NCBI RefSeq assembly: GCF_030123105.1
Contig: NZ_CP126095.1
Location: 6,510,001 to 6,574,000 of the forward strand
Source: Paenibacillus sp. G2S3
Lineage (GTDB): Bacteria > Bacillota > Bacilli > Paenibacillales > Paenibacillaceae
Reading direction: 5' to 3'
DNA length: 64,000 nt
Under the pieces are notes generated by a model. That model was given only the letters and a program-made list of their open reading frames with translations. It had not been told where the DNA came from and made no database searches. The translations under genes were made by a program, and so were the position numbers. Of the stretch, positions 1-64,000 are shown in pieces. Positions within the stretch are counted from its first letter, which is position 1. Each line of letters begins with the position of its first letter.

Positions 1-2
1 AC

Positions 3-1154
3 AAGGTCTACGGAGCAGAAACCGTGCAACTCATTCAAGCGCTGGATCGCCAAAAAAACCAGAACAAAAATACTCCACCCTGGCTGCTCGTCTCTTCCCT
101 TGTAAATCCACATGATATTGTTCTATACGGAGCCCTCACTGCACATTTACCTAATTTTAGGTTTGAGGTCGAGCCTATGCCTGCAGTTGCTCCCTCTCCG
201 ACGCAAAACGAATCGTTAGCTACCAAGCCGCGTTGCCAAGCCAGCTACCGGGACCTCTATCCAAAGGCTTTGCAGCCTATTATTGACCAACCTTTTTATC
301 GCCAACTGTATTACCAGCTGCAAAAAAATGCTGACCAGCAAATGCTAAAGGTGTTTGAGGCTCTTACTCGTTCTTCTTTCTATGACAATACCATCGTCAT
401 CTTTACCTCCGATCATGGAGATTTATTAGGAGCTCATGGCGATCTTCATCAAAAATGGTACTCTGCTTACGAGGAATTTTTGCATGTCCCATTTCTCATC
501 CATAATATACACTTGTTTCCCCAGTCTCAGAATATTCATGCCCTAACAAGCCATGTAGATCTAATTCCTACTATGCTGGGGCTTGCAAATGTGAACATCA
601 CAGACATTCAGAGCCGTATGCAAAATAGGTTCAGTGATGCCCGCCCCTTTGTGGGCCGCAACCTTGCACCTCAGATCCTTGGACACAGCCCATCCGCAAT
701 CGCTGATACGCCCGTATATTTCATGACCGACGATGATGTTACACGCGGCCAGCATCAAACCAATCCCTTGGGACAACCGTATTCTTCCGTCGTTCAGCCG
801 AACCACATTGAGACGGTTCTAACGTATATTCATAGAAACGGTCGGAAAGAGCTGTGGAAGTTCTCGAGATATTTCGATAACCCTCAATTTTGGAGCCAAC
901 CCGGGGTACAGGATGTCACGCTTCAGCCTGTGGAAGGATCAACCGGTGAATTTACCACAAGGGTCAAAACAGAACCCGTACCTGAGGAATTTGAGCTCTA
1001 TAACTTAACCGAAGACCCATTGGAGACTTACAACCTTGCTCACCCTACTCTGGCAACACAGCAGAGCAGAAGCATTCAGCAATGGATGAACCGTCTGCTT
1101 GCAGAGCAACGGAGCCAAAAGCGCTTAACGCCGACCCAGACAGCTACTAAATAA
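3..1154 (+). CDS. sulfatase/alkaline-phosphatase-superfamily hydrolase, 3' part
   Basis: The reading frame is open from the first bases of the window, so this is the C-terminal part of a gene that begins upstream; the internal GTG at 24 is not a credible start. The motif TSDHGDLLGAHG followed by a charged lysine-containing stretch and VPFLIH is characteristic of the metal-binding core of arylsulfatase-type enzymes (Asp-His ligands of the divalent metal). The catalytic Cys/Ser that is converted to formylglycine would lie upstream and cannot be checked, so sulfatase versus phosphodiesterase is undecided. The C-terminus (EFELYNLTEDPLETYNLA) is the usual sulfatase ending in which a substrate-proximal strand precedes the last helix. 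Followed at once by a terminator shared with the convergent M60 gene. Confidence 0.8.
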   Translation, partial: KVYGAETVQLIQALDRQKNQNKNTPPWLLVSSLVNPHDIVLYGALTAHLPNFRFEVEPMPAVAPSPTQNESLATKPRCQASYRDLYPKALQPIIDQPFYRQLYYQLQKNADQQMLKVFEALTRSSFYDNTIVIFTSDHGDLLGAHGDLHQKWYSAYEEFLHVPFLIHNIHLFPQSQNIHALTSHVDLIPTMLGLANVNITDIQSRMQNRFSDARPFVGRNLAPQILGHSPSAIADTPVYFMTDDDVTRGQHQTNPLGQPYSSVVQPNHIETVLTYIHRNGRKELWKFSRYFDNPQFWSQPGVQDVTLQPVEGSTGEFTTRVKTEPVPEEFELYNLTEDPLETYNLAHPTLATQQSRSIQQWMNRLLAEQRSQKRLTPTQTATK

Positions 1155-1206
1155 AAACAGGCGAATCATGGTTGAACACACCATAATTCGCCTGTTTTCT
1201 TTTGCC
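1154..1206. terminator. bidirectional intrinsic terminator
   Basis: Perfect stem built on ACAGGCGAAT / ATTCGCCTGT flanked by an A-run on the left and a T-run on the right, between two convergent stop codons. It should serve both the sulfatase-like gene (+) and the M60 peptidase gene (-). Confidence 0.85.
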
Positions 1207-1214
1207 TATGGGAT

Positions 1215-4200
1215 TTAATTGTTATCAATAAAAGAAATCAATTGCACGAGATTACCTGCAACTTGGTAAGTTAACCCCAGCATGTAAGTTCCCTTCTCCT
1301 CGTTCGATAGATCTATGGTGAATACATCCGGATTAGCTGCCCATTCATTCATATCAAACATGATTTCTTTAGATGTTCTAGTGTTTCTGACCCCAGCTGA
1401 ATTAGGGATCACTTTACTACCATCGAGCCCTTTCACCGGATTGGTCAATTCAACCACAGGTCCCTTTAATTGTCCTACCTCTACCACTTGAGGGTCAGCC
1501 AATAAGCTTGTTAGTTTAGTTAACCCTTGTAATGGGGAGAAATCTGTAATTTCATTTCCAGTAATATCAAGTGTCTCTAGGTTCTTGGCGTACTGTAGCC
1601 CTTCCAAGGATCTAGCTCTTCCGGTCTCACTCGTTAACATTGTAAGGTTATACATATCACCTAATGTTAATTCTCCAGTTACACCTAAAGTGGTCTTGAT
1701 CGAAGCACTTAAATACCGGTCTACAATAGTAATGACTTGCGTAAGATCTATTTCGGTCAGACCCTCTATTGCTTGTTGTAACGCTGCCACGACTGCATCT
1801 ACTTCACTTTGTGTGACAGAAGGATTAGCCAATGCTGCTTCTGCACCCGAGAGGCTGGCCGTAAATGCCGCAATACTCTCAGGTGTGAAGCCTTCTAGAG
1901 AAATTGCTTTCGCCGCTGCAATGGCTTGTTCCAGATCTCCAGTGAATAGGTGATCTCCATTCGCGAAATGTAGTTTAGTTCCTCCCCAAGTAGCATGGTC
2001 AGATCCGTTGCCATTTCCGCCGTCTGTAACGACTAGTTTCAGCTCTTTTGCTCCGTTAATACCCAATTCGATGAATTTCTGCGGATCTCTGGAGCCCATA
2101 ACGCCACTATCGAATTTCTTCTCTCCATCCACAAACACTTCAAAGCTCACCGAACCGACCGTACCATACATTTGTCGATCTACACCCACATAGGAAGTGA
2201 AGTAGTCCGCGTTCTTATCGCTTAGATCGTATACAATCGTCGAGTTGGAGTGCGCTCCAATCCCTCTTTCGTAGGACACTACTTGATTGCTCTCATCGGT
2301 TAATCTCAGCGTATTAGCACTAATAGATTTGTCCTTCAAAGGCGCAGTATAGCTGTTCTGAGTAGAATTCCAGTCGTAGTCCGTCAGATACGTAAAGTCC
2401 GTCATGTCTACTACGGCAATGGTTCTAGTCTTCGTGGTCGTATTTCCATCACTATCGGTTACAGTATAAGTGATCGGATACTTTCCAGCTCTATTGAATT
2501 TAACTTGATCTTGTCCTGAGACCTTCACTTGAGCCGTCAGGTCACCATCTTCCGAATCTATAGCCGAATAACTTTCATTAATATCAATCGCTTGGCCCAC
2601 TTTGGTAGATACTGATTTAGCTATGGTAAGCTCTGGTGTACTGTTCAGAATCATAAACTTTGCATCCGCGAAATCGCCGTGATCTGAAGCATTTCCGTTG
2701 CCTGCATTATCTAACACCAATTTCAGTTCACTTACACCCTTCACAGGGATTTGAGCTAGTTTAGCTTCCGTGCCAAATTTCATCAGTCCGCTATTATACA
2801 CTTCTACCCCATCGGCGAAAATTTTGAAGATCACACTGGAGTTGTTTTGCTCTGGGATATTTCTATCAACCCCTACATATGTTTCAAAATATTCGAAATT
2901 AGCACCCGCCAGATTATACACGATCTCGGAGTTAGCATGCGTTCCTAAACCCTTAGCGAACTCTTTGGTTACGCCATTTACAAGTAGTTTAATCGGATTG
3001 TTAGAGCTTGCCTTATCCTTACGAACAACATTGTAATCCGTTCTTGCCGACTGCCAAGCTATATCACTCAGATATTTACTAGCGCTGTATACAACGATCG
3101 TTCTGGTCTGTACCGCTGTATTGCCATCACGATCTGTAACTGACAGTTCTACGTTGTAAGTGCCTGTTTTACTTGAAGTGAACCCGTTCTTTTTTACTTC
3201 AACCGCTTCAATCAAATTACCATCTTCCGTATCAACGGCAGTAACATCGGTCAAAACATCAAATTCACTGTTCAATTTCACGAAGGTTGTCTCTTCCGGC
3301 ACTGTGATGGTCGGCTTGCTTGAAGTATTCGTAAACTTTGCATCCGCCCATACCGTATGGTCTGAAGCATTGCCATCTGTAGCATCTGTGGTAACCAGCT
3401 TTACTTCGCGCGCGTCAGTCACTGGTATTTTTACAAATTCATGCTCTGTACCTGCCTGGAAAACATCACTCGAGAATTTCTTCTCTCCATCTATATACAC
3501 TTCAAAGGTTGCAGAGGATGGTTTTCCTTTCATCGCTTGATCAATTCCGATGTAGCTTTCAAAGAAATCATAACCTTTACCCTCAATATCATAAACAACC
3601 TCAGAGTTCGCATGTACACCGATTCCCTTGGTATAGGTCGCAGCTAACCCTTGTCGAACAAGGGTTATGACTCCACCAGAGACGGCTTTGTCTTTCTTTA
3701 ATTCACCCCAGCCAACAACGACTGACTTGGCATTAAGATCCGAAAGATAAGCATAGTCACTCGTTACCGTAACCTGTGTGGTCTTGGTTTCTGTAACCCC
3801 TTCGTTCTTCACTTCATATACCACTTCGTAGTCACCTTTTTGCGTTACATCGACGGTATTCGCTTTCAGGGTGACATTAGCAGTAATATCATTCCCTTGA
3901 TAGTTAGTCGCTTTTACATAGTTCATCGGATCAAAGGGTTGATTTAGCTTTAACGTAATTTGATCTTCAACAGACAGCGCTGGCTTAAAGGCTTTAACCT
4001 GTACTGGCTTCAGTGGGTTCAGCTTCTTATCATAGCCAACAATCTTGTACGTATAATTGATGCTGCTGTCTACACTCTTGTCCACGAACTGATCAGTGCC
4101 TGTAAACCCTACTAACTTATCGTCTCTATACACTTCATATCCTAAGAAATCTTTCTTAAGATCCTTATTCATACTGAAGCTTAAGGTGTTTGATTTAGCA

Positions 4201-6356
4201 GTAGCGTTAGGCGTGATATTAACCTTAATCGCAACATTCTTATCTGCTATTCCTGTTCCCTCATAATGAACCACTGAATTGTTTAAATACCATAGCTTTT
4301 TCGGTGCTGGGTATTTAGCTAATTTCTCTTTCGTTTCAGGATTCACAGTGAAGCCATGTCTGGCAAAATAGCTACTTAAGTCTAACCCCAGCACTTCAGA
4401 GGAGAACTCCACCAAATACTGCTGCTTGGAATTGTCACCGTTCGGAAGGGAGACCTTCCGCTCGCGGTACATCCTTGTCAATTCTGTCCAGTATCCCGGA
4501 TGCGCCAACTCCAACTGCCAATAGGCTCCCAGCTGAGCAAATAAGCCCTGCTGATTCATAACCACTTTATTTTCTTGGATCACATATTTATAAATATCAC
4601 TTTCAAAAGGAATACGAGTATCCATCGAGTCCGCATGGACTGACATCAGCATAGACACCATATTATTGGTTACTTCGCCATATTCTCGTTCACCCATAGC
4701 CAAGCGATGCCCAATTTCATGATTCAATCCCCAGCCTGGATAGACTTTGTTAAAATCACCTAACATTGTCCCCACGGTTCCAAGTTGGATCCCTGTATGA
4801 TCTCCCGCTGCATACATCGCACCATAAGGCTGCATCAATCGAATATTCTCACGAATTAGCTTGGCATCATGAATCACACTACTGCCATCCAAGCCATAGA
4901 AGTCAAAGATCGTCTTCATCCAAGTATCATAGCCGGTTACGGTGCCCAGCGGATCATTTCCTTCTGTAATAAACTTGTTATAAGCTTCTGTCGCAGTTCC
5001 TGTGAAAATAACATGCTCGCTGACCATTTCCACCACATCGATGAGCTTGCGATCTTGAACATTCGGATGCGCAGCTTTATCTTCATCTAATTTTTGCTTG
5101 TAGGTGGTTAGGAAGGCTTTAAATTGTTCAGGATCCATGGTCTTGGTCATCATAGGGATCTTTGTGAACCCTTCGAATCGGATCAGTGGTGCCTTCCCTT
5201 GTTCCTCAGCTGTATAGGGATTGACGATATACACTGTACCGCCCTTAGTCACTTCATGTGCATAATAACTATTCGTCGCAAATTCAGGAACGGTTATTGT
5301 GTTTTTACCTGGACGCAATTTCACGCTGCTAGCCCAAACGTTCCAAGCCGCCTCTTGTTGGGAAAATACTAAAGAAGGCAATTTATCGCTCGAAGCAGCA
5401 TCTACATACACATTGATCGTATCTCCAGGCATTGCAACGAGCCCCGTAGGCTGGTTGTTCGTACCGAAACCAATTCTCAGGTTTTCTTGCGCATGCTTTT
5501 TCATATCACCACGTTGTTCGGCCTCAATAATGGTGCCTTCGGTTTGAACCTCTCCATTCACTAGCTTCTTAGCCAAATCCAAAGAATCTTTAAGGATGGG
5601 ATAGAGCGGATGTACTTTTGCCGCTTCTTCTAATTGATTGATCGCTTCGACGCTATTATAAGCAGGAACAACCGCACTCATCGTTCCATCTGTAAACAAG
5701 CTTTTCATCTTAGCGGATACGGTATCCTCTTTATAAAAAGAAAATTCAGCCGCACTCGCCCAATCTTGGTTAGCTTTTTTGAAGACAAATTTAAGTCTCT
5801 TGAAGGCTGTGGGTGCAAACTGAATCTCTACAACGTCACCTGCTCCGCCTTTATATTCTCCAGAGGATACTAGCGTATAATCTCCTGCATCCGTAGTTGA
5901 GCCATAAATATCAAATTCCTGAGCAAACCCCTTCCCCTTTGCACTGGATTGTCTTGCAGCGTATACGATTCTATTTAATTCAGTGGACTCATTGAAAACA
6001 AAGACAACCTCATTCGTGAACGTTGAACTGTTCGGTTTGCCCGTTTCCCAATGCGTACTCATATCGCCATCAATAGCCTTAGCTATAGGTGAACCTGAGT
6101 AGTTGCCACCGTTATTTGTGATGGACTTAATATTCGCAGGATTCATTCTAAAAACATCATTATAAGCGCTTAGGATAGCCTTGCCGTACAGATCAAACGG
6201 AATAACTGACGCATTGCTTAATAGCTCAGCCTTGCTTTGTACTACAGTCTTCACTACACTTACCTTGCTTACATCACTTGCTAAAGCATAACCTGCCTCA
6301 CTCGAAAAACTGGCTAACATGGCTGCCGATGTAGCGATCGCAATCATTTTTTTCAT
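1215..6356 (-). CDS. large secreted M60-type (enhancin-like) metallopeptidase with NPCBM modules
   Basis: 1713 residues with a Sec signal peptide (1-27). Visible modules: a discoidin/F5-8-type C domain (about 75-208, with DGDMSTHWETG); an M60/enhancin-like peptidase domain (about 285-620) with the zinc motif HEIGH at 546-550 and a downstream Glu near 561 (GEVTNN); an FN3-like domain (703-790); then alternating DUF5011-like Ig domains (795-867, 1014-1091, 1240-1317) and NPCBM-like carbohydrate-binding modules (868-1008, 1093-1235, 1320-1465); a FIVAR-like helical domain (1473-1535); and a short leucine-rich segment (about 1538-1625). The M60 family is known for cleaving O-glycosylated proteins such as mucins, so this is probably a glycoprotein-degrading exoenzyme. 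No SLH, LPXTG or dockerin anchor is visible. The ATG follows GGGGGG at good spacing. Its 5' leader contains a c-di-GMP-I riboswitch, a terminator and a copy of the dispersed repeat. Confidence 0.88.
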   Translation of the reverse strand: MKKMIAIATSAAMLASFSSEAGYALASDVSKVSVVKTVVQSKAELLSNASVIPFDLYGKAILSAYNDVFRMNPANIKSITNNGGNYSGSPIAKAIDGDMSTHWETGKPNSSTFTNEVVFVFNESTELNRIVYAARQSSAKGKGFAQEFDIYGSTTDAGDYTLVSSGEYKGGAGDVVEIQFAPTAFKRLKFVFKKANQDWASAAEFSFYKEDTVSAKMKSLFTDGTMSAVVPAYNSVEAINQLEEAAKVHPLYPILKDSLDLAKKLVNGEVQTEGTIIEAEQRGDMKKHAQENLRIGFGTNNQPTGLVAMPGDTINVYVDAASSDKLPSLVFSQQEAAWNVWASSVKLRPGKNTITVPEFATNSYYAHEVTKGGTVYIVNPYTAEEQGKAPLIRFEGFTKIPMMTKTMDPEQFKAFLTTYKQKLDEDKAAHPNVQDRKLIDVVEMVSEHVIFTGTATEAYNKFITEGNDPLGTVTGYDTWMKTIFDFYGLDGSSVIHDAKLIRENIRLMQPYGAMYAAGDHTGIQLGTVGTMLGDFNKVYPGWGLNHEIGHRLAMGEREYGEVTNNMVSMLMSVHADSMDTRIPFESDIYKYVIQENKVVMNQQGLFAQLGAYWQLELAHPGYWTELTRMYRERKVSLPNGDNSKQQYLVEFSSEVLGLDLSSYFARHGFTVNPETKEKLAKYPAPKKLWYLNNSVVHYEGTGIADKNVAIKVNITPNATAKSNTLSFSMNKDLKKDFLGYEVYRDDKLVGFTGTDQFVDKSVDSSINYTYKIVGYDKKLNPLKPVQVKAFKPALSVEDQITLKLNQPFDPMNYVKATNYQGNDITANVTLKANTVDVTQKGDYEVVYEVKNEGVTETKTTQVTVTSDYAYLSDLNAKSVVVGWGELKKDKAVSGGVITLVRQGLAATYTKGIGVHANSEVVYDIEGKGYDFFESYIGIDQAMKGKPSSATFEVYIDGEKKFSSDVFQAGTEHEFVKIPVTDAREVKLVTTDATDGNASDHTVWADAKFTNTSSKPTITVPEETTFVKLNSEFDVLTDVTAVDTEDGNLIEAVEVKKNGFTSSKTGTYNVELSVTDRDGNTAVQTRTIVVYSASKYLSDIAWQSARTDYNVVRKDKASSNNPIKLLVNGVTKEFAKGLGTHANSEIVYNLAGANFEYFETYVGVDRNIPEQNNSSVIFKIFADGVEVYNSGLMKFGTEAKLAQIPVKGVSELKLVLDNAGNGNASDHGDFADAKFMILNSTPELTIAKSVSTKVGQAIDINESYSAIDSEDGDLTAQVKVSGQDQVKFNRAGKYPITYTVTDSDGNTTTKTRTIAVVDMTDFTYLTDYDWNSTQNSYTAPLKDKSISANTLRLTDESNQVVSYERGIGAHSNSTIVYDLSDKNADYFTSYVGVDRQMYGTVGSVSFEVFVDGEKKFDSGVMGSRDPQKFIELGINGAKELKLVVTDGGNGNGSDHATWGGTKLHFANGDHLFTGDLEQAIAAAKAISLEGFTPESIAAFTASLSGAEAALANPSVTQSEVDAVVAALQQAIEGLTEIDLTQVITIVDRYLSASIKTTLGVTGELTLGDMYNLTMLTSETGRARSLEGLQYAKNLETLDITGNEITDFSPLQGLTKLTSLLADPQVVEVGQLKGPVVELTNPVKGLDGSKVIPNSAGVRNTRTSKEIMFDMNEWAANPDVFTIDLSNEEKGTYMLGLTYQVAGNLVQLISFIDNN

Positions 6357-6407
6357 CTTTTCTACCCCCCAGATGTATTATGAATCTCTTCCAAGCCTAA
6401 AATGGGC

Positions 6408-6437
6408 ACAAAAAAAACTACCCCAAAAGAGTAGCTT
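6408..6437 (-). terminator. intrinsic terminator in the leader of the M60 gene
   Basis: On the minus strand CTACTC-TTTTG-GGGTAG forms a 6-bp stem (extended by A/G-T pairs) followed by a run of eight T. It lies about 50 nt before the M60 start codon and downstream of the c-di-GMP aptamer, so it could be the riboswitch expression platform, or it could end transcripts from the upstream gene at 6858-7430. Confidence 0.7.
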
Positions 6438-6489
6438 GATTGCGTATAAAGTCGCCTAAAAATTAAGACTTAATTTTTATTAAACCTTA

Positions 6490-6593
6490 ACAAGCATAAA
6501 CGCCTTCGGCGTCCTTATAAGGACGATAAGGGTTTAAGCGAGAAATATAAGAGATTAAGTATAGGTGCATAACTTAACCTTTCTTATATTTTA
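6490..6593 (+). repeat. dispersed structured repeat, copy 1
   Basis: About 100-bp element that starts CAAGCATAAACGCC and ends CTTATATTT. Shared design with copies at 13012, 28178 and 40588: a short hairpin ACGCC-TTC-GGCGT, a palindrome GTCCTTATAAGGAC, outer AAACGC/GCGTTT pairing, and a long AT-rich right hairpin (AAATATAAG / CTTATATTT). This copy sits inside the transcribed leader of the M60 gene between the c-di-GMP aptamer and the distal terminator. One outer pair is lost here (GGGTTT instead of GCGTTT). No open reading frame and no obvious target duplication. Confidence 0.85.
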
Positions 6594-6609
6594 ACAAAAA
6601 GCGTTACAC

Positions 6610-6719
6610 ACTCTTTGGCAGCTGGCTGACAATAGTTATGATAACCTTAGTCCCTATAGCTTTGCGTCCCTACATTTCCATAGGTTTGCCTATGAAGTTT
6701 CGAATACATTACAAAGAGT
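6610..6719 (-). promoter_or_regulatory. c-di-GMP-I (GEMM-I) riboswitch aptamer
   Basis: Read on the minus strand the segment has the GEMM-I core in order: AUAGGCAAACCUAUG, then GGAAAUGUAGGGACGCAAAG, then GGGACUAAGG and the second arm ending in GUCAGCCAGCUGCC. The core elements GCAAACC, GGGACGCAAAGC and CUAAGG are the recognisable ligand-binding and tetraloop-receptor parts. A perfect 8-bp P1 stem closes it: ACTCTTTG (6712-6719) with CAAAGAGT (6610-6617). The 3' P1 strand can instead pair downstream: CAAAGAGTG with CGCTTTTTG (hairpin 6595-6617), which is mutually exclusive with P1 and hints at a ligand-stabilised ON switch. It precedes the M60 peptidase gene, and the window also encodes GGDEF and EAL enzymes. 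Assignment rests on motif recognition, not on a covariance-model search. Confidence 0.85.
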
Positions 6720-6857
6720 AACATAACGCCACATCTGATCGCATGATTAATTGGTATGAAATCCGAATAGGTAATTGCAATTAATTTTTCTATCGTGATA
6801 GATATTATTTATTAACTATCCCAGACTACGAGTGATACTTTTGGACTGGTTAGCCTT

Positions 6858-7430
6858 TTAATCTCCCGATCCAAACAAACGCCGGAACCAATTCCACACA
6901 TCGCCCGTGATGGGAATTAACCCGAAGCCATGCTCGCCAACTGCGATTAGACCATATGCCCATTGGCCAATAGCTACTGCTCCCCCAGCAATCCGTCCTA
7001 TGGCTACCGCCCCAAATGCCGTATCACCTATGGCGACAGCTCCCAACGCTTTTTCGGCTATTGCGATCGCTCCTACAGCCACTCCTGCAATCGCAATTGC
7101 TCCCACGGCGAAGCCAAGCCAGCTAAGTGCTATTGCCCCGATGGCTAACCACATCCCCAGTGATATTGCACCCACAGACAGAACACCGACGCTTACCGCA
7201 CCTATGGATATCAGGCCAACAGCTATATCTCCAATGGCAATTAATCCAACGGCCGTCTTCACTTGTGGTTTGCTTCCGTGACCAAACCCCTGACCAGAGT
7301 ATCGACCTAAATTGCTACGAATGCTTACGACTGGAAATGAAGGAGACGGCCACTGATAATCAATTTCTCGCCCATCTAACCCTCTCGAATCCGCCCAGCG
7401 TGTGATGTATTTATGCCAATTCATATCCAT
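6858..7430 (-). CDS. glycine/alanine-rich pentapeptide-repeat protein of unknown function
   Basis: 190 residues. Residues about 60-175 are a tandem array with a small residue (mostly Gly) every fifth position, best seen as ten-residue units GAVAIGDTAF / GAVAIGRIAG / GAVAIGQWAY. Such five-residue periodicity suggests a regular beta-solenoid or a glycine-zipper-like membrane stack. The sequence lacks the A(D/N)LXX signature of classical pentapeptide repeats. The N-terminal ~55 residues are polar (MNWHKYITRWADSRGLDG) and there is no signal peptide. The C-terminus (VWNWFRRLFGSGD) is amphipathic. It is downstream of the EAL gene on the same strand, about 100 bp away. No function can be assigned. 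Confidence 0.75.
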   Translation of the reverse strand: MDMNWHKYITRWADSRGLDGREIDYQWPSPSFPVVSIRSNLGRYSGQGFGHGSKPQVKTAVGLIAIGDIAVGLISIGAVSVGVLSVGAISLGMWLAIGAIALSWLGFAVGAIAIAGVAVGAIAIAEKALGAVAIGDTAFGAVAIGRIAGGAVAIGQWAYGLIAVGEHGFGLIPITGDVWNWFRRLFGSGD

Positions 7431-7538
7431 CCCGTCCCCCTTCTCAATTACCTAAATTGTACAGCCCTGGGGTTCACCTGTAATCAGACTCTGACCTGAA
7501 ATCATCTCATCCTCTAGACGGAGATATACTCATTAGGA

Positions 7539-8528
7539 TCACTGTTTGGGAATAGGGTCAGGCTTTCCAAATAAATATCCCTGAAACAACTGATAACCAC
7601 TCTGCTTAAGCCATTCAAAATCCTCTCTAAACTCCACACCTTCTGCTAAGGGAACAGATTGGATCTCTAAAGCCTTTTCTAAAAATTGTTTAGCTATTTT
7701 CTGTTTGTTCGGATCGCTGGACACACCCTGAACATATTTCATATCCAGCTTCATGTAATGGGGTTTAAGCTCCAATAACATCTCGATCGTGCTGAAGCCT
7801 TCGCCAACATCATCTAAAGCGTATTCAAATCCCCGATCCTTGTAATATGTCAAAATCGATTTCAAATGAGCGAGATCATCGACTTTCTCCGTCTCAACAA
7901 CTTCAAAGACAAAAAGAGAGGGATCGACGCCTAATTGATTGGCCAATTCAACCGTTGATCGTAAGCAAAACTCTGGAGCGTAAATCGACGTTGGGATAAA
8001 ATTAATAAACGTTTTTTTATTTAAGGGTGCAGCATATTTTACAGCAGTCATTCTACATAACCGATCTAAAGCATATAAACGTCCACGATTTCGTGCCGCC
8101 GCAAAAATCTCATTAGGATAGATAAGGGACCCATCTTCTTTTTTAAATCTGGATAGGAGCTCGTATGCAAAAATCTCCTCCCGTACGTTCACAATCGGTT
8201 GGAAGTGACAAGTAACTAAGCCCTTAGTTATAACCTCATCAATCCACTCCATATCAAGCACAGTGGATAATTCGGATAGAGGTCTCCATGTTTGGTCATC
8301 TATACGGAATTCAATCTGCTCCGACTCCATATGGTCAATACAGAAATCTAGAAAATCCCGCGCTCCAGACTCCTTAATCGTAATCACATTTTCTTCTACC
8401 TTATGTATCGTATTACTTCTACTCAAATGATGAATAACCTCAGGTAAAATCCTTAGATTAAGCTCACCATGAGCCTTGATTTCAAAATTCAGCTCTCTTA
8501 CTACACAATGATTACATGCCACATTCAT
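7539..8528 (-). CDS. EAL-domain cyclic-di-GMP phosphodiesterase
   Basis: 329 residues: a ~95-residue N-terminal region containing CNHC near residue 5 and no recognised domain, then a full EAL domain. Key positions are present: ELL at 123-125 (in place of EAL, a tolerated variant), Asn176 (FINFIP), Glu209 (FVFEVVE), the metal pair Asp239-Asp240 (ALDDVGEG), Lys260 (MKLDMKYV) and Glu296 (AEGVE), with the closing FQGYLFGKP. It is therefore probably an active enzyme hydrolysing c-di-GMP to pGpG. It is 49 bp downstream of the Crp/Fnr regulator gene and likely co-transcribed. It may oppose the GGDEF cyclase at 10265-11254 and affect the c-di-GMP riboswitch before the M60 gene. Confidence 0.9.
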   Translation of the reverse strand: MNVACNHCVVRELNFEIKAHGELNLRILPEVIHHLSRSNTIHKVEENVITIKESGARDFLDFCIDHMESEQIEFRIDDQTWRPLSELSTVLDMEWIDEVITKGLVTCHFQPIVNVREEIFAYELLSRFKKEDGSLIYPNEIFAAARNRGRLYALDRLCRMTAVKYAAPLNKKTFINFIPTSIYAPEFCLRSTVELANQLGVDPSLFVFEVVETEKVDDLAHLKSILTYYKDRGFEYALDDVGEGFSTIEMLLELKPHYMKLDMKYVQGVSSDPNKQKIAKQFLEKALEIQSVPLAEGVEFREDFEWLKQSGYQLFQGYLFGKPDPIPKQ

Positions 8529-8577
8529 AACCCCTTTAATAATCGATTCTATGAAAAAGATCCCGGAACTGCTCTTC

Positions 8578-9261
8578 TCAATCGAAATCCGTATACTCCA
8601 GTAAATACGTCGGGTCTAACACGGTGATCTGCTGATGTTGAATATCAATAATCTTTTGCGCTTGCAGATCTTTAAGCACAAGGGTAGCCGTCTCCCTTAA
8701 CGTTCCGATCATATCCGCGAACTGCTGATGGGTCAATCGAAGATCAATCCTCTGTTTGCCTTGCTCCTCTACTCCAAATCTTTGGTATAGTCTTCTCAGC
8801 GTAAATATCGCACGCGCTCTCGCATCATGAAATTTCATTTCATGTAATAACCGATTCGATAAAAATAAACGGTCCATTTGCAGCAGCATCAATTGCTCCT
8901 TAATCAATGGGTAATCGGCAAGCATCTGCTCAAAAGGCTCACGTTTAATCTCAAATAATACAGTATCATTCATAGCCACCGCAGACAGCACTCTTATATT
9001 GGAGGGATGGATCACTTCCAGATCGCCAAAGAAATCGCCTTTTCCAAAAAGATCTACGGTATGCTCTTTCCCTTTCGTGGTAGCGTACACCCTTATGATC
9101 CCCGAATAGATAATGTAGGCATGATCCCCCGGATCTGATTCTGCAAACACCAGGGTCCCCTTGGAATATGCCTTATAAGTGAATAATCTTGAGACCGCCT
9201 TGATCTCCTCCGAGGGTAAACCCTGAAAAAAGCGAATGCCAGTCCAAAAAGAAGCTTCCAT
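8578..9261 (-). CDS. Crp/Fnr-family transcriptional regulator
   Basis: 227 residues: N-terminal cyclic-nucleotide-binding-like beta-barrel (about 10-125, with GDHAYIIYSGIIRVY and GKGDFFGDLEV), a long dimerisation helix (about 125-150) and a C-terminal winged helix (about 155-215, LTHQQFADMIGTLRETATLVLKDL read in two parts as LTHQQFADMIGT and RETATLVLKDL). There is no cluster of cysteines for an Fe-S centre. The effector is unknown; some Crp-like proteins bind c-di-GMP, which would suit the adjacent EAL gene, but that is inference. First gene of a probable two- or three-gene operon with the EAL protein, divergent from the LRR gene. Confidence 0.88.
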   Translation of the reverse strand: MEASFWTGIRFFQGLPSEEIKAVSRLFTYKAYSKGTLVFAESDPGDHAYIIYSGIIRVYATTKGKEHTVDLFGKGDFFGDLEVIHPSNIRVLSAVAMNDTVLFEIKREPFEQMLADYPLIKEQLMLLQMDRLFLSNRLLHEMKFHDARARAIFTLRRLYQRFGVEEQGKQRIDLRLTHQQFADMIGTLRETATLVLKDLQAQKIIDIQHQQITVLDPTYLLEYTDFD

Positions 9262-9396
9262 CTCGTTATTCCTTTCTAAAACACTCCACAGTTTTGTATG
9301 CCAACATACTGATAATAAATCATCATCCTGTTATATTCTATCGTAACGTTGTCACATAGGCTTGATGCCAATACGAATTACAAAGGAGATCCATTC

Positions 9397-10248
9397 ATGA
9401 AATATAATTTTGACGGAAAAGGACTTATTGAAACGCCAGATGTCGTGTTTGAGAGCAATCCGCTACTAGAACTGAGCATGTACAACAACCATATTAAAGA
9501 GATTCCCGATCAGCTCTTCCTTCATGACGAATTAGAGGTACTTAATTATGCGGGCAATGAAATCGAACGGTTATCCGAGAACATCGGTCGCTTAGTTCAC
9601 CTAAGAATGCTGGATTTAGGCCATAATCGGCTGAAGTTGTTGCCGGAGAGCATTGGCGGATTGCAGGGGTTAGATTCTTTTCTATACCTAAGCAATAATC
9701 AGTTCGAACAGCTGCCGGAGCAGCTCTGTAATCTCCAGAAGCTCAAGTATCTGAACGTAACAGATAATCATCTCAAGCAATTGCCTGCCCGTATAGGGGA
9801 AATGAGCAGTCTGATTGAATTGCGGCTATATTATAATCAGCTAGAACGTCTACCTGATTCGATTACACAAATAATAGGGTTAAGAGAGATTCATCTTTAT
9901 GGTAATCAACTGGTCGTATTGCCAGAGCATTTGGGTGCTTTAGAAGAACTGCGGATACTCGACGTGAGTGATAATCGAATCACTGCGCTGCCTTCATCTA
10001 TCGGTAATTTAAGCAAGTTAAGAAGACTGAACCTTAGAAAAAATAAACTGAATAAACTCCCTGAGGAAATAGGTCAATTAAGCAGCCTTGTTGAGCTTGA
10101 TTTAAGAGATAATAACCTGCAAGAAATTCCGAATTCCCTTTTACAGCTTGAACGATTAGAGAAACTGGATCTAAGATGGAATCACAGCTTGAAGGGAACA
10201 GACATTTTAGAGCAATTAGAGCAAAGAGGATGTATCGTTTATAAATAG
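9397..10248 (+). CDS. leucine-rich-repeat protein
   Basis: About 283 residues from the ATG at 9397, chosen because AAAGGAG lies 7 nt before it; an upstream TTG at 9349 in the same frame has no ribosome binding site. Roughly ten tandem 23-residue repeats fit LxxLPxxIGxLxxLxxLxLxxN, the PIRL/Roco-type consensus, filling the whole protein. No signal peptide, transmembrane segment or GTPase/kinase domain follows, so it is a free-standing cytoplasmic LRR scaffold, presumably a protein-binding surface. Divergent from the Crp/Fnr gene and convergent with the GGDEF gene, 16 bp away. Partner unknown. Confidence 0.85.
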   Translation: MKYNFDGKGLIETPDVVFESNPLLELSMYNNHIKEIPDQLFLHDELEVLNYAGNEIERLSENIGRLVHLRMLDLGHNRLKLLPESIGGLQGLDSFLYLSNNQFEQLPEQLCNLQKLKYLNVTDNHLKQLPARIGEMSSLIELRLYYNQLERLPDSITQIIGLREIHLYGNQLVVLPEHLGALEELRILDVSDNRITALPSSIGNLSKLRRLNLRKNKLNKLPEEIGQLSSLVELDLRDNNLQEIPNSLLQLERLEKLDLRWNHSLKGTDILEQLEQRGCIVYK

Positions 10249-10264
10249 CAAAAAAAGCCCCCTG

Positions 10265-11254
10265 TTAAAGAAGCTTTTCATTCAAATCTATGCTATGCGT
10301 GACGCGGTTTCTTCCCTGTTCTTTAGAGGTATAGAGCGCTTGATCAGCTTTTTGCAGTAGGGTGGCTTCTGAATCGGCTGGAATAAATGTAGCTATACCA
10401 ATGCTCACCGTAATCTGACCCATTTCCCAAGTTGAATACGCGATAGATTGCCGTAATTTCTCGGCTAGGTTCTTTGACTCCGAGATGTCTGTATTAGGTA
10501 AAAGAAGTATGAATTCTTCGCCGCCATATCTAGCCGCAATATCCTCTTGACGAGATTGCAGTTTCAAGATTCTCGCCATTTTCTCCAGCACATAGTCACC
10601 TGTCTGATGCCCATAGGTGTCGTTCACTTTTTTAAAATGATCAATATCTATGATACACAGCGAGAATGGTGCTTGATCCTGGCCATACCTTAAGATCTGC
10701 TCTTCCAGCTTTTCTTGAAGGAACCTTCTATTCTTCAGTCCAGTCAGCTTATCTGTATTAGATAATTCTACTAAAACGGCGTTCATCTCCAGCAGCTCGG
10801 CTTGCTTCTGTTCAATTTCCAAATGAATTCGCTTGAGCTCCGCAAGCGCCTGATCCTTTTCCCAGTAAGCTACTTCTATCTGCTTCTTGGCAGAACGAAG
10901 CTCCAGCTCATAATCGATGCGTTTTCCCATCTGTACCAGGATACAATCAATGATCTCTACTCCCTCACACTCGAACCGTCTGCCGTTCAATAAATATGGA
11001 ATCGCATTCCCTTCGCTATCTTTCAAATTAATAAATAACTCTTCCACCTGTCCATTTAGATTAATAAAAGGATAGAAGTATGAATGAAAAATAAGCTTGT
11101 TTGCCGTAGACATGATAGATTCAAAATGCTTGTGCACCAAATCAACCTGTTTATACCCCATACGGTCCAAGAACGTCTGATTTACATCAATGATTAATCC
11201 TTCATGGGTGATAGAAACATAGCCACAAGGCGCATATCTTAATCGGTCATTCAT
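10265..11254 (-). CDS. PAS-GGDEF diguanylate cyclase (RsbP-like sensor region)
   Basis: 329 residues: an N-terminal PAS domain (about 5-105), a coiled coil (about 115-165) and a GGDEF domain (about 168-320). The active-site loop is GGEEF at 244-248, the catalytic form, and an inhibitory I-site RxxD (RQED, 235-238) lies five residues before it, so it should make c-di-GMP from GTP with product inhibition. No transmembrane segment. The PAS region (APCGYVSITHEGLIIDVN and the stretch into the coiled coil) resembles, from memory, the PAS sensor of RsbP, the partner of RsbQ. The gene lies 40 bp downstream of an RsbQ homologue on the same strand, the same order as rsbQ-rsbP in Bacillus subtilis. Confidence 0.9.
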   Translation of the reverse strand: MNDRLRYAPCGYVSITHEGLIIDVNQTFLDRMGYKQVDLVHKHFESIMSTANKLIFHSYFYPFINLNGQVEELFINLKDSEGNAIPYLLNGRRFECEGVEIIDCILVQMGKRIDYELELRSAKKQIEVAYWEKDQALAELKRIHLEIEQKQAELLEMNAVLVELSNTDKLTGLKNRRFLQEKLEEQILRYGQDQAPFSLCIIDIDHFKKVNDTYGHQTGDYVLEKMARILKLQSRQEDIAARYGGEEFILLLPNTDISESKNLAEKLRQSIAYSTWEMGQITVSIGIATFIPADSEATLLQKADQALYTSKEQGRNRVTHSIDLNEKLL

Positions 11255-11294
11255 GATCTAAATATCCTTTCAACACAGCATAATCTGGTCCAGC

Positions 11295-12086
11295 TTACGT
11301 AAGATATTCATTAATTAAAGTGATGGTCTCCTCAGGATGGCTAATATGTGGGTAGTGACCCTTAGCCTCCATTAACCGGAAGGTGCTATTATTCAAGTAT
11401 TTATGTAAATATTCTCCGGCCGCTATAGGTACGATACTGTCATCCGAGCATTGCAGAATAAGTGTAGGGATTGTAGCCTTAGGGAGATCTTCTCTATGAT
11501 CTGAAAAGAACGTAACTTCTGCAAATTCTCTTGCAATAACAGGATCTGCCGAGATAAAGCTGCGCTCCAGCTCTTTCGTTAACATCGGGTCAGGATTGTT
11601 CATGGCAAGAGGCGCCATAAAGCTAGCCCAGCCAGCAAAATTCATCTCCATCATCTCCAGAAGCTCAGTAATATCACTCTTCTCGAAGCCTCCGAAATAA
11701 GCACCGTCATTTAAATAACATGAAGAAGGACCAATCATAATCATTTTATCAAAATAATCCGGTCGCTCAATCGAAGCAAGCATTCCAATCATAGAGCTAA
11801 TAGAGTGGCCTATAAAAATAATATCTTTGAGTTCCAACATCTCGATGACATCTAATACGTCCTGAACATAGCCGTGGAGTGTATGATATTTTTCTGTTGT
11901 ATATGCACTTAAATCTGAGTTTCCTGAGCCTACATAATCAAATAGAACGATTCGATATTTTTTCTCAAAAGAAGGCGTAATAAACTGCCACATGCTTTGG
12001 TCACACCCAAATCCATGTGCAAAAACAATGGTTCGTTCTCCTTCTCCAATCACTTTCACGTGATTACGCGCCCTAACATCGTTCAT
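11295..12086 (-). CDS. rsbQ-like: RsbQ-family alpha/beta hydrolase
   Basis: 263 residues, single alpha/beta-hydrolase domain with strong resemblance to Bacillus subtilis RsbQ (RNHVKVIGEGE, FGCDQSMW, LFDYVGSGNSDL, SSCYLNDGAYFGGFE, FFSDHREDLPKA). Catalytic triad candidates: Ser95 (GHSIS), Asp215 or Asp216 (QCSDD) and His244 (KGHYPH). RsbQ is known to act with the PAS domain of the phosphatase RsbP in energy-stress activation of sigma-B and belongs to the same fold group as plant KAI2/D14 receptors. Here the next gene is a PAS-GGDEF protein, so the hydrolase probably supplies or processes a small hydrophobic signal for that sensor. Start supported by AAAGGGAG before the ATG. Confidence 0.9.
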   Translation of the reverse strand: MNDVRARNHVKVIGEGERTIVFAHGFGCDQSMWQFITPSFEKKYRIVLFDYVGSGNSDLSAYTTEKYHTLHGYVQDVLDVIEMLELKDIIFIGHSISSMIGMLASIERPDYFDKMIMIGPSSCYLNDGAYFGGFEKSDITELLEMMEMNFAGWASFMAPLAMNNPDPMLTKELERSFISADPVIAREFAEVTFFSDHREDLPKATIPTLILQCSDDSIVPIAAGEYLHKYLNNSTFRLMEAKGHYPHISHPEETITLINEYLT

Positions 12087-12152
12087 TTCATATAACTCCC
12101 TTTATAGTTAGCATTCTCTCTATTTTGAAGGCTTAACCTGGAAATATCAAGA

Positions 12153-12197
12153 GCATAAAAAACTCCGCTAGAGTAATCTCTAGCGGAGTTTTTATGC
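12153..12197. terminator. bidirectional-looking intrinsic terminator
   Basis: Perfect inverted repeat with stem AAAACTCCGCTAGAG and a 4-nt loop, flanked by A and T runs. It lies downstream of the SDR gene (-) and upstream of the rsbQ-like gene (-), separating the two transcription units. Confidence 0.9.
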
Positions 12198-12206
12198 TAT
12201 CTAATT

Positions 12207-12968
12207 TTAGAATGCTGAAGTCCAACCCGCGTCGGCAGCGATGATAGCTCCGTTTACAAAACTGGAGTCATCCGAAGCCAAGAATAACGCAACTTGTGCG
12301 ATTTCTTCAGGTGATCCTACCCGAGGAATTACAGCCTGTGTTAATTGAGTGCGGCTCATGCCGAATTCATTAATATTTTTCATAGAGGCACTGATGTTAG
12401 TGGCAGTTGCTCCTGGTGCGATAGCATTACAACGAATGCCTTTGTTGGCATACATAAAAGCTGTGTTTTTCGTCAAGCCAACTACAGCATGTTTAGATGC
12501 AGTATAAGTTGCTCCAGCATGAGCACCACTTACGCCACCTGTAGAAGCGGTATTCACAATAACACCTTTTCCTTTTTCGAGGAAGATAGGTAGTGCTTTA
12601 CGTGTGGAACGCATTACACTTTTGGTATTGATATCAAAGATAAGATCCCATCGTTCATCTGTAATATCACCAACAGCCTCAAATCCATCCATAATACCCG
12701 CGTTGTTCACTAGTATATCTAGCGTGCCATATTCACTTACTGCGGTATCAATCATGTTATTGATATCATCGACTAGAGCAACATTTACTTTCAACGCCTT
12801 AGCTACTCCACCATTACTAACGATTCCTGCTGCGACTTGTTCTGCACCTTCGAGGTTAAGATCGGCTACAATCACCTTTGCACCTTCTTTAGCGTACAAC
12901 TCTGCGATAGATTTCCCCATACCCGATGCTGCGCCTGTGACAATTGCAACTCTGTCTTGAAGTTTCAT
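12207..12968 (-). CDS. short-chain dehydrogenase/reductase
   Basis: 253 residues, the classical SDR length. NAD(P)-binding TGAASGMG at 11-18, Asp36 after the second strand (VIVADLN, favouring NAD), NNAG at 88-91, catalytic Ser142 and Tyr155-x3-Lys159 (YTASK). The C-terminal region (VNGAIIAADAGWTSAF) is standard for the family. Substrate unknown; similar proteins are annotated as glucose 1-dehydrogenase or 3-oxoacyl-ACP reductase-like. AAAGGAG precedes the ATG. Divergent from a TetR regulator that probably represses it. Confidence 0.88.
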   Translation of the reverse strand: MKLQDRVAIVTGAASGMGKSIAELYAKEGAKVIVADLNLEGAEQVAAGIVSNGGVAKALKVNVALVDDINNMIDTAVSEYGTLDILVNNAGIMDGFEAVGDITDERWDLIFDINTKSVMRSTRKALPIFLEKGKGVIVNTASTGGVSGAHAGATYTASKHAVVGLTKNTAFMYANKGIRCNAIAPGATATNISASMKNINEFGMSRTQLTQAVIPRVGSPEEIAQVALFLASDDSSFVNGAIIAADAGWTSAF

Positions 12969-13011
12969 GTTGGAAGTCTCCTTTACGTTTATCTATAATG
13001 TAAGTATCAAT

Positions 13012-13113
13012 ACAAGCAAAAACGCCTTTGGCGTCCTTAAAGGACGGTAAGCGTATATGCGAGAAATATAAGGATAAAGTATAGCGTAAAACTTATACTT
13101 CCTTATATTTAAT
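13012..13113 (+). repeat. dispersed structured repeat, copy 2
   Basis: Second copy of the ~100-bp element, inside the 301-bp divergent promoter region between the SDR gene and the tetR-like gene. It is the most diverged copy: ACGCC-TTT-GGCGT in the first hairpin, GTCCTTAAAGGAC in the palindrome, and AAATATAAGG / CCTTATATTT in the right stem. Paired positions change together (G...C for A...T in the last stem), which is what selection on base pairing would give. Confidence 0.82.
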
Positions 13114-13269
13114 AAAATCTCTAAAACACTTAAAATTTATTCTACTTAAGTTTAATCCTCTGCAATTTAACTATCAATATACAAATGAGACACCAAATGT
13201 TCATAAATATATATAACGTAGGATTGTGTTCAAATAGGAATAGAAAATAGACAGTTAGGTGGTCTTCTG

Positions 13270-13902
13270 TTGCTTAAAAATAATCGGAGAACTAGCAAAT
13301 CGAGGAAAGAGTTAAAGAACGCATTGATATTTCTCATGGAAAAAAAGAATTTCCGTACCATAACGATAACCGATATCGTCACCCTGGCCGATTTAAACCG
13401 TGGAACCTTCTATAAGCATTATCAAACGAAAGAAGAGCTTCTGAATGAGCTGATCGATGATGTGCTGGCGGATTTAATAAAAGCCTATAAAGAGCCCTAT
13501 CTTCATACCGATAAATTTATCGTTAGTGAGCTTACTACCTCCAGCATCAAAATTTTTGAACATGTAGCCTCCTACTCTAATTTCTATACCATCATTGTAG
13601 ATTCCAATGTGCTGCCGGGGTTTCAAAATAAGATTTGCGACGTCCTAAAAGAGCTCACCAAACAAGATTTAGTCGCAGTTAATAACACGAATAACAATAT
13701 CAATAAAGAATTATTTTCCAGTTATACGGCCTATGCTCTATTTGGATTAATCATGGAATGGGTAAGGGGAGGGTTTAAATATACTGCTAACTATATGGCC
13801 GAGCAGCTGATTGAAATTTTGTCTTTTAATTCACACAATGTGATCATAAACACCTCTAATCAACCGATTAAACAGAATTTCATCCCTGTTAGTAGCGACT
13901 AA
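13270..13902 (+). CDS. TetR-family transcriptional regulator
   Basis: 210 residues. N-terminal helix-turn-helix (about 10-60: NALIFLMEKKNFRTITITDI then LNRGTFYKHYQTKEELL) and a helical ligand-binding half resembling the TetR_C_8 group. The start is a TTG preceded by TTAGGTGG; no ATG occurs near it. It likely represses the divergent SDR gene and itself. The dispersed repeat between the two genes lies in the probable operator region. Confidence 0.85.
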   Translation: MLKNNRRTSKSRKELKNALIFLMEKKNFRTITITDIVTLADLNRGTFYKHYQTKEELLNELIDDVLADLIKAYKEPYLHTDKFIVSELTTSSIKIFEHVASYSNFYTIIVDSNVLPGFQNKICDVLKELTKQDLVAVNNTNNNINKELFSSYTAYALFGLIMEWVRGGFKYTANYMAEQLIEILSFNSHNVIINTSNQPIKQNFIPVSSD

Positions 13903-13915
13903 TTAACCTCTAATC

Positions 13916-13950
13916 CAAAAGCCACTCCAATGTGCTGGAGTGGCCTTTAA
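13916..13950. terminator. bidirectional intrinsic terminator
   Basis: Stem GCCACTCCA / TGGAGTGGC with a 6-nt loop, flanked by AAAA and TTTAAT, between the convergent tetR-like gene and the Cthe_2159-like gene. Confidence 0.85.
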
Positions 13951-13965
13951 TATGCAATTTATAGC

Positions 13966-16011
<2,046 letters not shown>

Positions 16012-16035
16012 ATCTCATCCATCCTTTCGATCATT

Positions 16036-16725
16036 TTAATAGTCATTTGCAGTGGGAGTCATAGTTAACGAGAGATCTAGATTCCCGTTACGAGTGCGAA
16101 TTGCATCTAGAAATTCCTTCTGGTTCACAGTCTCACCCAGCGTAACGGCGTAGACGAGTTCATATAAACTACCAAGCTCAGTCGTTCTAATCTTCTTAAG
16201 CTCATACCCCACATTAAATTTATTGAAAACTTCAGCGAAGGCTTCCTCATACCCCAGACTCTCTGGAATAGTTACCTTTAGCGTCTTTTGCAACGTTGTT
16301 CTTACCCCGAAATTAGTCCGATTAAGAATAAACATAAGTGCGCACAGGATAAGAGTGAATAGAACCGCGTATCCGAACGAACCGACCCCACAGGCAAGTC
16401 CCGATGCCATAGTGAACAATACAAATGTGATATCCTTCGGATCGCCAGGTGCACTTCTGAATCGAATGATGGAGAACGCTCCAGCAAGACTGAAGGCTCT
16501 AGCGACATTGCTACCAATTAGCAGAATGATGATAGCCACAATTACGGGAAGCAGTACCATCGTGAGCGTGAAGCTCTGCGAGTAACCACCTGGGTTGGTC
16601 TTCATGTAGGTGTAGCTAATGATTCCGCCAAGTGCAATAGCTATAAAAATAGTTAGAATAGCGTTGGTAAACGTTAATTCCGTACTCGTTGCAACGGTAA
16701 ATAATGAATCAAGCATAAAGAGCAC
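16036..16725 (-). CDS. DUF4956 membrane protein
   Basis: 229 residues with about four transmembrane segments in the first 140 residues (TNAILTIFIAIALGGIISYT, VVLLPVIVAIIILL-type, the FSIIRFRSAPGDPKDI loop, then ASGLACGVGSFGYAVLFTLIL) and a soluble ~90-residue C-terminus. The FRSAPGDPKDI loop is a hallmark of DUF4956 proteins, which are usually found beside VTC-domain genes. It overlaps the VTC gene by 17 bp, so translation is probably coupled. Function unknown; a role in membrane handling of polyphosphate is inference from linkage. Confidence 0.85.
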   Translation of the reverse strand: MLFMLDSLFTVATSTELTFTNAILTIFIAIALGGIISYTYMKTNPGGYSQSFTLTMVLLPVIVAIIILLIGSNVARAFSLAGAFSIIRFRSAPGDPKDITFVLFTMASGLACGVGSFGYAVLFTLILCALMFILNRTNFGVRTTLQKTLKVTIPESLGYEEAFAEVFNKFNVGYELKKIRTTELGSLYELVYAVTLGETVNQKEFLDAIRTRNGNLDLSLTMTPTANDY

Positions 16726-17452
16726 TCCCTCGTTCTGTTTTACTGTTCTTCAGCATTTTTTTATATTCGTTACCGTACTTGGAGAAGCTTGTACGGTACA
16801 TTTGATGCTCAGAGAGCATTTTCGCCAGCCAGACCGGAATCGTATTCTCAGCCTTCACTTCCATCAGCCATTGGCCCGGCTCCAGCAAAGGCTCGCCATA
16901 GACGCCATGCTCCATCTTCAGATCGTATCGCCGGCTTCGGATGTTCGTATCGAACGTAATTCTTAAATCGCGATTATTTTTACAGAACAACGCTTTGCGG
17001 TCATAAGACAGATACACCTTAGGCTGCAATTCGTACCGTGTTAAAAAGTATTTAATCTCTTCAATTACCTGTTTGTTCATGTAATCCTTGAATTCTGGCT
17101 CCCTACCAGTGCCAACAAAATCATAAGCCTCGTTCAATTTGAGCGACGTTCTTCTTTTATTAACCAGCCCGAACACCTTCTTCTTGATTTCCAGATACAC
17201 CTTCGTATCTTGATTTGGAACACCGTAAGCTCTTAAACGCAGCTTCTCTTTGTACTTCGGTTTCGCAAGACTATTACGAATCAGCGTATTGTGCGCAGTA
17301 TCATAATATAAGTTGGTTATGGAATAAAACTCATGCTGCTTGTTGAAATCGTCTAGCTCCATGTATTCGAGCAATTGGTTATAAAATTTATAGTAGGCTT
17401 CGTTGTCGAGTAAATATTTGTTCTCATAACGGTTGAATACCTCAATCGCCAT
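16709..17452 (-). CDS. VTC-domain (polyphosphate-polymerase-like) protein
   Basis: 247 residues, single VTC/triphosphate-tunnel domain. Basic and acidic tunnel residues appear in alternating strands: KYLLD, YYDT, KEKLRLRAYG, VYLEIKKKV, NKRRTSL, VYLSYDRKAL, LRITFDTNI, LMEVKAE, and FSKYGNEYKKM. In yeast the equivalent domain makes polyphosphate from ATP. First gene of the VTC-DUF4956-Cthe_2159 operon and divergent from a two-component system. Confidence 0.85.
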   Translation of the reverse strand: MAIEVFNRYENKYLLDNEAYYKFYNQLLEYMELDDFNKQHEFYSITNLYYDTAHNTLIRNSLAKPKYKEKLRLRAYGVPNQDTKVYLEIKKKVFGLVNKRRTSLKLNEAYDFVGTGREPEFKDYMNKQVIEEIKYFLTRYELQPKVYLSYDRKALFCKNNRDLRITFDTNIRSRRYDLKMEHGVYGEPLLEPGQWLMEVKAENTIPVWLAKMLSEHQMYRTSFSKYGNEYKKMLKNSKTERGSALYA

Positions 17453-17597
17453 TTGGGATCATTCCTTTCTGTTTTTCGTTGTCTCGTGTGCTCATGAATG
17501 TATCTTAGATCCCAAACCTTTAATGAATCTTAAATGGTTTTACAAACTACTCCAATACAGGTGTAAATCGTAACTCCGGTGAATGTTGGACTTCCGG

Positions 17598-17663
17598 CCG
17601 CTGTTGTCTGCAGATTTCTTGATTTAAACTGCTGTTCGCAGTGGAAATCCGCAGACAAAGGCG
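17598..17663. repeat. long imperfect hairpin in a 375-bp intergenic region
   Basis: Arms TTGTCTGC-A-GATTTC and GAAATC-C-GCAGACAA pair, extended by CCGC/GCGG outer pairs, around a ~25-nt loop. It is followed by a GC-rich tail (GGACGCTATCGCTCC). It lies between the divergent VTC gene and the response regulator gene at 17828. The look (hairpin plus conserved tail, no ORF) is that of an interspersed intergenic repeat; no second copy was found in this window. The rest of 17453-17827 shows only the presumed promoters. Confidence 0.5.
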
Positions 17664-17827
17664 GACGCTATCGCTCCTACAGTTCCAAAATTCCCCTCCG
17701 TTACTTGCCACCTATTCAATTTTTACATTACAGTTCTGTACCAATCTTCATTAAGGTTCAGTAAAGGTAATACTGATATAATGACCTCAATAACAAATAC
17801 TCGCTTATATGTAGGGGATGGCAGACC

Positions 17828-18505
17828 ATGAGAATATTAATCGTAGAAGACGAGCTTCATCTCGCTGAAGCCTTAACTCAAATATTAAAAAAACATAATT
17901 ATTCGGTGGACGCAGTCCATGACGGTAGATCGGGTCTGGATTACGCAATGAGCGGGATTTATGATTTGCTGCTGCTCGACATTATGTTGCCTGAGATGGA
18001 TGGGGTTAGTGTCCTCAAGGCGCTGCGCAAGAAAGGGGTGTCCACTCCCGTTATCCTGCTTACCGCAAAGGGTGAGATAACAGATATGGTCACTGGCCTG
18101 GACTATGGCGCTGATGATTATATCGCCAAACCTTTTTCCTCGGAGATCCTGCTAGCAAGAATAAGAGCTGTACTAAGACGTAAAAACGAGGTTATTCCAG
18201 ATGACGCTTTAAAGTTCGGGGATATTGAACTGAATACTTCGACCTTGAAGCTTACCGTGGGTGGCAAAGAGATCAAGCTGAACCTAAAGGAAAGTGAATT
18301 ATTGGAGCTTCTGATCTTGAGGAAACAAGCGGTAACCTCCAAAGAACAAATTATTGAGAAGTTATGGGGGTTTGATTCCGATGCTGAACACAACAATGTG
18401 GAGGTGTACATTTCTTTTTTACGAAAAAAACTTACTTTCCTGAATTCGGCTGTACGTATTAGTACGATCAGAAACGTAGGGTATGTATTAGAGGTGACGA
18501 CCTAA
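17828..18505 (+). CDS. OmpR-family response regulator
   Basis: 225 residues: receiver domain (1-115; acidic pocket VEDE, phosphoacceptor in LLLLDIMLPEMDG, Lys in AKPF) and winged-helix DNA-binding domain (about 130-225; YISFLRKKL, IRNVGYVLEV). Good ribosome binding site GTAGGGGATGG. Its stop codon overlaps the start of the kinase gene by one base. It is divergent from the VTC operon and may control it. Confidence 0.92.
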   Translation: MRILIVEDELHLAEALTQILKKHNYSVDAVHDGRSGLDYAMSGIYDLLLLDIMLPEMDGVSVLKALRKKGVSTPVILLTAKGEITDMVTGLDYGADDYIAKPFSSEILLARIRAVLRRKNEVIPDDALKFGDIELNTSTLKLTVGGKEIKLNLKESELLELLILRKQAVTSKEQIIEKLWGFDSDAEHNNVEVYISFLRKKLTFLNSAVRISTIRNVGYVLEVTT

Positions 18506-19779
18506 TGTTTACGAAGCTCAGGAATCGATTCCTTATTGTTAACCTAGTAACCATCTCGGTGATGATGCTGGTAGCCTTCATCTCGATTTATGTGATTATG
18601 TACCAAAATGTCCAAAACGATATCAATATGGATCTTCACAGAATCATGGAGAATCACAAGTCACCTAGCGGTGACACCGGTCGACTTGATGCTATCAAAG
18701 GAAGCCCCTCGTTGGATTCCGAAAATAATAAACGTATGGATAACGGAACACCCCCTCCAGAACGGACAGTTTCATTTATGCTGAAGATAGATAAAGCATC
18801 GAACCTGATCGGGAAAGATTCCAAATTCACTATGGATGATGAATTCTATAATACAGCTCTGCAAGAAGCTCTAAGTTCCGATAAAGATACCGGAAGGTTC
18901 ACCTTGGATAGCAGCAAGTGGATCTTCAATATTCAGCATAATAACGAAGGGGCTATGCTTGTATTTCTAGACATCACCGCTCAACAAAATATTCTGACCA
19001 ATTTAATCTATACGTTCTCCGTGGTTGGATCGGTGATGCTGATTATCTTATACTTCACAAGCCGGTTCTTCGCTAATCGTTCCATCACACCGGTGAAGGA
19101 GGCTTTTGATAAACAGAAACAGTTTATTGCGGATGCTTCCCATGAACTGAAGACTCCACTGACCATTATTAACACCAACGCAGATGTTCTTCTATCCAAC
19201 AGTGATGACACTATTCATAATCAGTCGAAGTGGCTGCACTATATCAAATCAGAAACAGAGAGAATGACCAGTCTGACTAATGATCTATTGTATCTCACCG
19301 AAATGGACGACTCCAGATCGACTATGATGTATTCGAAGTTCAATCTCAGCGAAGCGGTTGAGAATATTATTTTAACGATGGAAGCCGTTATCTTTGAGAA
19401 AAATGTGTCGCTGGAGTATGACATTCAACCTGATTTAACAGTGCAAGGTAACAGTGAACAGATTAAGCAAGTCATCATGATTCTCTTGGACAATGCCGTG
19501 AAATATACGAATCCTAAAGGCTCAGTCACCCTGATCTTGAAGAAGCAACATAACGATGTTGTGCTATCAGTCACTAATACAGGTGAGGGCATTGCGCCAG
19601 AACACTTAACAAGAATCTTTGATCGATTCTATCGTACAGATGCTTCCAGGGCGCGTAAACAAGGGGGTTATGGCCTAGGTCTGGCGATTGCCAAATCCAT
19701 CGTTGAACAGCATAAAGGAAAAATTTACGCCAAAAGCACGGTCGGTGAATCCACCACCTTTTACGTTCATCTTTCATAA
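18505..19779 (+). CDS. two-component sensor histidine kinase
   Basis: 424 residues: transmembrane helix at about 10-32, an extracytoplasmic sensor of ~120 residues, a second transmembrane helix at about 163-185, no clear HAMP, then HisKA (DASHELKTPLT, phospho-His) and HATPase_c (N box LDNAVKYTNPKG, G boxes GEGIAP and GGYGLGLAIAKSIV). Cognate partner of the regulator upstream. Signal unknown; the genomic position suggests the VTC/DUF4956 operon as a target. Confidence 0.92.
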   Translation: MFTKLRNRFLIVNLVTISVMMLVAFISIYVIMYQNVQNDINMDLHRIMENHKSPSGDTGRLDAIKGSPSLDSENNKRMDNGTPPPERTVSFMLKIDKASNLIGKDSKFTMDDEFYNTALQEALSSDKDTGRFTLDSSKWIFNIQHNNEGAMLVFLDITAQQNILTNLIYTFSVVGSVMLIILYFTSRFFANRSITPVKEAFDKQKQFIADASHELKTPLTIINTNADVLLSNSDDTIHNQSKWLHYIKSETERMTSLTNDLLYLTEMDDSRSTMMYSKFNLSEAVENIILTMEAVIFEKNVSLEYDIQPDLTVQGNSEQIKQVIMILLDNAVKYTNPKGSVTLILKKQHNDVVLSVTNTGEGIAPEHLTRIFDRFYRTDASRARKQGGYGLGLAIAKSIVEQHKGKIYAKSTVGESTTFYVHLS

Positions 19780-19787
19780 CTAAAAGC

Positions 19788-19834
19788 AAAAAAAAGACTC
19801 AAGCCCTGTTATCACTAGGATTTGAGTCTTTTTA
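19788..19834. terminator. intrinsic terminator
   Basis: AAAGACTCAA ... TTGAGTCTTT stem around a ~19-nt loop with A-run and T-run on either side; it can serve the kinase gene (+) and the methyltransferase gene (-). Confidence 0.8.
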
Positions 19835-19852
19835 ATATATGCTGCTCATTTG

Positions 19853-20608
19853 TTATACCTCGCCCCAATAGACCTCAGTCTCATATTCAAAAACTACTTT
19901 ATCATCCTGCTTATTTCGTTCAAATAGGTTCCGCAGCTCCGTCATCATGTTCTCGTAACGTGGATCTCCGGGGGCCGGAATATAGGAAGACGATCTCGCT
20001 CGCCCACTTAATCCCTCGAAATCAAACACCTGCTGATTGCTAAAGTGCGCTACTTGCATCTGCCCTGTCTTAAAAAAGGAGCTAAGGATTTCAGGGGTAA
20101 TGTTCTTATGATTAACTTGAGTGTAGTCGGTGCCGAAGGCTTGCACGAGCTGCTCATATTCCTCCAGAAATGGGGTACCGTAAGTACGCCGAGAATTCCA
20201 TATCAGAATCGCCTTTGCACCCGGTTTAAGAATCCGCTTGAATTCCAATTGCGCTGCGGCCCTATCAAACCAGTGAAATGCTTGGGCACACACGATAAAG
20301 TCTATGGAATGGTCCGACAATTCTGTCTTTTCGGCAGAACCTGGCAATACGCGGAAATGGTTATCCTTTGCGAACTTCTCTTCCGCAGCTCTACGCATTT
20401 CCGGATTCGGTTCAACGGCAGTCACACGACTCCCGCGCTCTAGAAGCAGTGCTGAGAATATTCCCGTTCCTGCGCCAATATCGGCAATATCACAATTCGA
20501 TTTTAGCCCAATCGTATTGTATAAATAATCAATGGCTTCTTTAGGATAACTCGGGCGATATTTCACATACGAATCTACCCGATTTGAGAACCGTTCTTTG
20601 TTATTCAT
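19853..20608 (-). CDS. class I SAM-dependent methyltransferase
   Basis: 251 residues. SAM-binding motif I DIGAGTGIFSALLLERG at about 43-59 and motif II acidic end VEPNPEM; the motif IV region FIVCAQAFHWFD matches the small-molecule methyltransferases often annotated as type 11 (Tam/UbiE-like). N-terminus FSNRVDSYVKYRPSYP is typical of that group. Substrate unknown. It is 14 bp downstream of the YiiX-like gene on the same strand. Confidence 0.88.
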   Translation of the reverse strand: MNNKERFSNRVDSYVKYRPSYPKEAIDYLYNTIGLKSNCDIADIGAGTGIFSALLLERGSRVTAVEPNPEMRRAAEEKFAKDNHFRVLPGSAEKTELSDHSIDFIVCAQAFHWFDRAAAQLEFKRILKPGAKAILIWNSRRTYGTPFLEEYEQLVQAFGTDYTQVNHKNITPEILSSFFKTGQMQVAHFSNQQVFDFEGLSGRARSSSYIPAPGDPRYENMMTELRNLFERNKQDDKVVFEYETEVYWGEV

Positions 20609-20622
20609 CTAAACACTCTCCC

Positions 20623-21165
20623 TTAGCTTTCAGGTTCGTACTCCCTTAATTTTCCTTGATAAATCAGCTTCAGCCGATCGCTTTGCCGAAAATCATCCGG
20701 CGTAACGAGCGCAGGTAGCTTATTCCATAGCTTAATGCCTGATCGTTCCAGAATCTCAGCTACAAATTGCGAGCAGAAATAAGAGTTACTGAATTCTACA
20801 GGTTCTTTTAGAGCGATACCAATCACGCCTAGAATATTATAGAGATACTTTTGACGGCTTCGGATAAAAACTTGCAAGACTCGCTCCATCTTCTCGACTT
20901 CGCGGGCCGTTACTTGAAGTTCGTAAAGAACACAAGTCGTATTTGGATACTTACTGAACGTGCCTATCTTAATATCCTCCTTCACGAATCCACCATTCAG
21001 AGGATTACTCGGATGCTTCCTACCAAAGCTATATAACTCAGAAAGCTCCCGATTAAAGGAGATCGAGGCATGATTATACGGTGCTCTCGTGTAGCCTTGA
21101 ATAAGCTTCGTAAAGAGCGTTCCGGTATTCGTAAGCAAGATAAAGACCGATGGATCATCTGCCAT
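20623..21165 (-). CDS. YiiX/NlpC-P60-like permuted papain-fold protein
   Basis: 180 residues, no signal peptide. Catalytic pair of the permuted papain fold: His in the early motif APYNHASIS (about residue 31) and Cys in SYFCSQFVAEIL (about residue 129). Known relatives (YaeF/YiiX, C92 family) are cysteine peptidases or amidases; the substrate here is unknown. Likely co-transcribed with the downstream methyltransferase. Confidence 0.75.
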   Translation of the reverse strand: MADDPSVFILLTNTGTLFTKLIQGYTRAPYNHASISFNRELSELYSFGRKHPSNPLNGGFVKEDIKIGTFSKYPNTTCVLYELQVTAREVEKMERVLQVFIRSRQKYLYNILGVIGIALKEPVEFSNSYFCSQFVAEILERSGIKLWNKLPALVTPDDFRQSDRLKLIYQGKLREYEPES

Positions 21166-21317
21166 TTACAATTTTCCCCTTATCAAGATTGAACGTTTCC
21201 TTCATAATAACATATGAACCCATTAATGGAATCTACTCTACGACAAGTTGGTGATTAGCTATCGACCGCTCTCTATTAACGGTAATCCTGATTTTTGCGG
21301 CCTTATCGGCCATTCAC

Positions 21318-22175
21318 TTGATGTATGTAGTTATAGGCAAATTACAGCCCAGTAAAGACTATACAGGTATCGGCTTCCGCATCAAAACCTGGTGGGGAAT
21401 GCTTTTTATCTTTTGTTTAGCTACTCTCTTTAATCCGGTCGTCTCACTACTGGCACTAATGGTGCTGACCTTCTTCGCACTCAAAGAATATTTCTCCATG
21501 ATAAAGTCACGAAAATCAGACCGCAGACTATTTCTGTGGGCGTACTTATCCATTCCTCTACAGTTCTACTGGATTTATATCGAGTGGTATGGGATGTTTA
21601 TTGTTTTTATTCCAGTCTATGTATTCCTGCTCCTACCGCTTCCTAGGTTGATCAATAAAGGAACCGTCGGATTTCTACGCAGCGTTAGTTCAACGCAATG
21701 GGGACTTATGCTAATGGTTTTTGGACTTAGTCACTTGGCATACTTTCAATTTGCTACACCGGAGTATGGAGCGGGGCTTGTATTATTCCTAGTAGTGCTG
21801 ACACAGCTGAATGATGTAATCCACTATCTCGCATCCCTCTATCTAGGTAAGCGCAAAGTGGTCCCAACCGCCAACCCATATTTGACCTGGGAAGGTTTTG
21901 CCTGTGCATTTGTTGTAACAACCGGAGTCTCCTATTTGATCTATCCCTACCTGACGCCGCTCAACCCGATCTTCGGTTTCCTGTCAGGCATGTTGATCAG
22001 TTTGAGCGGCTTCTTGGGTAGCTTAACGGTTTCTGTGCTGAAGCGAGATTTGCTCATCGGTGATGGCGATAAATTCGTAGCTTTAAAAGAAAGCTATTTA
22101 AGCCGTGTCGATAGCTTGACCTACACCTCGCCGGTCTTTTTCCATGTCATCCGTTATTTCTTCGATTTCATGTAG
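21318..22175 (+). CDS. phosphatidate cytidylyltransferase (CdsA)-family membrane protein, start uncertain
   Basis: About 285 residues with seven or so transmembrane segments. C-terminal SVLKRDLLIGDGDKF and SRVDSLTYTSPVFFH match the conserved cytosolic end of CdsA-like enzymes that make CDP-diacylglycerol. The first usable start codon is a TTG at 21318 (or the following ATG), but the frame is open for about 66 nt further upstream and encodes an apolar stretch (LLTVILIFAALSAIHL) that looks like a genuine first membrane helix. No ATG, GTG or TTG with a ribosome binding site starts it; an ATC at about 21258 is the nearest possible non-standard start. Either initiation is non-canonical or the start codon was lost. 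Confidence 0.75.
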   Translation: MMYVVIGKLQPSKDYTGIGFRIKTWWGMLFIFCLATLFNPVVSLLALMVLTFFALKEYFSMIKSRKSDRRLFLWAYLSIPLQFYWIYIEWYGMFIVFIPVYVFLLLPLPRLINKGTVGFLRSVSSTQWGLMLMVFGLSHLAYFQFATPEYGAGLVLFLVVLTQLNDVIHYLASLYLGKRKVVPTANPYLTWEGFACAFVVTTGVSYLIYPYLTPLNPIFGFLSGMLISLSGFLGSLTVSVLKRDLLIGDGDKFVALKESYLSRVDSLTYTSPVFFHVIRYFFDFM

Positions 22176-22292
22176 ATTAGTTTTCTACGACGATTTTGGT
22201 CGCTTGACCGATCGGTTCTCCACTGCCTTGTTCCTTAGAATTAATCGAATCTTAACGTGAGGTTCAGGAACAATGTTGCAATTGAAAGCCGT

Positions 22293-23039
22293 TTAGGCGT
22301 TCCATAAATGATACTGTAGCGTCTTTATCATGTCCTCTTGATGGATGGCAAACTGCTTAAATCTATGTCCGTTAGCTCCAGAAGGATGAGGAAATCCCCA
22401 TAAACAGCGCCGCTGATCGAGTTTTCCCTCGGACACCAAAAGCTGGAGCATTCCCTCCACCGTTTTGCCTAGAGGAATAATTAAAGCTTGGCTCAGGATG
22501 CCCAACTCTTGCCCTAAGGACAATAGAGCACATTGTCTAAGGAACGGATCTGAAAGCAGCTTAGGATGTACTCCACTATAATTTTTCTGCTCTACGAACA
22601 CGGGAAACCGTAATAAAGAGGTGGTATGCAGGTTCGTTTGCTGCTCCTGAAACAATTCGTCACAAGAGGTAAGGTTCAAATACTGATGAAGCCCAAGCGT
22701 ATCTAGCATGTGAATTAACGTACTCCTCATGGAGCCTGCGAACCTCGCCGCTTCTTTTGCTTTTCTGCATACCTCTTCATCTGAAAGTCCGGACTCCAAC
22801 CCTATGACCGCTTCTTGTATGGCTATTCTCATCTGTGTAAAGCCGGGTGTCAGCCCGATAATAATCACCTTTGCAGTGGGATTCAGGTACTCATTGTGCG
22901 GTGCATAGTACATTTCAAGCTTACCGCTACGCTTCATTAGAAGCTTATCTACCTGCAGATCCTCTTTCGTTAGCGCGGTAGCCTTCGGAAGTGAGAGCAT
23001 CGCTGCTTTATACTGTTGTAGATGGTTAGAGATGAGCAT
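22293..23039 (-). CDS. uracil-DNA-glycosylase-fold protein
   Basis: 248 residues. The motif KVIIIGLTPGFTQM (about residues 53-66) and the late motif GFPHPSGANGHRFKQF (about 218-233) match the two active-site motifs of the UDG superfamily in order and spacing. The catalytic Asp/Asn of motif 1 is replaced (GLTPG), as in several uncharacterised branches, so repair activity is unproven. The gene follows the amidohydrolase by 20 bp. Confidence 0.6.
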   Translation of the reverse strand: MLISNHLQQYKAAMLSLPKATALTKEDLQVDKLLMKRSGKLEMYYAPHNEYLNPTAKVIIIGLTPGFTQMRIAIQEAVIGLESGLSDEEVCRKAKEAARFAGSMRSTLIHMLDTLGLHQYLNLTSCDELFQEQQTNLHTTSLLRFPVFVEQKNYSGVHPKLLSDPFLRQCALLSLGQELGILSQALIIPLGKTVEGMLQLLVSEGKLDQRRCLWGFPHPSGANGHRFKQFAIHQEDMIKTLQYHLWNA

Positions 23040-23059
23040 GTCATCTACCTCTCATGTCC

Positions 23060-24283
23060 CTATAATGATCCACTCACGAGACGCCCTTCGTACCATACGG
23101 CTTGTCGCTCGGCTCTTCGTGCTACAGCTTCAGCCGAACAGCTCGCATGCAGCAGCACAAAGCTTGCAGTGTCTCCTACCTTTGGCCACACCTGTTCACC
23201 TTTTAGGTTAAGCGGTGTTATCCCTCCCGTTATGAATCCTAAAGATTGCGATAATGACCGTTCATCACTACACCCATATAACTCTGCGTACCGTCCCGCC
23301 TTCTCCAATTGATCTCCATTTCCAAAAGGAGACCAGTGATCCGTAAGGCTGTCTGTTGCCAGTTTCACTTGTACACCTTGGCTGTGCAGCATCGGTAGTG
23401 GCATCATCATTCTGCCAATAGGTACTGTGGATGCAATCCCCATCCCAAGTGATGCCATCCGTGTAGCCATTTCTTCTGCTTCCTGCTGCGATGCACCTGC
23501 GAACCAGAATGCGTGGCTAACGGTCACTTTGCCCTGCAAACCAGCTTCTTCTGTGAGATCAGCCAAACGCGACAACGTCTGCTTTCCTGCTTCTTTTCCA
23601 TCATGTAAGTGAAGATCAATACCGGCATTGTTCATAACGGCTAGCTCGACCATGGTCTGAAGTGACTTCTCGATATCACCATCCACGGAGTAGGGATCGA
23701 CACCTCCTACATAGGTTGCCCCTTCTGCCAAGGATTGCTTTACTAATTCGACAGAATTAGAGCGAAGCAGACCATGCTGCGGAAAGGCTACAATTTCTGA
23801 TGAAATTTTGCCGGAGAAGGTCTCCAAGGCTTGCAGCGTTGCTTCTAAACGCTTCAGACCGCTGACAGGCTCGATATTACAATGACTACGCACATGTGTG
23901 GCACCGAAACGCTGTATAAGCGTCAAAATGCTCTCCGCTTGTTGTCTCGCCATGGGCAGCAGCTTAGGCAATAATACCTTCTCTTCCTCAATCCGTTCAA
24001 AGACACTAGACGCAGGCTTTACTGCCTTCCATGGTCCAGCAAAATATGTTTTATCTAGATGGATATGCGCCTCCTCAAAAGAAGGAAGCAGCAATAACCC
24101 TTTGCAGTCATATTTAGGTAGATGACTCTGAAGCTCCATGTCCGCTCCAACGACTTCTGAAATCTTATCCCCGTCAATTCGGATATGACAAGCCTTCGTA
24201 TCCGTTCCCACCACTTGTCCATCTTCTATGACATAACCCTGTTCTAATCTAATATTGGTTAACCAGTAAGAAGCATTCAACAT
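23060..24283 (-). CDS. amidohydrolase-family protein, cytosine-deaminase-like
   Basis: About 407 residues from the ATG at 24283, chosen because AAAGGATGGGG stands just before it; an earlier in-frame ATG at 24328 lacks such a site. Metal ligands of the amidohydrolase superfamily are present in order: EAHIHLDK (His-x-His), a mid His in IDLHLHDGK, His in VSHAF and the late Asp in ATDSLTDHWSPFGNGD. The late motif and HLDK are typical of cytosine/isoguanine deaminase relatives. The nucleobase or other substrate is not predictable. Part of the minus-strand gene run 22293-28066. Confidence 0.82.
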   Translation of the reverse strand: MLNASYWLTNIRLEQGYVIEDGQVVGTDTKACHIRIDGDKISEVVGADMELQSHLPKYDCKGLLLLPSFEEAHIHLDKTYFAGPWKAVKPASSVFERIEEEKVLLPKLLPMARQQAESILTLIQRFGATHVRSHCNIEPVSGLKRLEATLQALETFSGKISSEIVAFPQHGLLRSNSVELVKQSLAEGATYVGGVDPYSVDGDIEKSLQTMVELAVMNNAGIDLHLHDGKEAGKQTLSRLADLTEEAGLQGKVTVSHAFWFAGASQQEAEEMATRMASLGMGIASTVPIGRMMMPLPMLHSQGVQVKLATDSLTDHWSPFGNGDQLEKAGRYAELYGCSDERSLSQSLGFITGGITPLNLKGEQVWPKVGDTASFVLLHASCSAEAVARRAERQAVWYEGRLVSGSL

Positions 24284-24393
24284 GCTACCCCATCCTTTTC
24301 TCGACGATTTAATATAGGTGCGAACCACTTTATTCTAAATGGTACCATAGCCCTTGCCATATAAAAAATGTCTGAAAGGATTTTAGCATAAGA

Positions 24394-26031
24394 CTATATC
24401 GTAAACATCTCAACTTCTCGCTTTAACCATACGGACAACTCACTGAGCTCGCTAAGTTTGGTTGTCATCTCATCGATAGTCGCAAGCTGCTCTTCCGTGG
24501 AAGCCGCTACTTCCTGTGAGGACGATGCCGACTGATCAATGAGCTGTGAAGATTGCACTAAAGCCTTCAATGATTGATGTGACATTGTAGACAACTCACC
24601 AAATATGCCTTGAATTCGCAGCGTACTTTGAGTCGTTAGCTCAACCTTCTGAACGATTTCCTCTAGAGATTGTTGCCCCTGTAGCACTAATTCATTCTGT
24701 AGATTAACCACTTGCTGACTCGATTCCATAGTTTTTACAGCTACATTTGTATCCGATTGAATCGCGCCAACAAGCTTAGTAATCTGCTCAGCCGCTCTTT
24801 CGGAACCTTCAGCAAGCTTACGAATCTCTCCTGCAACTACAGCAAAACCGTTCCCTTGTTCTCCAGCGCGGGCCGCTTCAATGGCTGCATTTAGCGCGAG
24901 TAGATTCGTCTGACTAGCCAATTCGGAAATCACGGTAATGATCTCACCGATTTGGCTGGATCGGCTGTTCAGCTGTGCAATGGTTTCTGTTGAGCGCTCA
25001 ATGGAACTAACCATAGTTTCCAAGTGATCTACAGATGCCTGGTTTGCACGCTGGCCAGTTTGCACCGCTTTTATTAAATGATTGGAATCGCGAACTGTCT
25101 TTACCGTTTCCTGCATAATTTCCTCAGAGATTTCCCCTGTCCGTTCCATCATCGTGAGTACTTGCCGCACATGTTCTGCTTGCTCCGTCGACCTCACAGC
25201 CATATCCGTAATAATCGTTGTGATTTGCTTGGATGTCTCATTTGTCTGCTCTGCTGAAACTTGAAGTATCCCTGCATTTTCATTCAGATGATTGGCCTGT
25301 GAAGTGACATTCCCGACGATGGCCCGAATGTTATCCAGAAACTGATTCATGGAATACGCCAACATCCCAATCTCATCATTACGCTTCATGTCCAGCTTCT
25401 TAGTCAGATCGCCTCCATGTTCAACAAGCTCAATTACATGCTCATTGATTCTGCGAAGCGGTCGTACTATAAGGCGGGTTAAGATAATGAAGAGCAAGAC
25501 AATAAAAATAATCAGAGCGATAACAAAACCGAATATAATTAAATATTGGTTGTCCATCATAGGCTCCAAAATCTGTTCTACAGGCATCACCAGCACTAAG
25601 TTATAATCTGTATCGCCGATTCTTGTAAAGGCATAGACATTCTTCGAGTCCTCCGTACCACTAGTTCCCGTAGATTGTGCTATGACCTGACCGACCTTTT
25701 GCAGCTGTATGTCCGGTTCATCAGATATAGCTTTACCTATAACGTGTTTAGGGTTCTGACTTGCTACGTATCGTCCAGCTTTATCTATGACAAAATAATA
25801 ACCTGCGCCCTCCTCCTTCATTCCAGCCAAGTTCTTCTCAAAATCATTCGATAATCGACTATTTAGTTTAGTAGAAGTTAGCTCTACCTTATAGTTAAGC
25901 TTTTGTTCAACTTCATGACTGAGAATTTCATTAAACTTAGAAAATGTGTACATACATAGACCTGCAAAAATCAACACCATGTATACTACAGTAACGGTCA
26001 TAACGATGGTTCGAACGGTTTTCTTTTTCAA
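24394..26031 (-). CDS. methyl-accepting chemotaxis protein
   Basis: 545 residues: transmembrane helix 10-32, extracellular Cache-like ligand domain (about 35-165; [17 protein letters not shown]), second transmembrane helix (about 168-192), HAMP (about 195-250), and the long signalling coiled coil with the conserved hairpin tip ([20 protein letters not shown], split here, then [16 protein letters not shown]). TTG start with GGAAGGGAA upstream. Ligand unknown. It sits in a run with cell-wall and nucleobase-type enzymes, not with other chemotaxis genes. Confidence 0.92.
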
Positions 26032-26076
26032 TTGTCAGAATTCCCTTCCAATCTAGTGACATCATGTCATCCATAG

Positions 26077-26841
26077 CTACAGATTAATCTGACCGTGATG
26101 TTTAACTCTGGACCTAGCTTCTCCAATACGACCAGCTTCCTTGCTCAGTAGCTCATCCACTCGCTGGCTCTTCAGCCCCCTTCTAGCAATCTCCTTTAAG
26201 ACTTCTTCCAGACCCGTGATCATGTTCAGCGGCGCCTCTCGGTCTGCCCCCGGTGTATCACCATTGTCGTGCAGAACGATGATAGAACCAGGTTTTATCT
26301 TTTTCAATAAATCATGCTTTATTTGCGCTGCGCTAACCGACGCTTTCCAATCTCCCACCATTACAGACCACAACACTACCCGATAAGAGCGTCTTAGTAA
26401 GACTAGATCTCCCAAATTAAGAAGCCCCCAAGGTGGGCGATACAAAATAGGCCTTTCTCCTGTAATCCGCTCAACAATATCAGCTGTTCGATCTACTTGC
26501 TTCCGTCTATTCGTCCATGGGAAGTAAATCCAGTTAGGCGTATGTGTATAATTATGAATGCCGATCTGATGTCCTTCACGGTGCATTCGCTGGATTAAAT
26601 CCGGGTATTGCTCAGCCTTTTTGCCTAATACAAAGAAGGTCGCTTTAACGTCATGTTCATGTAATAAGTCCAGTAATTCAGGGGTATAGCATGGATCGGG
26701 TCCGTCATCGAAAGTAAAAGAAATTCCCTTCGCAGCATCTCCTCTGGAGACAACACCCCATCCCCATATTCGAGTAATCACAAAAGGAACGATCATATAA
26801 AGAATAATCACATCTATAGCTAAAATAGTGAGCGTCCACAT
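26077..26841 (-). CDS. polysaccharide deacetylase (NodB domain, CE4)
   Basis: 254 residues: N-terminal membrane helix (about 3-22) and a NodB domain. CE4 motifs: TFDDGPDP (catalytic Asp and metal Asp), GIHNYTHT (metal His-x3-His), RPPWG, and LHDNGDTPG near the end. Acts outside the membrane on peptidoglycan or another GlcNAc polymer. Its ATG shares one base with the stop of the upstream YkoP-like gene, so the two are translationally coupled. Confidence 0.9.
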   Translation of the reverse strand: MWTLTILAIDVIILYMIVPFVITRIWGWGVVSRGDAAKGISFTFDDGPDPCYTPELLDLLHEHDVKATFFVLGKKAEQYPDLIQRMHREGHQIGIHNYTHTPNWIYFPWTNRRKQVDRTADIVERITGERPILYRPPWGLLNLGDLVLLRRSYRVVLWSVMVGDWKASVSAAQIKHDLLKKIKPGSIIVLHDNGDTPGADREAPLNMITGLEEVLKEIARRGLKSQRVDELLSKEAGRIGEARSRVKHHGQINL

Positions 26842-27443
26842 CAGGAAACCGCCTCTTTCCTTCGAGGAGCAAACCTCGCTTTCAAAGACTGCTTACTAAG
26901 CACGAGCATCTTAGGAGATAACTTTTCAGTACTGTCCTCTAGGCGTTGTCTCCCCTCTGGATGCAGCATGCGAAGTAAGAACCGAAGATAGATTCCGAAC
27001 CATCGCCGCTGCCATTTGGACTTGATAGGATGCTGTTCAAACCCAATCCCATGAATGATTCCCCGGTGAAGCAGTGTAATCCCGGTTAGTGCCTGTACTT
27101 TACTTAGCTCTGGATTGCAGTCCAGTTCACGACTGATCTCCTTCATAGCCTCACGTAGCATGCGTGCAGTACGGATTCCGGCCCGATCCGCGCCAAGTGT
27201 ACGCGTTAGCTGCACTACCTGACGATTATCCAGATGAAGCTCCCCCACCCAATCTCCCGGAAGGATCCGGTGCCCATCTTGGCAGACTATACTTTCCCCG
27301 TGATACTTCAACACGACCAATTTACATATCCCGTATTTCCACACGGACTGACTGCGGAACTTGGTGACAACAGCAAATAGGTTCTCCCACATCATCCAAA
27401 GGGATTGCGAAAATAATTTTATAAATGAGACTGAAGCTACCAT
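26841..27443 (-). CDS. YkoP-like protein
   Basis: 200 residues, mostly soluble and basic, no signal peptide. Recognisable features are the motif GDWVGELHLDNRQ, ALTGITLLHRG and a C-terminal basic tail. It resembles the small uncharacterised YkoP family, whose genes are commonly next to polysaccharide deacetylases, as here (one-base overlap). Function unknown. The family call is from memory of the motif and context. Confidence 0.6.
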   Translation of the reverse strand: MVASVSFIKLFSQSLWMMWENLFAVVTKFRSQSVWKYGICKLVVLKYHGESIVCQDGHRILPGDWVGELHLDNRQVVQLTRTLGADRAGIRTARMLREAMKEISRELDCNPELSKVQALTGITLLHRGIIHGIGFEQHPIKSKWQRRWFGIYLRFLLRMLHPEGRQRLEDSTEKLSPKMLVLSKQSLKARFAPRRKEAVS

Positions 27444-27469
27444 TATTCTTCCTTCTTTCCTGTTAAAGT

Positions 27470-28066
27470 TTATCTTCTAGCAAAATCCTTCACTAAACGC
27501 CGCGTATACCTGCCGATCATTTTTACCAGACCGTTGCCGAGATAAGTACCTATCCAAAGAAATACCGCACCTAACAGCATGAAAATAAGTGAGCTGCTTA
27601 GCGTTTTATTTTCAATCCCGAATAATGAGATAGAAGTGAAATCAAATAAGTACAAGACAGGTGCCAATAAGAGAATAATCGGGGCGAAGTAAAAAAGAGC
27701 TGCACAAACGAGACTGACCAGACCCATTCCAATTTGCAATGTCAGCCCAATAATCGCTCTCCAGTTATGTCCATTGAGTAGCTCCGTCTTAACCTTTTCC
27801 CACAGGCTACCTTCTTCTTGAGATCGGATTGGAATCGTGCGTACAGAAATATCCGTATAGACTTTCGTTCGAATCCGCTCATGCTGTAAAAAAGTCTCGG
27901 TAGAACGTAAAACATAATAAAGGATTGGAATCCCTACTATGGTGAAGGACATCGCAACTCCAAAGGTGATACCCACCAAATAAAAGCAAAAGTAAAACAG
28001 ACCTGTGGCAAACGTAATTAATAAGAAACAGAAATTCCTCACATGTTTCCGGATCATTTGATTCAT
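27470..28066 (-). CDS. sensor-domain (DUF) integral membrane protein
   Basis: 198 residues with four predicted membrane helices in two pairs (FCFLLITFATGLFYFCFYL; the GVAMSFTIVGIPILYYV stretch; GLTLQIGMGLVSLVCAALFY; LIFMLLGAVFLWIGTYLG) and a short cytosolic loop. This matches the putative sensor domain that occurs at the N-terminus of NarL-type kinases or as a stand-alone neighbour. Likely partner: the fused kinase-regulator encoded just upstream (28359-30146), from which it is separated by a terminator and repeat copy 3. Confidence 0.75.
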   Translation of the reverse strand: MNQMIRKHVRNFCFLLITFATGLFYFCFYLVGITFGVAMSFTIVGIPILYYVLRSTETFLQHERIRTKVYTDISVRTIPIRSQEEGSLWEKVKTELLNGHNWRAIIGLTLQIGMGLVSLVCAALFYFAPIILLLAPVLYLFDFTSISLFGIENKTLSSSLIFMLLGAVFLWIGTYLGNGLVKMIGRYTRRLVKDFARR

Positions 28067-28177
28067 GTTCTTCTCTCCCTCTCTGCAATAAAAATTTGTT
28101 CATCTACGCAGCTCCTATGCTAATGCTCCTGATGTAAAATCGACCAGTGCCATAATGTCATATGACAGTTATTTCAT

Positions 28178-28280
28178 ACAAGCATAAACGCCTTCGGCGT
28201 CCTTATAAGGACGGTAAGCGTTTAAGCGAGAAATATAAGACATAAATTATGGTGTGAAACTTATACTTTTTTATATTTAA
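28178..28280 (+). repeat. dispersed structured repeat, copy 3
   Basis: Third copy of the ~100-bp element, almost identical to copy 4 over the first 70 bases. It fills most of the gap between the sensor-domain gene and the kinase-regulator gene. Its right end (TTTTATATTT) runs directly into the A-tract of the minus-strand terminator at 28279-28331. Confidence 0.88.
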
Positions 28281-28331
28281 AAAAAGCACCTTTTGCCTAC
28301 TCCCACAGGGGAAAATAGACAACAAGGTGCT
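28279..28331 (-). terminator. intrinsic terminator of the fused kinase-regulator gene
   Basis: Minus-strand stem GCACCTT / AAGGTGC around a long loop with a small internal stem, followed by a run of seven T. It is immediately downstream of the stop codon at 28359. Confidence 0.75.
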
Positions 28332-28358
28332 CGTCAATTTCAGATGATTCAGTTATGG

Positions 28359-30146
28359 TTATTCCATAGTACCAAAAGCTTTATCTACAGCCTCTTCACG
28401 GTTCCGTACACCCAGCTTAGCATAGATGGTAGAAGCGTAATTTCTCACCGTCCCATCGGACAAATACAATTTGGCAGCAATGGACTTATAACGCAGACCC
28501 TTAGACAGGCATTCTAGAATCTCCAGCTCACGTGGAGTCAGCCCATATTCATTACTCTGCTCAGTCGGCGCTTCAGAAGCTGGATGCATCTCATAGTTAT
28601 CTATTAATACATTCGTAATATCTGGTGTAATCATCTTCACACCCCGATGTACGAGACGTATACCTTCGAATAACTCCTGCGGCTCGGTAGATTTTAACAA
28701 GTAGCCATCTGCCCCGTTTTGTAGCGCTTCGACTGCCATATCTGTTTCTTGAAAAGTAGTCAGGATCAACACTCGTACCCCTGGCCACTTTTGCTTGATA
28801 TGCTTAGTTGCTTCCGCACCATCCATGCCTGGCATATTTAAGTCCATCAGCACCACGTGAGGTTGATCCAGTTCGCAGAAGCTTACTGCCTGCTCACCAT
28901 TCTCTGCTAACCCTATGATCTCAAAATCCGGCTCCTGCTCTAGTATAATTCGTAGACTATCCCGGATATAGGGCTGATCATCTACCAGCAATAAACGAAC
29001 CATTTCCTCTCGTATCTCTTCAAGCCTTGGCAAACTACAGGTCACTAAGGTTCCTTCCCCTGGCTTAGAGTAAAAATATACTTGTCCTTGCAAGTTAGAG
29101 GCTCGTTCCTTCATCGCGTTCAGACCAAATCCTGCTGTTAAATCCTCTGCGCCTAATCCATTATCCTGTACATCCAGGCGGATCAACTTCTCTTCGTAAT
29201 GTAGACTAATGACAATCTCACTGGCTTGACCATGACGTACAGCGTTGGTTATTGACTCTTGCACACATCTGTATAATGTCATTTGGGCCTGCTTGGATAC
29301 TGTATAGGCCTCTCCGAACGTTCTTAGGCGAATCTTAACCTTCGAGAAGGTCTGGAAATCATCCACTAATTTCTGCAGGGACTGCATAAGCGTCAACGAA
29401 TCCTGTGAAGAGCCCACATGATGCAAATATCGACGAACATCATCTAGGCCATTGCGAGTTAGTTTTAACAAGGCATCTATCTTTTGCGCCCCATCCGAAG
29501 TGTTCACCTCCGTACGTAAAGTCTCTAACCCCATAAGAATGGATGTATAGGAATGCCCCACCGTATCATGCAGATCCTTGGATAACCGATCTCGTTCTTC
29601 CAGAAGTGTCATACGCTCGACTTGTGAGATATACTGCTCCAAGACTGCATTCTGATCCTTAATGATTCCGCTCTGCTTGTGATTGACCATTAGTAAATGA
29701 AAGGCGAAGCCAAGCGTATACACCAAGCCAATGTTCAAGATCATCGATACCGCATCCACTTGCTGTGACAACCTAGACAACAGAATTGGAATCAAAATAA
29801 CCGTAATCGGTGCTGACCAACGATAAGACCTTTGTGCACTATTGCTGGCAATCATAAAAGCAGTAGGTAAAAAAGTTACATAGGATTCAGGAAATAGAGC
29901 CGCCAAATATAAGCATAGACCACCAGAAAGAAGGATCTCCGCAATCAGATAATATTTATAATGCAGCTGCAAACAGAACCAAGGCACTGAAAAAGCGACC
30001 AGGCCCCAAACAAACGCGATCCAAAAAGGAATCGTAAAATCGTCCGAAAGATAACACATGGTGATCAATAAAGAAGTAGAAAAACAAATCCGAAACAGGA
30101 GGACGAGCCAATCGTACCAGAACCACTGTTTGACCAGATTAAACAA
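28359..30146 (-). CDS. fused NarL-type histidine kinase and response regulator
   Basis: 595 residues in one frame. Residues 1-165: six or so membrane helices. About 180-245: HisKA_3 with phospho-His in RDLSKDLHDTVGHSYT-like context. About 285-375: HATPase_c (VQDNGLGAEDL, AGFGLNAMKERASNL). From Met382: receiver domain with LLLVDDQ, phospho-Asp in VVLMDLNMPGMDG and Lys in LLKST, then a LuxR HTH (GLTPRELEILECLSKGL, GTVRNYASTIYAKLGV). These are normally two genes (DesK/DesR-type). Here the kinase end LEEIREE runs into MVRLLLVDDQ with no stop. The ATG of residue 382 has AGAGG only 2 nt upstream, too near for efficient independent initiation. TTG start with GGGGG upstream. Confidence 0.85.
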   Translation of the reverse strand: MFNLVKQWFWYDWLVLLFRICFSTSLLITMCYLSDDFTIPFWIAFVWGLVAFSVPWFCLQLHYKYYLIAEILLSGGLCLYLAALFPESYVTFLPTAFMIASNSAQRSYRWSAPITVILIPILLSRLSQQVDAVSMILNIGLVYTLGFAFHLLMVNHKQSGIIKDQNAVLEQYISQVERMTLLEERDRLSKDLHDTVGHSYTSILMGLETLRTEVNTSDGAQKIDALLKLTRNGLDDVRRYLHHVGSSQDSLTLMQSLQKLVDDFQTFSKVKIRLRTFGEAYTVSKQAQMTLYRCVQESITNAVRHGQASEIVISLHYEEKLIRLDVQDNGLGAEDLTAGFGLNAMKERASNLQGQVYFYSKPGEGTLVTCSLPRLEEIREEMVRLLLVDDQPYIRDSLRIILEQEPDFEIIGLAENGEQAVSFCELDQPHVVLMDLNMPGMDGAEATKHIKQKWPGVRVLILTTFQETDMAVEALQNGADGYLLKSTEPQELFEGIRLVHRGVKMITPDITNVLIDNYEMHPASEAPTEQSNEYGLTPRELEILECLSKGLRYKSIAAKLYLSDGTVRNYASTIYAKLGVRNREEAVDKAFGTME

Positions 30147-30271
30147 GACATTGCCCCCTATATACTGTGCTGACTAGACCTTTATTATAGTGTAACTCCT
30201 TAAGGCCTTACTAGTTACAAAAGGTCATGAGTTGGGATGACATTTCCGCTAAGGGTGTAATTACAGAATAG

Positions 30272-30305
30272 AAAAAAGATGCCATCCCTTTAGGGGCAGC
30301 ATCCC
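30272..30305 (-). terminator. intrinsic terminator, minus strand
   Basis: GATGC-TG-CCCC / GGG-ATG-GCATC stem followed by six T on the minus strand. It belongs to the decayed gene at 30333-30557 and remains intact. Confidence 0.75.
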
Positions 30306-30332
30306 TTGATCAATCCTAATGGACTTCTGGAA

Positions 30333-30557
30333 TTAAAACTTAATTCGTGAAAATCCATTATTCGTCATTACATACCCCACGCCGTTACCCACGTAGTTAA
30401 AATTAATATCATCGTTCAGCTTGAAAGTATAATCTACTGCGAGTGTTTTAGGATTTATAACATATATAGCGGAACCCGGGAAGCCAAGATTAATATTACC
30501 ATCCTGTAATCGGTTCAACGAAACAAAAAATTCTGTCTCATCTTGAAGGGCTACCAA
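30333..30557 (-). pseudogene. C-terminal remnant of an unidentified protein
   Basis: A 74-codon frame with no ribosome binding site that begins abruptly and ends with YVMTNNGFSRIKF just before an intact terminator. The sequence (AIYVINPKTLAVDYTFKL) looks like the tail of a beta-propeller or repeat protein, not a complete domain. The upstream part is missing at the junction near 30557, where a different fragment begins on the other strand. Confidence 0.5.
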
Positions 30558-30558
30558 C

Positions 30559-30783
30559 TTGAAGTGGGTTGATCTACAGGATTATCAGAATACCTCTATC
30601 GAAGAAATCATGCTTTTATGGTGCAGCTTAAATAAACGAATCGTAAACGTCATTTCCAAAATTCCCAGTGACAAACTGGCCTATCTTTGCAATATAGGAA
30701 ATAATCAACTCGTGACTCTAGAATGGTTGATTCAAGACTATCTAGAACATATGGAGCACCATATTCAAAAGCAAATTTTATAA
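30559..30783 (+). pseudogene. C-terminal remnant of a DinB-family protein
   Basis: The 74 residues match only the last third of a DinB/YfiT-type four-helix protein: WVDLQDYQNTS, LWCSLNKRIVNVI, and the closing VTLEWLIQDYLEHMEHHI with its His ligands. The N-terminal helices and the first metal His are absent, and no ribosome binding site precedes the TTG. It abuts the minus-strand remnant at 30557, so the pair marks a deletion or rearrangement junction. Confidence 0.6.
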
Positions 30784-30812
30784 CGGATTACTCATCACCG
30801 GAGGACACAACT

Positions 30813-31466
30813 ATGTTAGCCGCACTACTTCACGGAATCGCCTTAGCCTTTGGATTAATTCTTCCGCTTGGCGCACAAAATGTCTTTGTATTTAACCAAG
30901 GGGCCTCACAGCCACAGTTTAAAAAAGCCATCCCAGTTATTATTACGGCTGCTTTATGTGACACCCTTCTTATTTTATTAGCCGTCTTAGGCGTTTCTGT
31001 TCTTGTGTTTGCCATCCCTGTTCTGCAGACCGCTTTATTTGCAGTAGGACTTGTATTTCTTTTGTATATGGGATGGTCCATCTGGAGAAGCACACCTACC
31101 TCTTCATCCCAAGACGCAGCACCTCTATCTTCAAAAAAACAAATTTTGTTTGCGATGTCCGTTTCTTTATTAAATCCACACGCGATCATGGATACCATTG
31201 GGGTTATCGGCACCAGCTCCCTTAGTTACACTAGCATAGACAAAGTTACATTCGCTGCTTCGACTATCCTCGTTTCTTGGATTTGGTTCTTGGGGCTTGC
31301 TGTAGCAGGAAAAACTGTAGGACAAATAGATTCGAGCGGCAAAATCATGCTGATCATTAACAAGATCTCTGCAATTATCATTTGGATCGTTGCGGCGTAT
31401 ATTGCTTACAAGCTTTCAGATGTAATAGAGGAAAGGTCATCCCTTATAGGGATGACCTTTTATTAA
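30813..31466 (+). CDS. LysE-family amino-acid exporter
   Basis: About 217 residues from the ATG at 30813, which follows CCGGAGGA; an earlier in-frame start at 30723 lies in the DinB remnant. Six membrane helices and the LysE hallmarks LILPLGAQNVFVFNQG (helix 1) and SLLNPHAIMDTIGV. Exports basic or other amino acids across the membrane. Its last residues (RSSLIGMTFY) are encoded by the terminator hairpin, and it overlaps the convergent kinase gene by 23 bp. Confidence 0.88.
   Translation: MLAALLHGIALAFGLILPLGAQNVFVFNQGASQPQFKKAIPVIITAALCDTLLILLAVLGVSVLVFAIPVLQTALFAVGLVFLLYMGWSIWRSTPTSSSQDAAPLSSKKQILFAMSVSLLNPHAIMDTIGVIGTSSLSYTSIDKVTFAASTILVSWIWFLGLAVAGKTVGQIDSSGKIMLIINKISAIIIWIVAAYIAYKLSDVIEERSSLIGMTFY
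31432..31464. terminator. bidirectional terminator within coding overlap
   Basis: AAAGGTCATCCC / GGGATGACCTTT with a 5-nt loop and flanking A/T tracts. It encodes the C-termini of both convergent genes (LysE-like and YesM-like). Confidence 0.85.
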
Positions 31467-33156
31467 TATCTATACATATTCTTGTTCCTACATTCAGTTC
31501 ACTTTCGATAGAAACGCCATAGGCTTCTCCATAGTACAGCTTAATTCGTTCATGGACATTCTTCAGACCGTAGCCTGTTCCATTAGAATATAACAACTGC
31601 TCGATTTGCTCCTGATCCATCCCTTTCCCATTATCACTTACCACAAACCGAATATCGTCATTATAGGTATACGCTTCAATGGTAAGCATGCCTTTGCCAT
31701 CTTCTTTTTCATCGATACCATGTTTAATCGCATTCTCCACAATCGGCTGCAAAATAAAGTTAATCGTCTGATAGGGATACAACGATTCCTCAATATGGTA
31801 AGTGACATCGAAGAGCTGATCATCATGCATCGCCAACTGAATGTCGATATAGGCTTGAATATTAAGGATTTCATCTCGGATACTCGTCAATTGCTTTCCA
31901 TTGTTCAGACTGGTCCTATAAAATTTCGATAGCGCGTTGACCACCAGACTGATGTCCTCCGCCTCCACTTGAACCGCCCTCCAATTAATAATGGAAAGCG
32001 TATTGTATAAAAAATGAGGACTAATCTGTGCTTGGAGTGCCTTCAATTCCGCTTCCTTTTCCATAATGCCCGATTGATAGACCTGCCCAATCAATTCCTT
32101 TATTCTCCGAACCATGCTAGCAAAGCTGTTGGTAAGCTCACCAATTTCATCTTTAGAATTAGAATGGATCAGGATATCGAAGTCGCCTTCTTCCACGACT
32201 CTTATTTTCTTTTTCAGCTTATAGATGGGTTGCACTAGTGTTTTTGTGAAAATCCATATAATCAGCAAAAGGATTAAAATACACACCACAATGATGGACA
32301 CCATCGCTGTTAGAATACTACTGGTATCCACAATCATACTTTTTACAGGTGTATAATAATAAAGCGTCCATCCGGGCCGTTCGATATCACTTTTGACCAA
32401 GGAATATTCCTTATGTCCTATATTGATTTGTCCTGAACCTGCACCTAGAATATGATCTGCGATATTCTCTTCTTCAACCCCGCTACTCGCACTGGAATAG
32501 ACCACTTGTTGATTGCGATCCGTAATAATAATGCCATAGTCACTCTTTGTGTTCAGCTCATCCATTTTCTCAAATATTCGATCCTTATCCAGCCTCACGT
32601 ACAGTACACCAGCAAAGGTAGTATTATTACTTTTCATAATATTATGGGTTACAAATAAGACGCCCTCATCATAGTTCCACTCTGTCTGATTACTCATCTT
32701 CGCGGATTGATACCAATCTAGATTTTGAACCTGCTCACTGGAGTAGATAAAGTTTCCGATCTGCTTGCCTGTATATTCTGAATAGAAGTTAACTTCCTTT
32801 AACTCCATATTGATATTCGTATAGTACCAAAGTGTCGGCTCAATATTTTCATTGAGTTCCTTGGTATAACTTATTATATCGCCTAATTCATAGCCCATAA
32901 TCTTTTTGATAATCGGGTTGAATACCATGAAATCAATAAAATTGCTCTGTTTCTCAAAAGTCTGTTCCAAGTTAAGCGAAATTTGTTCTACCGTATTCTT
33001 CATACCGAGCATCAACTGCTGCTTCAAATAAGATTCAGCCATCCGGTAAGAATAGACTCCCAATACTAAGATGGGGATAATGATCACGACAAGATAGGAG
33101 GCCAGCAATTTATGCTTGAGCTTTCTATCCCGAAAAAACGTCAGTATCGTTCTCAC
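31444..33156 (-). CDS. YesM-type sensor histidine kinase
   Basis: 570 residues: membrane helix (about 14-36), large extracellular dCache-type domain (about 40-275), second helix (about 280-305), HAMP (about 305-360), His_kinase domain with the phospho-His in LQAQISPHFLYNTLSIINW and HATPase_c (VENAIKHG, VSDNGKGMD, GYGLKNVHERIKLYYG). The set is typical of kinases that sense extracellular saccharide via a neighbouring binding protein. Overlaps the AraC-type regulator gene by 4 bp. Confidence 0.92.
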   Translation of the reverse strand: MRTILTFFRDRKLKHKLLASYLVVIIIPILVLGVYSYRMAESYLKQQLMLGMKNTVEQISLNLEQTFEKQSNFIDFMVFNPIIKKIMGYELGDIISYTKELNENIEPTLWYYTNINMELKEVNFYSEYTGKQIGNFIYSSEQVQNLDWYQSAKMSNQTEWNYDEGVLFVTHNIMKSNNTTFAGVLYVRLDKDRIFEKMDELNTKSDYGIIITDRNQQVVYSSASSGVEEENIADHILGAGSGQINIGHKEYSLVKSDIERPGWTLYYYTPVKSMIVDTSSILTAMVSIIVVCILILLLIIWIFTKTLVQPIYKLKKKIRVVEEGDFDILIHSNSKDEIGELTNSFASMVRRIKELIGQVYQSGIMEKEAELKALQAQISPHFLYNTLSIINWRAVQVEAEDISLVVNALSKFYRTSLNNGKQLTSIRDEILNIQAYIDIQLAMHDDQLFDVTYHIEESLYPYQTINFILQPIVENAIKHGIDEKEDGKGMLTIEAYTYNDDIRFVVSDNGKGMDQEQIEQLLYSNGTGYGLKNVHERIKLYYGEAYGVSIESELNVGTRICIDINKRSSL

Positions 33157-33953
33157 AACGAACGCACCTTTTCCCGATATTGCGTCGGCGTAAGTCCGAA
33201 ATGCTGTTTAAAGGAAACACCGAAATATGAAAAATCCGAATAACCGACCATTTTATATACGTCATTAATTTTATAGTTACTTTGATCCAAAAATTCTTTC
33301 GCTTTTTCCATGCGGTACTGATTGATATATTTCACCACACTTGTGCCAGTTCTTTTCTTAAAAATATGACTAAGATAGCTGCCCGACAGATGGACACTCG
33401 CCGCTAAATATTCCAAGCTTAGATCCTGGTTATATTTGCTCTCGATGATACGGATCAATTCATCCACAGCTCGCTTACCATATTCACTGTCTGCCGAACG
33501 ACTTCCATCCGTTTCTGACTTGGAGGGCGTACCCGCCCCTGTATACGGTTTCAAAATTACGTTACGTTTCTGGGATTCCTCTTGCTCACATTGTTCTACG
33601 ACGTCAGACAGAACGCTGCGTAATGCTTCTGCTTCAACAGGCTTTAACAAATAATGAAGTACCTTCAAGGGAATAGCCGCTCTGGCATATTCGAACTCGC
33701 TATGACCGCTGAGAAGTATGATTTTCATAGTGGGGTAAATCTCCCGAGCTGCCTTCACTAACTGCAACCCATCCATAAAGGGCATTTTTATGTCGGTTAA
33801 TAAAAGATCGAATTCTTCTTGTTCAATAATCTGTAGCGCTTCTTTGCCGTTTCTGGCCTCGCTGATTTCTAAAGGAAGTTTATATTTAGAGATCAAGTAT
33901 TTCATGCCATCTCTCTCGTACTTATTGTCATCTGCTATTAGCATTCTGTACAT
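33153..33953 (-). CDS. YesN-type AraC-family response regulator
   Basis: About 266 residues from the ATG at 33953, which has GGAGGGGAG 7 nt upstream; the earlier ATG at 33971 lacks a site. Receiver domain (1-120; LIADDNK, phospho-Asp in LLLTDIKMPFMDG, Lys in LLKPVE) and AraC HTH (about 165-266; LAASVHLSGSYLSHIFKKRT, GYSDFSYFGVSFKQHFGLTP). It is shorter than many YesN proteins because no middle domain is present. It probably activates the ABC/GH89 genes upstream on the same strand. Confidence 0.92.
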   Translation of the reverse strand: MYRMLIADDNKYERDGMKYLISKYKLPLEISEARNGKEALQIIEQEEFDLLLTDIKMPFMDGLQLVKAAREIYPTMKIILLSGHSEFEYARAAIPLKVLHYLLKPVEAEALRSVLSDVVEQCEQEESQKRNVILKPYTGAGTPSKSETDGSRSADSEYGKRAVDELIRIIESKYNQDLSLEYLAASVHLSGSYLSHIFKKRTGTSVVKYINQYRMEKAKEFLDQSNYKINDVYKMVGYSDFSYFGVSFKQHFGLTPTQYREKVRSL

Positions 33954-34045
33954 GATAGGACTCCCCTCCATGGCCTAATTTTATCAACTTCATTGTTGAA
34001 TTCAATGGTTTTCTGAAGCCAAATCTCTACAGTCTAAAGGAATGC

Positions 34046-34095
34046 GGGAAAAACAGTCTCCATCGCCACTTTTTATGGCTAGAAAACTGTTTCCC
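34046..34095. terminator. long stem-loop between GH89 and regulator genes
   Basis: GGGAAA-AACAGT pairs with ACTGTTTCCC around a loop that itself contains GCCA/TGGC. There is no clean T-tract on the minus strand after the stem, so it may partly terminate transcription or protect the 3' end of the ABC-GH89 mRNA. Confidence 0.5.
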
Positions 34096-34111
34096 TTGAA
34101 GCTCATTCATT

Positions 34112-36232
34112 TTAATCTGCTATACCAAACTCTGAAATTGTATTTATAATGCTGCCCACCGCTTCATACAGGGATCCTTGTGGCTCTGTCGCAAATGGCT
34201 CATGACCTTTCGTCCATTTATACTCCCACGCATACCAATCAATAGGTTCTGGTGTGGTATGACTAGACATGGCCTTACTAAGCGAAGAAATAAACATTTT
34301 CCAACGCGGCAAGTAGAAGCTCTCGATTAAACCAGACCATTCTCTATGAGAATATTCGTGTAGGAGCTGTGAGGATTCCTCTGGCCCCCACAATGTGACC
34401 AGTGTTCTCGCATTAAATTCGAACAGTTCTTTCTCTTCTTCGGTTCTTCCCATGCGCCTAGCCTCTTCAAGCCACGGTCCGAGCAAAAATTGTTTATAGG
34501 TACGCAGCAGCCGCTCCTGCATACGAATCAGCTGTAGAAATTGCTCTGATTGTCTTTGGAATGTGACCTGATCCCCTGCCTGATAAGCATCCATGAAGCG
34601 TTTATAATATACTCGGGACAAATCGGCCAAGGTTTGGCGTGTCACATCCGTAAGGTCATATCGATAGGTCTCAGACTCGCTGTATTCCTCATAACACTCA
34701 AACAAAGATTTGCAGGCTTGACGCACATCTTCAAGCTCATAATATACATTTGTAGGGCCCCAGTTAGACACTTTGGTAAGGTCCAAGGATGGACGTGCGC
34801 ATATGAAGGACTCCATCCCACCCTGCTGTATCATATTACAGTTATATACACTCTTTCGTAGGAGGTTCCAAGCGTATTGTGCTGCTGGAACAACTTTACC
34901 GTACCGACGTTCGATGTAACTCTCTAGCCATTCCCCAACATCAGTCGCTTCTGAGCGCCAAACAGTATCCACCAATAGATCGTACATTACGGGATTGGTC
35001 TCAATTCCCTCCATGGCCATTCCGATCCCACTCATACGACCCGCTTCGGGATTATGCAAAGTGGTGATGGGGTCATGTGCAATTCTGTCTAAGTTGCCGA
35101 ACATCCCGTTTTTACCACCATAATTTTGAATCATACACCATACCCAAGGAATCCCCTGAAAAGCTTCACTCGTCTCCCAAGTCGGATGTGACTCACACCA
35201 CAAATCAAGCACCAGCGCCTGCTCCGGGATCACATTCTGTAATATTTTTTTTTTCGGATTGCCCTCCCACGCTTGAAACACCCACACGGCCTGTGGATCA
35301 TGACGCAACATCTCAGACTGAACGCCAATAGCATACGCTGCTAAATCGATTCCCTCCGTATTTCCACCTTCATGGAAGGGATCCACGCTATAGAAATGAA
35401 TATCTGTGCCAAATAGCTTTTGCTGTTCCTCGTAAAAAGCAGTAGCCACTGTAGCATACATCGGATCATCTGCCAGCAAGAGTGAAGGTCTATCAAAATT
35501 ACACCATTTACCTTGATCGACCGGCTGTGAACTAGGGAATTTATCACCGAAATCCTGGGGAACCATACCACTATAGCCCGGCAGCACAGGCGAAATTCCT
35601 AAGCTTAACATCCTCTGATGAATGGCATTCGCTAATTTAGCTCGATCTTCAAACCACCATTCGGGTAGCGGGCCTCCCCAAGACGTCATATTCTGCATCC
35701 ACTGCCACGCAAAGAAAGCCGGCCCACATACAAATTCAGAAACCTCTTGTTCCTCATAACCTATCCGAAGCAGCGTTCTTCTCCAAACTTCTTCTTGCCC
35801 AATGATGCTAAGTGCCAAGTTAATGCCGTTCATGGCCATCTGATCAATTTCTTGTTCCCAACGCTCCCAATCCCAGAAGGGCATGGAGTAAGAGAAGGTG
35901 CAATAGTTCAAATAATACCGATATTTATAAGGAGTCGCGAGCCGTACGGGTTCGAGTAGTCTAGGTAATTGTTCAGGCAACTCAAGTTGATTCCCACACC
36001 ATGATAAATGTACCTTACAGGTATGCTTTAAATACCAGTGGAAGCCCGATGCTAAAGCAGTACCGGAGGAGCCTTTGATTACAACCATGTCACTGTCGCT
36101 TGCTAAGTCAAATACATCCTGATCATTATCTGGCGCAATAGATCCCAGGCGAATTTGAGAGGACTTTTCGGAACCGATGACTCTTTCAATCATAGCTAAT
36201 ACATCCACTTTATCTACATTTTGAAGCATCAT
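34112..36232 (-). CDS. alpha-N-acetylglucosaminidase, GH89 (NAGLU-like)
   Basis: 706 residues. The N-terminal ~90 residues fit the small mixed domain of NAGLU (SSGTALASGFHWYLKHTC), the middle the catalytic TIM barrel (YRYYLNYCTFSYSMPFWDW, QEIDQMAMNGINLALSIIGQ, WQWMQNMTSWGGPLPEWW, HFYSVDPFHEGGNTEGID, WCMIQNYGGKNGMFGNLD) and the C-terminus the all-helical domain (about 430-700). GH89 enzymes release terminal alpha-1,4-linked GlcNAc, known from heparan sulfate and mucin O-glycans. No signal peptide, so it acts in the cytoplasm on imported oligosaccharide. It is last after the sugar ABC genes, 16 bp downstream of the MalG-type permease. Confidence 0.92.
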   Translation of the reverse strand: MMLQNVDKVDVLAMIERVIGSEKSSQIRLGSIAPDNDQDVFDLASDSDMVVIKGSSGTALASGFHWYLKHTCKVHLSWCGNQLELPEQLPRLLEPVRLATPYKYRYYLNYCTFSYSMPFWDWERWEQEIDQMAMNGINLALSIIGQEEVWRRTLLRIGYEEQEVSEFVCGPAFFAWQWMQNMTSWGGPLPEWWFEDRAKLANAIHQRMLSLGISPVLPGYSGMVPQDFGDKFPSSQPVDQGKWCNFDRPSLLLADDPMYATVATAFYEEQQKLFGTDIHFYSVDPFHEGGNTEGIDLAAYAIGVQSEMLRHDPQAVWVFQAWEGNPKKKILQNVIPEQALVLDLWCESHPTWETSEAFQGIPWVWCMIQNYGGKNGMFGNLDRIAHDPITTLHNPEAGRMSGIGMAMEGIETNPVMYDLLVDTVWRSEATDVGEWLESYIERRYGKVVPAAQYAWNLLRKSVYNCNMIQQGGMESFICARPSLDLTKVSNWGPTNVYYELEDVRQACKSLFECYEEYSESETYRYDLTDVTRQTLADLSRVYYKRFMDAYQAGDQVTFQRQSEQFLQLIRMQERLLRTYKQFLLGPWLEEARRMGRTEEEKELFEFNARTLVTLWGPEESSQLLHEYSHREWSGLIESFYLPRWKMFISSLSKAMSSHTTPEPIDWYAWEYKWTKGHEPFATEPQGSLYEAVGSIINTISEFGIAD

Positions 36233-36248
36233 AGAACGAATTCTCCTT

Positions 36249-37088
36249 TTATCCTTTTAGCGCTCCAGCGGCAACGCCCTTAATAATGTATTTTTGCATC
36301 GCGAGATAGAAAATCATTAGAGGCGCAACACCCATCAATAACATTGGAAACAGGCTGGTCCAGTCCACTGAGAATTGTCCTACATTACGGAAGACTTCCA
36401 ATAGGATGACGTTATTCTCTCTTGATTGTAGGAATAGGAGTGGATTCATAAAGTCGTTCCATACGTTCAAGGTGCTTAAGATCACCACAGTCGCTATAAC
36501 CGGCTTCAATAAGGGGAATGCGATAAGCCAAAATGTTTTGAAAACCGAACAACCGTCTATAAATGCCGCTTCTTCCAGTTCAATCGGAACCGAGCTAAGG
36601 AAAAAACTATGAAATAAGAATATGGCAATGATGCTACCCGTACCGATATTTACAACTGTAACGGCAGCTAAGTGATCCATTAAACCAAGCGCATTAATCA
36701 ATTTATACAGATTCACAAGTCCCATTTGGAAAGGAACCATCATTCCAGCCAAGAAAAAATAGAACAAGAAGCGATTAAACGCATGATTTCTTCTCGCCAG
36801 AGCATACGCCGCCATGGATGAGAACAAGACTATGCCTAACACAGATAGCACCGTAACAATCAACGTATTCATAAATACACGCGGATATTGCATGGTGCTC
36901 CATGCCTCTGCATAATTTCCGAAATTAAAAGTAGTGGGTAACGACAAAGGGAACAACGTCGCCTGATCTGGTGTCTTAAACGTAGTTACAATCAAATAGT
37001 AGATTGGTATAAATGTAATTAAGGCAGCAATAATCATACATAATTCAAATAAGGGATTCCCCCATTTACGCAGCCATTTCGTATTCAT
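36249..37088 (-). CDS. carbohydrate ABC transporter permease, MalG type
   Basis: 279 residues, six membrane helices; EAA loop EEAAFIDGCSVFKTFWLIAFPLLKP with the conserved Gly. Ends with the usual short cytosolic tail (IIKGVAAGALKG), typical of CUT1 permeases. Its start overlaps the stop of the upstream permease by 4 bp. No ATPase gene is in this cassette, so it would borrow a shared MsmX-type ATPase. Confidence 0.93.
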   Translation of the reverse strand: MNTKWLRKWGNPLFELCMIIAALITFIPIYYLIVTTFKTPDQATLFPLSLPTTFNFGNYAEAWSTMQYPRVFMNTLIVTVLSVLGIVLFSSMAAYALARRNHAFNRFLFYFFLAGMMVPFQMGLVNLYKLINALGLMDHLAAVTVVNIGTGSIIAIFLFHSFFLSSVPIELEEAAFIDGCSVFKTFWLIAFPLLKPVIATVVILSTLNVWNDFMNPLLFLQSRENNVILLEVFRNVGQFSVDWTSLFPMLLMGVAPLMIFYLAMQKYIIKGVAAGALKG

Positions 37089-37990
37089 CGTGTTTGTTCA
37101 CCCCATTTTTTCAAGAAACTCATCATCACCATCGTAATGATCATCACGGCAATGAAGAATACAACCCCAAAGGCAGCCCCTTTTGCATAAAATCCTTCTG
37201 TAAATACCGTCTTGATATAAGCTGTCATAATCGTTTGTGTCGAATTTCCCGGTCCGCCTTCGGTTAGCGCAAAGATAATATCGAATACTTTTAACCCACC
37301 GATTATGGCAGTGACCGACACAACGTTAACGGAAGGCTGCATAAGTGGCAAAGTCACTCTCCAGAACTTACCCCAGCTATTTGCTCCGTCGATTTCTGCC
37401 GCCTCATATAAATCTTTAGGAATGGATTGCAGATTGGCAAGGAAGATAACCATCGCCCACCCGGTCCACTGCCACAACTGTGTTCCAACTACTGAATACA
37501 AGGCCAAGTCAGGATTGCCTAAAAAATTGATCTTCGCAAATCCCAGCGCAGTGACTGCCCGGTTAATCAGGCCGAAATCTGAAGTGGACATAATATAGCT
37601 CCATAAATAACCGATAATTAACGGGCTAAATACCGCAGGCAAGAAGAACATCGAACGTAAAATATTTTTGGTCTTTAGTTTCCGATCTAGAAATACAGCC
37701 AGAATTAAGCCGAGGCTAGTCTGGAATACAGTCATTAGAATGGCGTAGATAATGGAGTTCTTAATCGATATCGTTAGTAGATCACTATCAAAAATGCCCT
37801 TAAAATTATCAAATCCTACAAACTTTAAATTATCTAATTTCATATTGGAATAGTCGGTAAAACTATAGTAAAATGTCGAGAAAAAGGGATAGACACAAAA
37901 TAGTAAGTAAAAGATCAGCACCGGCAGGATCAATATTTGATAATCAAGTTCCCTCTTTAGCAACCTCATTTTCGTATTCATACTATTCAA
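37085..37990 (-). CDS. carbohydrate ABC transporter permease, MalF type
   Basis: 301 residues, six membrane helices; EAA loop YEAAEIDGANSWGKFWRVTLPLMQP. The motif GGPGNSTQTIMTAYIKTVF near the end is standard for CUT1 MalF-type subunits. Transfers sugar from the binding protein encoded upstream (38048-39325). Confidence 0.93.
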   Translation of the reverse strand: MNSMNTKMRLLKRELDYQILILPVLIFYLLFCVYPFFSTFYYSFTDYSNMKLDNLKFVGFDNFKGIFDSDLLTISIKNSIIYAILMTVFQTSLGLILAVFLDRKLKTKNILRSMFFLPAVFSPLIIGYLWSYIMSTSDFGLINRAVTALGFAKINFLGNPDLALYSVVGTQLWQWTGWAMVIFLANLQSIPKDLYEAAEIDGANSWGKFWRVTLPLMQPSVNVVSVTAIIGGLKVFDIIFALTEGGPGNSTQTIMTAYIKTVFTEGFYAKGAAFGVVFFIAVMIITMVMMSFLKKWGEQTR

Positions 37991-38004
37991 CCTCTCTTGT
38001 AAAA

Positions 38005-38037
38005 CACTTGCAGGCAGCGATCTGGCTGCCGCAAGTA
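38005..38037 (-). promoter_or_regulatory. stem-loop between binding-protein and permease genes
   Basis: Minus-strand hairpin ACTTGC-GGCAGC / GCTGCC-TGCAAGT with a 6-nt loop and a short T-tract. Hairpins at this place in sugar ABC operons lower expression of the permeases relative to the binding protein, by partial termination or mRNA protection. Confidence 0.65.
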
Positions 38038-38047
38038 TTATTGCTCA

Positions 38048-39325
38048 TTATTGTGCTTTACCTTGGATGAGTTCATTAGTCTTCTTATCAATGGCTTGTA
38101 GTGCTTCCGAAATTGTCATTTTTCCACTCAACACATATTGAAAATTCTTACCGTAATCTTCAATTACATTAGATGTGTCGCCCCAGTTGTTCCACGGTGC
38201 ATATACATTCCCTGCTTTCAACGTTTCACTTACACTTGTGAATTGTTCAGGCATTTCGAATTCAACATCTTTTAAGTAACTGCTTCCACCCTTGTTGTCA
38301 CTCCAGAAAGCTTGTTGCCCCTCAGGGGTTGAAATTAAGTCTAGTATTTGCATGATTTCTTCTTGGTGTTTTGACTTACTATTTGCAGCGAACCCTACAC
38401 CTGGGCCACCAATCAACCAACCTGCACCTGGCTCAGATCCATAGAAAGGAAACATATCAAATTTCAAATTCGGATTTTTCGTTTGAATAGCTTCTACAGC
38501 CCACGGTCCAGACTGCCACATTGCAGCTTTTCCAGTTGCGAATTCATCAAGGGCTTGGTCGTAATCAACACCCAGCATATCCTCCGTTAAATATCCTCGT
38601 TTGATTAATTCCGTCCATTGCTCAAGGGCTGTATTCCAGTTCCCATCAAGCTTGGTCTTACCTTCACCGTACTGTACATCGAAATCTTTATTCTCAGCCT
38701 TAGACAAGAAGTTGTTCATAACCAGACCCATGGAAGATTTCATCATAGGCTCCCATGATTTAGCGCCCATCGCCTGAGGTTTGATTCCGTTTTGTTTCAA
38801 TGTCTCATGGAGCGCTAGCTCTTCCTCAAAGGTTGTAGGAACCTTTAGATTCAACTTTTCAAAAATCTCTTTATTATAGAACATCCCTTCGAACCAGCTG
38901 ATTCCTGGAATCGCATATAGTTTACCGTCTACAGAGTATACATTTTTACCACCATCGTTATAACGATCAGCTAGTTCAGAGATATCTTTGATGTAGCCGA
39001 GTTTTGCATATCTTGATGCCGTATAAGGATTAGTAGAAATAATGTCTGGACCTGCCCCAGCCGTTAGCTGTGTTTCAATAATATTCTGATATTGCTTGTT
39101 ATCAATAAATTGATACTCAAGTTCAATATTCGGTAGCTTTTCTTTTACCAGATCAAGAAGGGTCTTAACACTATCCTCTTTGTTCCAGTACGCAATTCTG
39201 ATTTTCACCTTGTCTTTCTTTTCCCCTTGATTGGCTGCTGGAGCATTATTCTCATTGCCACAACCTGCAAGTGTCATCGAGAGTAAAGTGGCGGCGGTGA
39301 GAAGTAAAACACTAAATTTTTTCAC
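38048..39325 (-). CDS. extracellular sugar-binding lipoprotein of an ABC importer
   Basis: About 425 residues from a GTG at 39325, which follows GGGAGGTCTCACC; an upstream in-frame ATG at 39367 would give an unlikely charged extension. Lipoprotein signal peptide with lipobox TLAGC. SBP_bac_1/8 features: KVKIRIAYWNKED start strand, TLKQNGIKPQAMGAK, AMWQSGPWAVEAIQ, and the GWLIGGPGVGFAANSKSKHQ stretch. First gene of the ABC-GH89 cassette; the linked enzyme suggests a GlcNAc-containing oligosaccharide as ligand. Confidence 0.92.
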   Translation of the reverse strand: MKKFSVLLLTAATLLSMTLAGCGNENNAPAANQGEKKDKVKIRIAYWNKEDSVKTLLDLVKEKLPNIELEYQFIDNKQYQNIIETQLTAGAGPDIISTNPYTASRYAKLGYIKDISELADRYNDGGKNVYSVDGKLYAIPGISWFEGMFYNKEIFEKLNLKVPTTFEEELALHETLKQNGIKPQAMGAKSWEPMMKSSMGLVMNNFLSKAENKDFDVQYGEGKTKLDGNWNTALEQWTELIKRGYLTEDMLGVDYDQALDEFATGKAAMWQSGPWAVEAIQTKNPNLKFDMFPFYGSEPGAGWLIGGPGVGFAANSKSKHQEEIMQILDLISTPEGQQAFWSDNKGGSSYLKDVEFEMPEQFTSVSETLKAGNVYAPWNNWGDTSNVIEDYGKNFQYVLSGKMTISEALQAIDKKTNELIQGKAQ

Positions 39326-39513
39326 GGTGAGACCTCCCTGTTCTTTTTCTAATGTAAGAGCTTCCATAACTAAAGTTTAGAGCAGTTCATAAATTTACGT
39401 TATCTAAATTTCTTTGGTTCGTTATGAATAATCTGCTTTTTTATATGAATCATAAGCCGTACACCAAATCGCCGTATAATTAAGTCCAATTTACACCATA
39501 ATGTACTAGAATT

Positions 39514-39591
39514 TTGACTTCTTGTTCGGAATGCTGTACATTACAAAGTGGACGAACAATCAACAAACAAAATACTATAATGTTCGCATTT
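39514..39591 (+). promoter_or_regulatory. guaC promoter with PurR-box-like sites
   Basis: TTGACT (39514-39519) and TACATT (39537-39542) with 17-bp spacing form a sigma-A promoter. PurBox-like cores follow: TTGTTCGG (39523-39530, reverse) within the spacer, CGAACAAT (39553-39560, forward), and ATGTTCGC (39580-39587, reverse). The last two are an inverted pair about 18 bp apart, like Bacillus PurR operators, and the right one fits AWWWCCGAACWWT with one mismatch. guaC belongs to the PurR regulon in B. subtilis. Confidence 0.6.
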
Positions 39592-39604
39592 AGAGGTGTA
39601 TATA

Positions 39605-40588
39605 ATGAAAAAAGTATTCGATTATGAAGATATTCAGTTAATTCCTGCAAAATGTATCGTAAATAGCCGTTCCGAGTGTGATACAACAGTCACCTTAGGT
39701 GGTCATACTTTTAAATTACCTGTGGTACCCGCAAACATGCAAACCATCATAGATGAGAAGATCGCCAGCTTCTTAGCCCAAAATGGCTACTTCTACATTA
39801 TGCATCGTTTTGAACCAGAGAAGCGTACGTCTTTCATCAAGGACATGCACTCCCGCGGATTAATCGCTTCCATTAGTGTCGGAGTCAAAGAAGAAGAATA
39901 CGATTTCGTTGAACAATTAGCTAACGAACAGTTGATTCCGGAATTCATTACGATCGATATTGCACATGGTCATTCCGAGGCTGTTATTCGAATGATCAAG
40001 CATATTAAACAGTACCTACCTACTAGTTTCGTTATTGCTGGAAACGTGGGAACCCCTGAAGGCGTTAGAGAATTAGAGAACGCTGGGGCCGACGCCACTA
40101 AAGTGGGAATTGGACCAGGGAAAGTATGTATCACAAAGATTAAGACAGGATTCGGAACAGGTGGCTGGCAATTAGCCGCACTACGCTTGTGTGCCAAGGC
40201 TGCAAGTAAGCCTATTATCGCTGACGGAGGCATTCGGACACACGGGGATATCGCCAAATCCATTAGATTTGGTGCTTCCATGGTCATGATCGGTTCCCTA
40301 TTTGCCGGGCATGAAGAATCCCCTGGTGATACCATCGAGATCGATGGAAAGCTGTATAAAGAGTACTTTGGCTCCGCTTCTGAATACCAAAAAGGTGAGA
40401 AGAAGAATGTTGAGGGCAAAAAAATAGTTGTCGAACACAAAGGCGCTTTAGCAGAAACGTTGAGAGAGATGGAGCAAGATCTTCAGTCCTCGATTTCTTA
40501 TGCTGGAGGCAATAAATTAGAAGCTATACGTAAAGTAGATTATGTTATCGTTAAGAATTCCATTTTTAATGGTGACAAGGTCTATTAA
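39605..40588 (+). CDS. guaC: GMP reductase
   Basis: About 327 residues from the ATG at 39605, with AGAGGTG 6 nt upstream. IMPDH/GMPR barrel with the catalytic Cys in [21 protein letters not shown]-site region and [13 protein letters not shown] loop; no CBS domains, and the length fits GMP reductase rather than IMP dehydrogenase. Converts GMP to IMP plus ammonia with NADPH, linking guanine to adenine nucleotide pools. The stop codon runs directly into repeat copy 4. Confidence 0.93.
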
Positions 40589-40687
40589 CAAGCATAAACG
40601 CCTTCGGCGTCCTTATAAGGACGGCAAGCATTTAAGCGACAAATATAAGAAAGTATCGTGCGCAATTTATACTTTCTTATATTTAAA
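40588..40687 (+). repeat. dispersed structured repeat, copy 4
   Basis: The last base of the guaC stop codon is also the first base of the element. The right hairpin is perfect here: 16 bp, AAATATAAGAAAGTAT with ATACTTTCTTATATTT. The right end adjoins the A-tract that precedes the guaC terminator. The element therefore lies between guaC and its terminator, in the 3' untranslated region. Confidence 0.88.
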
Positions 40688-40692
40688 AAAAG

Positions 40693-40737
40693 AGGTGAGT
40701 AAGACGACTTAGGTCGTTCTTGCTCACCTTTTTTTTA
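40693..40737 (+). terminator. intrinsic terminator of guaC
   Basis: AGGTGAGTAAGACGAC pairs with GTCGTTCTTGCTCACCT (one wobble), then eight T. Displaced about 100 bp from the stop codon by repeat copy 4. Confidence 0.9.
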
Positions 40738-40816
40738 GGTTGTTATGATTTCCGCTATACCACTTTGGGGTAATCATCTAATAGGCAATTAGATTGAACA
40801 AGAGAGGATAATCCCT

Positions 40817-41707
40817 ATGCTACAAGCTATGATTATTATTAACCCCTCATCCGGTAAAGAAGAAGCTGGTGAATATGTTCGATATGCAGAAAGAGTTCTA
40901 GCTGATCAAGGCTACTTGGTTACGATCAAGGAGACGGCAAAAGAACTAGATGCAACCCGTTATTGCATCACTGCCTGTGAGGAGTGCTACGATCTAGTCG
41001 TCTCCATTGGCGGGGATGGCACGCTTCACGAGACCATTAATGGTCTTATGAATCAGAAACAACATCCAAAGTTAGGTGTAGTCCCCTTAGGAACGGTTAA
41101 TGATTTTGCCCGCGCGTTACAGATCCCGCTGAATCCCGAAATAGCCATTCAAACCCTTGCTTCCTCTAACGTAAAGACAGTAGATATTGGTTGCTTGAAT
41201 GACCGCTTATTCGGCAACGTTGTGGCTGTAGGCTCAATCGCCGGATCATTGTCCTCCGTATCAACCGAAGAGAAAACTAAGCTCGGCTCATTGGCATACC
41301 TGAAAGAAGGCCTAAAACAACTTACAAGCACTTCCCCCCACCCTCTTCTCATTCATTATGACGATAAGACATGGCAAGGCGAATCCCCGCTTTTTCTCGC
41401 CGTGTTAACCAACTCAGTCGGTGGATTCGAGAATTTGATACCTGATGCTGCGGTTGACGATGGTCTGCTTCACTGTTTTATTATTCAAGACCTCAGTATA
41501 CTCAATACCATTACAGCTAGTATATCTCTACTACTTGGTAGCCTTAAGGATCATAAAGACGTTGTCTATTTCACGGCCCAAAATGTAAGTGTAAGCTCGC
41601 CTGAAGCCGTAAGAACCAATGTGGATGGTGAAGAAGGTCCGATTTTACCCATTACGCTAAGTGTTCTTCCTCGTCATATCCAAGTCATTGTGCCGGAAGT
41701 GGACTAA
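40817..41707 (+). CDS. diacylglycerol/lipid kinase (DagK/YegS family)
   Basis: 296 residues. Nucleotide-binding NPSSGK near the start, GGDGTLHETINGL at about 64-76, and PLGTVNDFARAL at about 92-103; C-terminal beta-sandwich with NVDGEEGP. ATP-dependent lipid kinase, probably recycling diacylglycerol from lipoteichoic acid synthesis or acting on a related lipid. The frame has its own ribosome binding site (AGAGAGGAT). Confidence 0.88.
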   Translation: MLQAMIIINPSSGKEEAGEYVRYAERVLADQGYLVTIKETAKELDATRYCITACEECYDLVVSIGGDGTLHETINGLMNQKQHPKLGVVPLGTVNDFARALQIPLNPEIAIQTLASSNVKTVDIGCLNDRLFGNVVAVGSIAGSLSSVSTEEKTKLGSLAYLKEGLKQLTSTSPHPLLIHYDDKTWQGESPLFLAVLTNSVGGFENLIPDAAVDDGLLHCFIIQDLSILNTITASISLLLGSLKDHKDVVYFTAQNVSVSSPEAVRTNVDGEEGPILPITLSVLPRHIQVIVPEVD

Positions 41708-41716
41708 CAAATAAAA

Positions 41717-41750
41717 GCAGTCCGGAACTCAAACCGTTCCAGACTGCCAT
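41717..41750. terminator. bidirectional intrinsic terminator
   Basis: GCAGTC-C-GGAAC / GTTCC-A-GACTGC stem with flanking AAAA and TTTATTT, between the lipid kinase gene (+) and the MFS gene (-). Confidence 0.8.
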
Positions 41751-41808
41751 TTATTTATGGATACCCCGTTCCATATCTCCTTCTAATCAAATAACTAAGA
41801 AGTAATTC

Positions 41809-42990
41809 CTATTCCGCTACAATAAACTTTTTACTTAATAACCACATTCCGCCGCTGATCCCTAAGAAATAGATGGGCATCGTCAGCAATGAACCATTAT
41901 GAAGTGCGCTCATTCCCCACGTCGCTAAACTAACTAGCAAATAATATCCCAAGCTGAAGATCGCACCTGCTGTTCCTACAACGTCCTGAAATTGGACAAG
42001 AGCAAGACTTAGACAATTAGGTAAGGCGATACCGGCCCCCATTAACATGACAAACAGCGTTATTAGAATGCTTACCATCATTATCATAATGGGCAACGAG
42101 ACAAGACTGCTTGCGATTGTTAATAGCAAGGCCCCGCTGGTCATTACTAGACAACCGATATGAATTATTTTTTCTGGGGCATAGACGCTCAATAATCTCT
42201 TGGACATCATTGCTCCCACTATCGATGCCAAAGCCACAACAATACCTAGAAAACCATATACTCCCGGTGAAATATTAAAGTGTTCAATAAATATAAAGGG
42301 TGCTTCCGCATAGTAGCTAAATAAAACTCCATTGATGCCCCCGATCAGTAACCCAAACACCAATACACGTGGCAATGAGAGCATTCTTTTAACGATAGGT
42401 AGAATAGCCACCTTTTTTCTCACGGAAACATCAGTCGTTTCTGGCAGCTTCCAAAAAGCATACACAAATAACAACACACTCATCATCACTAATGTAAAGA
42501 AAACCGCTCGAAAACCAAAACCTTGATCCACCCATCCGCCAATAAGCGGCCCTACTGCAGGAGTAAAAGCAATCACCGCCGAGATTTGGGCAAACATGGC
42601 ATGCCGCTTATTCCCGGATACACTCTCCCGAAGAATGGTTTGCGTAATAATAGAGCCAGTTGCTGCTCCAAACGCTTGAATGAAACGGCTGACCAGAAGT
42701 AGAGTAATGGATTCCGAGTAAAAACACATTAAGCTTCCAATACCATATACAATGAGTCCACCCAGCATGGCAGGTCTCCGTCCGATGAAGTCAGAGAGCC
42801 ATCCCCAACAGAAAACTCCTAAAGCAAATCCGATAAAATAGATACTTAATGTTAACTGAACAGAACTATTAGAGACCCCAAGTGCCACAGCAATATCCGG
42901 CAAAGATGGAGTATAGATCGTCTCACTAATTTGTGGAAAAGCCACAAGAACAATCATTAAAAGTAAAGATGGTGCTGCATATTTTTTCAT
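41809..42990 (-). CDS. MFS multidrug exporter, Bcr/CflA type
   Basis: 393 residues, twelve membrane helices. MFS motif A GWLSDFIGRRPAMLGG between helices 2 and 3, TM1 with IYTPSLPDIA, and the antiporter motif C-like AFTPAVGPLIGGW in helix 5 (drug:H+ antiporter). Good ribosome binding site AGGAGGG. Substrate unknown. Confidence 0.9.
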   Translation of the reverse strand: MKKYAAPSLLLMIVLVAFPQISETIYTPSLPDIAVALGVSNSSVQLTLSIYFIGFALGVFCWGWLSDFIGRRPAMLGGLIVYGIGSLMCFYSESITLLLVSRFIQAFGAATGSIITQTILRESVSGNKRHAMFAQISAVIAFTPAVGPLIGGWVDQGFGFRAVFFTLVMMSVLLFVYAFWKLPETTDVSVRKKVAILPIVKRMLSLPRVLVFGLLIGGINGVLFSYYAEAPFIFIEHFNISPGVYGFLGIVVALASIVGAMMSKRLLSVYAPEKIIHIGCLVMTSGALLLTIASSLVSLPIMIMMVSILITLFVMLMGAGIALPNCLSLALVQFQDVVGTAGAIFSLGYYLLVSLATWGMSALHNGSLLTMPIYFLGISGGMWLLSKKFIVAE

Positions 42991-43218
42991 CTTATTTTCG
43001 CCCTCCTACAAGCTTATATCCTCGAACAGCAACAAGAATATGAGCCTAGCTAGGGTACTGGGGGTATCATTATGGCGAGACGGTTATAGATCATCATGTT
43101 CGATATTACCTTTCATTTGTTATACTTTCTTCGTTACATAGGAGGGCTTACCCGAAAGATATCAGACAAAGATTTAAGTTCCAATTATTCAACCAAGATA
43201 TCATTATATACGGCAATA

Positions 43219-43254
43219 GAAAAGCTCTCAAACGAATCGCTTCGCCTGAGAGCC
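43219..43254 (-). terminator. orphan intrinsic terminator
   Basis: Minus-strand stem GCTCTCA ... TGAGAGC with an inner GAAGCGATTC, followed by TTTTCTATT. No complete gene on the minus strand leads into it from 43255-43560, so it may be left over from a lost gene. A 82-codon frame across it (43096-43344, +) lacks a ribosome binding site and is not called. Confidence 0.5.
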
Positions 43255-43394
43255 TATTTAGGCTACGAGTTTTGTTCCGATAAAGTGTTTTTTGCTAGTC
43301 ATATTGTGCCGGAGGAGGCAAAGTTGCCGTCTCACGTGGATTAATGTTATCATTTTGATGAAAGCTTACTTTAAATAAGAAGGAGGAATACCTG

Positions 43395-43460
43395 ATGAAA
43401 AAGAGATCCCTAAAATATTTGTCTTTTGGTATTGGGTATTCTACTGCTGTTTTTTTCTAG
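43395..43460 (+). pseudogene. truncated 21-codon leader/signal-peptide remnant
   Basis: An excellent ribosome binding site (AAGGAGGAATACCTG) starts MKKRSLKYLSFGIGYSTAVF, which looks like a signal peptide, and then stops at TAG after one more Phe. Either a small secreted/membrane peptide or the surviving start of a gene whose body was deleted. The surrounding 43000-43569 otherwise contains only the orphan terminator and no supported gene. Confidence 0.45.
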
Positions 43461-43569
43461 AATTAATGATTGATAGGATAGGTCTGTCAAAAATTAAAAC
43501 TAAAAAACAGTGGAGATATATAACCTAGCTATCGTTATGTATTTTCTATTTAAAGGAGACTTCATAAAA

Positions 43570-43971
43570 ATGAACTTAAATAATCATGTGATTACAAGAT
43601 ATAATCCAGAAAATATTGCGAAACCCGTTGGTAACTATAGTCATGTAACAAAAATAAGCAGAAACGCTGAAATGTATGTATTTTCTGGTCAAATAGGAAT
43701 CGATCAAAACAGTAATATCCCTACAGATTTTAATCAACAAGTAACAAATACGATGAGCAATATAGTTGAAGTCCTTTCTTCTCAAAAGCTAACTCCTGAT
43801 CATGTAATCAAAATCAACATTTGGGCCACAGAAGAAATCGATTGGGATCATTTCTATGAAATTTGGAATAAAGTATTCGGGATGACGCCTCCTTCAATGA
43901 CCATTGCTTATGTTAAAGGATTAGGTTTACCTGAATTAAAAATTGAATTAGATGTTTGGGCTGCAGGATAA
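43570..43971 (+). CDS. RidA/YjgF-family protein lacking the catalytic Arg
   Basis: 133 residues from the ATG at 43570, with AAAGGAGA upstream. Trimeric RidA fold features: VSGQIGID-like strand (YVFSGQIGID), NIVEVLSSQKLTPDHVIKINIWATE, MTPPSMTIAYVKGL and LKIELDVWA. In imine deaminases the motif before the VxxLP strand is PARS; here it is PSMT, so the substrate-binding Arg is Met. It is thus probably not a 2-aminoacrylate deaminase and belongs to another Rid subgroup. Confidence 0.82.
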   Translation: MNLNNHVITRYNPENIAKPVGNYSHVTKISRNAEMYVFSGQIGIDQNSNIPTDFNQQVTNTMSNIVEVLSSQKLTPDHVIKINIWATEEIDWDHFYEIWNKVFGMTPPSMTIAYVKGLGLPELKIELDVWAAG

Positions 43972-44007
43972 ACTAAATTAAGCCGGACTAATTTAAAATA
44001 CTGTACG

Positions 44008-44046
44008 CAAAACGAGCCTTAGAAGCGATTCTAAAGGCTCGTTTTT
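44008..44046 (+). terminator. intrinsic terminator of the RidA-like gene
   Basis: AACGAGCCTT-AGAA / TTCT-A-AAGGCTCGTT stem with a tetraloop and T-run. Confidence 0.85.
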
Positions 44047-44071
44047 CCAATAGAACAACCTTTATAACAGC

Positions 44072-44097
44072 AAAAAGAGCTCAGTTACCTGAGCCCT
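44072..44097 (-). terminator. intrinsic terminator of the AGCS gene
   Basis: Minus-strand GGGCTCAG-GTAA-CTGAGCTC followed by TTTTT, just downstream of the AGCS stop. Confidence 0.8.
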
Positions 44098-44110
44098 TGA
44101 AATATATTTT

Positions 44111-45523
44111 CTATCTTTTTATATCTGAGGAGCTGTCCCAACATTCAATGTTCTCGAGCCCCGGAATGCTGTCTTTATAGAAAACAGGATCCTTCCCTTC
44201 ACGTTTCTGCCTTTTATAATCCTTCAAGGCGGCAAAGGCCACTTTAGATAACAGCAGGATGGCAATCAAATTCACGATAACCATGAAACCCATAAATAAG
44301 TCGGCTAAATCCCATACCAATTGAACCTTTGCTACGGAACCAAAAATAATCATCGCCAAGACACTGTATCTATAGAATAGTAATACTTTTTTGTTGGAGT
44401 TCAAGAATTCTATATTGGTCTCACCGTAATAATAATTTCCAATTAACGTGCTGAAGGCAAACAAGAAAATCATGATGGCTAATGATCCGGATGCCCACGA
44501 ACCAATATGCTCGCTTAATGCCGCTTGTGTCAGCTTGATTCCGTCCAGCCCCGGCTGCTTATACGCATCTGATAACAAGATAATGAACGCTGTACTCGAA
44601 CAAATAAGTAACGTATCTGTAAGTACGCCTAGGGCTTGCATTAGCCCCTGCTTCACCGGATGACTTGTGGTTGCCGTTGCTGCAGCATTAGGCGCACTAC
44701 CCATACCCGCTTCATTAGAGAACAAACCACGCTTCACACCCTGTAAAATCACTGCACCCAAAGATCCTCCTGCAATTTGTTCAAATCCGAAGGCACTTTT
44801 CACAATGAGTGCGAGAACTCCCGGGAGTTCAGTAATATTAATCAGCATAATAATAAGAGCAGCCCCAATGTAGAGCCCTGCCATTATCACTACAATGTAT
44901 TCAGACATTCTTGCGATACGCTTAATACCACCGAAGATAACCACCGCAAACGCAGCAGCCATTACAAGTCCAAGAATGGCTCGGTTGGTGCCAAATGAAT
45001 TTTCAAAGGCCACTGTGACCGTATTCGATTGGACCGCGTTAAATACAAGGCCGAAGGATAACGTGATCAGAACCGCGAATATCGCTCCCATCCAGCGCTT
45101 GTTCAGACCCTTCTCCATATAATAGGCAGGACCACCGCGAAATCCGGTCTTATCCTTCACTTTATATACCTGTGCCAATGTGCTTTCTATAAATCCGGAC
45201 GCTGATCCAATAATGGCAATTACCCACATCCAGAAGATAGCCCCTGGACCACCTATGGCAATAGCAATTGCGATTCCCGTTATATTACCTGTCCCTACCC
45301 TCGCCGCCATACTGATGCAGAAGGCCTGGAAGGACGAAATACTATCTTTTGACCTTTCATTGGATCCTTTAAGAACCCGAAACATTTCTTTGAACATACC
45401 AAACTGTACAAACTTCGATCTTACGGTGAAATAAAGTCCACAAGCAATAAGAAGGATCACCAATATTTTCGACCACAAAAAGTCATTTGTTACACCAATC
45501 ATACTATCTAAAAATTGTTGCAT
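44111..45523 (-). CDS. alanine/glycine:cation symporter (AGCS family)
   Basis: About 470 residues from the ATG at 45523, preceded by AGAGGCGG; an in-frame ATG 18 nt upstream adds MERRNY. Around ten membrane helices. The AGCS hallmark GTGNITGIAIAIAIGGPGAI and the GLFSNEAGMGSAPNAAATA loop are present. Sodium- or proton-coupled uptake of alanine/glycine. No glycine riboswitch was seen in its short leader. Divergent from the catalase gene. Confidence 0.92.
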   Translation of the reverse strand: MQQFLDSMIGVTNDFLWSKILVILLIACGLYFTVRSKFVQFGMFKEMFRVLKGSNERSKDSISSFQAFCISMAARVGTGNITGIAIAIAIGGPGAIFWMWVIAIIGSASGFIESTLAQVYKVKDKTGFRGGPAYYMEKGLNKRWMGAIFAVLITLSFGLVFNAVQSNTVTVAFENSFGTNRAILGLVMAAAFAVVIFGGIKRIARMSEYIVVIMAGLYIGAALIIMLINITELPGVLALIVKSAFGFEQIAGGSLGAVILQGVKRGLFSNEAGMGSAPNAAATATTSHPVKQGLMQALGVLTDTLLICSSTAFIILLSDAYKQPGLDGIKLTQAALSEHIGSWASGSLAIMIFLFAFSTLIGNYYYGETNIEFLNSNKKVLLFYRYSVLAMIIFGSVAKVQLVWDLADLFMGFMVIVNLIAILLLSKVAFAALKDYKRQKREGKDPVFYKDSIPGLENIECWDSSSDIKR

Positions 45524-45657
45524 GTAATTCCGCCTCTCCATTCTGTCGATACCAAGTTGCTAAGCTTATAACACATAGTATTTTCAAATATAACAGTCAT
45601 TATTTCAAATGCCAATAAAAATTGTAACTTTCATAACATCTCTTGTCAGTGGGTTTC

Positions 45658-45687
45658 GCATACTTTTCAGAATTCTGGTAGAAAATA
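45658..45687 (+). promoter_or_regulatory. possible sigma-F/G-type promoter of the catalase gene
   Basis: GCATA and GGTAGAAAATA separated by 14 nt resemble the forespore sigma-F pattern (GYATA, then GGNNANANT). B. subtilis KatX, to which this catalase is similar, is sigma-F dependent. A tentative match by eye. Confidence 0.35.
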
Positions 45688-45722
45688 GGATTCATATCTG
45701 AAGAGAGGTGGGGCTTCGCCAT

Positions 45723-47288
45723 ATGGACAAGGAAAAAGAAGATATGATTTTAACGGATCGACAAGGTCATCCAATTACAGATAATCAGAATATACGAACG
45801 GTAGGAAATCGTGGGCCATCGACGCTCGAAAACTACCACTTTATCGAGAAAATATCGCATTTTGATCGAGAGCGTACGCCAGAACGTGTTGTACATGCTA
45901 GGGGTGCCGGAGCCCACGGGTATTTTGAAGCTTATGGAAAAGTAGGCGATGAACCCGTCTCGAAGTATACACGTGCTAAGCTTTTTCAAGAGGCCGGCAA
46001 AAAAACACCTGTATTCGTGCGATTTTCCACGGTAGTTCATAGTGTTTACTCTCCGGAGACCTTTCGTGACCCCCGCGGCTTCGCCACAAAGTTCTATACT
46101 GAGGACGGCAACTGGGACTTGGTCGGCAACAATCTGAAGATCTTTTTTATCCGTGATCCGCTGAAATTTCCCGACATGGTGCATGCTTTCAAGCCAGATC
46201 CCGTGACCAATCTGCAAAACCCGGAGCGGATGTTTGATTTCGTATCGAACTCTCCTGAAGCTACGCACATGATTACGTTTCTATTTTCTCCATGGGGGAT
46301 TCCAGCTAACTATCGACAAATGCAGGGGTCTGGGGTCAATACCTACAAATGGGTGAATGAAAAAGGCGAAGCCGTCTTAATCAAATATCATTGGGAGCCG
46401 CTGAAACATGGCATTAAGAATCTAACTCAGCAGGCTGCAGAGGATATACAAGCCAAAAACGTCAGCCATGCTACGCAAGACTTATATGAAGCTATTGCGC
46501 GCAAGGATTACCCCGAGTGGGAGCTATGTGTACAAATCCTGAGTGATGATGAGCATCCTGAGCTCGATTTTGATCCACTGGATCCTACTAAGCTTTGGGA
46601 TCACGAACGTTTTCCATTTTTACCTGTAGGGAAGATGGTTCTGGATCGAAATCCGGACAATTATTTTGCCGAGGTTGAGCAGGCCGCGTTTGGAACGGGG
46701 GTTCTTGTAGACGGTCTGGATTTCTCCGATGACAAGCTGCTGCAAGGCCGGACGTTCTCCTATTCAGATACTCAGCGGCATCGGGTGGGCGCGAACTACA
46801 TTCAATTGCCGATCAATGCCCCAAAGACAAGGGTAGCGACAAATCAGCGGGATGGGCAAATGACTTATCATGTCGATAAGGTGCCTGAGCAGAACCCACA
46901 TGTGAATTACGAACCATCCTCACTTGGCGGGTTAAAGGAAGCGACCCCTTCCGGCAAAGACCATCAACCGATGTATAATGACAGACTAGTTCGCGAGAAA
47001 ATTAATCGTACAAATGACTTCGGGCAAGCTGGAGATACCTATCGCAAGTTCGAGGATTGGGAACGGGATGAATTGATTCATAACCTGGTCGATGCCCTAA
47101 AAATATGTGCGCCTGTGATTCAAAACAATATGATTGACCATTTCACAAAAGCTGATCCGGACTACGGTCGTCGAGTGGCTGAAGGTCTTGCCAAAGCGAA
47201 AGTGGACTCGTCACATCTCGGCACCTCAGATAATCGAGAAGCCGCCGAAATTGCTGAGCAATCAGGAAAGCATACAGATGGCTATTAG
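45723..47288 (+). CDS. heme catalase, KatX-like
   Basis: About 521 residues from the ATG at 45723 (GAGAGGTGGGG upstream). Active-site His in [15 protein letters not shown], Asn in [16 protein letters not shown], and the heme-ligand Tyr in [15 protein letters not shown]. The [21 protein letters not shown] stretch (21-residue conserved block, quoted in part: [16 protein letters not shown]) resembles the KatX branch more than vegetative KatA. Small-subunit monofunctional catalase, H2O2 to water and oxygen. KatX protects germinating spores in B. subtilis; a spore role here is inference. Confidence 0.92.
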
Positions 47289-47295
47289 AAGTTAA

Positions 47296-47341
47296 AAGAA
47301 GGGTTAAGGGACCAATAAGGGTTCTTTAACCCTTCTTTTGA
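47296..47341 (+). terminator. intrinsic terminator of the catalase gene
   Basis: AAGAAGGGTTAA / TTAACCCTTCTT with a ~17-nt loop and TTTTG tail. Confidence 0.85.
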
Positions 47342-47425
47342 TTTTGGAAGCTTCGCTTTGCCATATTCACGTAACATACAAACACTATGATTATTTTGTA
47401 GCTAAGATCATAGGAGGAACAAACC

Positions 47426-48412
47426 GTGCAAAATACAACCATATTAATTACCGGTGGAACCGGATCTTGGGGACGACAACTCGTGAAAAGGTTATTGGAA
47501 AGAGACCCTAAAGAAATCAGAATATTTTCCCGCAATGAGTCACTTCAAGTAGAACTACAACAGGAATATCATCATAACCCTAAACTAACGTTTATCATTG
47601 GTGATATTCGTGATAAGCATGAAATCATGCAGGCTTGCCATCAGGTAGATTATATCTATCATCTAGCAGCCTTGAAGCATGTCCCGATCTGTGAGCAACA
47701 ACCGGACAGTGCGATGAAGACTAACGTACTTGGAACTCAGCATGTGATTCAAGCCGCTATTAAACATGGCGTAAAAAAAGTGATCTACGTCTCCACCGAT
47801 AAAGCAGCTCATCCATCGAGCACCTACGGAATGACAAAATCACTCGGCGAAAAGCTAATGGTCCATGCCAATCTCAGACAAACTAAAACTCAGTTAGTAT
47901 GTGTGAGAAGTGGTAACGTCCTCGGTTCAACCGGCAGTGTAGTTCCTATTTTCAAACAAAGTATTGTGGATGGAGTAGATATTTCCCTTACAGATGTTAG
48001 AATGACTCGTTTTTTCTTAACCATAGATGATGCGATTACCCTACTCCTTAAAGCAACAGAAGAAAGCAGAGGCGGAGAAGTCTTTGTGACCAAAATGCCT
48101 GCTTGCAGCATTAAGGATCTTGCCCAGGTCTTGATTGACGACTTATCAACTAGCACGATCCAAATCAAGGAAACGGGGATTCGTCCCGGTGAAAGCTTAA
48201 GTGAGGCCCTGATATCGGAATTTGAGAGCGCCTCATCTATACATCTGGATGATCACTATTATGTGATTCTCCCTCCTTTTCCTATAGAAGGTTTACAAGA
48301 AGCTTATGTCGCTTGCCCTCCTGTGGACTTCCAAAGCTATGACTCGAATCATGAGCTGATGAGTAAGCCTGCGATAAAAGAAATGTTACAACAAGGTGGT
48401 TTTCTAGCATGA
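47426..48412 (+). CDS. UDP-GlcNAc 4,6-dehydratase-like enzyme (PseB/CapD-N type)
   Basis: 328 residues, extended SDR. Rossmann motif TGGTGSWGRQL near residue 8; catalytic region STDKA...YGMTK (Asp-Lys and Tyr-x3-Lys) and DVRMTRFFLTIDDA, all diagnostic of the inverting/retaining 4,6-dehydratases such as PseB, FlaA1 and CapD. GTG start preceded by AGGAGG. No aminotransferase or further modification enzyme follows; it overlaps a MurG-like gene by 4 bp. It probably makes a 6-deoxy-4-keto sugar nucleotide for a glycolipid. Confidence 0.85.
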   Translation: MQNTTILITGGTGSWGRQLVKRLLERDPKEIRIFSRNESLQVELQQEYHHNPKLTFIIGDIRDKHEIMQACHQVDYIYHLAALKHVPICEQQPDSAMKTNVLGTQHVIQAAIKHGVKKVIYVSTDKAAHPSSTYGMTKSLGEKLMVHANLRQTKTQLVCVRSGNVLGSTGSVVPIFKQSIVDGVDISLTDVRMTRFFLTIDDAITLLLKATEESRGGEVFVTKMPACSIKDLAQVLIDDLSTSTIQIKETGIRPGESLSEALISEFESASSIHLDDHYYVILPPFPIEGLQEAYVACPPVDFQSYDSNHELMSKPAIKEMLQQGGFLA

Positions 48413-49515
48413 GTACCTCAATCGTATTTACAGGTGGAGGCTCCGCAGGCCATGTATCAGGGAACCTCGTGTTGATTCCTAACTGTCTAGCTGAGGATTG
48501 GGACGTCCATTATATAGGCTCCGAACAAGGCATTGAGCGTAAGCTTTTGTCTGACTACAAGGAGGAAGTGACCTACTATCCCATTTCCACAGGGAAATTG
48601 AGACGCTATTTCGATTGGAAGAATGTGACCGATGTGTTCAGAATCATAAAGGGCATCTTTCAATCCTACCGACTCCTACGAAACATTAAGCCAAGTGTGA
48701 TTTTTTCTAAAGGTGGATTTGTTTCTGTACCGGTCGTGATTGGAGCTAAACTCAACAAAGTGCCTATCATTATTTATGAACCAGACCTAAATCTTGGACT
48801 AGCTAATAAAATCTCGCTTCCGTTTGCCACTCATCTGTGTACTAATTTTCTGAAGACTGTCACACAATCTGCTTCTCTCAAAGCCGTTCATATAGGACCG
48901 CTCTTGAAGGAGCAATTTAAATTCGCTGATAAACAACGTGGTTTAGCCTTTTGCGGATTTACCTCTGTTAAGCCTGTTCTTCTCATTATGGGAGGAAGCC
49001 AAGGGGCACATAGCATTAACCAAATGGTGAAAAATGTACTTTCCGAGTTGATAGATACATTTCAAGTGGTTCATATTTGCGGGGAGGGAAAGGTCGATTA
49101 TCACCTCTCTATGTCAGGCTACAAATCGTATGAATTCGTTACAAGCTGCGAATTGCCGCATTTATTAGCTATGGCTAATGTTGTCGTATCTCGTGCAGGC
49201 TCAAACTCTATGATGGAGCTTCTTACTATGCAAAAGCCAATGTTATTAATTCCCCATACGAATGGTGGGAGCCGCTCTGGTCAACTTGCCCAAGCACAAT
49301 ATTTTCAACAAACTGGATTTGCTGAAGTGTTACTTGAAGAAGAGATGACCATGCAAAGCTTTGTTCATGCGATTATGAAGCTATACGAGAACCGCTCAAC
49401 GTACAAAGATAAAATGAGACTTTATGAGAACGGCAGAGGCGCCCATAAAGTAATGAATTTAATCAAACAAGTAAGTGGCGAAGACTTAACAATGATTAAG
49501 GTAGGTAAGGTTTAG
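48409..49515 (+). CDS. MurG-like UDP-GlcNAc transferase
   Basis: 368 residues, GT28 fold. Glycine-rich loops GGGSAGHVSGNLVLIP (N-terminal) and GGSQGAHSINQMV (C-terminal), and donor-site SRAGSNSMMELL with the SRSGQ motif in place of MurG's SRGDQ. Closest to the second MurG (MurG2-type) of some Bacillales rather than to a lone essential MurG, since the dcw cluster is absent. Coupled to the dehydratase, so it may transfer a modified amino sugar to a lipid carrier. Confidence 0.85.
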   Translation: MSTSIVFTGGGSAGHVSGNLVLIPNCLAEDWDVHYIGSEQGIERKLLSDYKEEVTYYPISTGKLRRYFDWKNVTDVFRIIKGIFQSYRLLRNIKPSVIFSKGGFVSVPVVIGAKLNKVPIIIYEPDLNLGLANKISLPFATHLCTNFLKTVTQSASLKAVHIGPLLKEQFKFADKQRGLAFCGFTSVKPVLLIMGGSQGAHSINQMVKNVLSELIDTFQVVHICGEGKVDYHLSMSGYKSYEFVTSCELPHLLAMANVVVSRAGSNSMMELLTMQKPMLLIPHTNGGSRSGQLAQAQYFQQTGFAEVLLEEEMTMQSFVHAIMKLYENRSTYKDKMRLYENGRGAHKVMNLIKQVSGEDLTMIKVGKV

Positions 49516-49605
49516 ATGGGAATGAAGCTAGCGAATTGGTTACTCCTCTGCTTTATCGCCGTGGTCTGTATTCTGGTTTATTTGGGACAATCTTTGCTCA
49601 AATAG
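49516..49605 (+). CDS. 29-residue single-span membrane peptide
   Basis: Starts with ATG directly after the MurG-like stop codon, with AAGGTAGGTAAGG overlapping the preceding end as ribosome binding site. Translates to a short peptide with one membrane helix (NWLLLCFIAVVCILVYLG) and a C-terminal QSLLK. Position and clean amphipathic layout suggest a real small protein accompanying the glycosyltransferase, perhaps a membrane tether. No homologue is known to me. Confidence 0.5.
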   Translation: MGMKLANWLLLCFIAVVCILVYLGQSLLK

Positions 49606-49647
49606 AAGTCGTTTAAGAATATCAATATCCAATACAAGGGTTACTCC

Positions 49648-50682
49648 TCATATTTCTTGATAGTAGTTCCTCATTTTCGGAAAATGAATAGTGACCCTTG
49701 TGTATACTCCCTCTTGTGATTGAATAGAAAGTTCATGACCTAATTTCAAAGCCATTTGTTTCGCAAGATACAATCCCATTCCAGTAGATTTCGAGTGAGT
49801 TCTTCCAGCAGAACCTGTGAAGCCCCTTTCAAATACTCTATGTATATCCTCCGGCTTGATTCCAATGCCTGTATCTTGGATTCTCAATCGTTTTTCTTTA
49901 CTGTCTTCTTCGAACACAACAGAGATTTCTCCATCTTCATTAGTATACTTTAAAGCGTTTGCTGTAATCTGATCTAGGATAAAGGTAAGCCACTTACTAT
50001 CGCTTTGTACAAATGGCTGTACCTGTACTTCCTCCATATGAAAACGAATCCGTTTCGTAATAAAAAACTTGGCATATTTTTTTACACTATTTTTCACAAT
50101 TTGATTTAACGGTACATCTGTAATGAAATAATCTTTAGAAAATGAGTCAATTCGTGAATAGTAGAGGGCTTGTTCTACGTAGTTATCAATTTTGTTAAGC
50201 TCATCTTCAAATTTATCCACAAGAAAATCTACTGTTTTCCCCATACTGTTCTCCATAAGTAGCTTACTTGCCGCAATCGGGAGCTTTACCTCATGAATCC
50301 ATGACATAATAAAATCTTGATGATCTCGTTTCTCGAGAATCAAATTTTGAAGTTGCTTAGTATGGTGATCATGCATCATTTTTATCAAATGTACATATAA
50401 AGCTTGTTCATAATTTTGTGGTTCAGGCATTGCTGCAATGAAATCGCCCTTCTTATTTTGTATCAGATCATGTAGTTCAAGATAGAAAGACCTCCGGTAA
50501 TAATATCCGATAGTAATATACATACTAACAAAGAAGAAACCCATAACATGAGTATATAGAAGGTTTGGAGCAGCAAGATTCCAGCTCTCGTTTAATATCA
50601 TAATTATTGAGACAAACAGCATCAATATACAATAGAGTATGAGAAAATATCGTTTATCTTTTAGATACTGAAAAAAACTCAT
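49648..50682 (-). CDS. BceS-like intramembrane-sensing histidine kinase
   Basis: 344 residues: two membrane helices close together (about 10-32 and 38-60) with nearly no extracellular loop, DHQDFIMSWIHEVKLPIAASKLL as HisKA with the phospho-His in WIHEVKLP, and HATPase_c (NALKYT, QDTGIGIKPEDI, GMGLYLAKQMA). Intramembrane sensors of this type detect antimicrobial peptides through a BceAB-like transporter. 4-bp overlap with the regulator gene. Confidence 0.92.
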   Translation of the reverse strand: MSFFQYLKDKRYFLILYCILMLFVSIIMILNESWNLAAPNLLYTHVMGFFFVSMYITIGYYYRRSFYLELHDLIQNKKGDFIAAMPEPQNYEQALYVHLIKMMHDHHTKQLQNLILEKRDHQDFIMSWIHEVKLPIAASKLLMENSMGKTVDFLVDKFEDELNKIDNYVEQALYYSRIDSFSKDYFITDVPLNQIVKNSVKKYAKFFITKRIRFHMEEVQVQPFVQSDSKWLTFILDQITANALKYTNEDGEISVVFEEDSKEKRLRIQDTGIGIKPEDIHRVFERGFTGSAGRTHSKSTGMGLYLAKQMALKLGHELSIQSQEGVYTRVTIHFPKMRNYYQEI

Positions 50683-51353
50683 AGAATGATGTACCCGTAC
50701 CCTTTCTTAGTCGTAATGAAATCTTCCTTGCCAAGATCAGTGATTTTTTTGCGTAAACGAGTCATATTCACAGATAAGGCATTTTCATCTACAAATCTTT
50801 CATCCGCCCATAGCGTACGCATGATGTTTCTCCGGCTTACGATGGCTCCTTTATTTTGCATGAGTAGGTTTAAAATAATAAATTCGTTTTTGGTGAGTTC
50901 AACCGTCTGATTCCTATAAGAAATATCGTACGTTTTAAGGTTGAGTACAATTCCTTCATGCTCTATCACATTTAATTCCATATCTTCTATATAAGCGTAC
51001 GTCCTACGCAGGAGTGCATTGATCTTTGCCATCAGAACATCTGTATGGAAAGGCTTATTAATAAAGTCATCCCCACCCATATTCATCGCCATAATCGTAT
51101 CCATGGGTGTATCACGAGATGAAAGAAAGATAATCGGTGCTTTTGATGCTTCTCTAATTTTTTGGCACCAGTAAAACCCATCAAATGAAGGTAAATTAAT
51201 ATCTAATAACACCAGATGAGGATTTTCTTTTAGAAACACTTGTAATACTTCATTAAAATCTTCTACTTTTACGATATCAAATCCCCATCTTTCTATTATT
51301 TCTCCTACCATATCTCTAATGGTTTTTTCGTCTTCTACAATCATAATTTTCAT
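50679..51353 (-). CDS. BceR-like response regulator
   Basis: 224 residues: receiver (VEDEKTIRD, phospho-Asp in LVLLDINLPSFDG, Lys in INKPFH) and winged-helix output (LNLLMQNKGAIVSRRNIM, NMTRLRKKI, KKGYGYII). Divergent from the ABC genes it presumably activates. Confidence 0.92.
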   Translation of the reverse strand: MKIMIVEDEKTIRDMVGEIIERWGFDIVKVEDFNEVLQVFLKENPHLVLLDINLPSFDGFYWCQKIREASKAPIIFLSSRDTPMDTIMAMNMGGDDFINKPFHTDVLMAKINALLRRTYAYIEDMELNVIEHEGIVLNLKTYDISYRNQTVELTKNEFIILNLLMQNKGAIVSRRNIMRTLWADERFVDENALSVNMTRLRKKITDLGKEDFITTKKGYGYIIL

Positions 51354-51480
51354 GAGTTTCCTCCCTTATTCAGCAACCAGTATACCCTTATAAAATTCTG
51401 CTTATGCTGTTACAGACAGTGGGTGTAGAACGAAGCGCCACTAGCGGAGAAGGGCCACAATTATTTTAGCGTAGCGATAA

Positions 51481-51536
51481 TGTAAGGTTAGCTCAAAGAA
51501 CTGTAAGGCCACTGTAAGATTGCATGATATAGAATA
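51481..51536 (+). promoter_or_regulatory. phased TGTAAG repeats before the BceAB-like operon
   Basis: TGTAAG occurs at 51481, 51502 and 51513 (intervals 21 and 11 bp, so on one helix face), with the last two as CTGTAAG direct repeats and TATAGAAT as a -10-like element at about 51529. OmpR-family regulators bind such direct repeats, so these are candidate BceR-like sites. Confidence 0.5.
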
Positions 51537-51580
51537 AATCCTGTAAAGAGAAAGCAACTTCTTGTGTGGAGGAATTATAT

Positions 51581-52348
51581 ATGAAAGCAATAGTAGAAGC
51601 AAAACAAATCCAAAAAGTATATGGGGCAAGGGGACATACATTTACAGCATTAAATGATATTGAATTTACTGTTCAGGAAGGTGAATATGTTGGAATTATG
51701 GGGCCGTCAGGTGCAGGTAAGTCCACACTCTTGAATATTTTAGCTACGATAGATCAGCCGACATCTGGTGAGATTTTGATTGACGGGGTAAGCATTCTAA
51801 ATATGAATGAAGATCAACTATCAACATTCCGTCGCGATAAACTAGGTTTTATTTTTCAAGATTATAATTTATTAGATACCTTAACCGTAAAAGATAATAT
51901 TTTGTTGCCATTAGCCTTAGCAAAAATGAATGTACAGGAAATAGAGCATAGAGTCACTGAGATTTCGGAACGTTTTGGAATTCAAGATATTTTAGATAAA
52001 TACCCGTATCAAATTTCAGGTGGGCAGAAACAACGGACGGCAGCTTCACGCGCAATTGTGTCTAAACCAAGCTTAATTTTAGCGGATGAGCCTACTGGTG
52101 CTCTGGATTCCAAATCTGCAACAGACTTATTAGAGAGCTTGCAAGACTTGAGTAAGGAAGATAAAGCAACTATCTTAATGGTTACACATGATGCATTTGC
52201 GGCTAGCTATTGTACCCGTGTGCTCTTTATTAAAGATGGAAGTCTGTTCACCGAACTTGTAAAAGGTACGGCTTCGCGTAGAGAATTCTTCAAAAAAATA
52301 TTAGATGTATTATCGGTTCTTGGAGGTGGTGCTAGTGACGTTATTTAG
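51581..52348 (+). CDS. BceA-like ABC transporter ATP-binding protein
   Basis: About 255 residues from the ATG at 51581 (TGGAGGA upstream). Walker A GPSGAGKST, signature ISGGQKQRTAASRA, Walker B LILADEPTGALD, His in VTHD. MacB/LolD-type ATPase of a peptide-antibiotic detoxification transporter. It overlaps the permease start by 14 bp. Confidence 0.92.
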   Translation: MKAIVEAKQIQKVYGARGHTFTALNDIEFTVQEGEYVGIMGPSGAGKSTLLNILATIDQPTSGEILIDGVSILNMNEDQLSTFRRDKLGFIFQDYNLLDTLTVKDNILLPLALAKMNVQEIEHRVTEISERFGIQDILDKYPYQISGGQKQRTAASRAIVSKPSLILADEPTGALDSKSATDLLESLQDLSKEDKATILMVTHDAFAASYCTRVLFIKDGSLFTELVKGTASRREFFKKILDVLSVLGGGASDVI

Positions 52349-54212
52349 TTTAGCGAGAAAAAATATTAAAGGGAATATAAAAAACTATCTCCTCTATTTC
52401 TTCTCAATGGTGATTAGTGTAGTGATCTTCTATACGTTTAATTCATTGATATATATCCCAGAAATTAAAGATGCCGTTCAAATCATGGGAAGTTCAATGT
52501 CTCAAACCTCTTACATTTTAATAGTATTCTTAATCGTTTTTATTGGCTATTCTAATGCATTCTTCGCAAAAAAACGAAAAAAGGAAGTCGCGCTGTATTC
52601 CCTGCTTGGCGTAAGAAAAAAAGTTATCGCGAGAATGCTCTTTTTTGAAAATATCATTATCGGGGCCATCACTTTAGTATCGGGACTTGTATTAGGCATT
52701 CTTCTATCCAGATTGTCTATCATGCTGCTCCTCAAGCTTTTAGGTGCCCCAGTGGTTGTGAGCTTTAATATTCCTATAGAAGCCATAGTGGCTACCGCTA
52801 TTGTATTTACCGTCATTACGATCTTTACTTCCGTTCAGTCGTATCTCTTAATTTATCGTTTTAAACTCATTGAATTATTTCATGCAGAGAATAAGGGCGA
52901 AGAGGTTCCGCGAGCTTCACTATTTTCTGCTGTAGTTTCGATCGTTTTACTGGGAAGTAGTTATTGGCTTATGTTTAACTCCATGGCTATGCTGTCTTTC
53001 CCTTTGATTATCATGGGAACCTATTTATTATTCCGTTCTTTAACGGTATATCTGTTAACACGTGCACAGAAGAATAAGTCGAACTACTATAAAGGCATTA
53101 ACATTATTGGAACCTCTCATTTGTTGTACCGTGTGAAAGGGAATGCCCTTATGCTTACAGTTATTGCATTGCTAATGACTGCGGTGCTCCCATATCTTCA
53201 AGCGGCATTTTCTGAATACGCTACGGTTGAAAAGGATGCTCATGCAGCTGCTCCATTTAGCTATATTCATCTTTCACAAGACGAAACGTTCGACAATCAA
53301 GTCCATCGAATCATTTCACAAGATAAGGATCATCCGATAACCGATCAACTGGATATTCCCTTTATTAAAGTGAAAGGAGTTACTTCGGCACCGTTTCAAG
53401 ACAAAGATGACCTTTCGGTTAACCTGATCTCCGAGCAAACCTTTCATAAAATGAAAAAAGTTCTAAATTTAGGTGACATACCCAAATTATCTGACAACGA
53501 AGCAATCGCGTTTAAGTATTATGGCATCAATCAACTGGATTCTGATTTTGTTGGAAAAGAAGTAAATGTACATTTGTCTCAAGGAAATCATACGTTTATG
53601 CTCGATAAGCTAGAGAAAAAGGAAATAGCACTACACTCTGGATCTGAGCCATTATATCTTGTCGTTGATGACATGATTTTTAGCAATATAGCTGAACAAG
53701 TCCGTCCGATTGTCTATAAAGCCTATAAAGTGGAAAATGAAAAAACAACAAAAGAAACATCTGAGTTCTTAATGAAACTGGCTAACAAGGATACTCAGAT
53801 GCGTACTTTCTATGATAAAAATAAATTATTCCAATCCTTATCAGGAATGAAAATGTTTGTGGTCAGTTCTTTAGCCTTAGTGCTACTAGTCGCAACAGGA
53901 AGTGTTATTTATTTCAAACAGCTAACAGAAGCACACTCTGATAAACGTCGTTATGAAATACTACGAAAAATTGGCGTAAGTAGAAAAGAAGTACGAAAGA
54001 CGATATCCAAACAAAACTTGTTTGTATTCATACTTCCTTTTATCGTTGGGATTGTAAATGCAGGAATGCTAACCTTCTCCATGGTTCTAGAATATAATAT
54101 GAATTTAAGCGATAATATCCTGTCGTTTGCCGTGGCTATAGCAGCGTATGGCATGATCTATCTTATTTATTACGTATTGACCGTTAATTCCTATAATAGA
54201 ATTGTAAAATAA
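52335..54212 (+). CDS. BceB-like FtsX-type permease
   Basis: About 625 residues from a GTG at 52335 (GGAGGTGG upstream, within the end of the ATPase gene). Ten membrane helices in the BceB layout: FtsX-like helices 2-4 (about 60-175), helices 5-8, and a large extracellular domain of ~200 residues (about 290-510) before the last FtsX unit (LVLLVATGSVIYFKQL, RKIGVSRKEVRKTI). Removes or flips cell-wall antibiotics such as bacitracin and lantibiotics from lipid II cycle intermediates and signals to the BceS-like kinase. Confidence 0.92.
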   Translation: MTLFSLARKNIKGNIKNYLLYFFSMVISVVIFYTFNSLIYIPEIKDAVQIMGSSMSQTSYILIVFLIVFIGYSNAFFAKKRKKEVALYSLLGVRKKVIARMLFFENIIIGAITLVSGLVLGILLSRLSIMLLLKLLGAPVVVSFNIPIEAIVATAIVFTVITIFTSVQSYLLIYRFKLIELFHAENKGEEVPRASLFSAVVSIVLLGSSYWLMFNSMAMLSFPLIIMGTYLLFRSLTVYLLTRAQKNKSNYYKGINIIGTSHLLYRVKGNALMLTVIALLMTAVLPYLQAAFSEYATVEKDAHAAAPFSYIHLSQDETFDNQVHRIISQDKDHPITDQLDIPFIKVKGVTSAPFQDKDDLSVNLISEQTFHKMKKVLNLGDIPKLSDNEAIAFKYYGINQLDSDFVGKEVNVHLSQGNHTFMLDKLEKKEIALHSGSEPLYLVVDDMIFSNIAEQVRPIVYKAYKVENEKTTKETSEFLMKLANKDTQMRTFYDKNKLFQSLSGMKMFVVSSLALVLLVATGSVIYFKQLTEAHSDKRRYEILRKIGVSRKEVRKTISKQNLFVFILPFIVGIVNAGMLTFSMVLEYNMNLSDNILSFAVAIAAYGMIYLIYYVLTVNSYNRIVK

Positions 54213-54238
54213 CCAATCTACTTAGGAGGACAAATGAT

Positions 54239-54751
54239 ATGAAAAAGCATCCCGTGCAAGAAATGTATGCCTACAACGAATGGGCTAATCTAACGATCAT
54301 CCATCGCTTAAAGGAATTGCCTAAAGACATTTACCATAAGGATATTCAGAGCGGTTTTTCTTCGGTAGCGAAGGTTATGACGCATATTTATGTCGTGGAG
54401 AACATTTGGTTTGACTTGATTTCAGGGCGAACCAGGAATGAAGCTATAGCATCAGCTGCCCAATTAGAGCCCTTATTAGCTATAAAAGATATTGAAGAAA
54501 TGGATGTCCTCTATCGTGAGCTAACCAGCAAAAATAAAATGGTGCTGGCTAGTCAAATAGATAAGGACCTCACCGTTGTGTTAGATCATCCGATTATGGG
54601 ATCGCTTGAGACATCCATTTCCGGAGCTATCTTTCACGTTGCGAACCATGGCAGCTATCATCGTGGGAATATCGGGACTATGCTGCGACAAATGGACCAT
54701 ACCTCAGTGCTGCAGGATTATGTTGCCTATCTTTTTAACGAGTCCAAATGA
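54239..54751 (+). CDS. DinB-family protein
   Basis: 170 residues, four-helix bundle with the three-His metal site: His in VMTHIYVVE (about 51) and the HVANHGSYHRGN pair (about 137 and 141). Ribosome binding site AGGAGGA. DinB members act as metal-dependent hydrolases or thiol transferases (e.g. bacillithiol-linked); the exact reaction is not predictable. It is 27 bp after the BceB-like permease and might share its transcript. Confidence 0.85.
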   Translation: MKKHPVQEMYAYNEWANLTIIHRLKELPKDIYHKDIQSGFSSVAKVMTHIYVVENIWFDLISGRTRNEAIASAAQLEPLLAIKDIEEMDVLYRELTSKNKMVLASQIDKDLTVVLDHPIMGSLETSISGAIFHVANHGSYHRGNIGTMLRQMDHTSVLQDYVAYLFNESK

Positions 54752-54775
54752 TCATCGATCCGTTATCTTTGAGTA

Positions 54776-55363
54776 TTAATTAGCCATGGCTTTAAAATAT
54801 TGGTAGACCTGATTTAGCTTTTTGTCATGTTTACCTTTTGGACTCTCCATATTCCCAAACTCGAAAAACTTCACCTTCTTGATACCGCAATATTGAAATA
54901 ATGCTTTTCTCATCAGCACCTTATGGGAATTGTTTAACCAATATAAAGGATAAAGGGTTGGTCCCTTCATGCTGGAAATACAAACTACTGACTTCCCTTT
55001 CAGCAGCCCCTCCGGGATAAGACCGCCCTTTTCTCTATAAGCAAAATTAGAGGCAAACATTTGATCAATATAACCGAGCAGCATGGCGGGAGGCCGGCCC
55101 CACCAGATCGGATACACAAACACGATCTTGTCAGCCTGACGAATCTGCTCACGATACTTCTCAAGCTTGGGATCGATATGCATGTCTCTTCTACGTTTAT
55201 TTTCGTTAAAGACCAGCACCGGATCAAATTGCTCTTCATATAGATCAAGAACCTCGATGTTCGTGATCTTTCGATTTTCATTACTTCCTTGAATGACTTT
55301 ATTGAGAAAAGCATAACTTAAACTTTTATGATTCGGATGAGTATAGATGACTAAAACGTTCAT
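54776..55363 (-). CDS. flavodoxin-fold NAD(P)H:quinone oxidoreductase
   Basis: 195 residues of the KefF/YwrO/MdaB family: FMN site THPNHKSLSYAF, VFVYPIWWGRPPAMLLGYID, and SSMKGPTLYPLYW. Two-electron reduction of quinones or electrophiles. Divergent from a MarR regulator, a typical pair for quinone or electrophile stress. Confidence 0.88.
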   Translation of the reverse strand: MNVLVIYTHPNHKSLSYAFLNKVIQGSNENRKITNIEVLDLYEEQFDPVLVFNENKRRRDMHIDPKLEKYREQIRQADKIVFVYPIWWGRPPAMLLGYIDQMFASNFAYREKGGLIPEGLLKGKSVVCISSMKGPTLYPLYWLNNSHKVLMRKALFQYCGIKKVKFFEFGNMESPKGKHDKKLNQVYQYFKAMAN

Positions 55364-55379
55364 TGATCCACCTCTTTAA

Positions 55380-55434
55380 TTATCATTTGATAACAAAATC
55401 GTATCACAACCTTCATTTAGTTGTCAAATGATAA
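55380..55434. promoter_or_regulatory. twin MarR-type operators
   Basis: Two 14-bp near-perfect palindromes in the divergent gap: TTATCATTTGATAA (55380-55393) and TTGTCAAATGATAA (55421-55434), centres about 41 bp apart. They overlap the predicted promoters of both the quinone reductase and the marR-like gene. Confidence 0.7.
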
Positions 55435-55484
55435 TTGTATTATGATAATTATTTTGTTAAAGTTTAAACTAAGAGGTGATCGTT

Positions 55485-55922
55485 ATGGACAAAGAAGTGT
55501 TTTTTCATAAATTAGTGACCTTTACGACGGCAGTCCATGAAGTAACATTCGACTTAACCAAAGATGTTAGACCTGAAGGTATTACGCCCGTTCAATATAG
55601 TATTCTGGAGTATATTGCGGTCAGCCAGCCTGTTACTCTCAGTCAAATTAGTGATTGTAAAAATATCTCTATGCCGAACACGAGCCGTGAGCTCAAGAAA
55701 TTAACAGAGAAGAATCTTTGTGAGAAGCTGGATGTTGCAGAGGATCGGCGTAAGCAAATGATTCGGTTATCTGACGCTGGACAAGCGATGATGAACAAAG
55801 CTTTTGGGCAGATCGGCGAACGTTTCCTGGACCGGATCAAGGACTCTTCTACTGAAGAACTGGAAGAAATCAACCGAGCGCTCGATGTGCTTCAGTCCAA
55901 GGTGTTTAATAGCGATCAATGA
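55485..55922 (+). CDS. MarR-family transcriptional regulator
   Basis: About 145 residues from the ATG at 55485 (AAGAGGTG upstream); a GTG at 55476 is in the ribosome binding site. Winged helix: PVQYSILEYIAVSQPVTLSQI, NTSRELKKLTEKNL, wing EDRRKQMIRLSDAG. The likely autorepressor of itself and the quinone reductase through the twin palindromes. Confidence 0.9.
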   Translation: MDKEVFFHKLVTFTTAVHEVTFDLTKDVRPEGITPVQYSILEYIAVSQPVTLSQISDCKNISMPNTSRELKKLTEKNLCEKLDVAEDRRKQMIRLSDAGQAMMNKAFGQIGERFLDRIKDSSTEELEEINRALDVLQSKVFNSDQ

Positions 55923-55935
55923 GTGGGTTAAAAAG

Positions 55936-55986
55936 AAAACAGAGCAGCGATACTCCGTTATTGGAGAACCGTTGCTCTGTTTTTTC
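55936..55986 (+). terminator. intrinsic terminator of the marR-like gene
   Basis: AACAGAGCA-GCG / CGT-TGCTCTGTT with an inner CTCC/GGAG stem, then TTTTTT. Confidence 0.85.
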
Positions 55987-56096
55987 GGTCATTTATTTGG
56001 CTGCTTTAAGACCGATTATCGGCTAGCTATAGCCTAACTACCTGGAATCAGCCCCACCTTCAGCTAAATCGCCGAATTGCACTCGTCCACTGAATC

Positions 56097-56174
56097 TTTC
56101 GGACCCAGATGACGTTATTCGCATGTTTTTAGCCTTTTCTGCTTAGTTTCGGACTCCAGCGACGCTATTCCTAT
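56097..56174. repeat. degenerate 28-bp intergenic repeat, two units
   Basis: TTTCGGAC(C/T)CAG..GACG(T/C)TATTC.(C/T)ATG occurs at 56097-56124 and 56147-56174, 50 bp apart. The 431-bp gap 55923-56353 holds no gene; apart from two terminators it looks like accumulated intergenic repeat debris. Confidence 0.55.
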
Positions 56175-56297
56175 GAATGGTGCTCATATTTGATGTTTTT
56201 CGTGCCAATAGTGGCTATGCGGTCCATCAGCACCACAAATTTGTGAAAAAGCTGCGATTAGGGTCAGCTGTGTCCGATAGCTACTTCCCCTAATAGA

Positions 56298-56326
56298 AAG
56301 GCACTCCTGTTAAGGAATGCCTTAGT
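56298..56326 (-). terminator. intrinsic terminator of the SMI1 gene
   Basis: AAGGCA-T-TCCTT / AGGA-G-TGCCTT on the minus strand, followed by a weak TTTCTATT tract. Confidence 0.6.
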
Positions 56327-56353
56327 TATCATATTCTTAGCCAGCAAAATCCA

Positions 56354-57238
56354 CTATTTCACTAATCCGCCAATAAAGGACTCAAAATTATCAGCCAAGC
56401 GAGTGATCTTGTATTTGTTATCTCGATCTACATGGATAACCTCGGGTTCGCCATCATTTCCAAACTCGCGGTAATCCAGCATGATTACTTCATTCTCAGA
56501 AGGACAATCACAAATCACCACACCAACCTCAGGATAACGTCCATTTTCAATCACAGTCCGGCTGCCTGAAGCTCCACACAGCGACTTATTCTTATCTCGT
56601 CCAATTCCAAGGATCCCTGAAATCGTAATAAATTCTTCTGTTCCCGGAATTGGGTACCGAGTGTTATGAGGAATTCCCCCATTATGTAGCTTCATCATTT
56701 CAACGTAGTATTTTGGCAGCTTAAAAACCAGCTCTTCTTCTACTGAAGCAATCAATGCATCTGTAGGCGGTTCAGAGATATATTCTGAGAACGCATACTC
56801 GCTGTCATCCCAAAAATTGGTGGAGTCGATCGCTACTATAGGCTTCTTTGCGGGTTTATTCAGAGGCTTTTTCGCAGCTTTCTTAGCCAATTTACGTTTG
56901 ATCCAACCCAAAAACTCCAAAGTGTCCTCATCATCAGGCTCTAGCTCGTCTGCAATTGTAAATGCTTTTAAAGCTTCATCATACCGCTTGAGATAATAAT
57001 AGGAAACTCCGATACGGTAATGCCAGAGTGGGTCACCTTCGCCCTCTTCTTCAATGCTCAAATACTGCTCTAAAGCTTCTTCATATTGCCCGAGATTATT
57101 AAGCGCTCTGCCCAAATGACTAGTTAGAACATAATCTCTTTCCTCTTCAGGAATTTCCGTTATTGCATCCACGATTTCTTGAAATTCGTCCTCTTCATGC
57201 CACGCATCCAATTTTTCCAATAGCTCATCACTCATCAT
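56354..57238 (-). CDS. TPR plus SMI1/KNR4 (SUKH) domain protein
   Basis: 294 residues. N-terminal tetratricopeptide repeats (about 35-120; GRALNNLGQYEEALEQYL, IGVSYYYLKRYDEALKAF), a Lys/Ala/Pro-rich linker (about 120-140; KKAAKKPLNKPAKKP), then an SMI1/KNR4 domain (about 165-290: LPKYYVEMMKLHNGG, the ILGIGRDKN and IMLDYREFG stretches, FESFIGGL). SUKH proteins are known as toxin immunity proteins, but no toxin gene is adjacent, so a cytosolic scaffold role is as likely. ATG ATG start with TAGGAGG. Confidence 0.8.
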   Translation of the reverse strand: MMSDELLEKLDAWHEEDEFQEIVDAITEIPEEERDYVLTSHLGRALNNLGQYEEALEQYLSIEEEGEGDPLWHYRIGVSYYYLKRYDEALKAFTIADELEPDDEDTLEFLGWIKRKLAKKAAKKPLNKPAKKPIVAIDSTNFWDDSEYAFSEYISEPPTDALIASVEEELVFKLPKYYVEMMKLHNGGIPHNTRYPIPGTEEFITISGILGIGRDKNKSLCGASGSRTVIENGRYPEVGVVICDCPSENEVIMLDYREFGNDGEPEVIHVDRDNKYKITRLADNFESFIGGLVK

Positions 57239-57337
57239 TAATACCTCCTATTAACGATCACTCAAAATACCTATTAGAAATTATACCATTTATAGCCTAT
57301 GCCCAGCCAATCACGCATCAAAGGGCAAAATTTAGTT

Positions 57338-57374
57338 AAAAAACAGACCCCAGAGCTCTTCTGCGGCCTGTTTA
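57338..57374 (-). terminator. intrinsic terminator of the HprK-like gene
   Basis: Minus-strand AACAG-G-CC-GCAGA / TCTG-GGG-TCTGTT stem followed by TTTTTT. Confidence 0.75.
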
Positions 57375-57400
57375 CCTATAAAGAAATTTATGGGTACCCT

Positions 57401-58312
57401 TCATTGCTTGTCTTCGATCCTTTGCATGAACTCTTCAACGGCACTATAGCCAAGCTGCTTCAGATACCAGTTGTTGGCGGCCGCTTCGATTAGGCCGGCT
57501 ACGTCGCGGCCGGGCTGAAGCTGGATTTCAATATGCGGAATTTGGACGCCAAGATAGTCTGTGAACTTCGGTTCAAGTTCGAGCTCATTATTCAAAGAAT
57601 TCTCTCGCCAAGGAGACAACTCGATGTCGAGCACAATTCGCGTTTCATCCTGAAAGGCTCTACGCCCGTACTGGCGCACAACGTTAATCAGACCGATACT
57701 GCGCAGCGCTAGGAACTCGCGGGTCGTCTCGTTATGTGTGCCGAGAAGAGTTGCTGGTCCCAGCTTCTTCAGCACCACGATATCATCTGCTACAAACCGA
57801 TGGCCTCTTCTAATGAGCGTATGCGCGGTTTCGCTTTTACCAATCCCCGACTTGCCCCTGAGTAGAACGCCTATGCCGGACAGATTTACACACACCCCAT
57901 GAATTGAAAGCTCTGGCGCCAGCGCCTTCATCAGATAAGTGTCAATCTTTGCGATAATCTCTGTCGTGGTTTCCTGCGTACGAAGCAGCGGGATACCTTC
58001 TTCTTCGCAGAAAAGAGTTAAATAGGGAATCTCCTGCTGACCTGTCGTCACAATAAAACATGGTGGATGATAGTTGACGATATTACCAATATGTAACTTA
58101 CGCTCTTCAACGCTTAGGGTTAACAGATAGTTGATTTCCTTGCAGCCCAATATTTGCACCCGCTTCGTTGGGAAAAAATCAAAGTAACCCACAAACTCAA
58201 GTCCAGGTCTATGCGTCTTTGAACGAGTGATTTCACGATCCATGCAGCTAGCACCTGCTAGCACTTCCAGCTTAAACGTTTCCGTAAGGCTTTGAACGGT
58301 AGTCGATTTCAA
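57401..58312 (-). CDS. divergent HPr kinase/phosphorylase-like protein
   Basis: 303 residues, the full HprK layout: N-terminal domain (1-130) and C-terminal kinase domain with Walker A GKSGIGKS at 153-160, His138 in IHGV, GHRFVADDIVVLKK, and LQPGRDVAGLIEAAANNWYLK. The HprK signature, normally ERGxGII-like (E-I-R-G-L-G-I-I-N-V), reads ALRSIGLINV at 202-211: Glu to Ala and Gly to Ser. It stands alone, whereas canonical hprK is followed by lgt. A second, altered HprK is likely; whether it phosphorylates HPr is doubtful. TTG start with GGAGGAG. Confidence 0.8.
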   Translation of the reverse strand: MKSTTVQSLTETFKLEVLAGASCMDREITRSKTHRPGLEFVGYFDFFPTKRVQILGCKEINYLLTLSVEERKLHIGNIVNYHPPCFIVTTGQQEIPYLTLFCEEEGIPLLRTQETTTEIIAKIDTYLMKALAPELSIHGVCVNLSGIGVLLRGKSGIGKSETAHTLIRRGHRFVADDIVVLKKLGPATLLGTHNETTREFLALRSIGLINVVRQYGRRAFQDETRIVLDIELSPWRENSLNNELELEPKFTDYLGVQIPHIEIQLQPGRDVAGLIEAAANNWYLKQLGYSAVEEFMQRIEDKQ

Positions 58313-58401
58313 GGTTGTTCTCCTCCTGTGGCTGCGTATCTTGAATACGCAATACGGTTACCGGGATATATTCAACGACAAATGGGATGATTCCTGCAAA
58401 A

Positions 58402-58443
58402 TAAACAAAAGACGTTCAATCACCGTTAAATGATTAAACGCCT
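58402..58443 (-). terminator. intrinsic terminator of the ABC operon
   Basis: GGCGTT-TAATCA / TGATT-GAACGTC on the minus strand, then TTTTGTTTATTTT. It separates the binding-protein gene from the HprK-like gene. Confidence 0.7.
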
Positions 58444-58459
58444 TACGAATAGGACCTAT

Positions 58460-59824
58460 TTACTCGTTAATGTAAGTGTTGACTCGGTTTTGAATCAGCT
58501 TGCTGACGTCTTCAGCGGTTTTCTGACCACTCATATATGAATCAAACTCTTCAATTGCAATTGAAACGACCTTATGATCACTAGATAAATTCCTGCTTGC
58601 ACCATCTAGAAGCTGATGTAATTCTTGGATTTTGCTTTCTACAGTCTCAGTATCAAACTTCTGTTCTAGAAGAGGTAGTGTTCCCGCTACTGCCTGCTGC
58701 TTAGCATCATTAAGCTGTTTCTCCACAGCTCCCTTATGCATCGCAAACCCTTGTACGACTGATGAAGATTGCATTTCCTCGGAAAGCATGAACTTAATAA
58801 AGTTCCAAGCTTCATCTTGAACCTTAGATTTGCTGTTAATACCTAAAGTGAAATATGACTTAAATGAAGTTCCACTATATTTTCCATTTACTGTTGGCTT
58901 TTGATATATTTTAAGCTTTGGATCAAGGACTTGGGACAGGCCTCCTATTGGATCGAAAAGGTTAGCATTGTTGAACAAGGTTTTGGTATAGTCGTACGTA
59001 AAATCATTACTAAGTACGCCCTCATCATACATCGATTTGATTTGCTTCATCATATCTCGAAACAGATCGGAATCGAAATTCGCTTGACCTTGATTAATGA
59101 GCTTATCATAATTAGCTTCTATATACTCCGCTAACATTTGAATCGGGAATAGATTAACAAATGCGAAATAATCCTCACCAACTTTTCCCTTAAGCTTCTT
59201 GGAAATATCTTTAAACTCATCCCATGTCCATGTCTGATCATCGATTTTAATGTTAGCTTGTTCTAACAACTCTGTATTCCCAGTTAGCGCGTCGATGACA
59301 AATGAGAATGGCATTGCATACAAACCATTACCATCTTGGGAGCCCTCAAAAATATTCTGATAGTACTGATTTCGATCAAAGTCAGCATCCTTATCCATCA
59401 GATCATAGAAATTAGTCAGCATGTTCTTGGCGACATATTTGTCCTGTGGTAGATCGTTCATTACGATCATGTCCGCCCCTTTGCCAGACATCATCTGTGT
59501 GCTCACTGTTTGTATATACTTCTCAACATCGCCCTTTGAGAATGCTTCTCCTGATTGACTCATTCCATCTTCATTCGTTTGGGGTCTAGCTAGATACTCT
59601 TTGATATCAATTTGTATATCTGGACGAATTTTTTTGTATTGCTTAACCGCCTCCTCTAAATAAGGACTTACCGCCATGGTCGCAATCTCAATCTTCTTGC
59701 CATCCTGACCTGATTGTTCATTAGATGTTCCTTCTGTACCTGATCCCACGCTGCTGCTAGAGCATCCCGATAATACGACTATCATTGCTAATATGGCCAA
59801 TACCCATCTTCTATTCAAATTCAT
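58460..59824 (-). CDS. extracellular sugar-binding lipoprotein (second ABC system)
   Basis: 454 residues; lipobox VVLSGC. SBP_bac_1-type N-terminus KKIEIATMAVSPYLEEAVKQYKK, IQIDIKEY, then an MSGKGADMIVMNDLPQ stretch typical of the family. Last gene of an operon that also has two permeases and an HlyD-type adaptor, with the binding protein after the permeases rather than before them. Confidence 0.88.
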   Translation of the reverse strand: MNLNRRWVLAILAMIVVLSGCSSSSVGSGTEGTSNEQSGQDGKKIEIATMAVSPYLEEAVKQYKKIRPDIQIDIKEYLARPQTNEDGMSQSGEAFSKGDVEKYIQTVSTQMMSGKGADMIVMNDLPQDKYVAKNMLTNFYDLMDKDADFDRNQYYQNIFEGSQDGNGLYAMPFSFVIDALTGNTELLEQANIKIDDQTWTWDEFKDISKKLKGKVGEDYFAFVNLFPIQMLAEYIEANYDKLINQGQANFDSDLFRDMMKQIKSMYDEGVLSNDFTYDYTKTLFNNANLFDPIGGLSQVLDPKLKIYQKPTVNGKYSGTSFKSYFTLGINSKSKVQDEAWNFIKFMLSEEMQSSSVVQGFAMHKGAVEKQLNDAKQQAVAGTLPLLEQKFDTETVESKIQELHQLLDGASRNLSSDHKVVSIAIEEFDSYMSGQKTAEDVSKLIQNRVNTYINE

Positions 59825-59833
59825 TCATCCCCT

Positions 59834-60943
59834 TCAATATACTCGGATTCTATTACCTTCTTGTAGTGGTTCACTTGATTCAATAATGATCTCATCATCA
59901 GGACTTAACCCGCTCACAGCTACAACCTCATCCTCTGTTGAATCACCTGTTATAATGTAAGCCTTACGTGCATTAAACGTATTGCCGAGTGAGCTTTTCT
60001 TCTCCTCAACTACAAAGACATAGCTTCCTGTTGCATCTTTATGAACCCATTTTTTTGGTAACACATAACCTTTTTCATTTGACTCCTTCTTTATATCTAG
60101 ACTGACTTGTTCGCCACCTTTAATACCAGCATCGGAGACAGAAACGACAACCTGATAACTGGATTTATCGGATGAATCTTCTTCACTGCTCTCTTGGGAT
60201 GCAGCTTTAATCTCTTCAATTACACCGTTAACCAGTGTATTGTCTTTCGCCAATCGAACAGAAACCTTAGATCCAATCTCGAATAATGCCGTATTATCCG
60301 ACTCGACAGCAAATGAAAATTCGAAGCCCTTGCCACTATCCATTAAGGTCAGGATTGTCCCCCCTTGTGAAGCATCCATGCTATCCTCTGCTGTAATCTT
60401 TGTGATTTTGCCATCAAAAGGGGCAGTCAGCGTTTGTTTATCCGCTTTTTCTTTACGCAGCTTATTTAATTTTCTTTGCGCCAGTTCAAGATCCATATTA
60501 TCCAGTTCAAGAGCTCGCTCAGCCTTGGCAATCACTTGCTCATCACCACCTATCAATGCATTGAGCATATCCTCCTCGAGAATCTCCCGATTTAGCTTTT
60601 GTTTCTTAAGCGCCGTTTCCTCTTGATAGATCTGTTCATCCAGATCAGAGCTATCAAATGTCACGAGCTTTTGCCCCTTCTTAACCTCAGCATTCTCTTT
60701 TACATGAACCTTCACAATTTTAGAGCCAGTCTCATTCAACAAATCCACCTGCTTCCGAGGCGTTAAGACTCCACTCCCTTTAACCTGATGAACTAATGAT
60801 TTCGAGGTAAGCTTCTCCGTAACTACTTTGGGCAGCGTCATCGTTTCGAGTGTGCTGCTAAAGAAAGTCAAACCAGCCAATATAGCAAAGAATAATACAA
60901 ACAAAGCAGCCGTTAATCGTTGTCGCTTAGATGTGCTTGTCAT
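59834..60943 (-). CDS. HlyD/RND-type membrane-fusion adaptor
   Basis: 369 residues: N-terminal membrane helix (about 10-30), biotinyl-lipoyl-like half (LNETGSKIVKVHVKENAEVKKGQKLVTFDS), a coiled coil hairpin (about 105-170), the returning lipoyl half (KADKQTLTAPFDGKITKI in part), and beta-barrel/proximal domains (about 200-365). Such adaptors normally work with MacB-like or RND exporters. Here it sits between a sugar permease and a sugar-binding protein with 10-bp gaps, so the operon either serves an unusual importer or the adaptor has another partner. Confidence 0.88.
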   Translation of the reverse strand: MTSTSKRQRLTAALFVLFFAILAGLTFFSSTLETMTLPKVVTEKLTSKSLVHQVKGSGVLTPRKQVDLLNETGSKIVKVHVKENAEVKKGQKLVTFDSSDLDEQIYQEETALKKQKLNREILEEDMLNALIGGDEQVIAKAERALELDNMDLELAQRKLNKLRKEKADKQTLTAPFDGKITKITAEDSMDASQGGTILTLMDSGKGFEFSFAVESDNTALFEIGSKVSVRLAKDNTLVNGVIEEIKAASQESSEEDSSDKSSYQVVVSVSDAGIKGGEQVSLDIKKESNEKGYVLPKKWVHKDATGSYVFVVEEKKSSLGNTFNARKAYIITGDSTEDEVVAVSGLSPDDEIIIESSEPLQEGNRIRVY

Positions 60944-60953
60944 CTCATTTCCC

Positions 60954-61811
60954 CTATCCTTTAATTCCAGAAAGCTCTATGCCCTCAATAAAATACCGTT
61001 CCGCCAAAAGAAACAAGAGAATCATAGGCATCATATACAAGACCGCAGCCGCAAACGATACCCCAAGCGCATCTTCCTGCAGGCGGGATAGAAAAATGGA
61101 CAAGGGCTGTAAATTGGCATCCTGCAGAAAGATCAGTGGCTGCTCCACCATATTCCAGTAATCTGCAAACAGCAGAACAATTAGCGCTGCCATGCCGGGT
61201 TTCACCATAGGCAAGACAATCCTGATAAAGGATCGGAAGTAACCTGCCCCATCCATTTGGGCTGCTTCCATATATGCCGTTGGAATTTGGAGCATAAATT
61301 GTCTGAGCAAGAATACACCAAACGCCGCAAATATCCCTGGTAATATAATGGAGCTTGGACTATTAATAAGCCCTAGCCGATCGGACATGATATAGTTCGG
61401 CACAAGTGTGACCTGGAACGGCATGAGCATCGTGATCAGATACACAATAAATAAGGGCTCTCTGCCAGGAAACCGCAGCTTGGCAAATGCAAATGCCGCT
61501 AATGTTGCCACCACGACCTGGCCTATAATGATTGGAAACACCATAAATACAGAATTCCAAAACATACGAAGAAATTGCGAGGTTGAAATAAGCACCTTAT
61601 AAAATTGCTCCAGCGAAACCCAATCTGGAATCAGCTTCAAATTAACAAAATCGTTCATCTGTGTATTACCTAACATGCCGTAATTCAGGATAATTTCCTT
61701 CTCTGTCATCAAGGAACTTACCATTGTCAATACAACAGGAAATAGCATTACAAGCGCGATCACGGTTAAAAAGATAGTAAGTAGCAGTGTTCTTATCTGT
61801 TTCTTGTTCAT
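60954..61811 (-). CDS. carbohydrate ABC transporter permease, MalG type
   Basis: 285 residues, six membrane helices; EAA loop YMEAAQMDGAGYFRSFIRIVLPMVKP and the C-terminal ERYFIEGIELSGIKG ending. Start follows AAAGGGAGGGG. CUT1-type subunit. Confidence 0.93.
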   Translation of the reverse strand: MNKKQIRTLLLTIFLTVIALVMLFPVVLTMVSSLMTEKEIILNYGMLGNTQMNDFVNLKLIPDWVSLEQFYKVLISTSQFLRMFWNSVFMVFPIIIGQVVVATLAAFAFAKLRFPGREPLFIVYLITMLMPFQVTLVPNYIMSDRLGLINSPSSIILPGIFAAFGVFLLRQFMLQIPTAYMEAAQMDGAGYFRSFIRIVLPMVKPGMAALIVLLFADYWNMVEQPLIFLQDANLQPLSIFLSRLQEDALGVSFAAAVLYMMPMILLFLLAERYFIEGIELSGIKG

Positions 61812-61825
61812 TTACACCCCTCCCT

Positions 61826-62692
61826 TTACTCCATAAATGAACGGAACTTATGTTCAATTCGGAAGAGCATCAACACAATGACTAGAATGCAGAGCACCAT
61901 TAAGAAAGCTGCAGATGACAGCTTCTGAATATCGAGCGATAGGAACATATTGTTCATATAGTGCTGAAGCATATAGATACTGTCATGTGGATAGTCACCC
62001 GCAACTAAATAGATTTCCCGAAATACCTTAAATGAGTTCAGAATGGACATCAGCATCACTAAAAATCCTGTCGGTATTAAATAAATCAAGGTGATCTGGA
62101 GCTTACGAGCCCAGCTTGCTCCTTCCAGGTTTGCTATCTCATAATATTGATCAGGAATATTTTGCAAGCCGGCCAAGAACAGGACCACATTATAGCCAAT
62201 ATTTTTCCATACATAGATAAAAATAATGACACCTTGCGCCCACTCTGATTTCATCCAATCGATCCGCTCCATTCCCATCCACTCTAATGCATGATTGAAA
62301 AAACCGTTCCAATCGAATAGGATCTGCCATACGAGCACAATTGACGCTACTGGAACAACCAGTGGCAGTACATAAGAGGTGCGCAGCCAATTTCGAAGGT
62401 AGACTCGTTTGTTAAGCAGCATGGCAAGAGTAAGTGACAACACAATAAGGATCGGAACGCCAATAATTGTGAACCAGAATGTATTCCCCGCCGCCTTTTG
62501 AAAGGACGAACTTGCTAATAGGCTCTGGTAATTGGCAAGCGATATCCCTGCCTCACCACTTGGATTCTCAAATGAAAATACAACACTTTGACCAAACGGA
62601 ATCAAATAAAATAGTGCAAAACCAATCAAACTCGGAGCAAGAAAGCAGAATGCCACAAGAATCTCCTTGCGAGCCAAATATGAAATTCTCAC
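61826..62692 (-). CDS. carbohydrate ABC transporter permease, MalF type
   Basis: About 288 residues from a GTG at 62692, which has AAAGGGGG 8-9 nt upstream; the in-frame ATG at 62746 lacks a site. Six membrane helices; EAA loop YEIANLEGASWARKLQITLIYLIP with the Ala-Ala replaced by IA. First gene of the operon, divergent from the two-component system at 62870. Confidence 0.88.
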   Translation of the reverse strand: MRISYLARKEILVAFCFLAPSLIGFALFYLIPFGQSVVFSFENPSGEAGISLANYQSLLASSSFQKAAGNTFWFTIIGVPILIVLSLTLAMLLNKRVYLRNWLRTSYVLPLVVPVASIVLVWQILFDWNGFFNHALEWMGMERIDWMKSEWAQGVIIFIYVWKNIGYNVVLFLAGLQNIPDQYYEIANLEGASWARKLQITLIYLIPTGFLVMLMSILNSFKVFREIYLVAGDYPHDSIYMLQHYMNNMFLSLDIQKLSSAAFLMVLCILVIVLMLFRIEHKFRSFME

Positions 62693-62869
62693 AGCCTCAA
62701 CCCCCTTTCGAGCTTGTTCCATACAAGCAACATATTTACCGTACAAATAACTATTCTATAGATCAGCTTCGGTATTAATTTGGAGCAATTGTGGAAAAAG
62801 TATGGAAAAGCCCGCTTGAAAGAACAACTTTGTTAGAATAATAGATGTATGGGTTAGGAGGTCTGCCTG

Positions 62870-63580
62870 ATGAAGAGCTATCAAATCGCAATCGTTGAAG
62901 ATGATTGTCATATAAGAGATATCGTTGAGACTTATTTACAGAAGGAAGGCTACAGAACTATATCTTTAGGGTCAGCAGAAGAAGCGCTCATGTTATGGAA
63001 CATAGAGCGCCCGGATATGTGGATTCTAGATATCATGCTTCCAGGTATGAATGGCTATGAATTCTGCAAACAAATTCGCAAGGAAGCCGAAGTTCCTATT
63101 ATTATGATCTCTGCCCGTGATGAGGAAGTAGATAAAATCCTTGGACTTGAGCTTGGAAGTGATGATTATTTAACTAAGCCCTTCAGCCCACGTGAGCTGG
63201 TCGCACGAGTAAATCGTTTATTCCATCGGCTTAACTCTCTTACTGAAAAATCAGAACAGAGTATAGTCTTTTCAAAATCAAACGACCTCATCATCGACGA
63301 TCTCCGTCTAGTATTAGATAGTCGTCTGGTGTACTGGCAATCTAAAGAGATTGAAATGACGGTGAAGGAATTTTCCTTGCTTCATACCTTAGCAGCGCAG
63401 CCCAATCGTGCTTTTTCACGCAATGAGCTGTTAACATTAGTGTGGGGGGATGACTATTTCGGCAGCGATCGAGCCATTGACGATTTAGTCAAAAGACTTC
63501 GTCGTAAAATGGAAGACCTGCCTCTTGAAACCGTTTGGGGCTATGGTTATCGAATGCGCGTGGATGGAGTGAAGACATAA
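62870..63580 (+). CDS. OmpR-family response regulator
   Basis: 236 residues: receiver (VEDDCHIRD, phospho-Asp in MWILDIMLPGMNG, Lys in LTKPFS) and winged helix (FSLLHTLAAQPNRAFSRNELL, IDDLVKRLRRKM, WGYGYRM). TAGGAGG before the ATG. Followed by a kinase gene one base after its stop codon. It is divergent from the ABC/HlyD operon and may regulate it. Confidence 0.92.
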   Translation: MKSYQIAIVEDDCHIRDIVETYLQKEGYRTISLGSAEEALMLWNIERPDMWILDIMLPGMNGYEFCKQIRKEAEVPIIMISARDEEVDKILGLELGSDDYLTKPFSPRELVARVNRLFHRLNSLTEKSEQSIVFSKSNDLIIDDLRLVLDSRLVYWQSKEIEMTVKEFSLLHTLAAQPNRAFSRNELLTLVWGDDYFGSDRAIDDLVKRLRRKMEDLPLETVWGYGYRMRVDGVKT

Positions 63581-63581
63581 C

Positions 63582-64000
63582 ATGAAACTAATCTATAAGC
63601 TTCATTTATCATTTGGAATATTACTGGTGTGCGTACTCGTGCTTACAGCTACATTCGTTTATCCCTTACTAATGGACACGCTGATCAATAATCAAAGAGA
63701 AGAACTAAGATCACAAGGTAGTGCAATGATGGAGTTGGTCAATTCGTTACCTGTTCAAGACCTAACACCTTCTCAATCAGCAGCAGCTATCGTACAGCCA
63801 GCTCAAGAGATTAATAGATCAGTAGATGCGTTACTCATAGAGCCGAATCGTAATATATTATTTAGTACAATGACTGAAGCGCAGACACAGACATGGTTAC
63901 CGCTCATTGAACAGTACTCAAGTCACAATCAGCAGGGCTTCTGGCAAAATGGACAGGAGAAATATATTGTTGAGACCTTAACTTCTAATCCACAGAGTCT
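63582..64000 (+). CDS. sensor histidine kinase, 5' part
   Basis: The frame opens with ATG at 63582, two bases after the regulator stop, and stays open to the window end (139 codons visible). N-terminal membrane helix (about 11-32; GILLVCVLVLTATFVYPLL) followed by an extracellular sensor region. The catalytic domains lie beyond the window. Assignment to a kinase rests on gene order. Confidence 0.8.
   Translation, partial: MKLIYKLHLSFGILLVCVLVLTATFVYPLLMDTLINNQREELRSQGSAMMELVNSLPVQDLTPSQSAAAIVQPAQEINRSVDALLIEPNRNILFSTMTEAQTQTWLPLIEQYSSHNQQGFWQNGQEKYIVETLTSNPQS

Follow-up and report, generated by a model that had tools for sequence, protein, structure and literature searches.

An RsbQ-type hydrolase and a PAS-GGDEF protein encoded side by side in Paenibacillus sp. 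G2S3: a probable diguanylate-cyclase member of the RsbQ/RsbP-PAS sensing module

In the energy branch of the sigma-B response of Bacillus subtilis, the hydrolase RsbQ acts with RsbP, whose PAS domain is joined through a helical linker to a SpoIIE-type PPM phosphatase. In the available part of their paper, Nadezhdin, Brody and Price (2011; PMC3183031) described 45 adjacent pairs of RsbQ and RsbP-type PAS, in which three kinds of output, phosphatase, histidine kinase or diguanylate cyclase, are fused to the PAS domain. The cyclase class was named in both Gram lineages, with A1SVT3 of Psychromonas ingrahamii as an example, and a coiled coil of at least 21 residues was found between PAS and output in 36 members of the set. 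RsbQ was proposed to touch the PAS domain directly, and either to deliver its product to PAS or to be itself the sensor; the signal of RsbQ was then termed mysterious. The accessible text of a 2025 paper restates this module, cyclases included, and presents an AlphaFold2-predicted complex of two RsbP and two RsbQ molecules, with RsbQ located between the PAS domains and the linkers (PMC12143880). A sigma-B-type phosphatase input module is also found on the GGDEF cyclase MtG of Moorella thermoacetica, which is controlled by RsbT through the RsbU N-terminal domain (Quin et al. 2012, as cited in PMC12143880). By titles and abstracts, our partial literature search, which may have missed papers, detected no experimental study of a cyclase-type RsbQ pair.

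The window analysed here is the stretch of 64,000 nucleotides at bases 6510001-6574000 of the 6.70-Mb single-contig genome of Paenibacillus sp. G2S3, and positions below are those of the window. It carries such a gene pair on the minus strand, together with the following features.

12152-12198, minus strand: strong hairpin with a T run, likely a terminator, between an SDR gene and rsbQ
11295-12086, minus strand: gene for an RsbQ-type alpha/beta hydrolase (rsbQ), 263 aa, best PDB match 1wom
11802-11804, minus strand: codon of Ser95, within the hydrolase gene
10265-11254, minus strand: gene for an RsbP-type PAS/long helix/GGDEF diguanylate cyclase, 329 aa
10252-10279, minus strand: weaker hairpin, possibly a terminator, where the cyclase gene ends (-10.8 kcal/mol, z -2.9)

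The order and spacing of rsbQ-rsbP, which an earlier note on this DNA had recognised, were confirmed: both open reading frames are present and rsbQ is separated from the downstream PAS-GGDEF gene by 40 bases, as compared with 45 for rsbQ-rsbP of Bacillus inaquosorum. Since a strong hairpin precedes rsbQ (-31.1 kcal/mol, z -9.2; absent from the output of the terminator pattern scan) and a weaker one follows the cyclase gene, the two genes probably form a transcript of their own. Co-transcription of rsbQ with the upstream SDR gene is unlikely, given the strong terminator-like hairpin between them. The nearest named protein matches are from Paenibacillus, except for one record labelled Acinetobacter sp. 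CUI P1, in which a PAS identical to that of the window was found.

The best PDB sequence match of the hydrolase is B. subtilis RsbQ (1wom; 355.9 bits, residues 2-262), followed by Olei00960 (241.5 bits) and then by KAI2-like proteins (about 230 bits). Ser95, Asp216 and His244, which we take to be the catalytic triad of an RsbQ-type hydrolase, are invariant across 22 aligned diverse RsbQs. The plant receptors KAI2 and D14 belong to the same hydrolase subfamily, but they signal through F-box partners and not through PAS domains.

For the second protein of the pair, domains and motifs were assigned as follows.

10910-11254, minus strand: RsbP-type PAS domain, residues 1-115, by homology to the RsbP PAS and class residues
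10757-10918, minus strand: long helix of the AlphaFold2 model, residues 113-166, a predicted signalling helix and presumably a coiled coil
10304-10759, minus strand: GGDEF domain, residues 166-317 (PF00990, 154.9 bits)
10541-10552, minus strand: RxxD inhibitory site, residues 235-238 (RQED), five residues ahead of GGEEF
10511-10525, minus strand: GGEEF active-site motif, residues 244-248

The effector was thus verified as a GGDEF domain with both the GGEEF motif and the RxxD site intact. These are the GG(D/E)EF motif and I-site of a predicted active diguanylate cyclase; RxxD stands at the I-site position in 72 of the 103 cyclases examined. The PAS domain, the most N-terminal domain of the protein, scored 25.0 bits against PAS_9, below the Pfam cut-off of 27, and 26.3 bits against TIGR00229, above its cut-off of 22.9. 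Comparison with the 403-aa RsbP of B. inaquosorum gave 39 identities in 115 residues (E 4e-31); the PAS is homologous to that of RsbP, as the earlier note had supposed, and not an unrelated one. A DIT motif at the PAS end was looked for directly in the translation and is absent. No solved structure of an RsbP PAS was recognised by sequence: with E allowed up to 10, the PDB gave nine weak matches (best E 0.3), most of them to the PAS of aryl hydrocarbon receptors. An AlphaFold2 model built on a 60-row alignment predicted PAS, a single helix (113-166) and GGDEF with mean pLDDT of 89.0 and pTM of only 0.55, so that the model is sure as to the domains and not as to their mutual arrangement. Its best Foldseek match in the PDB was the LOV-activated diguanylate cyclase 8c05, a light-activated enzyme that likewise consists of a PAS-class sensor, a long helix and GGDEF, but sequence identity is 24% and nothing about the window protein points to flavin or light. 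To our knowledge, 8c05 has no RsbQ partner.

The window PAS shares the numbering of RsbP without gaps, and retains C10, G11, Y59, P62, E72 and P86, with a basic residue, K53, at position 53. Nine residues typical of the class were picked from RsbP (C10, L13, L48, Q53, F55, C56, Y59, E72 and P86). Four of these, C10, Y59, E72 and P86, are present in the window PAS; the basic K53 is shared with most relatives, and related cyclases also have its V13 (21 of 104) and F56 (99 of 104). The window PAS differs from RsbP at position 48, with Met for Leu, and at position 55, with Ile for Phe. Among the 104 cyclase-type PAS domains, position 48 is Met in 85, and position 55 is Phe in 70 and Ile in 22. According to the available text of PMC3183031, F55A gave a null phenotype and disrupted RsbQ binding in B. 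subtilis; L48A also gave a null phenotype, but the protein level was lowered. Both swaps in the window stay hydrophobic, yet the interface, as predicted from these residues, is not identical to that of B. subtilis. Position 59 is Tyr in 103 of 104 cyclases and in all 13 phosphatases, and His in 27 of 29 kinases. By this alignment, position 59 is a residue linked to output or lineage, within a helix implicated in RsbQ binding. The tally left out L061, L068, L070, L117, L162, L171, L181, L205, L215, L227 and L245 (PAS frame broken or not picked automatically) and L090, a duplicate of the window; L071 and L077 (broken), L195, L238 and L240 were kept in the residue alignment and excluded from the tally.

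Taken with the cyclase class described in the available part of the 2011 paper, the window pair has RsbQ upstream, an N-terminal RsbP-type PAS, a predicted helical linker and a single GGDEF output, and departs from B. subtilis RsbP (Leu48, Phe55) at Met48 and Ile55; judged from the sequence, it shares most of the module features examined. From B. subtilis RsbQ-RsbP, to which it is alike in homologous hydrolase and PAS, gene order and helical linker, it differs in output: GGDEF replaces the SpoIIE-type phosphatase, which is absent from the pair. From MtG it differs in input, which is RsbQ and PAS instead of RsbT and the RsbU N-terminal domain. We are confident in assigning the pair to the RsbQ/RsbP-PAS bipartite sensing module, diguanylate-cyclase class. 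As the module with cyclase output was published in 2011 (PMC3183031), the pair adds an example to a known system and does not establish a new one. Thus, of the route from RsbQ and PAS to c-di-GMP drawn in the earlier note, the RsbQ/RsbP-type-PAS module with a cyclase output stood; the statement that no system of this kind had been described did not, nor did the membership of the nearby EAL and Crp genes considered below.

Co-occurrence of RsbQ and PAS was then examined in 245 genomes of the window's family, taken to be Paenibacillaceae on the basis of its nearest named protein matches (E up to 1e-50 for RsbQ and up to 1e-12 for PAS). RsbQ gave 108 matches in 100 genomes and PAS gave 101 matches in 96 genomes, and RsbQ lies directly upstream on the same strand for 99 of the 101 PAS matches, with a median of 44 bases between match ends. 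The other two retain RsbQ traces at the upstream place, which in L060 are three pieces (best E 5e-15) and in L059 only a 16-residue tail (E 3e-4). Nine RsbQs lack a PAS match at 1e-12, and eight of them adjoin a weaker PAS; in L061, a shortened PAS is fused to the end of the GGDEF domain beside RsbQ. In L095 (genome G101), rsbQ carries an in-frame stop and the neighbouring PAS-GGDEF gene is intact. This stop and the decayed RsbQs of L059 and L060 indicate that a PAS protein can persist, for a time at least, after RsbQ is lost. The two genes are co-inherited, and the pairing proposed in the earlier note held up in the relatives.

For a wider view, named bacterial and archaeal genomes were scanned with a profile, and the best 80 of 574 relatives were taken, so that the loci are biased to kin of the window RsbQ. 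An RsbP-type PAS adjoins RsbQ at 79 of the 80 loci, from several phyla; the remaining locus, L199, is cut by a contig end, and in L245 the two genes are divergent in orientation. BLAST assigned the outputs at these 79 loci to GGDEF (32), histidine kinase (29), SpoIIE-type phosphatase (14) and stand-alone PAS (2), with L195 and L240 left without assignment; a Pfam scan of 76 proteins (75 from the same loci and that of the window) detected GGDEF in 31, HATPase_c in 28 and SpoIIE in 13. As far as these sequences indicate, the RsbQ/PAS adjacency is real, strongly conserved and kept across phyla. On an RsbQ tree of 118 rows (thinned at 85% identity, with L240 entered as a kinase by eye and damaged and unassigned rows excluded), output class switches six times against a shuffled mean of 55.7, but near-copies favour this test and the result therefore says only that output swaps are rare. 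Between RsbQ and PAS, identity distances were correlated (r 0.82 for 174 pairs, shared ancestry uncorrected). Within 101 cyclase pairs, r was 0.91 for RsbQ-PAS and 0.88 for the RsbQ-GGDEF control, likewise uncorrected, and such distances were rejected as proof of RsbQ-PAS contact for this small margin. With these counts, the association known from 45 examples in 2011 becomes nearly one-to-one.

Other genes of c-di-GMP signalling lie near the pair, all within 5 kb as the earlier note had pointed out.

8578-9261: Crp/Fnr regulator, neighbour of the pair
7539-8528: EAL enzyme, neighbour of the pair
6614-6700, minus strand: c-di-GMP-I riboswitch (73.6 bits)

The riboswitch is located upstream of a gene for a 1713-aa protein with Peptidase_M60, NPCBM and surface Ig-like domains, the two together spanning 1215-6700 on the minus strand, and terminator-like sites were detected between them. 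A local circuit could be drawn from this arrangement, in which c-di-GMP made by the pair is removed by the nearby EAL enzyme and read by the nearby riboswitch for control of the M60-type protein: all parts stand close together and the riboswitch stands ahead of this gene. The family-level places, 110 in number (108 RsbQs and the two PAS matches with RsbQ traces), argue against this reading. Only four of them were seen to have the EAL, Crp and LRR neighbours, all close kin and the window's own included, although most of these loci extend about 3 kb past PAS and a farther EAL gene would be missed. The proposal that EAL and Crp belong to the module was accordingly dropped, and a local c-di-GMP circuit was rejected as its defining part. 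Moreover, the genome contains 19 GGDEF matches, one of them weak, and seven c-di-GMP-I riboswitches, and for this reason no private circuit is implied. We consider the local circuit improbable.

Even less probable is that RsbQ and PAS interact but serve a sigma-B-like regulon, with c-di-GMP as an intermediate. An RsbV-RsbW-sigB-like operon with hybrid kinases and a REC-SpoIIE phosphatase is indeed present near 5.84 Mb (L169:1613-3210 and 9592-10773). RsbW scored 160.0 bits against NF003144, over the cut-off of 145, and 139.1 against TIGR01924, whose cut-off is 155.05; the sigma factor scored 207.5 bits against the SigB model, under the cut-off of 315. The phosphatase near this operon, however, has a response-regulator domain and not PAS, and its gene lies some 0.67 Mb away from the pair; an undirected look brought up no link between it and c-di-GMP. 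RsbP was not found in the genome, where only two SpoIIE-domain matches were detected, one in a frame of 857 aa that presumably encodes SpoIIE itself and one in the smaller REC-SpoIIE gene, both away from the pair. Because the sigB-like operon and the REC-SpoIIE phosphatase are present, the module does not simply stand in for a sigma-B branch that was lost.

That the two genes are neighbours by chance or through shared metabolism, the PAS sensing a ligand of its own and the hydrolase being an unrelated esterase, is hardly credible: PAS domains can bind ligands unaided, and in three relatives the PAS protein persists next to an RsbQ that is interrupted or decayed, but the upstream RsbQ of 99 among 101 PAS matches, with RsbQ traces at both exceptions, and the RsbP-type PAS adjoining RsbQ at every one of the 79 readable loci whatever the output, rule out chance pairing.

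For the RsbQ/RsbP-PAS module with cyclase output, a working scheme can be drawn by analogy with B. subtilis RsbQ-RsbP. RsbQ would bind the PAS domain on its F-alpha face, and perhaps also the linker. RsbQ would turn over a small molecule or bind it in its pocket, and this molecule would change the RsbQ-PAS contact or fill the PAS. The signal would then travel through the dimeric helical linker to the output, where two GGDEF domains would align for c-di-GMP synthesis, with feedback by the product at the I-site. RsbQ probably controls the neighbouring predicted c-di-GMP-making enzyme, whose output probably enters the general c-di-GMP pool; the readers of this pool would include the seven c-di-GMP-I riboswitches.

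Besides PAS-GGDEF genes, RsbQ was found beside PAS proteins of other forms. At the 110 family-level places, 77 one-frame PAS-GGDEF genes, five split or damaged ones (L061, L070, L071, L077 and L117), one PAS-PAS-histidine kinase (L168) and 27 stand-alone PAS genes were counted; a looser one-frame rule, which L061 and L077 pass, gives 79 instead of 77. PAS histidine kinases beside RsbQ were located at L168:1999-3438 in the window's family and at L219:4803-6236 in Paenibacillus turpanensis; the available text of the 2011 paper places kinase outputs in Gram-negatives (PMC3183031). The stand-alone forms are as follows.

L062-L069, L072-L076, L078-L089, L059 and L060: stand-alone PAS, family-level places
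L227 and L238: stand-alone PAS, named genomes (best 80 of 574 relatives)
L078:2828-3955, L081:1579-2709 and L083:2702-3832: REC-SpoIIE phosphatase directly downstream of RsbQ and stand-alone PAS

The 27 proteins are about 110-224 aa long; all lack an output domain, and some have a tail that looks helical; 25 are encoded beside RsbQ, and two (L059 and L060) beside its decayed trace. The view that they are merely broken PAS-GGDEF genes was rejected: the frame closes 2-110 residues past the match in the 26 placed by tblastn, and no GGDEF match at 1e-3 was detected in any of the 27 stretches. The remaining one, L064, was placed by BLASTP only (E 3.6e-9). Pairwise dN/dS was 0.07-0.35 for 11 chosen pairs, rough values with dS above 1 in seven, and the genes compared look to be under purifying selection. 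No downstream partner common to them was found. Besides the three REC-SpoIIE cases, in which RsbP is possibly split into separate proteins, the downstream genes examined vary: L089 has a hybrid kinase, L063 and L086 have kinases, L065 has PhoX at a greater distance, and L082, by the translation alone, has a prolyl-tRNA-synthetase-like gene. In the 2011 set, as far as the available text goes, two PAS proteins without output were attributed to a contig end and a frameshift, and a stand-alone form is not described there as a class (PMC3183031).

We tentatively suggest, as a reading that we hold to be less probable than its negation, that RsbQ and PAS form a fully detachable input unit, in which a stand-alone PAS would serve as an RsbQ-loaded adaptor acting in trans on separate effectors. 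Such effectors could be the downstream REC-SpoIIE phosphatase in three genomes, or a PAS-GGDEF paralogue where one is present. RsbQ is a bacterial protein akin to the receptors for karrikins and strigolactones in plants. A cyclase version of the Paenibacillus type would allow its activity to be read chemically and directly, from the c-di-GMP made in the presence or absence of RsbQ and of candidate ligands, which is less involved than the sigma-B cascade. If the adaptor reading is true, the cyclase of the window would be one branch of a multi-output RsbQ network.
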